This document shows, in pieces, positions 1-35,489 of a DNA stretch of 35,489 nt (positions are counted from its first letter, which is position 1; every line of letters starts with the position of its first letter). Source of the DNA: a virus; the IMG/VR virus record IMGVR_UViG_3300044710_000155, positions 1 through 35,489 of that record; one strand, written 5' to 3'. Under the pieces are notes generated by a model that was not told the origin of the DNA, searched no databases, and saw only the letters and a list, made by a program, of their open reading frames with translations. The translations under genes and the position numbers were made by a program.

Positions 1-411
1 TTCATCACGACACCAGCGGGCGCCTTCCGTCAGTATTTCGCTCTCAGCAGCCACGCCGATAGTGCGCGGGACGTAGCGCACCTCCTGCCGATTACCGATT
101 TCCAGCCCTGAGATGATTTTCACCATCGGGCCAATGCGGTTGAACGTGATAATGGGGCGCAGCTGCTGCTTCAGCAGTGCGGCGTCTTCCGGTGACCATT
201 GCTCACCGGCTACAAAGTCATAGCACTCCCGCGCCTGCACACGCCAATCATGGCTGTGGTCGCGATCCACACGGTACCAATCCACGAGCATGTCAAATAA
301 TTCTTCATCTTGCTCGTCTTGGTCTTTGTCAATATCCTCATCCTGCCCTACAGGGGGCAGCACCTGGTTGTCAGTATCCGGCGGGCCTTCATCTACGCTT
401 GCAGTGGCCAT
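1..411 (-). CDS. Portal protein, P22-type, N-terminal part (cut by window edge)
   Basis: Partial gene; 137 codons are visible and the reading frame runs off the left edge. The portal forms the dodecameric channel at the capsid vertex through which DNA is packaged and ejected. After an acidic N-terminal tail (about residues 8-40, many Asp/Glu) comes a segment matching the P22-like portal family: a Trp-Tyr helix, '[11 protein letters not shown]' near residues 63-73, then [11 protein letters not shown] and [11 protein letters not shown] near residues 85-115. The ATG at 411 lies 1 nt after the TAA of the preceding gene. It is the last visible gene of the leftward packaging/structural operon. Recognition rests on recalled family motifs; the C-terminal three quarters are not seen. 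Confidence 0.85.
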
Positions 412-412
412 C

Positions 413-727
413 TTAGTGCGCTTTCACCAGCAAGGGTGCCGGCTTGGCTACCCCGTTCAGCACTTTCAGTATTGTCTCAGCCATTGCCGTGCTGTCACCG
501 AGCCATTTCTTTTCCTGCAGCAGCGGCAGGTTGAAGCGCAGACCGCCTTCCCACTCTATGCCGTCGCGCACCCCTGCGAAGAAAGCCGACACCGACCCGT
601 CAATATTGGCCTTGACGCGCTGCACCGAGCAGCCATGATAGCAGGCGCCATGCTTGACCAGCTGCTCTAGCACATCAGCCTCAAAATCACGCGCCCAGCC
701 GTTGGGTATGGCTGCTTGCTCACGCAT
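413..727 (-). CDS. Hypothetical protein between portal and tail genes
   Basis: 104 aa, not recognised. I chose the ATG at 727 over the upstream in-frame ATG at 781: a GGAAG ribosome site lies about 8 nt upstream and this start overlaps the previous stop by 8 nt, the spacing used throughout this operon. It has no signal peptide or membrane segment. A Cys pair (ACYHGC, near residues 27-32) and several hydrophobic stretches suggest a small globular protein. Position next to the portal suggests a virion or assembly role, but this is inference only. Confidence 0.7.
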
Positions 728-1073
728 CGGCGCGCTTCCAAGCACCGCGCAGCCCCGTGCCGAGCGTGGTGCGTATGTCATGGCTGCCGATGGACATACC
801 GCGCGCCACGCCAGCGTGGAAATTCAGCCAGGCAGCCTTGCACTGCTCGGCAATTTCGTCAATCTGATTTAGAAGCGTGTTGTGGTAGAACGCCTTGGGT
901 AGGTCGAACAAGCTGCGCAAGATAATGGCGTCCATATCAGTCAGCACACCCACACGCAAGCAGTCGGCATGTTCCTTGATATTGATTTCCAACACGCGCA
1001 CCACGTTTAACTCCTTGCTGAGGCGCTTGGTAATCGCGTTGCGTATGGTGGCGCCGTCATCAACATTCAGCAT
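720..1073 (-). CDS. Hypothetical protein
   Basis: 117 aa, not recognised. The ATG at 1073 is preceded by AAGGTG at a good ribosome-site distance. The N-terminal half is mixed alpha/beta in appearance (alternating hydrophobic residues around LNVVRVLEINIK and LRVGVLTD), the C-terminal half helical. No signal peptide. It follows a GC-rich hairpin that separates it from the exported-protein gene upstream, so it may be transcribed less strongly or separately from that gene. Confidence 0.7.
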   Translation of the reverse strand: MLNVDDGATIRNAITKRLSKELNVVRVLEINIKEHADCLRVGVLTDMDAIILRSLFDLPKAFYHNTLLNQIDEIAEQCKAAWLNFHAGVARGMSIGSHDIRTTLGTGLRGAWKRADA

Positions 1074-1092
1074 GGCCGCACCTTGGAAGAGG

Positions 1093-1122
1093 GGCCGGGC
1101 GGCCCTACTGGATCGCCCGGCC
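1093..1122 (-). terminator. GC-rich hairpin, possible attenuator/terminator
   Basis: Perfect 9-bp inverted repeat GGCCGGGCG / CGCCCGGCC with a 12-nt loop, just after the stop of the leftward gene ending at 1143 and before the next start at 1073. The sequence following it in the leftward direction (CTCTTCC) is not a real U-tract, so it may be a weak terminator, an attenuator or an mRNA-stabilising stem rather than a classical terminator. Confidence 0.45.
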
Positions 1123-1142
1123 GTTGTACAGAGCCCGCAGGA

Positions 1143-1643
1143 TTACGGGAATGCGTAGAACCCCGACACCGACACGCGAACGGTCTGGTTGGTGGCGAAG
1201 GTCGGCAGCACGTAGGTCACCGCGGTACCCGAGACGGTGTTCTTCAACCCCGTCGGGTACGTGTCGATGATTTCCCCCTGGCACTGCCCAGCGGTGGTGC
1301 CACTGCCCAGGGTGTAGACCGGGGTCGCACCCGGGCCGCCCAGGTTGGTGGTGGTCACCGTGGTCACCGCCGCGGCGGTCACCGCCGAGGCGCCGGCGCA
1401 GTTCTCGATCCGCACACGCGTGATGTAGATCGACTGGTTGGACTGCGCCGGGATGCTGATGGTGGCGCCGGTCGACGCACTGGTGAATTCGAACGTCGCG
1501 ACGTCCTGCTTGCTTGCCGACTGCTGGACCTGCGTGACGTTCGGCGCCTGCGCCGCCTGCTGTGCCTGCGCCGTGACAGCGAGCCCCGCGAGGAGCACCC
1601 CCAGCACGAACAAGCGACACACGATTTCCTTCAGATGCTTCAT
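1143..1643 (-). CDS. Exported protein with Sec signal peptide
   Basis: 166 aa. The ATG at 1643 has a GGAAGGA ribosome site and gives a textbook signal peptide: charged n-region (MKHLKEIVCR), hydrophobic core (about residues 11-24) and an AQA cleavage site near residue 27. The mature part is Thr/Val/Ala/Gly-rich and beta-sheet-like with a Cys pair near GQCQGE and a C-terminal FYAFP end. No family recognised. It lies among other exported or fibre-like proteins in the structural cluster, so a surface or virion-decoration role is possible. A longer reading with 22 extra residues upstream lacks a ribosome site. Confidence 0.75.
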   Translation of the reverse strand: MKHLKEIVCRLFVLGVLLAGLAVTAQAQQAAQAPNVTQVQQSASKQDVATFEFTSASTGATISIPAQSNQSIYITRVRIENCAGASAVTAAAVTTVTTTNLGGPGATPVYTLGSGTTAGQCQGEIIDTYPTGLKNTVSGTAVTYVLPTFATNQTVRVSVSGFYAFP

Positions 1644-1666
1644 CGTTTGGTCCTTCCTTTCCAAGC

Positions 1667-1709
1667 GTGGCCGTCGTATTTGCGCACCGCCCAAAGCGCC
1701 GACGGCCAC
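1667..1709 (-). other. Inverted repeat in the leader of the exported-protein gene
   Basis: GTGGCCGTCG (1667-1676) and CGACGGCCAC (1700-1709) are perfect 10-bp complements separated by 23 nt. A second GCGC/GCGC pair (1682-1685, 1696-1699) can extend the stem. It lies between two leftward genes and just upstream of the ribosome site at about 1655, so a leader hairpin that modulates termination or translation is plausible. Confidence 0.45.
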
Positions 1710-1736
1710 TGATTGGCCCCCTGGGCTGTCTCGTAA

Positions 1737-3080
1737 CTAGAAATTCAACGCGTAGTTTGATTCTGCGTCCAGAACCATGTGGGCGCAGGCCAGATCTCCA
1801 GCAGCCACCCCCAGCGTGCCGACGGGCGCCGTGGCTGCCAACATGATGGACCGCTTGTTGATGTCCATGAATGCCGCAGTGATGGAATTTTGCAACACGC
1901 CTCCGTACACCATGTCTGTCCACCCGCTGGCCCCCGCAAGCGGGTTGTAGATGCTGACCTTGGGCGTGCTGAAAAAAGCAGGGTCAAACGTCTGCTGAAA
2001 CATCATCTGGTAGCTTTTGTTTGGTAGTTGGAACACCAACCCGCACGCGGCGCCCGGAACGCCAGCCCCATTGGCGGGATTCACGCCCCCCGTGAATGTC
2101 ATGTACATCCAATGGTTGAGTTTGGCGCCGGCGAGCGCTGAGGGTTCCGTTGGAAACCCTGGGCTGCCGCCCGCGCCACGCTCTACCTTGAGCGTACCCA
2201 GCTGGAAAGTGGCACCTGCCGTGCCAGTAAATTGCGTCTGCTGAGATGAGCATGGCTGATAACCGGCGACCCACGCCCCAACGCCCGCCTGGCCCAACGG
2301 GTTGCCTGGCCCAGTCGTCTGCTGCAGGTTGCCGCCGCAGCTAAGGCTGATGAGCCACGTCTGCCCAACCTGCCCACCACCGTTGTTCCACGTTCCTACG
2401 GTGTCGCCCGGAACCGTGCCAGTGCACTGGCTGACGGCCCCCACGTTCTGCAGCAAGCAGTCAGCGGCAAAGCTGCGCGTCTTGGCGTAGTTTGTCACAC
2501 CTACGCTGACGTGCTGCCCGGCCAGTGAGCCGTTGGCCGTAAGCGTAAAGGTCGCGGCCTCCGCCTGCGCGGTGCCCCATTGAAGATCCGCGGTATCCAA
2601 CCCTTCCACCATCTCGAACAAGCTGAGCTGGAGGTTGCCGGGCACGCTGGCCCCGGCCGAAGACCCGGCGGTAATGTTCAGCATGTACGGCGAATACGCC
2701 GCGGTGCCGAACGTGGTAGCGACGCGTTGGCTGGTCGGTGGCGTAAGAGTGCTGCCGCCGGACGTCCATCGCATGAAGAAGCGGTCTGCCACCCGGCTAG
2801 GCGCGCCGGTGTCCAGCGGCGTAACAAGCGCGCCGTTGTTCTGGCGATCCACCATCATGTCGCCGTTCTGGATGATGTTGGCGCCGTACAGCTGATTGGC
2901 CGAAATGCTGATACCCTGGATGCACCCACCGCTGATGGATACATTGCCAGAGTTCTGTGTGGCCATGGAAGTCGTGCCTTGCCCGCTGGGGTACGGCCCC
3001 GGCGGGTTAGGGCAGCCTGCTACGGCCGACCCGGCCAGCAGGCAGAGGACCGTGAGGGCCCCCAGCAGATTACGAAACAT
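1737..3080 (-). CDS. Tail-fibre/adhesin-like protein with exported or lipoprotein N-terminus
   Basis: 447 aa. The ATG at 3080 has an AGGAG ribosome site. Residues 1-22 form a hydrophobic signal with Val-Ala-Gly-Cys, which fits either a lipobox or a signal peptidase I site. From about residue 65 the sequence follows a familiar phage tail-fibre C-terminal module: an 'IIQNGDMMVDRQNNG' opening, 'ADRFF' strand, jelly-roll-like beta repeats and a 'FQLGTLKVERG' segment before a proposed entry site 'PTEPSALAGAKLNHW'. This module usually binds surface carbohydrate. A signal peptide on a fibre-type protein is unusual. It ends in TAG at 1737 and sits immediately downstream of the large terminase gene. 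Confidence 0.7.
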   Translation of the reverse strand: MFRNLLGALTVLCLLAGSAVAGCPNPPGPYPSGQGTTSMATQNSGNVSISGGCIQGISISANQLYGANIIQNGDMMVDRQNNGALVTPLDTGAPSRVADRFFMRWTSGGSTLTPPTSQRVATTFGTAAYSPYMLNITAGSSAGASVPGNLQLSLFEMVEGLDTADLQWGTAQAEAATFTLTANGSLAGQHVSVGVTNYAKTRSFAADCLLQNVGAVSQCTGTVPGDTVGTWNNGGGQVGQTWLISLSCGGNLQQTTGPGNPLGQAGVGAWVAGYQPCSSQQTQFTGTAGATFQLGTLKVERGAGGSPGFPTEPSALAGAKLNHWMYMTFTGGVNPANGAGVPGAACGLVFQLPNKSYQMMFQQTFDPAFFSTPKVSIYNPLAGASGWTDMVYGGVLQNSITAAFMDINKRSIMLAATAPVGTLGVAAGDLACAHMVLDAESNYALNF

Positions 3081-3091
3081 GCGATCTCCTC

Positions 3092-4666
3092 TCATGCTGA
3101 CATCCAAGTTCCGCGCTGGAGCCTGTGACGAGGGCGCGCGTACCGATCCTCGTCGTCTTCTTCCTGGGCAGTGGGCTTCGGATACTCGGCACCTAGGGCG
3201 CCGTCGTCTATACGAGCCAGCGTGTCCAGCATGTCGTCATGAATGGGCACCGGGAACGTCATGTACTCCTCTTCAACAAAGGAGTTTATGAGATCAACCG
3301 GCGTGCCCTCGTAATTTGTCTTTATGAGGCTATCTGGAATATACCAATGGCCTTCCTCAAAGTGGGGCACCTGGGACTTGATACGGTCTTCTTTACTGAC
3401 CTTACCGCCCAAGGCCACGATATCGAAGCGGTACTCATCCCGCTCCATATTTTCTTTCATGTATTCGATGTCAGACTGTAACCCGTATTCTTCATACCCA
3501 ACCTTGCGCGGGCGCCAGCGGCGATGCAGCGCAAAAAGCGCCTGCCGGCGCTCAGTCAGGTTGAGGCGATCACGGATCATGTCCAGCAGGTAGCGGTTCC
3601 TATCTGCGCCTAGGCCGATGACCATCATGACGGTGTAGTCGCTTGACTTCTTTTTCTTACTGGCAGGGTCAACCAGGATGTACTTCGTCATGCCACGGCC
3701 GGACATCACACCTGGGTACTGGCGCAGCCACTCACGCTTGAAGCCCTGCTTGCGGTCCGCTGTCGGATCCTGCAGCATCTGCGCAGCAAAGGTGTACGGC
3801 CCCATTCGCTTGCGCCACTTGCGCAATGTACGCTTGGACATAAAGACAGGATCACCATCCTCGCTACCATCCACGGTGGCCTTGTGCACCCGCTTGATGG
3901 CCGCGTCGCGGCGCAGGATCTCAGCATATGGGTCGTTGGTGTGATAGCGCGTACCGATGTAGCGCTCCACGCCGTCGTCAGTGCCCAGCGGGATACTCAG
4001 CTCCCACATGGTGGTGACCTTGGTGATCATTTCAGGCGTGTTGACGGCCTTGACGTCAATAACGTCGTCGTAAACCTTGATCTTGAAGTGCTTGCCTGTG
4101 GGCAGGCCGTCCACCATGCCCCAGGCTTCCACCGTGGATTCCTTGGGGTTGGACTTACGTTTGACAATAATGCCGTCGTCTTCAGACCACTTCGGCGCGT
4201 CCCGCTTGGGGTTGGCCCACAGCACGTCGGAATGTAGTTCTTTCAGTTCCTCGTTGCCCTCCAACTCACGCATAATCTGCTTGAGGAAGCCCTTGGCGGT
4301 GGGCCGCGTGTGACTAAAGATGCCGATGGTAATTTCGGCGTCCTTGATGATATCCTGAATGGTGAGCGCGAAGGTGATAATAGTGGACTTGTAGTGCATG
4401 CGAGCCCACAGGTCCATGTACCCGTTGGGCTCAGCTTGAATTTCCTTGCAGCGCTCGAATAGCCAGTCCTTGTTCACATCCACGCGGTGCAGCGTGCGCA
4501 CCAGCAGGTAGAACAAATCATTCTTATTGAGCCAGCGCTTGGCCTCTCGCAGCGCTTCCTTACCCCGGCGTTCCGCCTTACCCAGAAAATCCGTATAGAA
4601 AAGAATCCGGTCCTCGCGGGTGTCCGCGGGGTCCAGTTTCATCTCTATGGTGGGGGCGGCTTTCAT
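3092..4666 (-). CDS. terL: Terminase large subunit
   Basis: 524 aa ATPase/nuclease that drives DNA packaging at the portal. Visible motifs: a variant Walker A 'ARMHYKST' (about 88-95), Walker B 'VYDD' (about 198-201), and the RNase H-like nuclease residues in 'ILVDPAS' (D333), 'EEYG' (about 392-395) and 'HDDMLD' (about 476-481). The C-terminal tail is charged and is followed by RHRLQRG. The ATG at 4666 gives this length; an upstream extension exists in frame but adds an unlikely hydrophobic piece, and the ribosome site (CGGTAG) is weak. The gene lies 11 nt before the fibre-like gene and 87 nt after a lower-GC lectin-like gene. Confidence 0.93.
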   Translation of the reverse strand: MKAAPTIEMKLDPADTREDRILFYTDFLGKAERRGKEALREAKRWLNKNDLFYLLVRTLHRVDVNKDWLFERCKEIQAEPNGYMDLWARMHYKSTIITFALTIQDIIKDAEITIGIFSHTRPTAKGFLKQIMRELEGNEELKELHSDVLWANPKRDAPKWSEDDGIIVKRKSNPKESTVEAWGMVDGLPTGKHFKIKVYDDVIDVKAVNTPEMITKVTTMWELSIPLGTDDGVERYIGTRYHTNDPYAEILRRDAAIKRVHKATVDGSEDGDPVFMSKRTLRKWRKRMGPYTFAAQMLQDPTADRKQGFKREWLRQYPGVMSGRGMTKYILVDPASKKKKSSDYTVMMVIGLGADRNRYLLDMIRDRLNLTERRQALFALHRRWRPRKVGYEEYGLQSDIEYMKENMERDEYRFDIVALGGKVSKEDRIKSQVPHFEEGHWYIPDSLIKTNYEGTPVDLINSFVEEEYMTFPVPIHDDMLDTLARIDDGALGAEYPKPTAQEEDDEDRYARPRHRLQRGTWMSA

Positions 4667-4753
4667 TCTACCGAAACACCGTGCTATGCTGTTCGTATGA
4701 AAAACACCAAAGAAGAACAAATTGGCGGGCCGATGGCTGTTGATGTATTGACA

Positions 4754-5737
4754 TCAGTTGGCGCCCCAATAAGCACTATCAGCAGAGAAGATAGTGCCTC
4801 TATCACCAGAACTCAAAGGGCTGGTGGTATTGCTAACGAAATAAACAAACTCCCCGTAGCTACCTGTGGAAAAAAGATCATTCCCGTTTGAACCGCCCAC
4901 GTTGAAATCAGTTGCATTTGGAGCGCTAGTATTCGGACCGGCGACTACTGTTCCTTGAGCCGTGTTTCCTCCACCATAAAATATAGTAGACGGACCCGTT
5001 TGGGTCGTTGTGGTCATATACGTACGCCAAACTCCGTCCAAATCTGATAAAGAACTGGTGGCCCAAGGTATTGCCGAGCCATTACCACCAGAAAATGAAA
5101 AGACGTTACTACCCCCCTCCTGCGCTGCTACACACCAACCCCCGTTATTCCCTCCTCTACCATGGCACATCGTAAAGGTGTAACCACTGGCCCCTCCAGT
5201 GATTCCACCCGTATAATACTCACTAAAATTCGTTGTTTCCTCTGGAGCTGGAATTGTAGACCCAGCTTGCGATCCAAGAAATTGGCTACTAGCCTGAGAA
5301 AATGTCATCACAGGCTGGCCGTTTTGTCCAGATGCCGTGTAAGTAGGCATCTGAGACTGCGTGGTCTGAACTAGATTATTGCCATTACCACTCTGATCAT
5401 ATAGGGTAGAAATTAGGCAGGTTGTCGCCGCACAAAAAGACGCCGTGCTTTGAGACGCACACCCGGTTCCAACAGCAAACGTCTGCGTCGTACTATCGCT
5501 CGTACGCGTCAATGTAAACAGATTGCCCGCGTAGCTTGAACTAAGCGGCCGCAAAGCATAAGCAGCAACCGGCGCAGCCGTCAGACCAGTCAGCGGGTAC
5601 GCGCACGTGCCACCACTACTGGCGTTGCCAGGGCCAACACCTACCAACGTCAACTGCGCCTTGGGCGCAGCCACCAGCGCCAACGCCAGCAGCGTTGTCA
5701 GCAGCAGTGCGACAAGTATGCGACGCATGGTGGTCAT
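4754..5737 (-). CDS. Exported concanavalin-like/arabinofuranosidase-B-like protein
   Basis: 327 aa. Signal peptide: MRRILVALLLTTLLALALVAA followed by a PKAQ cleavage region. The mature part resembles the lectin-fold domain annotated in phages as ArfB catalytic-like/LamG: 'AAYALRPLSSSYAG' (about 58-71), 'TRTSDSTTQTF', then 'LYDQSGNGNNLVQT' (about 112-125). Such proteins bind or trim surface glycans. ATG at 5737 overlaps the preceding stop (ATGA) and no clear ribosome site is seen, so translational coupling is likely; an ATG three codons later is an alternative. Base composition is clearly less GC-rich than neighbours, suggesting recent acquisition. Confidence 0.72.
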   Translation of the reverse strand: MTTMRRILVALLLTTLLALALVAAPKAQLTLVGVGPGNASSGGTCAYPLTGLTAAPVAAYALRPLSSSYAGNLFTLTRTSDSTTQTFAVGTGCASQSTASFCAATTCLISTLYDQSGNGNNLVQTTQSQMPTYTASGQNGQPVMTFSQASSQFLGSQAGSTIPAPEETTNFSEYYTGGITGGASGYTFTMCHGRGGNNGGWCVAAQEGGSNVFSFSGGNGSAIPWATSSLSDLDGVWRTYMTTTTQTGPSTIFYGGGNTAQGTVVAGPNTSAPNATDFNVGGSNGNDLFSTGSYGEFVYFVSNTTSPLSSGDRGTIFSADSAYWGAN

Positions 5738-6801
5738 TTATAATCTACAGACACAACGTAGGTGCTGGCAGCTGGTGCCGTAGTGTCACTATCGGCGAAC
5801 CCCGTAGTGATGCACAAGCCAATGCCCGTGCCGTAGGCGACGCCAGCTGGCCCGCCCATGGGCACCACGGCGCCCGCACCGCTGGCGTTGGCTGGGATCA
5901 TAATCTGATCCACGACAGTGTCCGTTCCACACGTCGGCGCAGTCGCCTTGTTGTAGAGCTTGGCGTAGGCGACAGTTGTCGAATTGTTGAATACCCGCAC
6001 GCCGTACACGGTGCCGGCCGTGCCTTTGATGGAAATACCAGTGGTGTTGTTGGCCGCCTGTGTACGACTGACGGACGTGCCACCCGTGGTGCCTGCGATC
6101 GCCTGAACTGCATTGGTAGTGCCCGGCGTGGTCTGGTCAATACCCGCCTTGCCGATGACGCTGGTGCCGGCGGGTAGCGACGCTGAGCCTGCCACTGTAG
6201 CCGAGTCAACCGACACCGTGACGCGCTGCGCGCCCGTGCCGGTGGCGCCCGTGCCTGTCAGAACGGTAACGCCGTTCACCTGCGCTGTGTTCACGGATTG
6301 GTTGGCCGTCAGGGCGCCGATGGTGTTGGCGCCCGCCGCAAGCTTCACCTGCCCGGTGCTGTCGCTAGAAAGCGTGACACGCTGAGTGCCCGTGCCCGTG
6401 GTGCCGTTGCCTGTGTTGACGGCGTTGCCGCCAATGTTGGCGACGTTGCCCGTGGTGCCAAGGCTGGCGCTGCCCGTCTGGCGATCCCAGCCCGTGCCAT
6501 TCCACACGAACCCATAACCGACGCTGCTACCGAGCCCAGTGCTGACCGGCGCCACACCGTCCGCATTGTTGGCCCCCGTGCCGCTGCCAGCAGAGCAACC
6601 CGCGATACAGTTGACCTGCAGATTGCCGGAGCTGTCCACCCCCGCCTGTTTCTGCGGGTTGTACGGATCCACGATGGCGACATTCTCACCAATGCTGGGC
6701 GGCGCTGCCGACACTAGAGCTGGAATCCACAGCGGAAAGCCTGTGGCCAGCGCCAGAATCAGCAGACAAGCCCACGCGGGCGGAGGGAGGAGCCGGCGCA
6801 T
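5734..6801 (-). CDS. Exported/anchored repeat-rich structural protein
   Basis: 355 aa. The ATG at 6801 overlaps the previous stop by 1 nt (TGATG). Residues 1-37 are a signal peptide or membrane anchor (MRRLLPPPAWACLLILALAT..., ending near ALVSAAPPS). The rest is Gly/Thr/Ala/Val-rich with imperfect internal repeats of the type 'TGTQRVTLSSDSTG' and 'TGAQRVTVSVDSAT', a pattern common in phage virion proteins of unknown role, then a beta-rich C-terminal domain with two Cys (TCGTD, GLCIT). A surface or virion-associated role is inferred from context and composition. No enzyme motif was found. Confidence 0.7.
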   Translation of the reverse strand: MRRLLPPPAWACLLILALATGFPLWIPALVSAAPPSIGENVAIVDPYNPQKQAGVDSSGNLQVNCIAGCSAGSGTGANNADGVAPVSTGLGSSVGYGFVWNGTGWDRQTGSASLGTTGNVANIGGNAVNTGNGTTGTGTQRVTLSSDSTGQVKLAAGANTIGALTANQSVNTAQVNGVTVLTGTGATGTGAQRVTVSVDSATVAGSASLPAGTSVIGKAGIDQTTPGTTNAVQAIAGTTGGTSVSRTQAANNTTGISIKGTAGTVYGVRVFNNSTTVAYAKLYNKATAPTCGTDTVVDQIMIPANASGAGAVVPMGGPAGVAYGTGIGLCITTGFADSDTTAPAASTYVVSVDYK

Positions 6802-7118
6802 CAGGCAGCCGCCTTCTTGGTACGCGTCGGCTTGGGCTTGGGTGGCTCTTCCATCTTGGCGATCTTCTCTTCGGCCACCGGCTGGGCTTCCGCATGCGCC
6901 GCCATGATGTCTGTCAGCAGCTGGTCCACCGTTGTTTCTTCGGCGCCCACCATCTTGGCCAGACTTACGTAGGATTCCAGCGCAGCGTAGACCGCTTGCG
7001 CCAGCGTCGGCCGACGCAACGGATGCGGGTTGCGCCGGGCGGCGAATGCCGTGCCGCACTCCACCTCCGTGGAGTAAACATTGTTGACATTCTCGATGTC
7101 TATCTTTACCTGGGGCAC
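6801..7118 (-). CDS. Hypothetical protein with Lys/Pro-rich tail
   Basis: 105 aa, GTG start with a strong AGGAGG ribosome site 6 nt upstream. The N-terminal part is short beta-like sequence (VKIDIENVNNVYST); residues 35-85 are helical and Ala-rich; the C-terminus is a charged PPKPKPTRTKKAAA tail. It is not recognised. The stop overlaps the next gene start by 1 nt. Size and position suggest a small assembly or virion accessory protein (inference). Confidence 0.7.
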   Translation of the reverse strand: MPQVKIDIENVNNVYSTEVECGTAFAARRNPHPLRRPTLAQAVYAALESYVSLAKMVGAEETTVDQLLTDIMAAHAEAQPVAEEKIAKMEEPPKPKPTRTKKAAA

Positions 7119-7127
7119 CTTAGCCTC

Positions 7128-7517
7128 CTATCGTTGACTGTTGAATTGCTGCAAAATACGCTGCAGTTCTGCGATATTGCCTCCGCCAGGGCGCTGCTGG
7201 CCACCCTGCTGGCCGCCGGGCGCCTGCTGCGCCGCGCGCTGCTGGGCCAATTTCTGCATCTGCTGCCACTGCGCCATGGCCGCCATCAGCGTACCAGGAT
7301 CCAACGTCATGTTGGTGCCGCCGCCCGGCGCCGCAGTCGGTGGCGGCATGTTCATCTGACCGGCGCCCGGCGGCGACTGCTGCGGTTGGGCCGCGCCAGC
7401 CTGCGGCGCCACGCCGCCCAGCTGCTGCGCCAGCTGCAGGTTGGGATTGTTCTGCATCGATATCAGCTGCTGCAGGTAACCGCCCGCGCCGCCTGTGGTG
7501 GCTGGAGAACCCGTCAT
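7128..7517 (-). CDS. Gln/Gly/Pro-rich small protein
   Basis: 129 aa. The ATG at 7517 overlaps the previous stop (ATGA). Composition is dominated by Gln, Gly, Pro and Ala with an amphipathic helix (TLMAAMAQWQQMQKLAQQ, about residues 77-94) and a final 'IAELQRILQQFNSQR' helix. Low-complexity sequence prevents family assignment. It could be a scaffolding-like or tail-assembly protein, but that is only suggested by its position in the late operon. Confidence 0.65.
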   Translation of the reverse strand: MTGSPATTGGAGGYLQQLISMQNNPNLQLAQQLGGVAPQAGAAQPQQSPPGAGQMNMPPPTAAPGGGTNMTLDPGTLMAAMAQWQQMQKLAQQRAAQQAPGGQQGGQQRPGGGNIAELQRILQQFNSQR

Positions 7518-8824
7518 ATCTTACAGAGCTCCTCTTCTACCTGGTGCAGCACCTTGTCCCACCGGCCGGGTGCCGGCTGGCGCAGCAGTCTCATGGATGG
7601 ATACCACGGGCTGACGTCGGCGCCGTACGGGTACCTGAAATCCGGCGTAGTGCTGACAAGGCACCACGTGCGCAGCCCCAACCCGCCACAGAGGTGGGCA
7701 ACGCCAGTGTCCACTGTCACCACACCATCCAGCTGCGCGGCCAGGTACGCAGTGTCTGCCCAGTCCCACCCAGCAGATTCGTATTCCGTCAGCACAGTCT
7801 GCGGCCCCAGCCGCTGGCGCAGCCGCGGCATGCCGTTGAGGTGCGGCCCCTGCTGAAGCACGTGCCATTCCACCGCGTCGGTGGACAGCATGCTAAGAAG
7901 TTCATCCTCCGTCAGGCTGCGTAGCTTGTCACGTGGGTTGTTGGGGCTGCCGCCCCACACCACGCCGATCTGCGGCCGCGTCGTCTGTGGTCGCGCCTCT
8001 GGCCCTGCCGCGTGCGCCTTGAGGTACGGCGCAGGGCGAAAATCCCCTTCACGACCCAACAGGTGCGGCAAGGACATCATCAACGCCCAGCAATCGAAGT
8101 TGCCGAACTCCGGGCCGTCCACACTTAGCAGAACCTTATGACCACCCACGCTCATACGCGTCAGACGCTCCATGGCCTTGGGCACGCGCAGCATCACGCG
8201 CTTGGAACATGCCACGACCTCCGGCACGTAGCGCAGAAACATCATGAAATCGCCATAGCCCTGCTCGTAATGCAGCAGCACGGCGCGGTCAGGACTGCCG
8301 TCCCACGGCGGGCGCCACGTCTTCTGCAGGTAGGCGCCCAGATGCTTGGTCGTGCGCAGCTGTTTCTCAACACGACGCTCGTGCAACGCCCAACCCACCG
8401 CGTAGCGCCCCGCCTGCAGCATGCAGAGGGCGATATCCATCTCCGTCTTCACACCAGGACGCAGCTCACAAGCTGCGACGTAGTGCTCCAACGCCTTGTC
8501 CCATTCACCTACCTCGGCATAGGTGCGCGCAGCCATGCGGCGCACTTCAAGACTATCCGACCCGCGCACCAATGCCTTTTGAATAAGCTCAAAGGTCAAA
8601 GAAATGTCACCCTCACGCCACGCGATAGCCGCCTGCATGGCGCGCGCCTGGGGGTGGTGTGGGTCAAGGTTAAGAGCGCGCCGCACATGACGCTTAACTT
8701 CATCCGGATGCCCGCCGTTCAGCGCCGCCTGCGCCAAGGTGAGGGCCTGCTCCAGCTCCCCCATGCCAGCAGGCACCGGCACTAGACGTCGCGTACCGAC
8801 ACGGTGTGAATTCAGGTTACTCAT
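7514..8824 (-). CDS. TPR protein with glycosyltransferase 9-like domain
   Basis: 436 aa. Residues about 25-150 are tetratricopeptide-like helices ('RALNLDPHHPQARAMQAAIA', 'TYAEVGEWDKALEHYVAA'). The C-terminal half (about 200-436) resembles heptosyltransferase/O-GlcNAc-transferase-like GT9/GT41 folds: 'IGVVWGGSPNN', 'TAYLAAQLDGVVTVDTGVAH', then 'SPWYPSMRLLRQPAPGRWD'. Family members transfer sugar from a nucleotide sugar; phage versions could glycosylate virion proteins or host targets. ATG at 8824 overlaps the upstream stop by 8 nt. Activity, donor and acceptor are not deducible from the sequence. Confidence 0.82.
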   Translation of the reverse strand: MSNLNSHRVGTRRLVPVPAGMGELEQALTLAQAALNGGHPDEVKRHVRRALNLDPHHPQARAMQAAIAWREGDISLTFELIQKALVRGSDSLEVRRMAARTYAEVGEWDKALEHYVAACELRPGVKTEMDIALCMLQAGRYAVGWALHERRVEKQLRTTKHLGAYLQKTWRPPWDGSPDRAVLLHYEQGYGDFMMFLRYVPEVVACSKRVMLRVPKAMERLTRMSVGGHKVLLSVDGPEFGNFDCWALMMSLPHLLGREGDFRPAPYLKAHAAGPEARPQTTRPQIGVVWGGSPNNPRDKLRSLTEDELLSMLSTDAVEWHVLQQGPHLNGMPRLRQRLGPQTVLTEYESAGWDWADTAYLAAQLDGVVTVDTGVAHLCGGLGLRTWCLVSTTPDFRYPYGADVSPWYPSMRLLRQPAPGRWDKVLHQVEEELCKI

Positions 8825-9044
8825 GGGTGTATCCCAGCCCCAGCGCTGCTTCTATGGTGCGCGCCTGACGAGCATGCAGCCCGTGCTTGCCTACGTGGTT
8901 GATATCCTGGTGCTTGGCTGTTTCATCAAACGCGGCCAGAACCTGCTCCTGCGTCGCAACCGACTGCGCATCCAGCCAACGACGGAAGCGCGGGTTGATT
9001 TCCTCCAGCAAGTTGCTGTGCTCTATGCCGGCAATGAAACTCAT
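8817..9044 (-). CDS. Small helical hypothetical protein
   Basis: 75 aa. ATG at 9044 overlaps the SET-gene stop (ATGA) and its TAA overlaps the TPR-gene start by 8 nt, so it fits the operon's packing. The sequence is helical and charged (LLEEINPRFRRWLDAQSVATQEQVLAAFDETAKHQ region) with several His near the middle. No family recognised. It might be a partner of the adjacent SET or glycosyltransferase-like protein, but nothing in the sequence shows that. Confidence 0.65.
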   Translation of the reverse strand: MSFIAGIEHSNLLEEINPRFRRWLDAQSVATQEQVLAAFDETAKHQDINHVGKHGLHARQARTIEAALGLGYTHE

Positions 9045-9421
9045 CGCAGCTTGCGCTCGCTCTCATTGTCGAACAGGCTGTAGTCACAGAAAATTTCCTG
9101 CCCCTTTTCGATGTCAACCGCGGCGTAGACACCATCCGGCTTGCTGACGACGTTGGGTTCTTCGTCATGGTTCATGAACCGCGCGTCGTCACCGCACAAG
9201 CACTGCTCCCCCACCGGCACTGCACTGTACAGCCGGTTGCGAAAGGCGTACTTGTCGATAAAAGCCACCGCCGGCTTGCTGAGCTTGACCTCAGCACCCA
9301 GGCGTAGGTCGAATCCATCCACCCACTCCCACACCTTGCAGCCCTGGGCGATGAAGTGATTGGCGAAGAGCCCGAAGCCGTGCCGCGGACTGTACATGAC
9401 GTAGGTGGGCACCAGCAGCAT
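9041..9421 (-). CDS. SET-domain protein (putative lysine methyltransferase)
   Basis: 126 aa. SET domains transfer a methyl group from S-adenosylmethionine to protein lysine. Visible signature: 'HGFGLFA' (about 14-20, the G-x-G loop), 'RFMNHDEEPN' (81-90, the canonical RFxNHxxxPN pseudoknot motif), 'VYAAVDIEKGQEI' and 'CDY' with Tyr114 in the catalytic position. The ATG at 9421 has an AGAGGAG ribosome site; a longer frame to 9565 overlaps a separate small gene and is rejected. Length matches minimal bacterial/phage SET proteins. The substrate is unknown: host protein or virion protein are both possible. Confidence 0.85.
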   Translation of the reverse strand: MLLVPTYVMYSPRHGFGLFANHFIAQGCKVWEWVDGFDLRLGAEVKLSKPAVAFIDKYAFRNRLYSAVPVGEQCLCGDDARFMNHDEEPNVVSKPDGVYAAVDIEKGQEIFCDYSLFDNESERKLR

Positions 9422-9585
9422 CAGCTCTTCTCCTCTTCGCGGTACACGCCGTCGGCGCACTTCACCAGTTTCTTGACAGGCGTGTATGTCGTAGCTTTTT
9501 GGGCCGCAGCTTCCTGCTGACGCTGCTTCTCCAACGCCAGCTGAATGAAGGTCTGCAGCGTGCAAGGGTCAATACCGAAGCTCAT
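9421..9585 (-). CDS. 54-aa hypothetical protein
   Basis: A short gene: ATG at 9585 overlaps the preceding stop (ATGA) and its TGA overlaps the SET-gene start by 1 nt (TGATG). The sequence starts MSFGIDPCTLQTF, continues with a Gln/Glu/Ala helix (LALEKQRQQEAAAQKA) and ends with KLVKCADGVYREEEKS. It is unrecognised. The perfect stop-start coupling on both sides is the main support. Confidence 0.65.
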   Translation of the reverse strand: MSFGIDPCTLQTFIQLALEKQRQQEAAAQKATTYTPVKKLVKCADGVYREEEKS

Positions 9586-9812
9586 TTGTCCAACCCTTCC
9601 AGCGCCGCGTCGGCCTCACCAGGCGTCAGCGGATTGTCGCGCAGCGACTTGAACACCATCTTTGTCTTCACACGCCCGCCCTTCTTGCCGCCGACGTAGA
9701 AGCTGCGCGACATGATCTTCTTCATGTGCGCGCCGTTCATGCCCGCCGCGCTGCGCGGCGAAATAAGCTGCGTCGGTTTGGCCGCGTTCAGCTGCTGCAG
9801 GATATCATCCAC
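9582..9812 (-). CDS. Small basic hypothetical protein
   Basis: 76 aa with a GTG start at 9812. The ribosome site is weak (GAGAA), which suggests coupling to the tiny gene it overlaps. The sequence is basic in the middle (FYVGGKKGGRVKTKMVFKSLR) and ends in a short acidic helix (TPGEADAALEGLDK). No family recognised. Its stop overlaps the next start as ATGA. Confidence 0.6.
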   Translation of the reverse strand: MDDILQQLNAAKPTQLISPRSAAGMNGAHMKKIMSRSFYVGGKKGGRVKTKMVFKSLRDNPLTPGEADAALEGLDK

Positions 9813-9888
9813 GCGGGTTCTCGCTGTTCTCCTTACGCTCCTTCTTGTAGAGCCAGCTGAACATCGCGTTGAAGACCTTCCAAAACAT
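9805..9888 (-). CDS. 27-aa small ORF, amphipathic
   Basis: ATG at 9888 overlaps the upstream stop by 1 nt (TGATG), with GGAG about 8 nt upstream, and its TGA overlaps the next GTG start by 8 nt. The peptide begins MFWKVFNAMFSWLYKKERKE, an aromatic amphipathic segment followed by a charged tail, which could be membrane-associated. Its support is positional only; it could be a fortuitous frame. Confidence 0.4.
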   Translation of the reverse strand: MFWKVFNAMFSWLYKKERKENSENPRG

Positions 9889-10145
9889 CAGCCACTCCAG
9901 CTGCGAGTTTTGCCCGACCTGCTCTTAGCGTTGTAGGACTTGCCCTCACCTTCTGCTTCCGTCGTGTGGTCATGCAGCCCAGACGTGCTGTGGGTTTCCA
10001 CATGCTTGATGGCAGTGGCGATGGCGGTGCCCTCCGGCGCGCCTGACTTCAGCATGCCGTTGGCCATCTTCGCCGCCTCCTTCGCCTGATTGCCCGTCAG
10101 ATGTTGAGCATGGCGGCGGCGAAATTCAGGGGCTGTCCAAGGCAT
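9888..10145 (-). CDS. Conserved small phage protein (MPW-type)
   Basis: 85 aa. ATG at 10145 has AGGAG upstream and lies 5 nt after the previous stop. 'MPWTAPEFRRRHAQHLTG...AKMANGMLKSGAPEGTAIATAI' follows a pattern I recognise from a widespread small phage/bacterial family (MPW at the start, helix, then a Gly-Ala/Glu-Gly-x-Ala-Ile turn). Function of that family is unknown to me. The tail is basic (KSRSGKTRSWSG). A longer frame to 10259 has no ribosome site. Confidence 0.7.
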   Translation of the reverse strand: MPWTAPEFRRRHAQHLTGNQAKEAAKMANGMLKSGAPEGTAIATAIKHVETHSTSGLHDHTTEAEGEGKSYNAKSRSGKTRSWSG

Positions 10146-10150
10146 GCGCG

Positions 10151-10654
10151 CTACTCCTGCGGCGGGGCGGGCTTGTTGGCCAAGGTGCACTCGTCGGGCA
10201 TCTTGCAACCCGTCGGTCGGTAGCCGTCGGGCGGGATGCTCACGCCGCAGTGCCCGCACTTCAGACCGCCGGCGTCGGCACCCTGTGTGTCAGTGGCCGG
10301 CGGCTTCTCCTGCGATGTGGAAAACCCGTCGCCGTCGACTCCCGCATCTTGGCCTGCCTGCACCACCGCACCAGCCCCAGGTGATACTGGATCCGTCGAG
10401 AATTCCACCGGCTGGAAAGGGGCGAGCGCTGCATCCAGACCCTCCAGCAAGTCGTTCACCTCCAGGATCCGGTGACGCGGTGCGCCCATCAAAGCCTGGT
10501 AGTCCTGCACATGCGTCAACGCCGCGCGCAGGGTGCGGGCGGTGGCGAGGATGAGGGTTGGGATGGCCCGCCCCCGGCTGGCTCCGTCGGCCTGGCTGAA
10601 AGCCGCCAACGCCGCGTCGTCTTCCCGATGGTCGTCATTATCCGCCGTAGACAA
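10151..10654 (-). CDS. Hypothetical protein with C-terminal zinc-ribbon-like Cys cluster
   Basis: 167 aa. The likely start is TTG at 10654 with GGGGGTGAT just upstream; TTG makes the exact start uncertain. The N-terminal third is acidic and helical, the middle is low complexity, and near the C-terminus there is CGHCGVSIPPDGYRPTGC followed by a further Cys, a pattern that could bind zinc. It ends in TAG. No function recognised. Confidence 0.65.
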   Translation of the reverse strand: MSTADNDDHREDDAALAAFSQADGASRGRAIPTLILATARTLRAALTHVQDYQALMGAPRHRILEVNDLLEGLDAALAPFQPVEFSTDPVSPGAGAVVQAGQDAGVDGDGFSTSQEKPPATDTQGADAGGLKCGHCGVSIPPDGYRPTGCKMPDECTLANKPAPPQE

Positions 10655-10657
10655 GGA

Positions 10658-10867
10658 TCACCCCCTTCCTGGTTTGAGTGTACCGTTCCGCAAGCCGCGC
10701 TTGATCAGCAGGTTGGCCCGCGCGCCCTGGCGCTTGCCCAGCAGAAACTTCAGCCTGCGCTTTGTCATGATGTTCAGCGGCGGCAAGTTCTTCACAATGT
10801 CCGCGTCCGTCCTGCGACGCTGCTCGTGCAACTCAGGCAGGGGCAGGGCGTACTGGCGGTCAGCCAC
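10658..10867 (-). CDS. Small basic hypothetical protein
   Basis: 69 aa with a GTG start that overlaps the previous stop by 8 nt. The C-terminal half is strongly basic (MTKRRLKFLLGKRQGARANL), suggesting nucleic-acid contact. Unrecognised. Ribosome site is weak (GTGGTGA), consistent with coupled translation. Confidence 0.6.
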   Translation of the reverse strand: MADRQYALPLPELHEQRRRTDADIVKNLPPLNIMTKRRLKFLLGKRQGARANLLIKRGLRNGTLKPGRG

Positions 10868-11066
10868 AGTTCACCACTGCTATTGGCAACGACCAAGGCC
10901 CCATATCTTCGTAATATGCGCGCCCTCTGTAGAACACACCGACCTGCAAGCTACCGTCGTTCATCTCATCCATGATACGCCGGGGCGGGTGTTCCTTAAC
11001 CAACGCCGCCAGCAGAGGATCATCCTTCGGCACGCGCACATGCTTGTCATGAGGGCCGATGCTCAC
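10860..11066 (-). CDS. Small hypothetical protein
   Basis: 68 aa, GTG start overlapping the terminase small-subunit stop as GTGA. Contains a charged N-terminal half (VRVPKDDPLLAALVKEHPPRR) and a compact C-terminal beta-like piece (VGVFYRGRAYYEDMGPWSLP). No family recognised. Located directly downstream of terS, so it may be co-translated with it. Confidence 0.62.
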   Translation of the reverse strand: MSIGPHDKHVRVPKDDPLLAALVKEHPPRRIMDEMNDGSLQVGVFYRGRAYYEDMGPWSLPIAVVNCG

Positions 11067-11701
11067 GCGGCTTCCTCCCCCTCTGGCTTCAGATCTATCG
11101 CCGTGGCCGCGGCGCGTCTACGTGCCGCCAAGCTGAGGGCTTCTCCAAAAACCTGCACCAACTGGTCAGCCTCGGGGGCGGGCTGCTCCTCACCTTCGCC
11201 GGGCGGCTTGATCTGCTCGAACAAGCGCAGGTAGCGCATGGCCAGCTCCAGCGCCTGCGTCTTGTTCCAAAATTTCACCTTGGTGGTGCGCACACGCCCG
11301 GTGGGCACGCCCTGTATGGACCGCTCCTCTACCTCAAACCCGGCCACCGCGCGGCGCAGGGCCTCGGGCCACTCATTTATGGGCAGAAGCTCGCCATTGG
11401 CGTCGTAGGCATCCTTGGGGTCAGCCAGCGCAATGGCGGCGACCTCGGCAACCACGCGCTCGGCCTTCATCTCTATTCGGGTCGTAAGCTGTTGGTTGAG
11501 CCAGCGTACGCGGCGCGCCACACGATCATCCTGCAGCAGGCGCGCCGCGGCGGGAATGCCGCCCTTTATACTCGCCGCGTGGGCTGCCGCTCGCGCATCG
11601 CCCGACGCCACAAACTCCTTTGCGAACAGCTCGTGCTGCGGATTGCGAAGCTGCTGGCTTCCACGGGCATTCCCCATGGGGGCAAAGCCTTTAACACGCA
11701 T
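11063..11701 (-). CDS. terS: Terminase small subunit
   Basis: 212 aa. Small terminases recognise the packaging site on phage DNA and hand it to the large subunit. 'LRNPQHELFAKEFVASGDARAAAHAA' followed by 'AAARLLQDDRVARRV' (about residues 20-65) is the HTH-type N-terminal domain of the Terminase_2 family, and the following helices (IALADPKDAYDANGELL) match the same family. The ATG at 11701 has AGGAAG 6 nt upstream. It is the first gene of the leftward operon, about 6.4 kb upstream of terL, an unusually large separation. Confidence 0.85.
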   Translation of the reverse strand: MRVKGFAPMGNARGSQQLRNPQHELFAKEFVASGDARAAAHAASIKGGIPAAARLLQDDRVARRVRWLNQQLTTRIEMKAERVVAEVAAIALADPKDAYDANGELLPINEWPEALRRAVAGFEVEERSIQGVPTGRVRTTKVKFWNKTQALELAMRYLRLFEQIKPPGEGEEQPAPEADQLVQVFGEALSLAARRRAAATAIDLKPEGEEAA

Positions 11702-11724
11702 TTGTACTTCCTGACAAGGTGAGC

Positions 11725-11753
11725 TTGCCCCTGAGCCCTCTTTATGGTGCAAT
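11725..11753 (+). promoter_or_regulatory. Candidate rightward sigma70 promoter
   Basis: TTGCCC (11725-11730), a 17-nt spacer and TGCAAT (11748-11753) give 4/6 matches in both boxes. It lies in the divergent gap between terS and the first rightward gene. The predicted transcript would start near 11760 and carry a leader with a two-codon ORF and a GC hairpin. Confidence 0.35.
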
Positions 11754-11822
11754 AGCGCTGCACGTGTGCCTTACGGCAGGAGGTGCTTATGCGGTAGTTG
11801 AAAAAGACTGCCCCCTACCAAC

Positions 11823-11857
11823 CCCGCCCCCGTGGCCCGAGAAAGCGCGGGGGCGGG
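11823..11857 (+). other. Leader hairpin upstream of first rightward gene
   Basis: CCCGCCCCCG (11823-11832) and CGGGGGCGGG (11848-11857) form a perfect 10-bp stem with a 15-nt loop. No U-tract follows in the rightward direction; leftward, a T-run appears only 17 nt later. It sits 10 nt before the ribosome site of the gene at 11877, so it may act as an attenuator, a block to read-through between divergent operons, or an mRNA 5' protection stem. Confidence 0.5.
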
Positions 11858-11876
11858 ACCATCTTAGGAGAATCAC

Positions 11877-12104
11877 ATGCCGTTGTACGACCTATATCTG
11901 GCTCTGTGCGTCACATACTCAACATGTTCAACGCACCCCGACGCGCTGTGCATGGAACAACAGACGTGTCAGACTGTAGCTGCCAAGCCGCTGCGGGAGG
12001 GGCTGACGCATAAGGAATGTTCTGAGCTAGGCCTGGCGCTGGTGCAAGCCGCAGAAGCCAAGGGCATGCAGGACATCGGCTATAGCTGCGAGGTGCAGCA
12101 ATGA
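11877..12104 (+). CDS. Small Cys-rich hypothetical protein
   Basis: 75 aa, ATG with TAGGAG 7 nt upstream. The first 17 residues are hydrophobic (MPLYDLYLALCVTYSTC) and may be a weak signal or membrane segment. There are six Cys (three in the first 25 residues) and a 'KECSELGLALVQAAEAKGM...YSCE' ending seen in small phage proteins. Function unknown; paired Cys suggests an oxidised, possibly periplasmic location (inference). First gene of a four-gene rightward set. Confidence 0.65.
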   Translation: MPLYDLYLALCVTYSTCSTHPDALCMEQQTCQTVAAKPLREGLTHKECSELGLALVQAAEAKGMQDIGYSCEVQQ

Positions 12105-12346
12105 GAAATTTTCTACCCGTCCTGCTGGCCTTCGTCGGCGGTGCGATGGTGGGCTGGGGTGCTCGCGGTCTGCATGATGGCCCCGGCGTGCCGGTGTTGT
12201 TTCAACGCGAGCCATGCGAGATCCATGGCAAGGGCGGCGTCGTCATTCTGTGGCTCAAGGATGGCGCCAAGTGCTATGTGGAGGATGGCGCCTACAAGGC
12301 AGCGGTAGTTCTGCGCGACGCCCTCGAGCAGGAAATGCACAAGTGA
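12101..12346 (+). CDS. Small membrane protein
   Basis: 81 aa; ATG overlaps the previous stop (ATGA). Residues 4-20 (FLPVLLAFVGGAMVGWG) form a single transmembrane segment with little upstream charge, followed by a soluble domain with two Cys (REPC, AKCY) and a C-terminal helix. Could be an inner-membrane anchored regulator, or a small spanin/holin-associated protein, but no lysis gene was recognised nearby. Unrecognised family. Confidence 0.62.
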   Translation: MRNFLPVLLAFVGGAMVGWGARGLHDGPGVPVLFQREPCEIHGKGGVVILWLKDGAKCYVEDGAYKAAVVLRDALEQEMHK

Positions 12347-12408
12347 TCACCGTCGCATGCGTCGTGGTTATCATCTTGGTGGTGTGTGTCGTAGGAGGGT
12401 GGTACTGA
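12343..12408 (+). CDS. 21-aa single-span membrane microprotein
   Basis: GTG start overlapping the previous stop (GTGA), with AGGAAA about 8 nt upstream; its TGA overlaps the next ATG (TGATG). The peptide is almost entirely hydrophobic: after Met-Ile-Thr it runs through VACVVVIILVVCVVGGWY, long enough to cross a membrane once. Precise coupling on both sides supports it as a real gene. Function unknown. Confidence 0.55.
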   Translation: MITVACVVVIILVVCVVGGWY

Positions 12409-12590
12409 TGGTTGAGCGCTTCTATGTTCCTCACAAGGTTGAGACTCCTGCTGTTCAGGTCAATATTCGCGTAGGTGCTGAATGGCGCGCCAAGGTGGAC
12501 AGGTACTGCGCCCTTCACGGCTGCACCATTAAGGATCTGGTTGTCACGGCCGTTGAATACGCAATGCAGAATACCAAGCCGCCCAAGTAA
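12408..12590 (+). CDS. Ribbon-helix-helix-like DNA-binding protein
   Basis: 60 aa, ATG with GGAGGG upstream. 'VQVNIRVGAEWRAKVDRYCALHGCTIKDLVVTAVEYAM' has the layout of Arc/CopG/MetJ proteins: one beta strand that enters the DNA groove, then two helices. These act as dimers at palindromic or repeated operators. It is followed by 39-bp tandem repeats (12610-12726), which are obvious candidate binding sites. Assignment from secondary-structure pattern only. Confidence 0.6.
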   Translation: MVERFYVPHKVETPAVQVNIRVGAEWRAKVDRYCALHGCTIKDLVVTAVEYAMQNTKPPK

Positions 12591-12609
12591 CAGAAAAATT
12601 TTGATGCGC

Positions 12610-12726
12610 TGCAACCCAGGGCTTGCAGCGTTGAATCCTTTGGAACTTTGCAATCCCAGACTTACAGCAAGAAAAACCTATGGACTTTGCAACTCTGGGC
12701 TTGCAGCGTTGAATCCTTTGGAACTC
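12610..12726. repeat. Three tandem 39-bp repeats
   Basis: Units at 12610-12648, 12649-12687 and 12688-12726, each starting TGCAAyyC and ending TGGAACTy or TGGACTT. Units 1 and 3 are nearly identical; unit 2 is diverged in its second half. The core CCAGGGCTTGCA recurs near 26905-26917, upstream of the gene at 26933. They lie after the ribbon-helix-helix gene in a 387-bp gap (12591-12977) where I see no convincing gene; the rest of that gap holds a GTTGTC...GACAAC inverted pair near 12817-12850 and a terminator. Confidence 0.75.
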
Positions 12727-12930
12727 TGGCTCATATCCTAAGGCAGGAGACGATCGGAGTCCAAAGTACCCCCACCTTGGCAACTTCGTTCACTCCACCC
12801 CGTCGCCGATCCGCTAGTTGTCGCTGCGCTGCAGTGACTACTCGATGACAACCGTTGCGAGTATGCGCGCGCTGAAGATGGCACGCCGCTTGCGTTGATG
12901 CATGACTCATGCCAAGTCCAGCCAAGGCAA

Positions 12931-12962
12931 AGAAAAACCCCGGCGCCTTGCAGCGCCGGGGG
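12931..12962 (-). terminator. Rho-independent terminator for the leftward gene(s)
   Basis: CCCCGGCGC (12938-12946) and GCGCCGGGG (12953-12961) form a perfect 9-bp stem with a 6-nt loop, and AAAAA at 12933-12937 reads as a U-tract in the leftward direction. It lies just after the leftward genes ending at 12978. In the rightward direction there is no U-tract. Confidence 0.8.
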
Positions 12963-12977
12963 CTAAGTGGGGTGCAG

Positions 12978-13043
12978 CTACTTGCTGCGCCGCAGGCTGG
13001 CTAGGTACACCAGCCACGCGGTGACGACGACGGGGTGCGGCAT
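12978..13043 (-). CDS. 21-aa small hydrophobic ORF
   Basis: ATG at 13043 one nt after the TAG of the preceding leftward gene, with a G-rich ribosome-like stretch (GGGGGCG) upstream; TAG stop just before the terminator. Sequence starts MPHPVVVTAWLVYLASLRR, a short hydrophobic core with a basic end. Supported by spacing only; could be fortuitous. Confidence 0.35.
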   Translation of the reverse strand: MPHPVVVTAWLVYLASLRRSK

Positions 13044-13044
13044 G

Positions 13045-13578
13045 CTACGCCCCCACGGCCTGCAGCAGCCGCTTGCGCACGCCCCAACGCAAAAAGCGCC
13101 GGTCGCCGCCCGCCTGCACAAAAGCAGCCACGTTGCCGTGGGCCGCCACCAGCAAGGCGTATTGCGCGGTGCGCAGCGTGCCGCTTTGCCGGCGGTTGGC
13201 TGGCCAGCTGGCCGGGTAGGCGTAGCCCGCGCCCTTGCCCTTGGGCTGCACCAGCTGCACCGGGGGCGCCGCGCCGTTGGTGGCGGGCTTGGCGGCCGGC
13301 TGCGCCTTGGGCGCCGGGGCTGGCTTGGGCGCCGGGGCTGGCTTGGCGACTTTGCCCTTGGGCGCCTTGGCGGCGGCCGGCTGCTTGCTGGGCGCAGCGG
13401 CGGCCGGCTGCGCGGCGGCAACCGCCTGCTGTGCCTTGCCCGCCAGCATTACCTGGCACCCCGGGTAACGCTGTTGCAGGTCGGCAGTAACGCTGGCGCG
13501 GTCGGCGTCGGCGCAGTAGTGCACGGGGCCAAGCTTGGCCCCGTTGGCGCCGATGGGCTGTAGTGCAATGCGTGCCAT
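13045..13578 (-). CDS. Two-domain protein with Ala/Pro/Lys-rich linker
   Basis: 177 aa. ATG at 13578 has AAGGGGA about 10 nt upstream. A compact N-terminal domain (residues 1-45, with one Cys near 22 and one near 41) and a C-terminal domain (about 110-177, ending basic: FLRWGVRKRLLQAVGA) are joined by an extended linker rich in AP/KP units (about 50-105) resembling TonB or histone-H1-like linkers. There is no N-terminal membrane anchor, so it is not a standard TonB. A nucleoid-binding or periplasm-spanning role cannot be decided. It has its own terminator downstream and is the only leftward gene in this part, and it lies about 180 nt from a Fur-box-like site. Confidence 0.65.
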   Translation of the reverse strand: MARIALQPIGANGAKLGPVHYCADADRASVTADLQQRYPGCQVMLAGKAQQAVAAAQPAAAAPSKQPAAAKAPKGKVAKPAPAPKPAPAPKAQPAAKPATNGAAPPVQLVQPKGKGAGYAYPASWPANRRQSGTLRTAQYALLVAAHGNVAAFVQAGGDRRFLRWGVRKRLLQAVGA

Positions 13579-13757
13579 AGTGTGTGTCCCCTTGGGTTAG
13601 GGTGGGTGCCAGCACGGCCCCCACCAACACAAACACGGTACACCAGGCCGCACGAAATATGGTTGCGTTGTTGCCGTAGAAACGAAATTATGCGTCGGAC
13701 GCGTGGCATGAAGATTGCTAGTGGGCAAGACCCGTGCCGTTGATAACGACTTGCATT

Positions 13758-13776
13758 GATAACGATTATCATTATC
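13758..13776. promoter_or_regulatory. Fur-box-like element
   Basis: GATAACGATTATCATTATC matches 17 of 19 positions of the classical Fur consensus (GATAATGATAATCATTATC) and fits the 6-6-1-6 hexamer arrangement. Another TTGATAACGA lies 19 nt upstream at about 13739. The host ferric uptake regulator could bind here. The nearest gene is the leftward one starting at 13578. It may instead be part of an iterated phage origin or operator. Confidence 0.45.
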
Positions 13777-13791
13777 GGATGATGACGATGA

Positions 13792-13823
13792 CGTCGTCAG
13801 ATATCGTCGTCAGAGCTCTGACG
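13792..13823. repeat. Iterated CGTCGTCAGA and a 16-bp palindrome
   Basis: CGTCGTCAGA occurs at 13792-13801 and 13805-13814 (13-bp period), and the second copy runs into the perfect palindrome CGTCAGAGCTCTGACG (13808-13823). Closely spaced repeats plus a palindrome are typical of replication-initiator or repressor binding sites. Confidence 0.55.
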
Positions 13824-13828
13824 GTTTT

Positions 13829-14000
13829 GGCCAACGCAATTCGTCATTCGGATGACAAGGGCCGGTGGCCTGAGTCATAATCCAATCGCTAATCTGGTTG
13901 CTGTTGGTTGTCGCTGTCATAATGGGGCGCGAATCAGTTTTCTATAACCGTCGGCCAACGCACTTCGTCATTCGGATTCTTAGGGCTGTGGCCTGAATCA
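13829..14000. repeat. Diverged 48-bp direct repeat pair
   Basis: Copies at 13829-13877 and 13953-14000 share GGCCAACGCA, TTCGTCATTCGGAT, and GTGGCCTGA with A/C and short internal differences. The first copy has an inverted repeat GTCAT-TCGG-ATGAC (13843-13856) that is lost in the second. The first 14 bases (GGCCAACGCAATTC) recur exactly at 15223-15236, just before the gene at 15260, so the element may be a regulatory unit. The surrounding 13579-14383 interval has no convincing gene. Confidence 0.6.
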
Positions 14001-14168
14001 ACAAAGCGCGGTGTTCTGTGGGGTCTGTGGGTAGGTTGGAAGATCGTCCGATGGCATCGGCCTTAGTCCACAATGCCATGGGTCTTAATCTGGTGATCAA
14101 AGAACGACGTCGTTATGGGCCGCTGACGTGGACAAGCGAAGCAAACTCATACGAAACTCGTAAGACTT

Positions 14169-14197
14169 TGTTACAATCGGAAAACCGGATTGTAACA
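14169..14197. repeat. Perfect 10-bp inverted repeat, operator-like
   Basis: TGTTACAATC (14169-14178) and GATTGTAACA (14188-14197) are perfect complements separated by 9 nt. In DNA this is the size of a dimeric repressor operator; in RNA it would form a hairpin. It lies upstream of the AT-rich promoter tract and the HTH gene at 14384. Confidence 0.5.
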
Positions 14198-14224
14198 CGT
14201 ACTTATCGGGTAAAACCGAGGATA

Positions 14225-14340
14225 AAGACACTTACTGTTACTGTTATTTACTTTTAACTTATATAGGATAGAATTAGAAGAAAATAATAAATAGTAATAG
14301 TAATATATATAGACATACTATTTGTCATATTATAATTGGC
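14225..14340. other. AT-rich tract, possible DNA-unwinding element
   Basis: About 115 bp that is overwhelmingly A and T (for example long TAATAG and ATATATA runs) inside an otherwise GC-rich genome. Together with the iterated sites at 13739-14000 it has the makings of a replication origin, where the AT-rich part melts first. It also contains promoter-like sequence, so a simple promoter region is the alternative. No clear DnaA box (TTATNCACA) was seen. Confidence 0.45.
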
Positions 14341-14352
14341 CAGCATATGCTG
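14310..14352 (+). promoter_or_regulatory. Strong promoter-like site with palindrome at the start point
   Basis: TAGACA (14310-14315, 5/6 match to -35) and TATAAT (14331-14336, perfect -10) are separated by 15 nt, slightly short of ideal. The perfect palindrome CAGCATATGCTG (14341-14352) lies at the expected transcription start, the position of a repressor operator. It drives towards the HTH-like gene at 14384, suggesting autoregulation (inference). Confidence 0.5.
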
Positions 14353-14383
14353 TGCAGCTGTAACAGCATTCAGGGTCATACCG

Positions 14384-14947
14384 ATGGATACCGAACTCAT
14401 CCTTGTGCTGCAAGCGGTTGTTGCGGCCTTGCCTGCGAGTAAAAGAAAACTGCCCCAGGCACTTCTAAGCACTTACGTGCAAAAAGACCCCGCCATCGCT
14501 AATTCCTTGGGGTTAGGTGCAGAGGAAAAGAAGGAACCAACCGGCCCAGATTTTTTAGTGTGGTCGTCTGGTAAACCCGCTGAAAAGCTGCGAGGCTGGA
14601 GTCAGCTGCACCAGCGGCTTGGTGTCAGCGCCAATACGCTGCGTGTCTATATCAGCCAGGGGCAAGGCGCGTTCGCCAAGCTGGCAGGAAACGTCACAGG
14701 TATTCCTGAGCCCGTGCTGGTGCACAGGACTGACGCCACACTAGGGGCCATTGCTTTGGCCAGGCATGATTATGAGTTGGCCAAGCTTAGACTGCAGCGC
14801 CGCATTGAACGTACTAATAGAAAGGAACGCCGCGCCCCCGATGGCTCAACAGCAGAAGGCTTGCCCGGCCCCGCGCCCAACAGAATGCCGCGTACCGAAG
14901 CCAAGCTGGCCCCCGACCCCACACCCAAGCGCAGTCGGCGCTTTTAA
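14384..14947 (+). CDS. Putative HTH DNA-binding regulator
   Basis: 187 aa. ATG at 14384 with a weak AGGG site about 9 nt upstream. The central 'GWSQLHQRLGVSANTLRVYISQG' (about residues 68-90) has a helix-turn-helix layout with a 'GVSANTLRVYI' recognition helix; the C-terminal 45 residues are basic and Pro-rich and probably disordered. It is the first gene after the control region and has a palindrome at its putative start point, consistent with a self-regulated early regulator or a replication initiator. The family is not recognised. Confidence 0.62.
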   Translation: MDTELILVLQAVVAALPASKRKLPQALLSTYVQKDPAIANSLGLGAEEKKEPTGPDFLVWSSGKPAEKLRGWSQLHQRLGVSANTLRVYISQGQGAFAKLAGNVTGIPEPVLVHRTDATLGAIALARHDYELAKLRLQRRIERTNRKERRAPDGSTAEGLPGPAPNRMPRTEAKLAPDPTPKRSRRF

Positions 14948-15019
14948 GACTTTCAACCATGACTTCCACCTGGCACTATAAGGGTGCGCCGCGGTGCAAC
15001 GCGGGCAGAGGAGGGTGAA

Positions 15020-15223
15020 ATGGTATTCAAATTTACGCCAGTGTTTCGGGCACGGTTGGTAGCTGACGCTTGCCAGGCGCAATATGGGGCGCCAGAGCAT
15101 GAGGATGGCTACTACGACGTGGCCTTGTACCTGCATGATGCAGGCGAAATAGACTTGGCCACGGCCACGGTAGAAGATGCAGCTGCGGCCGTTGCGGACC
15201 ACATGAGCGGCCCCGACCTGTAG
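15020..15223 (+). CDS. Small hypothetical protein, early operon
   Basis: 67 aa; ATG at 15020 preceded by GAGGAGGGTGAA. The 17-nt string around this ribosome site (AGAGGAGGGTGAAATGG) recurs exactly at the gene at 17706. Upstream, TATAAG at 14977-14982 could be a -10 box without a clear -35. The protein is Ala/Asp/Glu-rich with a short basic N-terminus; unrecognised. Confidence 0.65.
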   Translation: MVFKFTPVFRARLVADACQAQYGAPEHEDGYYDVALYLHDAGEIDLATATVEDAAAAVADHMSGPDL

Positions 15224-15259
15224 GCCAACGCAATTCCTCAAACGCCATAGGAGGACAGT

Positions 15260-15583
15260 ATGTCACAACACTACAGCAGCCCGGAACGCGAGCACGATCC
15301 GCACGCGCTGCCCAACATCGAAGTCTTCGAACTCACCGCAACTGAGGTCGCGACCATGGACGAAGATATGGTGCACGAATATGGCAAACGTCACGAATTT
15401 CGGCTGGCAACAATGAACAGCCGCGTGCGCGAAGCGATGCTCGACGCAATGGTTGAAGAAAAAGGCATCCAAGGCGGATGGTTCTGGCAGGCGTGCTTCC
15501 CCGGCTGTCTGTCTGATGGCGACCCCGTTGGCCCTTTTGCGACACGTGCTGAGGCCTTGGCCGACGCGCAGGATGGAGAATAG
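15260..15583 (+). CDS. Acidic hypothetical protein
   Basis: 107 aa, ATG with TAGGAGG 9 nt upstream. Acidic overall (many Asp/Glu, pI clearly low), with an aromatic/Cys patch 'GWFWQACFPGC' (about residues 73-83) and a C-terminal 'FATRAEALADAQDGE' helix typical of DUF-type small proteins. Function unknown; an acidic DNA-mimic is one possibility but only on composition. Confidence 0.68.
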   Translation: MSQHYSSPEREHDPHALPNIEVFELTATEVATMDEDMVHEYGKRHEFRLATMNSRVREAMLDAMVEEKGIQGGWFWQACFPGCLSDGDPVGPFATRAEALADAQDGE

Positions 15584-15585
15584 CC

Positions 15586-16062
15586 ATGAACAGCGCATTG
15601 TGGACGGCCAAGTCGGTGGACTACGAAAACCAGCCGTACGAATTCTACCATAACCGCGCGTTGATGTGGACAGGTCCGCACGCGGCCGTGTCACACTACG
15701 GCTTTGCAGAGTGCGTAGCCGACAAGGCCATGGAAGCCGAGTGTGATGACGCCGCCCTGTTCGGCGTGCACGGCATGTACGGCGCGCGTCGGTACGTGAA
15801 GAAACAGCTGGAGCAGGAAGAGCGGCGGCGCCGGTTGACCAAGTGTTCCAAGCGCACTGTGTACGTGGCCACGCTGGGTGACGGAGAGGAACAGTGCGTG
15901 CGCGCCTTCGCCACCAAGGACCTGGCCCTGGCCGCGCTGATGAAGGAACTCGGCCAGCCCACGGCCACCGAGACGTCCAATGCCGGCAGCGCCGTGTGGA
16001 TGTACGAATTTGCCGATGGCGACTACGCGGCGTGGGTGCATGAAGTTGAAGTGGAGGGCTGA
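15586..16062 (+). CDS. Hypothetical protein
   Basis: 158 aa; ATG 2 nt after the previous TAG with GGAG upstream. The N-terminal half carries 'NQPYEFYHNRALMWTGP' and a 'RYVKKQLEQEERRRRL' helix near residues 68-84; the C-terminal half has a repeated pattern of short beta strands ('VYVATLGDGEEQCVRAFATKDLALAAL') resembling small phage early proteins. Unrecognised. Confidence 0.68.
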   Translation: MNSALWTAKSVDYENQPYEFYHNRALMWTGPHAAVSHYGFAECVADKAMEAECDDAALFGVHGMYGARRYVKKQLEQEERRRRLTKCSKRTVYVATLGDGEEQCVRAFATKDLALAALMKELGQPTATETSNAGSAVWMYEFADGDYAAWVHEVEVEG

Positions 16063-16065
16063 GCG

Positions 16066-16284
16066 ATGGAAAAGACAGCAACGACCAGCGTGTTGGTGGA
16101 CAAAGCGGCCAACAGCCGGCATGGATTCCAGCTGCTGCTGTACAAGATCAGCAGCGGCACGTACAAGCTGACGTACGTGGACGCCAACCCGTCCCGTGCC
16201 AGCTACGGCGACGTGTACGCGGTGGAGTGGTTCGCCACGCTGAAGCAGGCGCGGGACGAAATGCAGAAGGCGGCCGAAGCATGA
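16066..16284 (+). CDS. Small hypothetical protein
   Basis: 72 aa; ATG with GAGGG upstream. Shares the style of the C-terminal half of the preceding gene: beta strands (GFQLLLYKISSGTYKLTYVDANP) then a helix ending 'LKQARDEMQKAAEA'. The resemblance could mean ancestral duplication but is not strong. Unknown function. Confidence 0.65.
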   Translation: MEKTATTSVLVDKAANSRHGFQLLLYKISSGTYKLTYVDANPSRASYGDVYAVEWFATLKQARDEMQKAAEA

Positions 16285-16514
16285 ATAAGAAAAGAATTGG
16301 TCGAGTAGAGTGGACGGACGATGCGCGCCAGGCGGCCAACTTCCTCTGCAGTATGCCTGACTACGGCCATACCACATTGCAGACCAAGGATCTGCGCGCT
16401 TTGCTGTATCAGACCGGCGGGCAGCTGTTGGCCCGCGGCCGGCTCTACAACATCGTAACACGCAGCCTGGGCGCGGGCATCCACCACGTCAGCTGCAGGC
16501 TGGCCAACCCGTAG
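16281..16514 (+). CDS. Small hypothetical protein
   Basis: 77 aa; ATG overlaps the previous stop (ATGA). Basic N-terminus (MNKKRIGRVEW), helical middle (ARQAANFLC...LRALLYQTGGQLLARGRLYNIV) and a 'GIHHVSC' C-terminal segment. No family recognised. Confidence 0.62.
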   Translation: MNKKRIGRVEWTDDARQAANFLCSMPDYGHTTLQTKDLRALLYQTGGQLLARGRLYNIVTRSLGAGIHHVSCRLANP

Positions 16515-16523
16515 GAGGAAGGA

Positions 16524-16925
16524 ATGCTCATATACATGGTAATCGGCTGCCCCGGCGCCGGCAAATCTTGGGTGTGCAACCAGCTGGTAGACAAGTACGA
16601 ATACATCGCACATGATGACTACAAGCATGCCGAGAAGTACTTGCAGGTGATCCTGACCCGCAAGGGCGCCCGTCCTTTGCTGATAGAAACCCCGTTCAGC
16701 ATTTCTAAGCTAAAGGATCCGTTAGAGACCGCCGGCCATCACGTGGTGCCGGTCTTCATTATAGAAGACGCCGCCACCGTATCCGCCCGCTACGCGGCCA
16801 GGGAAAACAAGCCGATCCCACAGAGCCACCTGACGCGGCAGACGACCTACGCCCACCGCGCAGCCGAATGGGGTGCCTTTGCCGGCACATCGACAGAGGT
16901 GTTGGAGCACCTGCGCCGTGGCTAA
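16524..16925 (+). CDS. P-loop kinase-like protein
   Basis: 133 aa; ATG preceded by TAGGAGG. Walker A 'GCPGAGKS' at residues 8-15 and a following 'IAHDDYKHAEKY' resemble the AAA_33/zeta-toxin/polynucleotide-kinase group of P-loop kinases; later 'LIETPFSI' and the Arg-containing 'ARYAARENKP' could be Walker B-like and lid. Phosphorylates a small molecule or nucleic-acid end in known relatives. A role in nucleotide metabolism or end-healing is possible. It overlaps the next gene by 8 nt. Confidence 0.78.
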   Translation: MLIYMVIGCPGAGKSWVCNQLVDKYEYIAHDDYKHAEKYLQVILTRKGARPLLIETPFSISKLKDPLETAGHHVVPVFIIEDAATVSARYAARENKPIPQSHLTRQTTYAHRAAEWGAFAGTSTEVLEHLRRG

Positions 16926-17403
16926 CCTGCTGCTGAAGTTGGACACCTGGCTGCTGGCCCGTGTGCAGACCGCTACAGACTGGCTTACCTTTAGGGTATG
17001 CGGGCGCAGCTGCTACTGGCAGGCCGCTCAGGTGACCTTTGCAGGGGTCGTGGTAAGCGTTCTATACCATATAAGCTGGGGCGGCCCGGTGGGCTACGGC
17101 TGCGCAGCGCTGCTGGCGGTTATCTTCACGCGTACGGCGTACGAATGGTTGCAGGTGGACAAAGAGTGGTGCACCAGCAAGACCAGTTCAATACCGGCGC
17201 GCGTGCTGCCAGCCCATATGTGGGTCGGCGCCTTGTTTAGACTATTGTGGATAGGCGCCAGCTGCTTGCCAGGCGCGTCGTGGAGCTACCACCTATCATC
17301 GGGACTGTACACCCTGGCCTATTACATGGTGGCATGCCTGCCGCGGCGCCCACCACCCAAAAAGGTAGAAATACCAAGAGGAGCAGTGCATGGACAAGCG
17401 TGA
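16918..17403 (+). CDS. Integral membrane protein
   Basis: 161 aa with a GTG start overlapping the previous stop by 8 nt and GGAG 9 nt upstream. Three to four hydrophobic segments can be seen at about residues 35-50 (VTFAGVVVSVLYHI), 56-70 (VGYGCAALLAVIF), 98-112 (MWVGALFRLLWIGA) and 122-137 (SSGLYTLAYYMVAC), with a basic Pro/Lys-rich tail. Family not recognised. Could be an inner-membrane host-interaction or exclusion protein (inference). Confidence 0.65.
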   Translation: MANLLLKLDTWLLARVQTATDWLTFRVCGRSCYWQAAQVTFAGVVVSVLYHISWGGPVGYGCAALLAVIFTRTAYEWLQVDKEWCTSKTSSIPARVLPAHMWVGALFRLLWIGASCLPGASWSYHLSSGLYTLAYYMVACLPRRPPPKKVEIPRGAVHGQA

Positions 17404-17629
17404 TGTGGAAGCCCTTATGGACCTGCTGACAATGGAGGCTATGGACGACCTGGATTGCGAGGCGTTCCAAGGCGGTGCCGACCTGCAGACGGGGTCCGCC
17501 CGCGGGCTTACGGTGGTGGTGGGCCGTGGTGTGGACGACCCCTACGGCCACCGCCAGCGCTTGGTGTACGACGACGCCACGGGTGACCTGCTGTACGAGG
17601 ATTGGCTGCCGCCGGCAGTGGTGCATTGA
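17390..17629 (+). CDS. Acidic hypothetical protein
   Basis: 79 aa; ATG overlaps the membrane-protein gene by 14 nt, with AAGAGGAG upstream. Starts with an acidic helix (MDKRDVEALMDLLTMEAMDDLD), then a beta-rich 'LTVVVGRGVDDPYGHRQRLVYDD'. Not recognised. Confidence 0.64.
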   Translation: MDKRDVEALMDLLTMEAMDDLDCEAFQGGADLQTGSARGLTVVVGRGVDDPYGHRQRLVYDDATGDLLYEDWLPPAVVH

Positions 17630-17660
17630 CATTTCACCGTTGAATTCAGCGTGCTAGGGT
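17626..17660 (+). promoter_or_regulatory. Candidate promoter before gene at 17706
   Basis: A perfect TTGACA (17626-17631) lies 23 nt before an extended -10 TGCTAGGGT (17652-17660); an alternative -35 TTTCAC (17632-17637) has the ideal 17-nt spacing. The -35 overlaps the previous stop codon. The transcript would have a short leader with GTGCAAGCTGGGC and the AGAGGAGGGTGAA ribosome site shared with the gene at 15020. Confidence 0.4.
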
Positions 17661-17705
17661 AAGCCTGCCTGGACGTGCAAGCTGGGCAAGCAAGAGGAGG
17701 GTGAA

Positions 17706-17948
17706 ATGGCCAAGCTGAAGATAAAGCTGCGTAAGGGTCAGCACGTGGTGCTGGCTGAATTCCACAATGGTGACAATGTGGAACCTGAGCAGTGCGGCTG
17801 GGTGGATGGTGTTGACCGCGCTAGCGGCACGGCTATTGTTACGCTGTGTGAACAGCACGTGCATGGGAATGACGACGGCCTGCGCGAAGTACCTTTGGAG
17901 CAACTGACGCCCAGCAAGCGTCGTGTAGAAGCAAGAAAGGTGCACTGA
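17706..17948 (+). CDS. Small hypothetical protein with own leader
   Basis: 80 aa; ATG with AGAGGAGGGTGAA upstream, preceded by a candidate promoter. Sequence is beta-rich after a basic start (MAKLKIKLRKGQHVVLAEF), ends basic (SKRRVEARKVH), consistent with a small SH3/Tudor-like barrel. Not recognised. Stop overlaps the next ATG (TGATG). Confidence 0.66.
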   Translation: MAKLKIKLRKGQHVVLAEFHNGDNVEPEQCGWVDGVDRASGTAIVTLCEQHVHGNDDGLREVPLEQLTPSKRRVEARKVH

Positions 17949-18316
17949 TGGAGTACGAACGCGACGTTACGATTTTGTTGCCACCAAAGAAGAAGCCGTG
18001 TGGCAAATGCCCATTTCGCCGCACAGCGCCGGCCGGGTGGCTAGGTGGTAGCACGCCAGAAGAATATCACTTGATGGCGCATTCTGATGTCGACGTTGCT
18101 TGTCATACGCAAAAGGGTTTTCATGATAGCACGACCAACCCGCTGCGCAGCTGCGCCGGGCTGGCCGTGTACAGAAATAACAGCTTGAAAAGCCCGCGCG
18201 GCGGCAGCGCGCTGGTGGCGTGTGACACGGTGGCCAAGGATACTGACAACGAAGTTTTCAAGCATCGTGAGTTTCTGGAGCATCACAGCAAAGGGATACT
18301 GAGAAATGAAAGATAG
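17948..18316 (+). CDS. DUF6283-like Cys-rich protein
   Basis: 122 aa. The pattern CGKCPFRRTAPAGWLG at residues 18-33, CH at 52-53, and 'SCAGLAVYRNN' (Cys 69) followed by a KSPRGG stretch match the DUF6283 family of phage/bacterial proteins with conserved Cys/His. The Cys residues suggest a metal or Fe-S site, unproven. ATG overlaps the upstream stop (TGATG) and the 3' end overlaps the next gene by 11 nt. Confidence 0.72.
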   Translation: MEYERDVTILLPPKKKPCGKCPFRRTAPAGWLGGSTPEEYHLMAHSDVDVACHTQKGFHDSTTNPLRSCAGLAVYRNNSLKSPRGGSALVACDTVAKDTDNEVFKHREFLEHHSKGILRNER

Positions 18317-18617
18317 AATGGTCAAGGTAGCCGGCCTGGCGCTGGCCGAGAAGCTGCGTGGAATGAATGACAAGCGGGGTGCGATCGCCCTGCTGGCCGT
18401 GCAAGCCGGCTGCAGCCCCAGCACGGTGCGGCGGTACATCGCGCTGACGCCCACGCGGGGTTACAACAACACCATGACCGGGCTGTTGCAGGCATGCGGC
18501 ATACAGCGCGGATACCGCGCCAAGGGTGGTGCCTGGGCGGTGGAGGACATCGTGCGCCGCGCCCACGCGCTGAACAACGCGGTGCTGCGCATTTACGAGC
18601 GCAACAGGAGGAAGTGA
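18306..18617 (+). CDS. HTH-like small protein
   Basis: 103 aa. 'AIALLAVQAGCSPSTVRRYIALTP' (about residues 26-49) has an HTH layout with a 'SPSTVRRYI' recognition helix. The rest is basic and helical (HALNNAVLRIYERNRRK). Could be a transcription regulator of the early operon. Ribosome site is weak (ACTGAGAA), and it overlaps the preceding gene by 11 nt. Confidence 0.62.
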   Translation: MKDRMVKVAGLALAEKLRGMNDKRGAIALLAVQAGCSPSTVRRYIALTPTRGYNNTMTGLLQACGIQRGYRAKGGAWAVEDIVRRAHALNNAVLRIYERNRRK

Positions 18618-18895
18618 TGAATGACCCCTACAACCTGCGCGGCATCGGCACGGGCATCACTACCCCGCCGCCGGGCTACGAATACAAGAGCTGGGATTCG
18701 TACTGCGAGAAAGGTAAGTACGACTGTTTGGATTCCACGTGCGGGTGCGTGGACAATGTCTACTATCGCACGGCCTGCGCCCGGGCGCGCGGCCAGTCGG
18801 TACCGGCCGCCTTGACCAACGGCCTGCGCTATTCGGTGGTGTTCTGGCTGGTCGTGCTGGTGCTGGGTTTTATCGGTTACTGCGCCTGCAGGTAG
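18617..18895 (+). CDS. Cys-rich protein with C-terminal membrane anchor
   Basis: 92 aa; ATG overlaps the previous stop (TGATG), AGGAGGAAG upstream. Soluble N-terminal part with four clustered Cys (YCEKGKYDCLDSTCGC, about residues 29-44) and Pro-rich start, then a single transmembrane helix near the C-terminus (residues about 73-90, YSVVFWLVVLVLGFIGYCAC) and a final Arg. Tail-anchored topology is suggested. Unrecognised. Confidence 0.62.
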   Translation: MNDPYNLRGIGTGITTPPPGYEYKSWDSYCEKGKYDCLDSTCGCVDNVYYRTACARARGQSVPAALTNGLRYSVVFWLVVLVLGFIGYCACR

Positions 18896-18969
18896 ATGTA
18901 TCGCCCTGGAAATCAGTGTGCTTTACTTCCAGGTGGCGGCAATGGTGCCGCGTGCAAGGGGTTGGTCCA

Positions 18970-19125
18970 ATGCAAGACGAAATCAAGCAATCAGGGTTTC
19001 CCTGCCCGCGCTGCGGGGCGGTTGACGCGGTGGATGCCGACGCCAAATGCCACGACGTGCAGCAGGGGCTTGCTGCCGAAAATTCGGTGTGCCCTGTTGA
19101 GTTTGAGTGCGTGGTGATGGACTAA
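18970..19125 (+). CDS. 51-aa zinc-ribbon-like protein
   Basis: ATG at 18970 with AAGGGG upstream. 'CPRCGAVDAVDADAKC' and two further Cys (VCPVEFEC) give five Cys in 51 residues, zinc-ribbon-like. A competing frame from 18896 (73 codons, no ribosome site) overlaps it and was not chosen. The 74 nt between 18896 and 18969 hold no other feature I can support. Confidence 0.58.
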   Translation: MQDEIKQSGFPCPRCGAVDAVDADAKCHDVQQGLAAENSVCPVEFECVVMD

Positions 19126-19149
19126 CCCACAACAAGGGGAGTATAGACA

Positions 19150-20133
19150 ATGGCGCATAACCTGACGATCGTGGACGGCCGGGCGGAGATGGCCTACGTG
19201 GGCGAGTTGCCCTGGCACGGATTGGGGCAGGAGTTGAAGAAGGGGGCGCCCATGAAGGAGTGGGTGGTTGCCGCTGGCATGGACTGGCAGGTGCAATTCG
19301 CCCCCGTCGGGTATAAGTTCAAAAAAGGCATGGTCTTCGAACCCAGCCGCGTGGTGATGCACAGGTCGGACAGTGGGTCGTTCCTCGGCCTGGCGAGCCA
19401 GCGCTACAAGGTGGTGCAGCCCGCCGAGGTGCTGGCGTTCTTCGAGGATCTGGTGGCCAGCGGCGGCTTCCACCTCAGCACCGCCGGTACTTTGCACGGC
19501 GGGCGCAAGCTGTGGGCGATGGCCGAGGTTAGCCAGGACGCGGTGGTCAAGGGCGACCTGACCAAGTCCAACCTGCTACTGGCCACGGCGTGTGACGGCT
19601 CCATGCCCACCATTGGCAAGCTGGTGAACACTCGCGTGGTGTGCGAGAACACGCTGCGCATGGCGTATGGCGAGCATAGCGAGGATATCGTCAAGGTGCG
19701 GCATGACCAGGTGTTCGACGCCAAGAAGGTGCAGACCCAACTTGGCGTTGCCCAGGGCGCGGCGGCGCAGTTCATCAAGGACATGCGCGCGCTGGCCAAG
19801 CGCAAGGTCAGCAGTGACGAGGCCGAAGAGATCACCGGCCAGTTCGTGTTGGACGCCAACATGGCCACTGTACCAGAGGACACTACCGACCGCGCGCAGG
19901 CTGCGCTGACCACCAAGGCGGGCGAGTCCATCATGCGTTTGTTCCTCGGCGAGGCCAAGGGCGCCGACCTGGCCGGTCGCACGGGCTGGGGCTGGCTTAA
20001 CGCGGTGACGGAGCACGTGGACCACCACGCCAAGGCGCAGTCGCCGAGCCACAGGCTGGACCGTGCTTGGTTCGGCACCGGCGATGCTGTCAAGGTGGCG
20101 GCGCGCGACCGTGCCATGGCGTTGTTGGGATAA
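19150..20133 (+). CDS. DUF932 phage/plasmid-like protein
   Basis: 327 aa, matching the length and pattern of the DUF932 / phage-plasmid-like protein (TIGR03299) family: 'PWHGLGQELKKGAPMKEW' (about residues 21-38), 'LGLASQRYKVVQPAEVLAFF' (about 79-98), 'RVVCENTLRMAYG' (about 163-175), and a C-terminal 'GWGWLNAVTEHVDHH'. The family is widespread on phages and plasmids with no established biochemical role. ATG is preceded by a short AAGGGGAGTATAGACA. Its stop is followed by a 10-bp GC-rich hairpin. Confidence 0.85.
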   Translation: MAHNLTIVDGRAEMAYVGELPWHGLGQELKKGAPMKEWVVAAGMDWQVQFAPVGYKFKKGMVFEPSRVVMHRSDSGSFLGLASQRYKVVQPAEVLAFFEDLVASGGFHLSTAGTLHGGRKLWAMAEVSQDAVVKGDLTKSNLLLATACDGSMPTIGKLVNTRVVCENTLRMAYGEHSEDIVKVRHDQVFDAKKVQTQLGVAQGAAAQFIKDMRALAKRKVSSDEAEEITGQFVLDANMATVPEDTTDRAQAALTTKAGESIMRLFLGEAKGADLAGRTGWGWLNAVTEHVDHHAKAQSPSHRLDRAWFGTGDAVKVAARDRAMALLG

Positions 20134-20143
20134 GGGGTATGCC

Positions 20144-20171
20144 GGGGGCGCCTTTGGCCAGAGGCGCCCCC
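20144..20171 (+). terminator. GC-rich hairpin after the DUF932 gene
   Basis: GGGGGCGCCT (20144-20153) and AGGCGCCCCC (20162-20171) pair perfectly over 10 bp with an 8-nt loop, 10 nt after the DUF932 stop. There is no U-tract, so it may be a partial terminator or an mRNA 3'-end protection stem; the next gene (20195) starts 24 nt later. Confidence 0.55.
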
Positions 20172-20194
20172 AGCATCTACAGGAGGGTATAGCG

Positions 20195-20419
20195 ATGGCA
20201 AAGAAACAAGCCAAGGCAGCCGCGCCCAAAGCGCATGCGCACCCGTCGGCCCGGTGGCTGGGCGACGTGCTGGCCGACCGCGGCAAGGTGTATGTCGGTG
20301 GTCGGGTGCAGTGGCACAACTACTTGGACGAATCTGCCGGCTGCGGCTTTGTGCTCACAGACGCCAAGGGCAACCGCTGGGCCGTGGTGGTGAGCCGCAT
20401 GGCAAAGGTGAAGCCATGA
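20195..20419 (+). CDS. Small hypothetical protein
   Basis: 74 aa; ATG with AGGAGGGTATAGCG upstream. A basic start (MAKKQAKAAAPKAHAHP) leads into a beta-rich stretch (VYVGGRVQWHNY...GCGFVLTDAKGNRWAVVV). Not recognised. Stop overlaps the next ATG (ATGA). Confidence 0.65.
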   Translation: MAKKQAKAAAPKAHAHPSARWLGDVLADRGKVYVGGRVQWHNYLDESAGCGFVLTDAKGNRWAVVVSRMAKVKP

Positions 20420-20655
20420 AGCACTACCTGCTGACTGCTACCCACAAGAAGAACACCGTGTGGGTGGTGCGCACGCTGCCGGGCGATGAGCGCCTGGTGG
20501 GCGCCGTGGTGGCCAAGAAGGGTAAGTTCTACACCGAGGCCATAGACAGCGTCGGCCACGCCAGCGGGCCGCACAAGATGCAGGGCGCGGCCATCCAGGC
20601 GCTGCTGGCAGCTGCGCCGCTTCCAGCCCACAGCAAGAGCAGGAGGGTGAAGTGA
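20416..20655 (+). CDS. Small basic hypothetical protein
   Basis: 79 aa; ATG overlaps the previous stop. Beta-rich N-terminus (MKHYLLTATHKKNTVWVVR), basic tail (HSKSRRVK). Not recognised. Its stop overlaps the next gene's GTG start. Confidence 0.64.
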   Translation: MKHYLLTATHKKNTVWVVRTLPGDERLVGAVVAKKGKFYTEAIDSVGHASGPHKMQGAAIQALLAAAPLPAHSKSRRVK

Positions 20656-20888
20656 ATTTCTACGCATCGCTCATTGGAATGGCCGTTGTCCTACAGCGCG
20701 GTTCGTTCACCGGGCGCGTCGGCATGCTGATAAGTATCAGCGCATCTAAGTTCCGCGTGCAACTGGGTGCTGACGGACCATTCACTACGCTGCACGACCC
20801 TGGTGCGCTGCTGCCCGCCACCCGTGAGGAAGTGCACGCCGCGCGGCTGGAAGGCGTGGGTGGACTCAAGGTGCTGGAGGAGGTGTGA
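20652..20888 (+). CDS. Small hypothetical protein, KOW-like beta fold
   Basis: 78 aa with a GTG start overlapping the previous stop (GTGA) and AGGAGGGTGAA before it. Alternating hydrophobic/glycine pattern (AVVLQRGSFTGRVGMLISISASKFRVQL) suggests a small beta barrel like KOW/SH3 domains. Family unknown. Confidence 0.62.
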   Translation: MNFYASLIGMAVVLQRGSFTGRVGMLISISASKFRVQLGADGPFTTLHDPGALLPATREEVHAARLEGVGGLKVLEEV

Positions 20889-20889
20889 C

Positions 20890-21108
20890 ATGGCACAGAA
20901 GAAGGAAAAGACGGCCAAAGAGTTGTTGGAAGGCCACCGCGTAGTGAAGGTGGAAAAGCGTGACGACATGCTCTTCCTAACCTTGGAGGGGTGCCCTTAC
21001 CCGAGCGTGCGTATTTCGCCCACTAGCTATGAAGGTATAGCAGTGGATGAGCTAGGGGATCGGCGTGAGGCTGTTACCGAGCGCCGTGCTAACAACAGGA
21101 GAAAGTGA
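20890..21108 (+). CDS. Small basic hypothetical protein
   Basis: 72 aa; ATG with GGAGGTGTGAC just upstream and one nt after the previous stop. Lys-rich start (MAQKKEKTAKELLEGHRVVKVEK) then a 'DMLFLTLEGCPYPSVRISPTSYEG' strand pair and a basic tail. Unrecognised; stop overlaps the next ATG (TGATG). Confidence 0.64.
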   Translation: MAQKKEKTAKELLEGHRVVKVEKRDDMLFLTLEGCPYPSVRISPTSYEGIAVDELGDRREAVTERRANNRRK

Positions 21109-21662
21109 TGACGTTGCAGGAACGACTGCGCGCCCACGCTAAGGATACTGCCGTAGGGCTTGGTCAAGTCAACTGGCCAGCCATATTCGTGGAAGCCGCC
21201 GGCGCCCTGGACGCCAAGGACCAGGCGTATGAACTAAGCGAGCGCGAGAACACCAATCTGCGCGCGACGCTGGAGTGGCTGTTGTCCCGGGCGATACTCG
21301 GGTGGAACGACCCCAACCGTGTGTTGAAAGAGGATATGAGCCTCCAAAAAGAACGGCACGACGCCGACCTGGCCGAATTCGGCCGCCGCCTCAACGCAAC
21401 CGACGGCACGGGCGTTGTGAAGGACGGTGCCGAGGAGGACGCCGAGGCCGCGGTGGAGCTGGGCGCGTTGATCGGGCGGGCGGCAGCCCACTTGGAGGCT
21501 GCCAGCAGAATACGCCTTATGGTGCCCGATAAGTACATCGCGGAAGCCGACGCCATCGCCACCGCCCTGCGTGCCCATGAGCAGCCGCGCAAGCCGATTG
21601 TGCTAACCGCGCGCGAGATGGCGGAGCGGGAGGCGAAAGTCAGCGTGCATAGGAGGAAGTGA
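21108..21662 (+). CDS. Helical hypothetical protein
   Basis: 184 aa. Mostly helical and charged, with coiled-coil-like stretches ('AKDQAYELSERENTNLRATLEWLLSRA' and 'KDGAEEDAEAAVELGALIGRAAAHLEAASR'). A middle 'LAEFGRRLNAT' segment is repeated in style. Not recognised. ATG at 21108 is favoured over an in-frame GTG three nt upstream because of the TGATG overlap. Confidence 0.66.
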   Translation: MTLQERLRAHAKDTAVGLGQVNWPAIFVEAAGALDAKDQAYELSERENTNLRATLEWLLSRAILGWNDPNRVLKEDMSLQKERHDADLAEFGRRLNATDGTGVVKDGAEEDAEAAVELGALIGRAAAHLEAASRIRLMVPDKYIAEADAIATALRAHEQPRKPIVLTAREMAEREAKVSVHRRK

Positions 21663-21910
21663 TGAAGATAATGTCAGTCCTAATAACCATCTTATTCGTC
21701 GGGTTCCTATTCTTCGTTGGCTGGGAAATCTTGGCTTATCACATACCATGGCAGATGGCCTTCAATCGCTGGAACCACGCCATGATTATCAAGGATTACG
21801 ACGGGGCGCAGGCCGCGATACAGGATGAATGTCGCGCACAGACTAGGTCTTTCTTCTACAATAAGGCCGAAGCTGCGGTGCTCCAGCCATATTGCAAGGT
21901 GAACCCATGA
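21662..21910 (+). CDS. Small membrane-anchored protein
   Basis: 82 aa; ATG overlaps the previous stop (TGATG), AGGAGGAAG upstream. Residues 5-24 are one transmembrane segment (VLITILFVGFLFFVGWEILAY), followed by a soluble domain with two Cys (DEC, PYC). The AT-rich codon use of its first 30 codons differs from neighbours. Function unknown. Confidence 0.64.
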   Translation: MKIMSVLITILFVGFLFFVGWEILAYHIPWQMAFNRWNHAMIIKDYDGAQAAIQDECRAQTRSFFYNKAEAAVLQPYCKVNP

Positions 21911-22137
21911 CCGACCTGGAGATCGTGGAATTGGCACTGCGGCGCGCGGCGCGCAACCTGCGCGGGGCCGAAAACCCCGTACAATCATGCATCGCCGCGG
22001 CCATCGAAGATATTGCTTCGGAATTGAGGAATTTGCGCGACGCTCCGCGTGATCGTGAGCCCGGCCAAACACCCAGCCGGCAAGAAATTGCTGATGAAAT
22101 AGAACTTCAAGCTGAGTTGGAGCGGCTGCGACCTTAA
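21907..22137 (+). CDS. Small helical acidic protein
   Basis: 76 aa; ATG overlaps the previous stop. Helices with heptad-like hydrophobics (LEIVELALRRAARNLRG, AAIEDIASELRNLRD, ADEIELQAELERLRP). No family recognised. It is the last gene before the structured non-coding interval. Confidence 0.62.
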   Translation: MTDLEIVELALRRAARNLRGAENPVQSCIAAAIEDIASELRNLRDAPRDREPGQTPSRQEIADEIELQAELERLRP

Positions 22138-22150
22138 CCTGACATTAATC

Positions 22151-22332
22151 GGGGCGTGCCACAAACGGCACCCCTTGCACCCGACCGCTCGGTGCGGTTA
22201 AGGTGCAGCCTTGCCACCCGGCGCGCGCCCTTTGGCGTTCAAGCGCCCCCTACGTCACTCTCCTCGTGGGGAGCGCACGCAGAGGAACCGCGGCGGCGGC
22301 CAGCCTTGCACAGCTGGGTCGCGCCGGGTGGC
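22151..22332 (+). ncRNA. Candidate structured RNA / leader upstream of replication genes
   Basis: Interval 22138-22375 has no convincing gene but dense complementarity. Hairpin 1: GTGCC/GGCAC (22156-22160 with 22167-22171) with flanking GGG/CCC around a bulged C. Hairpin 2: TGCACC/GGTGCA (22176-22181 with 22202-22207) enclosing ACCGC-TCGGT-GCGGT (22184-22198). Large element: GCCACCCGGCGCG (22213-22225) pairs perfectly over 13 bp with CGCGCCGGGTGGC (22320-22332), and three short hairpins sit inside it: GGCG/CGCC around TTCAAG (about 22234-22247), CTCTCC/GGGGAG around TCGT (about 22259-22274), and CCAGC/GCTGG (about 22299-22316). This cruciform-like layout suggests a noncoding RNA or riboregulatory leader. 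It is not a tRNA by length or T-arm. Downstream is a G-rich stretch and a GTG gene. Confidence 0.45.
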
Positions 22333-22375
22333 ATCTCCGCGGGGGCGGGGGTGCAGATTTGAGGGGAGCAGGTAA

Positions 22376-22561
22376 GTGGTCAAGCAAGCAGAAAATCGTA
22401 ATGCTGCGCAGGTTCTGACACAGAACCGCAATCCGAATTGTCCCCTGTGCCATGGCACGGGTATCATGAAAGCCCGCGCAGGGCGGGAAGCCCAAAACGG
22501 GCATAACGATACCTACATAAACGACCCCTACCCATGTAGTTGCGAGCCGCCCGCGCGCTAG
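22376..22561 (+). CDS. DnaJ-type zinc-finger small protein
   Basis: 61 aa with a GTG start after a G-rich ribosome-site region (GAGGGGAGCAGGTAA). 'CPLCHGTGIMKARAG' has the CxxCxGxG module of DnaJ zinc fingers, and CSCE near the C-terminus supplies further Cys. Only one DnaJ-type repeat is present, so it would be a miniature zinc-binding protein. Function unknown; its 3' end runs up to 11 nt before the primase-helicase start. Confidence 0.66.
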   Translation: MVKQAENRNAAQVLTQNRNPNCPLCHGTGIMKARAGREAQNGHNDTYINDPYPCSCEPPAR

Positions 22562-22572
22562 GGCGCCGGCAG

Positions 22573-24690
22573 ATGCCCCGTGGCAACGGCCACGCCCCCC
22601 GCCTTGGCGACCCCAGCCTGTACAGCCTGGTGGTGGAAAAGCTGGCTACCAGCGGCCTGACGGCAGAGCACGGCCAGTCGCTGGGTGTGGCGGGTCTAAG
22701 CGCCGCCACGGTAGCCCAGCTGGAATTCGTAGAAGCCCCGGCCATGAAAATACCCTATTGGGACCCGTGGACCGGTGAGGCTTTGGCTGGCTGGCCCAAG
22801 GCACCGCCTTTCTACCGCCTGCGCTATCTGCAGCACGTGGTGGACGTCAAGCAGCTGCTGAAGTCTGGCAAGCCCAAGCCCCTGCGCTACGTGCAGCCGA
22901 CCGGGTCTGCACCATGTGCCTACTACCCGCGCATACCTGATTGCGACTGGCCCGCCATCCTCGGCGGCACCATGGATTTGCTGATAACTGAAGGTGAGCT
23001 GAAGGCGGCCAAGGCGGTGGCGGAGCGTTACCCCTGCATCGGCCTGGGTGGGGTGTGGAACTGGCGGGCGCACGAGCAAGGCATAGTGTTTCTACGCGAC
23101 TTAGAGCAGGTCAACTGGGTGGGGCGTCGCGTGTACGTGGTATTTGATTCAGACTGCTGGACCAACCCAGATATCCTGCGCGCCCTGGCCGCGTTCGGCG
23201 ACCAGCTGGTGCAGCGCGGCGCCCGGCCGTATACAATCGTACTGCCGCAGGAGGGCGACGCCAAGGTGGGGCTGGACGACTTTCTGATCGCCCACGGCAC
23301 CCTGGGCCTTGAGAACTTGATGGATTCTGCAGAGCCCTACACTTTGGCCAACGCCCTGTGGGATCTTAATGCCCGCGTGGCGTACGTGCAGGATCCTGGG
23401 TTGGTGGTGGAGCTGGGCACGGGGTTGAAGATGGCCCCCGGTGCGTTCAAGGACCACGCCTACGCCGCGGAGACATACCTGGAGCGCACCCTTACCATAG
23501 GCGGCAAGACGCGTCTGGAACCCGTCAGCGCGGCCGGGGCGTGGCTGCGCTGGCCGCTGCGCGGCGCGGTGCGGCAAATTACCTACGCCCCCGGCCACGG
23601 CCAGTATATAGACCGCGCAGATGGCACCAAGGACTATAACGGCTGGCGCGGGTGGGGCGTGCAGCCCGCCAAGGGGGACGTCAAGCCATTCTTGAAACTC
23701 GTGAAGCACCTTTTTACCGAGAGTGAAGAAGGAGCCATGGAGTGGTTCCTCAGCTGGTTGGCTTACCCGCTGCAGAACCCCGGCGTTAAGATGTACAGCG
23801 CGGTGGTGATGCACGGCCGCCATCGCGGCACCGGCAAATCCATGATCGGTGAGCTGATGGGGCGCATATATGGCGAGAACTACATAATGATCGAGCAGTC
23901 CCATCTGCATGGCAACTTCAACAGCTGGGCCTATAACAAGCAATTCATCATGGGCGATGAGATCAGTGGCAGCGACAAGCGTGCCGATGCCGACCTGCTG
24001 AAGAATATGATAACGCGGGAGACGATGCAGGTCAACATCAAGAACGTGCCGGAGTTCGTGGTACCCGACGTCATCAACTACTATTGGGTCAGCAACCACC
24101 CGGACGCGTTTTTCATGGACGACAAGGAGCGGCGCTACTTCGTGAACGACGTGCGCGTGCCGCCGCTGGACCTGGATTTCTACATGAAATTCCGAGAGTA
24201 CAAGGCTGGCGACGCCGGGCCGGCTGCCGTCTTCCAGTACCTGCTGGACTACAGCTGCCGAGGGTTTGACCCGCACGGCAAGGCATTCCTCACCCGCGCT
24301 AAGGGGCGCATGGTGCGTGCGACGCAATCAGACGCGCAGACGTGGATCGCCCATGTACTGGAGGACCCCGAAACCATGCTGCGCGTGGGTAACACGATAT
24401 TGAAGCACGACCTGTACACGAGCCGCGAGGCGCTGGCGCTGTACGACCCGGCCGGCCGCACAAAGCTGACGCCGCAGGGCATGTCCCGTGAGTTGGTGCG
24501 GGCGGGCATCTACCATGTCAATGGCGGCGACCCGGTGCGGGTGGGCGACCGTACAGACAGGTACTTCCCCCTGCGCACGCCGGAGACGTGGTACAAGGCG
24601 ACTGTCAAGCATATTCAGGAACACCTGGAGGGCCACAAGCTGGAGATGCCCAAGGGCACGGTGAGGACAACGACAAGGAAGAGGTTCTGA
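22573..24690 (+). CDS. TOPRIM primase / SF3-type helicase fusion (DUF3854 + DUF5906-like)
   Basis: 705 aa from ATG 22573 (an in-frame TTG at 22540 has no ribosome site). N-terminal part carries a TOPRIM-type domain in DUF3854 style: 'LLITEGELKAAKA' (Glu about 140), 'VYVVFDSDCWTNP' (about 187-199, DxD), 'GLDDF' (about 233-237). C-terminal half resembles DUF5906/D5-like primase-helicases: Walker A 'GRHRGTGKS' (about 415-423), Walker B-like 'GDE' (about 461-463), 'YYWVSNHPDAFFMDDKERRYF' (about 503-523; Arg sensors). Replicates DNA at the fork: primer synthesis and unwinding. Start of the rightward replication cluster. Confidence 0.88.
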   Translation: MPRGNGHAPRLGDPSLYSLVVEKLATSGLTAEHGQSLGVAGLSAATVAQLEFVEAPAMKIPYWDPWTGEALAGWPKAPPFYRLRYLQHVVDVKQLLKSGKPKPLRYVQPTGSAPCAYYPRIPDCDWPAILGGTMDLLITEGELKAAKAVAERYPCIGLGGVWNWRAHEQGIVFLRDLEQVNWVGRRVYVVFDSDCWTNPDILRALAAFGDQLVQRGARPYTIVLPQEGDAKVGLDDFLIAHGTLGLENLMDSAEPYTLANALWDLNARVAYVQDPGLVVELGTGLKMAPGAFKDHAYAAETYLERTLTIGGKTRLEPVSAAGAWLRWPLRGAVRQITYAPGHGQYIDRADGTKDYNGWRGWGVQPAKGDVKPFLKLVKHLFTESEEGAMEWFLSWLAYPLQNPGVKMYSAVVMHGRHRGTGKSMIGELMGRIYGENYIMIEQSHLHGNFNSWAYNKQFIMGDEISGSDKRADADLLKNMITRETMQVNIKNVPEFVVPDVINYYWVSNHPDAFFMDDKERRYFVNDVRVPPLDLDFYMKFREYKAGDAGPAAVFQYLLDYSCRGFDPHGKAFLTRAKGRMVRATQSDAQTWIAHVLEDPETMLRVGNTILKHDLYTSREALALYDPAGRTKLTPQGMSRELVRAGIYHVNGGDPVRVGDRTDRYFPLRTPETWYKATVKHIQEHLEGHKLEMPKGTVRTTTRKRF

Positions 24691-24692
24691 CA

Positions 24693-25046
24693 ATGTCGAT
24701 GCGGGAGGTGGTGGAAAATTCTGAACTTTTTCGCAGCCGTCCGCGCACGGCCGTTGTTAGGGCACAGGGCGGCGGTATCATACATTTACGAGGTTGGTGC
24801 TCTGTGAAGCTTTACGGTAATGAGTGGTGTGTCAAGGTAATTGAAAAAATACCATTTCTGGCTGCATCCATAACAGGGTCTGGAGAATTGATACTAGACA
24901 ATATTCCAGATATACCCATTCATCAATTTGATGTGATAGTAATCACACATAAGAATTATAGAAGGGAACGTGTCATGACAGTATCTGCCAGACAGGATGA
25001 TCCTGTGTTTTTGGCACGAGTGCTGCCTCATTGGGAGCGGGCGTAA
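24693..25046 (+). CDS. Hypothetical protein of low GC content
   Basis: 117 aa; ATG 2 nt after the previous stop, with GGAAGAGGTTCT upstream. Beta-rich: 'TAVVRAQGGGIIHLRGWCSVKLYG', 'VIEKIPFLAASITGSGELILDN', 'FDVIVITHKNY'. Noticeably less GC-rich than the flanking genes, hinting at separate acquisition. No family recognised. The 58 nt after it hold a TATGCT -10-like box at 25076-25081 and no gene. Confidence 0.64.
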   Translation: MSMREVVENSELFRSRPRTAVVRAQGGGIIHLRGWCSVKLYGNEWCVKVIEKIPFLAASITGSGELILDNIPDIPIHQFDVIVITHKNYRRERVMTVSARQDDPVFLARVLPHWERA

Positions 25047-25104
25047 AACGAAATAAAATTGCGCGGTCGTTGCTGTATGCTTGGTAGGTGCAAAGGAGAC
25101 TGTT

Positions 25105-25308
25105 GTGAAAACGTATAGCGACGCTACCGACGGCTTCGTGTGCAGCCGCGTCAAGATGCTGCTGGTGGACAATGGCGGAGAGCGCGGTCTGCCCCTGCGG
25201 CCGGACGGCACGCCAACGCGCTGCCCGTGGCGCTGTAAGCGCAACGTACCCGACTGCCTGTGCGGCTGTGGGCGCCAATGGCCGCATGTGGAAGGGGAAG
25301 TATCATGA
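25105..25308 (+). CDS. Cys-rich small protein
   Basis: 67 aa with GTG start and AAAGGAGACTGTT upstream. Five Cys in the C-terminal half (CPWRCKRNVPDCLCGCG) suggest zinc binding. Not recognised. Its stop overlaps the next ATG (ATGA). Confidence 0.6.
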   Translation: MKTYSDATDGFVCSRVKMLLVDNGGERGLPLRPDGTPTRCPWRCKRNVPDCLCGCGRQWPHVEGEVS

Positions 25309-25598
25309 ACCTACAACGCACCAAGCTGAGCACAGCTGCAGAGCGGTACGAGGAACACCGGCAGAAGGTTATCGCTACCGCCACCTGTTTCCGCGTCAAC
25401 GGGTTCAAGGGTGGCGGCCAGTGGGAAACGGTAGAACGCAGCACGCGCAAGGCAGCTGAGCGGGCCGGGGAGCGCATTTGGATGAACCTCAGCAACGGCC
25501 GCGGCGTGCTGATGTATGCTGTCTCAGGGCCGTACGCGGAGCTGGTGGCCAGCTACGGCGGCCCCGGCGCGGGGTGGAGGGAGATAACCAAGCCATGA
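25305..25598 (+). CDS. Small hypothetical protein
   Basis: 97 aa; ATG overlaps the previous stop. Basic helix at the start (RTKLSTAAERYEEHRQKVIA) and a Gly-rich, aromatic C-terminal half (LMYAVSGPYAELVASYGGPGAGWRE). Unrecognised. Confidence 0.62.
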   Translation: MNLQRTKLSTAAERYEEHRQKVIATATCFRVNGFKGGGQWETVERSTRKAAERAGERIWMNLSNGRGVLMYAVSGPYAELVASYGGPGAGWREITKP

Positions 25599-25789
25599 CC
25601 AGGCTGCGCGAAAATGTCGAGCTAGCGCAGTTCTGGAAGGCAGAAGATGAGCGCCTGCGCTTGCTGGCCATCCTCAGGGAGCTGCGTGCGAGGATTAACA
25701 ATAGGAGCAGAAGAATATGGCCACCGAAACGTTCCTGCAGATGGCTCGGGACCTGGCGCTACGTGCCGAGAAGCACGAGACAACGTTGA
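25595..25789 (+). CDS. Small basic hypothetical protein overlapping the next gene
   Basis: 64 aa; ATG overlaps the previous stop (ATGA). The first 40 residues look normal (MTRLRENVELAQFWKAEDER then LRLLAILRELRARINN), the rest is in the 73-nt overlap with the gene at 25717 and may be non-selected. If the overlap is not real, one of the two starts or stops is wrong, for example through a frameshift near 25717. Unrecognised. Confidence 0.45.
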   Translation: MTRLRENVELAQFWKAEDERLRLLAILRELRARINNRSRRIWPPKRSCRWLGTWRYVPRSTRQR

Positions 25790-25899
25790 AGGCCCTGCGC
25801 AACCGCCTACGCACGCTGATCATAACATCAGCCACCAACGAAAAATGGCAGATTGACATGAAAGAGCTGATGCAGGCGGTGGAGGAAGCGCTGCGATGA
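25717..25899 (+). CDS. Small helical protein
   Basis: 60 aa; ATG with AATAGGAG upstream. Almost entirely helical and charged (TFLQMARDLALRAEKHETTLKALRNRLRTLI). Stop overlaps the next ATG (ATGA). Unrecognised. Confidence 0.6.
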   Translation: MATETFLQMARDLALRAEKHETTLKALRNRLRTLIITSATNEKWQIDMKELMQAVEEALR

Positions 25900-26195
25900 C
25901 CCCGGGCCAGGCATTTAGGATGCTGGGGTTGGATCCATCCAGCGCCACTATGGAGCAGGTCAAGCAGCGATACTACGTGCTGGTGAAACCACTGCGCGAG
26001 AACGGCGGAGGTGACCCTGTGGCGCTGGCACCGCTGGCAGAGGCGCGCAAGGCAGCTGAGGAAGCGCTGTACCGCCGCCCGTGCGCGGAATGCGATGGTA
26101 CCGGCAAGCGCCGGCTGGGTAGGGGCATCAAGGTGCTGGCCTTCAAGTGCGTGCCGTGCAAGGGCACGGGCAAGCTCTACATAAGGGGGTTGTGA
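25896..26195 (+). CDS. J-domain-like protein with DnaJ-type zinc fingers
   Basis: 99 aa; ATG overlaps the previous stop. Residues 1-58 read as a J-domain-like helical bundle (GQAFRMLGLDPSSATMEQVKQRYYVLVKPLRENGGGD, LAEARKAAEEALY), but the invariant HPD is replaced by ENG/GGD, so Hsp70 stimulation is doubtful. Then two CxxCxGTGK modules (CAECDGTGK and CVPCKGTGK, about 64-72 and 85-93) as in DnaJ's zinc-binding region. Probably a zinc-binding adaptor. Stop overlaps the next ATG (TGATG). Confidence 0.72.
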   Translation: MTPGQAFRMLGLDPSSATMEQVKQRYYVLVKPLRENGGGDPVALAPLAEARKAAEEALYRRPCAECDGTGKRRLGRGIKVLAFKCVPCKGTGKLYIRGL

Positions 26196-26545
26196 TGGAA
26201 GATGACGCAGTGGTTATGCCGACGACCAATGTTTTTGAATGGCCTGAAGACAAGCGCGCCTTGTGCTACCAGGCGCGGATGCTGGGCTGGTCCTTCGCAC
26301 AAATCGGCATGTTGATAGACGTGCCGGCCAACGTGGTCCACGTGGTGTGTGAGCGTGAGGGTTGGACAGTGCCGCTGGCACAGTGGGAAGCCGAGTGGCG
26401 CCGCGTTACGTCGCGCAAGCTCAGCGCCGCGGCGGCCAGCTTGACGGGCAAGGGGCACGAGGTGCGTGACGTGGGCGAGGGGTTGTACAGGCTTGACGGC
26501 GCGCCCCTGCGCGCTGCGGCGCTGCTGGACGCCGCCGGGCTGTGA
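26195..26545 (+). CDS. HTH-like hypothetical protein
   Basis: 116 aa. 'QARMLGWSFAQIGMLIDVPANVVHVVCEREGW' (about residues 27-58) has an HTH layout. The rest is charged and helical. Might be a small transcription factor within the replication cluster. Family unknown. ATG and stop both use TGATG overlaps. Confidence 0.6.
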   Translation: MEDDAVVMPTTNVFEWPEDKRALCYQARMLGWSFAQIGMLIDVPANVVHVVCEREGWTVPLAQWEAEWRRVTSRKLSAAAASLTGKGHEVRDVGEGLYRLDGAPLRAAALLDAAGL

Positions 26546-26904
26546 TGTTTGTGGATGTGCATCGCCTAGGCAGGCGATACTTGGCTGGTGCTCCGCTTAG
26601 GGAGTTGGCGGCCGAGGCAGGTTGGCAGCCCAGCTATCTGCAGATAATGCTTTCAAAGCACGGCTACAAACTGCCTAAAGAAGAACTGAGTCGTAGAAGG
26701 GCTGCGGCAGCGCGTATCGTTGGAATAAACAACGGCAGAGATCCTGTGGTGCGGCATCGAAAGCTGATGGCTGCGGATGCGCTTTTCATGACTTCACCTG
26801 TGCCCCATATGATTAGGCTATGCCTGCAATGCAAAAGGAAGTTTGAGGCCAGCAGCCGATTCATACGCATGTGTGAACCATGCAAGGCGGTATTTGCGCC
26901 GTAA
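26545..26904 (+). CDS. HTH plus zinc-ribbon small protein
   Basis: 119 aa; ATG overlaps the previous stop. 'LRELAAEAGWQPSYLQIMLSKHGYKLP' is HTH-like, and the C-terminal CLQCKRKFEASSRFIRMCEPCK (positions about 93-114) is a zinc ribbon of the CxxC...CxxC type seen in many small phage proteins. Lower GC than neighbours. Probable DNA-binding protein; target unknown. Confidence 0.63.
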   Translation: MFVDVHRLGRRYLAGAPLRELAAEAGWQPSYLQIMLSKHGYKLPKEELSRRRAAAARIVGINNGRDPVVRHRKLMAADALFMTSPVPHMIRLCLQCKRKFEASSRFIRMCEPCKAVFAP

Positions 26905-26932
26905 CCCAGGGCTTGCATCAGAGGAGCATACC

Positions 26933-27340
26933 ATGCCAGGCTTAGCGATGGGCGTTTCCAAACTCAAAGTGCCAAAGACGCTGGGTGGCTACCCGGACTT
27001 GCTGAAGCAGGTTCAGGAGCACCGCTACGAGTTGCAGCGGCAGGTCAAGGCACTTAAGTCGTTTGAAACCGAGCTTAAGAACCAATTCGTGCGCGTGCTG
27101 CCCAAGGGCACCACAGGAGTAGACGGCAAAGCGTACCATCTAGGCACCGCCCAAACCGTTATCCCCATCGCCGAGGATTGGGAGAAGATCGAAGCGTGGA
27201 TTCTGAAGAAGTCCAAGGACTTCGCCGTGCTGCAGCGCCGGCTGGGCCAGGGCCACATCGAGGATCTGTGGAAGGCCAAGGTCAAGGTGCCCGGTGTGGG
27301 CGAATTCAAGGACATCGCTTTCAGTCTAACCAAGCTGTAG
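26933..27340 (+). CDS. Conserved phage protein with N-terminal coiled coil
   Basis: 135 aa; ATG 26933 with GAGGAGCATACC upstream. A short coiled coil (LLKQVQEHRYELQRQVKALKSFE) is followed by 'KGTTGVDGKAYHLGTAQTVIPIAEDWEKI' and 'LLQRRLGQGHIEDLWKA...GVGEFKDIAFSLTKL'-type sequence that I recognise as a small family near replication genes of podoviruses, possibly a nuclease-inhibitor or ssDNA-related factor (not established). Upstream carries the AACCCAGGGCTTGCA motif that also occurs in the 39-bp repeats. Confidence 0.66.
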   Translation: MPGLAMGVSKLKVPKTLGGYPDLLKQVQEHRYELQRQVKALKSFETELKNQFVRVLPKGTTGVDGKAYHLGTAQTVIPIAEDWEKIEAWILKKSKDFAVLQRRLGQGHIEDLWKAKVKVPGVGEFKDIAFSLTKL

Positions 27341-27349
27341 GAGGGGCAC

Positions 27350-27985
27350 GTGCCAGAGCAGGATGCGGACGCGGCGTGGTTGCTAGAGTATGCTACTAGC
27401 ATTGAACGGACGGCGGCGGGCAACACTGCAGCGCAAATACTGCGCAAAATTGCCAACCGGCTGGACATAGCCAAGGTGGTGCGCGAGGCTACCAAATCCA
27501 GCGATGTGATGTATTTGCTGGAGTTAGCAGAGTGGATCAAATCAGAACCTCCTCCTCATGGTGGCCGTGGTGTGCACAGTCGCCTGGTGCGCATCGCCGG
27601 CACCTTGGCGGGGTATGAGGATAGATTCGCCAGCCACCCCGGCGGTTTTGTACAGGCAGCGCCGGCCCCTGGCACGCCCCAGCACCGTGATCCTATGCAG
27701 GACGTCCACGGCCCGGCTGTGGATGCAGCCAATGGGCCAAGCAAACCCTACACGGTGTACGACCCTGCGCATTATCGTCAATCAGGGTACGAGCACAACG
27801 TGGTGATGAAGGCCCTGCTGGCCCACACCAGCCTGACGGCGCACCAGGGCTACCTCTACAGCCAGATGTTCAAGTACCCGTGGCGGTTGGGGCAGAAGGG
27901 TAAAACCAAACCCAGCGAGGACTTGGGCAAGGCCATCTGGTACGCCACGGAGCTCAGGAAAGAGCTCGAGGCCGTCGGCAAGTGA
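27350..27985 (+). CDS. DUF3310-containing protein
   Basis: 211 aa with GTG start, TAGGAGGGGCAC upstream. N-terminal half is helical; a Pro/Ala-rich linker (GTPQHRDPMQDVHGPAVDAANGP) leads into a C-terminal DUF3310-like region 'DPAHYRQSGYEHNVVMKALL...QMFKYPWRLGQKGKTKPSEDLGKAIWYATELRKEL' (read in pieces; about residues 140-208), a family common in phages and fused to replication or nucleotide proteins. Role unknown. Stop overlaps the next GTG (GTGA). Confidence 0.76.
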   Translation: MPEQDADAAWLLEYATSIERTAAGNTAAQILRKIANRLDIAKVVREATKSSDVMYLLELAEWIKSEPPPHGGRGVHSRLVRIAGTLAGYEDRFASHPGGFVQAAPAPGTPQHRDPMQDVHGPAVDAANGPSKPYTVYDPAHYRQSGYEHNVVMKALLAHTSLTAHQGYLYSQMFKYPWRLGQKGKTKPSEDLGKAIWYATELRKELEAVGK

Positions 27986-28491
27986 TACCATCGCCCAACC
28001 GCCCCGCACCGCCGCGCCTGGTGCCGCTGGACCAGGCTGCGCGCTATCTGCTGCACCGCAGTCGGTGGGGGCGCTACATATGGCACGACGGTGATGAAAT
28101 ATGCGAAGTGCTACGCGTGCTGCAGGACGCATTCCACCTAGGCACGATTCGCTGTTACGGCCGCATCAGACCTATGGCTATCAGCCAAGAATCAGTTATG
28201 CGTTCGGTACCCTATGACCACTGGAAAGGGGCGACGCTGGACCCCACGAGTTTCATCGGGGAAGGCAGCTACAGCACCCGCACCCTGGCGGCCACTGGGC
28301 TGCTGACGTTCTATGATCTTCACGTGGACATGGAGGAAATAGAGTGGCTGCATCCGCCGCGGTGCCTGCTGTGTGAGCGCGCGTATACACTAACCTACCA
28401 TACGATCATCCTGCTGTGCGACGGCACGGCTTACCTGTACAACAGAGCGAGGAGAATAGTCAAATGGCTAAAGCAACGGGCAAAGCGCTGA
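27982..28491 (+). CDS. Hypothetical protein
   Basis: 169 aa, GTG start overlapping the previous stop. Sequence has several aromatic/His clusters (RSRWGRYIWHDGDE, DPTSFIGEGSYSTRTL) and a CLLCERAYTLTYH Cys pair near the C-terminus. No family recognised. Overlaps the next gene by 28 nt. Confidence 0.6.
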   Translation: MIPSPNRPAPPRLVPLDQAARYLLHRSRWGRYIWHDGDEICEVLRVLQDAFHLGTIRCYGRIRPMAISQESVMRSVPYDHWKGATLDPTSFIGEGSYSTRTLAATGLLTFYDLHVDMEEIEWLHPPRCLLCERAYTLTYHTIILLCDGTAYLYNRARRIVKWLKQRAKR

Positions 28492-29327
28492 CCAACTGGG
28501 ACGAAAAATTCGCCGCCGCCGCCAAGCAATCGAAGAAGACAGCCCAGGGGCGGCTGGGCGTCGGCAACTTCTGGAGTCTCAAGGCTGGCATTATGTCTTT
28601 CAATGGGCAGAGCATGGTGCAGAACGAAGCGCCGTTCATCATCTGCGACTTCGTGCTGGAGAACCAATATTTTCCAGGCGAGTACGACGAAGGCAAGACG
28701 GTGCCGCCGGCCTGCTACGCCTTCGGGCGCAGCGAGGAGGAAATGGCACCGCACCCCGACGTGGTGGCGCGCGAGGAGCACCAGAACGGTACGTGCGAGG
28801 GGTGTGAGCACAACGAGTGGGCCAGTGGCAGAGGGCGTGGCAAGGCGTGCAAGAACGTGCTGCGCCTGGCGCTGGTGGTGGCCGGCACATTCAAGAAGGG
28901 TGGTGATTTCGAACCCTTTAGCCCAGAGGACATCGCAGGGCAGAAGATCACGTTCATGAAAGTGCCCGTCACGTCGTGCGGCGGCATCTCCCAGTACATC
29001 GATAACCTGGACGAAGTCCAAGGCCGCCCGCCCTTCGGCGCCTTTACGCGGTTGTACACTCAGCCGGACCGCAAGTCCCAATTCAAGTTGATGGCCGAGC
29101 CGCTTGGCGTGGTGCCGAAGGAGTACAACGAGGTGGTGTTCGAACTGAACGAGAAGGCCGCCAAGATTATCGACGCACCCTATCCAACGCCGGAGGAAGC
29201 GCAGGCCGAACAACCCCAGCAGAACATGCGCCGCGGCGGCCAGCCGGGGCGGGCGCCCAGGGGCCGCGCCAGCAGCCCGCCCCCCGCGCAGCCCGCGGCA
29301 GCCGGGGGCAGCAAGCGACGCTTCTAG
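28464..29327 (+). CDS. Putative ssDNA-binding/replication accessory protein
   Basis: 287 aa; ATG 28464 with GGAGAATAGTCAA upstream. 'GVGNFWSLKAGIMSFNGQSM' (about residues 33-52), 'CYAFGRSEEEMAPHPDVVA' (about 85-103) and 'CEGCEHNEWASGRGRGKACKN' (in pieces; about 112-132) match a family I recall from phages that is annotated as a single-stranded DNA-binding protein; Cys/His residues suggest zinc. C-terminal 45 residues are Arg/Pro/Ala-rich and end SKRRF, not the acidic tail of classical SSB. Position just before PolA supports a replisome role. Confidence 0.68.
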   Translation: MAKATGKALTNWDEKFAAAAKQSKKTAQGRLGVGNFWSLKAGIMSFNGQSMVQNEAPFIICDFVLENQYFPGEYDEGKTVPPACYAFGRSEEEMAPHPDVVAREEHQNGTCEGCEHNEWASGRGRGKACKNVLRLALVVAGTFKKGGDFEPFSPEDIAGQKITFMKVPVTSCGGISQYIDNLDEVQGRPPFGAFTRLYTQPDRKSQFKLMAEPLGVVPKEYNEVVFELNEKAAKIIDAPYPTPEEAQAEQPQQNMRRGGQPGRAPRGRASSPPPAQPAAAGGSKRRF

Positions 29328-29393
29328 GGATCGTAGCAGACGGCTTTGCAGGGCGCGCTAGTAAGCTGTTTGCTGCATAGTGCGGGGGCGTGT

Positions 29394-29687
29394 ATGGCAG
29401 ATAACGGGACTGGGCGTAAGCCCCGATTGACCCAAACGCCGCCTAAGCGACCCGCGCGCCGGGGTGGGGCTGAGGATGCCAACCTCAGCCCCATGCCCAC
29501 TGATGACCGGCTAGATGCCATGCTGCGCACCTGGCGCACTCTGCAGGCGGCGCTGAGGGGCGCCAGTTTCGCCCTCGCCTACGCCTTGTTGAATCGCGAG
29601 GCGGCCACGCGCAACCGGCTCAAGTGGAAAGCGCGCATCTATGAACGCATGAACGTGCGACGGCGGGCGGAGGCAGTATATGACTGA
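29394..29687 (+). CDS. Small basic protein upstream of PolA
   Basis: 97 aa; ATG 29394 after GCGGGGGCGTGT. N-terminal third is basic and Pro-rich (MADNGTGRKPRLTQTPPKRP) and lies over a strong hairpin (29466-29492); C-terminal part is helical (LRTWRTLQAALRGASFALAYALLNREAATRN). An alternative, shorter start is ATG 29493, downstream of the hairpin, without ribosome site. Overlaps PolA by 8 nt. Not recognised. Confidence 0.55.
   Translation: MADNGTGRKPRLTQTPPKRPARRGGAEDANLSPMPTDDRLDAMLRTWRTLQAALRGASFALAYALLNREAATRNRLKWKARIYERMNVRRRAEAVYD
29466..29492 (+). other. Perfect hairpin inside the gene before PolA
   Basis: GGGGCTGAGG (29466-29475) and CCTCAGCCCC (29483-29492) pair over 10 bp with a 7-nt loop. 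It lies in the N-terminal coding part of the small gene upstream of PolA, immediately before an ATG (29493). It could tune expression of the downstream polymerase. Confidence 0.5.
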
Positions 29688-31620
29688 GCCTGTCGTAGTA
29701 GATTTTGAAACAGAGAAGCTGTTGCGGCGGCCCCACTACCCGCCCAAGCCGATCGGCGTTTCCATCGGGTGGCCGGGCAAGGCCATCAACTACCGAGCAT
29801 GGGGCCACGCCAGCGGCAACAACTGCGACCAGCGCACGGCCGTGCGTGAGTTAGAGGCTGCCTGGAAGCACCCGGGGGGTGTACTCTTCCACCACGCCAA
29901 GTTTGATCTAGACGTAGCTGAAACGCACCTGGGGTTGGCGCCGCCACCTGACGACCAGGTGGAAGACACCATGTTTGAGGTGTTTCTGCACAGCCCGGAT
30001 GACCGCAGCTTGGGATTGAAGCCGCAGGCGTTCAAGCTGCTGGACATGCCGCCGGATGAGAAGGACGACCTGTGGCTGTGGTTTCTGCAGCACCAGCCGG
30101 TGGTGGATGGTGTGCGGCTGACCAAGGGCGGTAAGAACAGCTTTATGAATTACCTGCAGCTGGCGCCGGGGCTGGTGGTGGGTGGCTACGCCAATGGTGA
30201 CGTCAAGCGCACCAAGGGGCTGCACAAATTTCTGCGCCCCAAGGTAGCCAGTATGCGCGACGCCTACCGGCAGGAGATAGCACTTATAAAAGTGTTCCTG
30301 CAGCTGGAGCGCCAGGGGCTGCGTGTTGATACTGAGAGACTGGTGCAGGACGTGCTGAAATACGAGCAGCAGCTTGAGTGGCTGGACGCGCGTATAGGCA
30401 AATACCTGCAGACGCCCAACCTGAACCTGAACGCCTCTGCCGACCTGGCGGAGGCGTTGTTGCGAAGTGGCAAGGCCAAGGAAGAGGACTTCCTGCGCAC
30501 CGCCCCCACAGGACGGCATCCTGATGGAGTGCTCTCCACCAACAAGGAGTCCATGAAGGGCGCCGTAAAGGACGTCCAGCTGCGCAACGTGCTGCGGCAT
30601 AGGGGCATGCTGAAGACGTACCTCAGCACGTTCATGCGCAGCTGGCGTGACATGGCGCTGGAGACCGGCGGCTACGTCTACACCCATTGGAATCAGACCA
30701 AGAACGCAGAGGACGGTGACGATGAGTCAGGGACCAGAACGGGACGACCCAGCTGCACCTGGTTCCTCAACACCCCCAAGGAGGCCAAGCCTCTCTTTAG
30801 GACCCACGCCAATGACAACTCAAGCAACCTGCCAGCCGTGCCTGTATGGTGCAAGCAGCTTGAGCCGCTGCCTATTGTGCGGTCGTACGTTGTGCCATAT
30901 AGGGCCAACCACATCCTTGGAGATCGTGACTACAATCAACAAGAACCACGGATCCTAGCGCACTTTGAAGGTGGGGCGCTGCTGCAGTCCTACCAGCGCG
31001 ACCCGTGGATCGACTTCCACACCCACGTCCAGCAGATGCTGGCGGCCGTGGGGCTGCACTACCACCGGGACATCGTGAAGCCCATCAACCTGGGGCTGAT
31101 CTACGGCAAAGGTACCAAGCGCCTGGCCGAGGAGACGGGGCTGAGCATAGACGAAGCCCGCGATCTAAAGAAAGCCATCATGGGCATGTACCCCGGCCTT
31201 GACGACATGTACCGGGAGATGAAGCGCCGGGCCAAGGAGGGCGAGCCCATACGAACATGGGGTGGCCGGTACTACTACTGTGAGGAGCCGCTGGCCTTCA
31301 ACGGTCGGTGGATTACCTTTGACTACAAGATGGTCAATACGCTGGTCCAGGGCAGCGCGGCCGACTGCACCAAGAAGGCCATGCTGAACTATATGTCTAT
31401 CAAAAAGGACGACCACGTGCTGCTGCTGCAGGTTTATGATCAGATGCTGGCATCCTTCCCGGAACGGGACCGCAAGCGCGGCATGGCGCTGCTGAAGCAG
31501 GCGATGGAAGATGTGCAGTTCGACCTGCCCATGTTCAGCGATGGCAAGATGGGCCACCGCTGGGGCCAGCTGCGTGAATACGATAAGAAGGGTGTGATAA
31601 CCTACAAGGAGGCCGCGTGA
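29680..31620 (+). CDS. polA: Family A DNA polymerase with 3'-5' exonuclease
   Basis: 646 aa; ATG 29680 with GGAGGCAGTAT upstream, overlapping the previous stop by 8 nt. Residues about 5-180 are a DEDD proofreading domain: VVVDFET (Asp8/Glu10), HHAKFDLD (71-78), YANGDV (170-175). Polymerase motif A 'DYNQQEPR' (417-424), motif B R463-D-I-V-K467-P-I-N-L471-G-L-I-Y475-G, motif C 'VYDQ' (585-588). Position 762 (E. coli numbering) is Leu471; in motif C, His-Asp-Glu is Tyr-Asp-Gln, though catalytic Asp587 is kept. No 5'-3' exonuclease domain. Replicative phage polymerase; the Leu variant is discussed under findings. Confidence 0.93.
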   Translation: MTEPVVVDFETEKLLRRPHYPPKPIGVSIGWPGKAINYRAWGHASGNNCDQRTAVRELEAAWKHPGGVLFHHAKFDLDVAETHLGLAPPPDDQVEDTMFEVFLHSPDDRSLGLKPQAFKLLDMPPDEKDDLWLWFLQHQPVVDGVRLTKGGKNSFMNYLQLAPGLVVGGYANGDVKRTKGLHKFLRPKVASMRDAYRQEIALIKVFLQLERQGLRVDTERLVQDVLKYEQQLEWLDARIGKYLQTPNLNLNASADLAEALLRSGKAKEEDFLRTAPTGRHPDGVLSTNKESMKGAVKDVQLRNVLRHRGMLKTYLSTFMRSWRDMALETGGYVYTHWNQTKNAEDGDDESGTRTGRPSCTWFLNTPKEAKPLFRTHANDNSSNLPAVPVWCKQLEPLPIVRSYVVPYRANHILGDRDYNQQEPRILAHFEGGALLQSYQRDPWIDFHTHVQQMLAAVGLHYHRDIVKPINLGLIYGKGTKRLAEETGLSIDEARDLKKAIMGMYPGLDDMYREMKRRAKEGEPIRTWGGRYYYCEEPLAFNGRWITFDYKMVNTLVQGSAADCTKKAMLNYMSIKKDDHVLLLQVYDQMLASFPERDRKRGMALLKQAMEDVQFDLPMFSDGKMGHRWGQLREYDKKGVITYKEAA

Positions 31621-32168
31621 TGGGGATCCTGCCATCCCAGAGGATACGCGCCCTGTGTGTGGGGCCGCACGGGCTGCCCAGAAACTTTGCCCTCATAACA
31701 CCATTCCACGAGCGCACAGTGCATGCAGGCATGACGTTCGGCCTCTCCGGCGCGGGGTACGACATACGGCTGGCCGAAGATACGTGGCTCTGGCCGTGGC
31801 GCTGCACGCTGCGTAGCTCCATTGAACATTTCTGCCTGCCGTGGGATTTGCTGTTCAAGGTGCACGACAAATCCACTAACGCCCGGCGCGGTGTGCTGGT
31901 GCAGAACACGGTGGCGGAGCCGGGCTGGCACGGCTACCTGACGTTGGAAATAACCAAAGAGTGGCGCTGGCCCTACATACACAAGCTGCGCCGTGGCACT
32001 CCCATAGCTCAGGTTATCTTCCACAGGTTGGAGGAGCGCACTGATCAACCCTATAAGGGGAAATATCAGAACCAAGCAACGGGGCCGCAGGGGGCCATAA
32101 TGGAGCGCCCTCATAAAAGGCCAGCTATGTTGGATGAATACAACGTGAAGGATTGGATGCGTCCATGA
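31620..32168 (+). CDS. dCTP deaminase / dUTPase-like protein
   Basis: 182 aa; ATG at 31620 overlaps the PolA stop (TGATG). Trimeric DCD/dUTPase fold signs: 'GLSGAGYDIRL' (41-51), 'VHDKSTNARRGVLVQNTVAEPGW' (in pieces; 81-103), 'GYLTLE' with Glu110, 'PIAQVIF' (128-134) and 'GKYQNQ' near the C-terminus. HDKST-ARRG and the spacing favour dCTP deaminase or bifunctional deaminase/dUTPase over plain dUTPase. Converts dCTP towards dUTP/dUMP for thymidylate supply. Located in the replication operon. Confidence 0.88.
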   Translation: MGILPSQRIRALCVGPHGLPRNFALITPFHERTVHAGMTFGLSGAGYDIRLAEDTWLWPWRCTLRSSIEHFCLPWDLLFKVHDKSTNARRGVLVQNTVAEPGWHGYLTLEITKEWRWPYIHKLRRGTPIAQVIFHRLEERTDQPYKGKYQNQATGPQGAIMERPHKRPAMLDEYNVKDWMRP

Positions 32169-32944
32169 AGAAGATACCACCCGCCCCGCCGTTCGAGATG
32201 GTTGGCAAGAATGGGGAAACGACCATTAAGGCGTGGTCATTCAGCCGGTGGAAGGACTGGCTCAAGTGCCCCTTCATGGCCGGATGCAAGCACCTGGTGG
32301 GGTTGAAGGAGCCCGGCAACCAATACACCGCGCGCGGCAACAACGTGCACGAGGAAGCTGAGCATTACGTCAAGGGCGAGGCCAAGGAGTTGATGGAGCC
32401 GCTAGCCCACTACAAGGAGGAGCTAGACCATCTGCGCATGGTCCACAAGCGGTCGCCCAGGAAGATAGTGCTGGAGGAGCAGTGGGCGTGGCGCGACGAT
32501 TGGACACCTGTGGATTGGTTCAGCCCTGAGGCGTGGCTGCGCGTGAAGATGGATGTGGGCTACATGGTTGACAAGCGCGAGTGGCGCCTGCTGGACTACA
32601 AGACGGGCAAGTACCGCAAGGAGGATCTGACCAAGCCGGCCGGCCACTACCATCAGCTGGAACTCTACGGGCTGGCAGGACTGATGCGGTTCGGCCCCGC
32701 GGTTAAGGATATCCAAATAACCGCCCGTGTGATATTCTTGGATGCTAAGCAGGTTGTGGAGGTTCCGATGGAAGATGGGCTGGGCACGATGGTGTGGACC
32801 ATGGCCGACCTAGAGGACCTGCAGGAGCGCTGGCAGCAGCGCGTCGCGCCGATGCTGAAGGACACGCGCTTTCCTATGAAACCCAACCGCGGCTGCGGCT
32901 GGTGCCACTATCGTAAGGCCAATGGTGGGCCGTGCAAGTATTGA
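32165..32944 (+). CDS. Cas4-like PD-(D/E)XK nuclease with Fe-S-type Cys
   Basis: 259 aa; ATG overlaps the previous stop. RecB/Cas4-type features: His62 in 'GNNVHEEAEHY', Asp130 in 'RVKMDVGYM', 'LDYKTGK' (143-149, Asp-x-Lys), and Q164-L-E-L-Y168 (motif QhxxY). Cysteines at 35, 244, 247 and 257 fit the Cas4/AddB iron-sulfur pattern. Phage members are thought to process DNA ends in recombination or replication. Strong call on motifs; substrate polarity not deducible. Confidence 0.85.
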   Translation: MKKIPPAPPFEMVGKNGETTIKAWSFSRWKDWLKCPFMAGCKHLVGLKEPGNQYTARGNNVHEEAEHYVKGEAKELMEPLAHYKEELDHLRMVHKRSPRKIVLEEQWAWRDDWTPVDWFSPEAWLRVKMDVGYMVDKREWRLLDYKTGKYRKEDLTKPAGHYHQLELYGLAGLMRFGPAVKDIQITARVIFLDAKQVVEVPMEDGLGTMVWTMADLEDLQERWQQRVAPMLKDTRFPMKPNRGCGWCHYRKANGGPCKY

Positions 32945-32954
32945 GGGGAACCTT

Positions 32955-33368
32955 ATGAGCTACAAGCTGACGGTATGCTACGATTTCGACGGCGTCATCC
33001 ACAGTTACACCTCCAGATGGGGCGGCGCTACTGTCATACCAGACCCGCCCGTGCCCGGTGCCATGGCGTCGATGTACGCCATGTTTAAGGAGGGATTCCA
33101 GGTGGCTGTGTACTCCAGCCGCAGCGCCGAGCCCGGCGGTATTGAAGCCATGCAGGCGTACGTCATCCAGCACATGGAAGACTACCTGCGTGAAGCGCGC
33201 CAGGGTCTGATTCCTGAGTACGCCACCGGGCTGGTGCGCAAGGACTTCCTCTGGCCCACCAGCAAGCCGCCGGCGCATCTCAGCATTGACGACCGCGGGG
33301 TGCTGTTCACAGGCACCTTCCCCACACTTGAATTCGTGAAGAACTTCAAGCCGTGGAACAAGCCGTGA
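32955..33368 (+). CDS. HAD-like phosphatase
   Basis: 137 aa; ATG with TGAGGGGAACCTT upstream. 'CYDFDGVIHSYTS' gives the Asp10-x-Asp12 nucleophile motif; Ser54-Ser55-Arg56 (motif II region) and 'DDRG' (112-115, motif IV) complete the HAD pattern. Small HAD enzymes of phages may remove phosphate from nucleotides or nucleic acid ends. The specific substrate is unknown. It sits in the nucleotide/recombination block. Confidence 0.8.
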   Translation: MSYKLTVCYDFDGVIHSYTSRWGGATVIPDPPVPGAMASMYAMFKEGFQVAVYSSRSAEPGGIEAMQAYVIQHMEDYLREARQGLIPEYATGLVRKDFLWPTSKPPAHLSIDDRGVLFTGTFPTLEFVKNFKPWNKP

Positions 33369-33395
33369 GGCGCGTGAACATCAAGGAGGGCAGCT

Positions 33396-33956
33396 GTGTC
33401 GGCCAAGACTTCGGTTGGTCTGCTTGGCCTTATCTTGGCCCTAATCGGGGGCACGCTAGGGCTGATACTATCTTTGCTGTGGATGGCCGATGTGGCGCGT
33501 GGCTGGTGCTGCGCGCGCATGGCCACGGTATTCAAGGCCACGGCCCAGACGCCTACGGCGCCGGCCCCATATTCTGCACACCAGATGGAGTGGTTGATGT
33601 CCCGCCCGGAGGTGCTAATAGAGGAGGAGGCGTGCCGGGAGGCGCTGCGCCGGCTGAACATCAACAACCGCAAGCTGGGGCCGACGGGGCAGAACGGATG
33701 GCCGGACAGGATGTTTATGGTTCCGCGGTGCCCGGCCTTCGTGGAGTTCAAGAGGCCGGGTGAGAAGCCGACCAAGCTGCAGGAGTGGCGCCTGCAGGAG
33801 CTGAGGGAGCTAGGCTATGCCGCCGAGTGGTTTGATAATTCCGCGGACTGCGTCAAGTGGCTCGCAACCGTGGCGGCCCACCAAGCAGATGCTGCGTGGA
33901 GTCGAGTTCCTCCTCACCAACCCCGTGGGCGGGCTGCGGGCCGCCCCCGGCGTTAG
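33396..33956 (+). CDS. VRR-NUC nuclease with N-terminal membrane segment
   Basis: 186 aa, GTG start with AGGAGGGCAGCT upstream. C-terminal VRR-NUC signature: 'GQNGWPDRMF' (Asp104), 'FVEFKRPGEKPT' (115-126, Glu117/Lys119) and Q129 in 'LQEWRLQELRELGY'. VRR-NUC nucleases act on structured DNA such as flaps or junctions. Residues about 7-29 (VGLLGLILALIGGTLGLILSLLW) would span the membrane, odd for this family. Alternative starts (Met at 33519 or 33585) would give a soluble nuclease. Overlaps the helicase gene by 140 nt if that gene starts at 33817. Confidence 0.78.
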   Translation: MSAKTSVGLLGLILALIGGTLGLILSLLWMADVARGWCCARMATVFKATAQTPTAPAPYSAHQMEWLMSRPEVLIEEEACREALRRLNINNRKLGPTGQNGWPDRMFMVPRCPAFVEFKRPGEKPTKLQEWRLQELRELGYAAEWFDNSADCVKWLATVAAHQADAAWSRVPPHQPRGRAAGRPRR

Positions 33957-35334
33957 CAAGACAGCCATGGCCCTGGCGGCCCTAAAGGTGCGCAAGGAGC
34001 GTTGGGGGACGTTCCAGCGCGCTCTGGTGGTGGCTCCGCTGCGCCCCTGCTACATGGTTTGGCCCAAGGAGCGCGACAAATGGCAAGATTTCCACGGCCT
34101 GAGCATGGACGTGCTGCACGACGAGAACAAGAATGACGATTTCCTCTTCGCTTCTAAAGCCGACATGCTGGTCATCAACCACGATGGGTTGGAATGGCTA
34201 CTGGGAGCCAAGAGAAAAGCACGCTCTGCGGGCATAAACACCCGGAGGCTACAGAAGCTCGGCCTGTGCACTTTGATCATAGATGAGCTGACGTACTTTG
34301 CAAGTCACGACAGCTACCGCTTCTTCATGATGCAGGAGGCGCTGGAGTTCTTCCAGTGGCGCTGGGGGCTGACTGGCAGCCTGGGCGCGCGGGGGTATGA
34401 GGCTCTATGGTCGCAGTGTTTCCTGCTTGATGGCGGAGCGGCGCTGGGTGGATTTATCACCCACTATCGCCGCAAGTATTTCTATATAGCAGACCCTTAT
34501 AATCCCCACACTTATAGCTTGCAACCGGGCACTCAGCGCAAGATAGACAAGGCCATCGCTCCCCTCTTCATACAGCTGAATGCTACTGGGTTGCCCAAGG
34601 TGATGGAGCACCGGGTGGAGGTGCAGCTGCCGCCCAAGGCGCGCAAGGCTTACGACGAGATGTGGCGCAACTTCATAACAGAAGTTGACAGCAAGACGGT
34701 GATAGCCGCCAACGCAGCGGTAAAGTCTGGCAAGTGCCGGCAGATCGCCAGCGGCGGTCTCTACACCACCCAGCGCGCCCCTGGCCAGGCGCGTGAGTGG
34801 ACAAACCTGCACACCGGTAAGGCTGAAGCCGTGCTGGAGCTGCTGGAGGCCATGGGCGGCGACCAGCTGATGGTGGCTTACGATTGGGAGCATGACATAG
34901 ACCGCATCCGTCGCACGGTGGGCAAGAAGTGGTACTGGGGTAAGGATATCCCCCTGGCCGGCCAGTCCATCAAACGTGACCAAGAGCTTTTCAGTGCATG
35001 GAACCGCGGCGACCTGCCGTGGTTGCTGGCCCACCCGCAGTCCATTGGACACGGCAACAACCTGCAGGAGTCCTCGGCCTGCCACATAGCCTTCCACAGC
35101 TACCCGTGGAGCTGGGAGTTATACGACCAGTTGATACGCCGCCTGCGCCGCCGCGGCACCAAGGCTCAGCGCATCTTCGTGCACCACATCGTGACATTGA
35201 ACACGCTTGATGATTATCAATTGTCTTGCTTGCGCGGCAAGATGAAGACAGAATCAGAGATGTACGTGGCTCTGATGGAGTACGCTCGCAGGTTTCGCAA
35301 AGGAGAGACACATGGAAGTGATGTTAGATATTGA
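33817..35334 (+). CDS. SNF2-family helicase/ATPase
   Basis: 505 aa from ATG 33817 (GAGGGAGCTAGGCT upstream). A shorter ATG at 33889 would lose the 'PWRPTKQM' Q-motif region, so the long start is preferred. Motif I is 'APGVSKT' (43-49), with Ser in place of the usual Gly; motif II 'IIDELT' (154-159); motif III region 'LTGSLGARG' (185-193); C-terminal half has 'SIGHGNNLQ' and a final 'LIRRLRRRG' arginine finger-like stretch. Translocase acting on DNA, probably in recombination or replication. The Gly-to-Ser change makes activity less certain. Confidence 0.85.
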   Translation: MPPSGLIIPRTASSGSQPWRPTKQMLRGVEFLLTNPVGGLRAAPGVSKTAMALAALKVRKERWGTFQRALVVAPLRPCYMVWPKERDKWQDFHGLSMDVLHDENKNDDFLFASKADMLVINHDGLEWLLGAKRKARSAGINTRRLQKLGLCTLIIDELTYFASHDSYRFFMMQEALEFFQWRWGLTGSLGARGYEALWSQCFLLDGGAALGGFITHYRRKYFYIADPYNPHTYSLQPGTQRKIDKAIAPLFIQLNATGLPKVMEHRVEVQLPPKARKAYDEMWRNFITEVDSKTVIAANAAVKSGKCRQIASGGLYTTQRAPGQAREWTNLHTGKAEAVLELLEAMGGDQLMVAYDWEHDIDRIRRTVGKKWYWGKDIPLAGQSIKRDQELFSAWNRGDLPWLLAHPQSIGHGNNLQESSACHIAFHSYPWSWELYDQLIRRLRRRGTKAQRIFVHHIVTLNTLDDYQLSCLRGKMKTESEMYVALMEYARRFRKGETHGSDVRY

Positions 35335-35489
35335 GACTCTGAGCACAAAGACAGACGCCTACGTGCTGAGTGTGGGAGCGGTGAAGTTCAACCCCCGCGC
35401 CGGCACGGTGGATGAAGCCGGGGCCTTCTACCGCCGGCTGCTGGCGCGCCAGCAGCCTGATCGACGCATTGATCATTCCACAGTAACAT
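35312..35489 (+). CDS. DEDD 3'-5' exonuclease, N-terminal part (cut by window edge)
   Basis: Partial gene; 59 codons visible, running off the right edge. ATG at 35312 with AAAGGAGAGACAC upstream, 23 nt inside the preceding helicase gene. 'MLDIETLSTKTDAYVLSVGAV' (about residues 4-24, read in pieces) has the Asp-x-Glu of exo motif I and the 'FYRRLLARQQPDRRID' segment of the phage 3'-5' exoribonuclease family (Rv2179c-like). Whether it acts on RNA or DNA cannot be told. Confidence 0.72.
   Translation, partial: MEVMLDIETLSTKTDAYVLSVGAVKFNPRAGTVDEAGAFYRRLLARQQPDRRIDHSTVT

Follow-up and report, generated by a model that had tools for sequence, protein, structure and literature searches.

The C4 RNA of phages P1/P7 and the CI RNA of P4, the latter of which controls a primase operon, are leader-encoded RNAs in which one strand complements both a ribosome-binding region and a second site. 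In ribosomal-protein leaders such as those of S15 and the alpha operon, a pseudoknot at the ribosome-binding site controls the operon, while HK022 put consists of two stem-loops that act on RNA polymerase. To our knowledge, structured RNAs controlling phage DNA-replication genes are described mainly from T4-like phages, along with a few satellites or temperate phages. The replication proteins of T4 genes 32 and 43 repress their own messages, and in the gene 32 operator of T4 and RB69 a pseudoknot of ~28 nt nucleates gp32 on an unstructured binding site (PMC535899, PMC3014915).

Here, we describe an RNA element upstream of the replication operon in the window, the whole 35489-base stretch of a virus record that was analysed. 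By analogy, the element would work most like the T4 gene 32/43 operators or the C4/CI antisense RNAs. Like the gene 32 operator of T4/RB69, it is associated with a phage replication gene, has a putative pseudoknot 5' of the Shine-Dalgarno sequence and keeps its structure while its sequence diverges (PMC535899, PMC3014915). Unlike that operator, it is built on a stem of ~12 bp (P1) that closes a loop of 50-95 nt, and the RNA is itself complementary to the Shine-Dalgarno sequence. The likeness to C4 and CI lies in a leader RNA whose strand is complementary to the ribosome-binding region and to a second site, but the present element has no Rfam match, a long P1 and two downstream GCUGRG hairpins, and a search of 26 of the phage records gave no integrase. 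It would function like the pseudoknots at the ribosome-binding sites of the S15 and alpha operon leaders, from which it differs in genes, sequence and architecture. As with HK022 put, a structured phage RNA would open an early transcript, whereas the Shine-Dalgarno pairing is distinctive here.

The first-pass annotation, made from the sequence alone, could assign the structure to no known RNA class, and a search of the stretch against Rfam 15 gives no credible match: no family is matched at gathering or permissive thresholds, RF01695 (C4) included. Since no Rfam family matches, and the likeness to T4 operators or C4/CI is one of working, the element is a new RNA class among phage leader regulators, a family absent from Rfam 15. 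A literature search, mostly confined to papers outside paywalls, returned no description of it, and the passages on phages in a 2010 survey of candidate structured RNAs do not describe it (PMC2864571).

The stem and its surroundings in the window

A small ORF that ends at 22137 precedes the element, and a 61-aa ORF with CxxC motifs (GTG start at 22376) follows it; next come a primase-helicase gene (DUF3854 + DUF5906) and, further on, DNA polymerase, exonuclease and helicase genes. The 3' end of P1 is 239 nt from the primase start. The features of the locus are as follows.

22151..22207, + strand: two small upstream hairpins (predicted fold), not conserved in relatives
22191..22204, + strand: weak promoter-like -10 region, with TAAGGT 7 bases before P1 and TTGCAC 18 bases further upstream; in the family register, weak
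22212..22225, + strand: P1 5' arm TGCCACCCGGCGCG, 14 bp perfect and unique in the window; P1 covaries in 41 relatives; expected transcript start
22250..22266, + strand: P1-loop strand CTACGTCACTCTCCTCG from the model alignment, resembling CTACGTCACCTCCTCAGC of relative L018; its part 22258-22266 is complementary to the Shine-Dalgarno region
22262..22272, + strand: alternative pseudoknot strand CCTCGTGGGGA, with 11 pairs (3 G-U) to 22334-22344
22320..22333, + strand: P1 3' arm, pairing with 22212-22225
22334..22344, + strand: partner TCTCCGCGGGG of the alternative pseudoknot, pairing with 22262-22272
22360..22368, + strand: Shine-Dalgarno region TGAGGGGAG of the next ORF, with 9 pairs to 22258-22266 (duplex -13.3 kcal/mol)
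22376..22561, + strand: 61-aa ORF with CxxC motifs, first after the element; weak DUF6300 similarity, below cut-off
22573..24690, + strand: primase-helicase (DUF3854 + DUF5906), the gene after the element in relatives

The long-range stem, first annotated as 13 bp (22213-22225 with 22320-22332), is present and comprises 14 perfect base pairs, 22212-22225 with 22320-22333, closing a 94-nt loop. It is the top perfect stem when loops of 40-110 nt are searched across the full 35,489-nt window, where the runner-up has 11 bp; in 12 dinucleotide shuffles of the window, the longest comparable stem reaches only 10-11 bp. The predicted plus-strand fold of the 182-nt stretch has a free energy of -109 kcal/mol, whereas shuffled sequences average -87.6 (z -4.6); on the minus strand z is -4.8, and on neither strand does any of 200 shuffles fold better.

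The unit originally proposed, two hairpins followed by a stem closing three more, is not the one that relatives conserve. The conserved unit extends from the start of P1 to the Shine-Dalgarno sequence of the next gene, about 22212-22378, beyond the 3' limit first drawn. The two upstream hairpins are present in the predicted fold but fall outside this unit and have no place in the family plan, and the three inner hairpins belong to the minimum-energy fold of the single sequence but, in the window's own copy, have no comparative support. The description of the interval as non-coding holds: ORFs cross it mechanically, but in relatives the pairing persists although the sequences are unrelated and the loops differ in length, and the element contains no conserved coding gene. 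A tRNA/tmRNA search found none, and a DNA-similarity search of the element itself among phages gave no useful match. A hammerhead-like reading of CUGAGGA, made by eye, was rejected, as the motif varies (CUGAGGG) and a matching core is absent after it. Elsewhere in the window, positions 14001-14500 are AT-rich (43.6% GC against 60% for the genome) and lie near the switch from leftward structural to rightward replication genes, making them a candidate control region or origin.

Recurrence upstream of related primases

Primase homology led to three phage genomes, AXL3, PW916 and ctUtU524, and an alignment of five primases led to 80 loci on viral contigs and ten on bacterial genome contigs. Most of these loci carry a long-range stem before the primase, with an entirely different sequence. 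A common plan was anchored on this stem and on a shared motif, CTCAGC. From 5' to 3', it comprises a promoter, the P1 5' arm, a hairpin, a strand ending CCTCAGCAAG, the P1 3' arm, CACCTTT, hairpins P3 and P4, the Shine-Dalgarno sequence and the start codon; the P3 loop is GCTGAG or GCTGGG, and the P4 loop contains GCTGRGG. Covariance models R1 (from 16 close members), R2 and R3 were built iteratively and place the element at 41 loci besides the window, upstream of the same DUF3854/DUF5906 primase. These loci have in common a P1 of ~12 bp and the hairpin P3, and part of their P1 loop is complementary to sequence further downstream; P1 loops measure 50-95 nt across the family. At every locus found, the element precedes the replication operon, the position first noted in the window; in L018 and the window, it leads into the start codon preceding that of the primase.

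Covariation in these homologues is overwhelming for P1 and P3. The model alignment leans towards structure, so a 16-member MAFFT alignment, which is not fitted to a model, is the fairer test. In this set, two-sided changes occur in 9/12 P1 pairs and all five outer P3 pairs, and the covariation score is 0.452 against 0.186 for shuffled and 0.05-0.10 for slid alignments. In the model alignment (n=41), two-sided changes occur at 18/18 pairs (P1 12/12), 95.7% of P1 cells are paired, and the score for P1 and P3 is 0.859 against 0.193 shuffled, a value reached in 0/500 shuffles, and 0.07-0.14 slid. P3 stems come to 14.9 against 9.7 (sd 3.4) in shuffled flanks, and P4 stems to 13.3 against 8.8 (sd 3.8). 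In P1, under a selection favouring neither, G-U (G-T) pairs outnumber A-C mismatches 21:6, and in the model alignment 40:1. A DNA hairpin would lack such a bias and is rejected on this ground; the element acts as plus-strand RNA.

In 32/39 members, P1 is preceded by a promoter-like sequence with the end of its -10 element 5-7 nt away, and 24 of these also have a -35 element, TTTACA/G. In this sigma-70-like register, the transcript would begin at the first base of P1. The window offers only a weak match, though in the family register. In many relatives, a small gene lies directly upstream of this promoter (L016:1866-2252, L019:1283-1678 and L034:1910-2257, and also in L018, L030, L037 and L052). 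Its product ends in xDDxIxVQRL or similar, has a helix-turn-helix-like stretch resembling EAAxxxKKTPATLxxxLSKGxGxY and finds no significant match in Pfam; the gene could encode a regulator.

Among 38 whole records, 25 carry the element, with one credible copy each; two records show a second match at E 0.04-0.05. On the primase tree, carriers of the element group together (11 changes, compared with 19.3 when shuffled, 0/500), as expected if descent is largely vertical and some lineages have lost the element or carry variants that escape detection. The element is absent around the more distant primases of M6 and DLP4 (Mesyanzhinovviridae). The RNA recurs in dozens of distantly related phages, including many environmental ones and the sequenced AXL3, PW916 and ctUtU524. 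Its shape is kept despite sequence change, and it is probably a built-in control of replication-protein timing, which makes for a concrete, testable claim on when replication genes are expressed. Annotators could now recognise a non-coding gene that is currently left blank.

Pairing with the Shine-Dalgarno region and proposed function

The P1 loop was compared with the 24 nt before the next gene's start codon in 33 representatives. Loop and site from the same phage score a mean of 19.0 against 14.6 (sd 2.9) for swapped pairs, which is equalled in 0/20000 permutations. The strongest pairings cover the Shine-Dalgarno sequence, with 13 bp in L066, 12 in L058, 10 in L059 and L043, and 9 in L018, L037 and L041; the pairing of the window, 22258-22266 with 22360-22368 before the GTG at 22376, ranks 3 of 33. 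In L012, L046, L053 and L056, this test gives no clear Shine-Dalgarno match. In minimum-energy folds, a long anti-Shine-Dalgarno helix replaces P1 in the L011 and L018 leaders, indicating that two competing states exist, while the leaders of the window, L066 and L030 keep P1; the folding program does not model pseudoknots. The Shine-Dalgarno helix may thus join P1 and P3/P4 in a pseudoknot or may alternate with them; either way, the natural reading is translation control of the first replication gene.

On the computed structure, RNA strand, promoter register, own-phage Shine-Dalgarno match and location, the element is probably a structured 5' leader RNA that controls translation of the first gene of the replication operon by pairing at its ribosome-binding site. 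The first base of P1 would be the transcription start. This stem, which spans about one helical turn, would form co-transcriptionally, and its loop would present the strand that complements the ribosome-binding site of the operon's first gene, usually the primase and in the window the small CxxC gene just before it. Pairing of this strand with the Shine-Dalgarno sequence, whether in a pseudoknot spanning P1 or in a long helix that competes with P1, would block the start of translation; with the strand held elsewhere, for example by competing hairpins P2-P4 or a bound phage protein, translation would proceed. We infer that the pairing represses translation and that the repression is switched. 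By analogy with T4 genes 32 and 43, the switch may be a phage replication protein acting in autoregulation. The original suggestion of a phage regulatory RNA or riboregulator of replication genes gains support from the covariation, the constant place before the operon and the lack of a conserved coding gene.

The loops of P3 and P4 bear on a more elaborate possibility. Both hairpins have the same GCUGRG loop on variable stems, and both loops are complementary to CUCAGC, with A/G changes that keep a U-G pair, which suggests more than two states. The core CCUCAGC/GCUGRGG hardly varies (33/33 members pair at its six core positions, with only U-A to U-G changes), so that covariation is uninformative on it inside the main group, and the pairs that extend the core do not covary above swapped pairs. 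Divergent members have other complementary pairs at the place of the pseudoknot, TCCTCGGCAG/CTGCCGAGGA in L059 and CAGCAGGTT/AGCCTGCTG in L085. In the window, 22262-22272 with 22334-22344 is the best-scoring P1-plus-pseudoknot pair, above all 60 shuffles, and competes with the anti-Shine-Dalgarno pairing. It is possible, though less likely than not, that the P1-loop strand pairs with either identical GCUGRG loop or with the Shine-Dalgarno sequence. The RNA would then be an unrecorded class of multi-state switch, timing DNA replication in response to a replication protein or to how far replication has advanced.

The P1-loop strand is complementary both to the Shine-Dalgarno sequence of the first gene and to a pair of GCUGRG sites downstream, and this would serve pairing in cis and in trans equally. 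In an antisense RNA like C4 or CI, a putative excised P1 hairpin would bind GCUGRG and the ribosome-binding site on other transcripts of the operon and so halt first translation and then transcription. The P4 target operon likewise encodes a primase-helicase. This alternative is unlikely: RF01695 goes unmatched even permissively, as do all other Rfam families, and P1 exceeds, in length and in strictness of conservation, what a carrier hairpin would require. In addition, a search of 26 of these records gave no integrase of the tyrosine or serine type, which makes lysogenic immunity unlikely and weakens an immunity RNA of that kind as a candidate. A leader that binds protein and has no Shine-Dalgarno control, either a put-like modifier of RNA polymerase or an operator whose GCUGRG loops bind a phage protein, would suit an RNA that begins at the transcription start, as the promoter register places it, and that carries two hairpins with an identical six-base loop on variable stems. 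We consider it improbable, as it leaves unexplained both the own-phage match between P1 loop and Shine-Dalgarno sequence and the CUCAGC strand complementary to both loops. A replication origin element, serving the always adjacent primase as primer RNA or single-strand initiation hairpin, would fit a single-sequence fold that is stable on both strands, but is very improbable given a G-U over A-C bias that marks selection on plus-strand RNA rather than a DNA hairpin and a Shine-Dalgarno match that a primer role leaves unexplained.

Place of the window in the family and variation around the leader

The window shares the architecture of the proposed translation-control leaders of its relatives, with a P1 of 14 bp where ~12 is usual, a loop of 94 nt within the range of 50-95, and a position before the DUF3854/DUF5906 primase operon, and it keeps the anti-Shine-Dalgarno strand. 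R2 and R3, both built without the window, rank the element first in 35 kb, at 17.8 bits (E 0.0043) and 20.5 bits (E 0.001; next match 13.7) with E-values that are rough, and these top matches fall exactly at the site first annotated, upstream of a homologous primase. Its divergence shows in some 54 additional nt that separate the loop strand from the 3' arm of P1 and in the long branch that its primase occupies on the primase tree; no close relative was found, the nearest primases being about 48% identical. Judged from these sequence comparisons, the window copy is very probably a divergent family member.

The family could be real and the window stem an unrelated GC-rich inverted repeat, in keeping with an R1 score of only 4.1 bits and with the absence from the window of a good promoter, of CCUCAGC in the P1 loop and of GCUGRG hairpin loops. 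CUCAGC/GCUGRG is also absent in the divergent L059, L066 and L085, so the motif marks the main group rather than the whole architecture. An unrelated repeat is fairly unlikely in view of the first rank of the site under R2 and R3, a 14-bp stem unequalled in shuffles, and a loop strand that resembles that of L018 and matches the Shine-Dalgarno sequence.

Variation around the leader takes several forms in relatives. A minimal version at L066:2385-2480 consists of a 17-bp P1 and, immediately after it, a 13-bp pairing over the Shine-Dalgarno sequence, without CUCAGC/GCUGRG. An HNH-like gene, read by eye, lies between the RNA and the primase at L013:2013-2468, L025:1962-2468 and L042:1977-2435, an arrangement apparently similar to that of T4 gene 32, which has the homing endonuclease gene segG alongside. 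A near-perfect 24-bp inverted repeat with a 53-nt loop (L031:2274-2375) stands insert-like between P3-like and P4-like parts. L011, L038 and L063 have a second long-range inverted repeat, CTACAGATTATTC/GAATAATCTGTAG, of 13-16 bp with a loop of 70-76, upstream of the RNA and about 285-410 nt before the primase. Finally, L077 carries 17-bp inverted repeats of TGTTACAC direct repeats, iteron-like in appearance, 250-360 nt before its primase.
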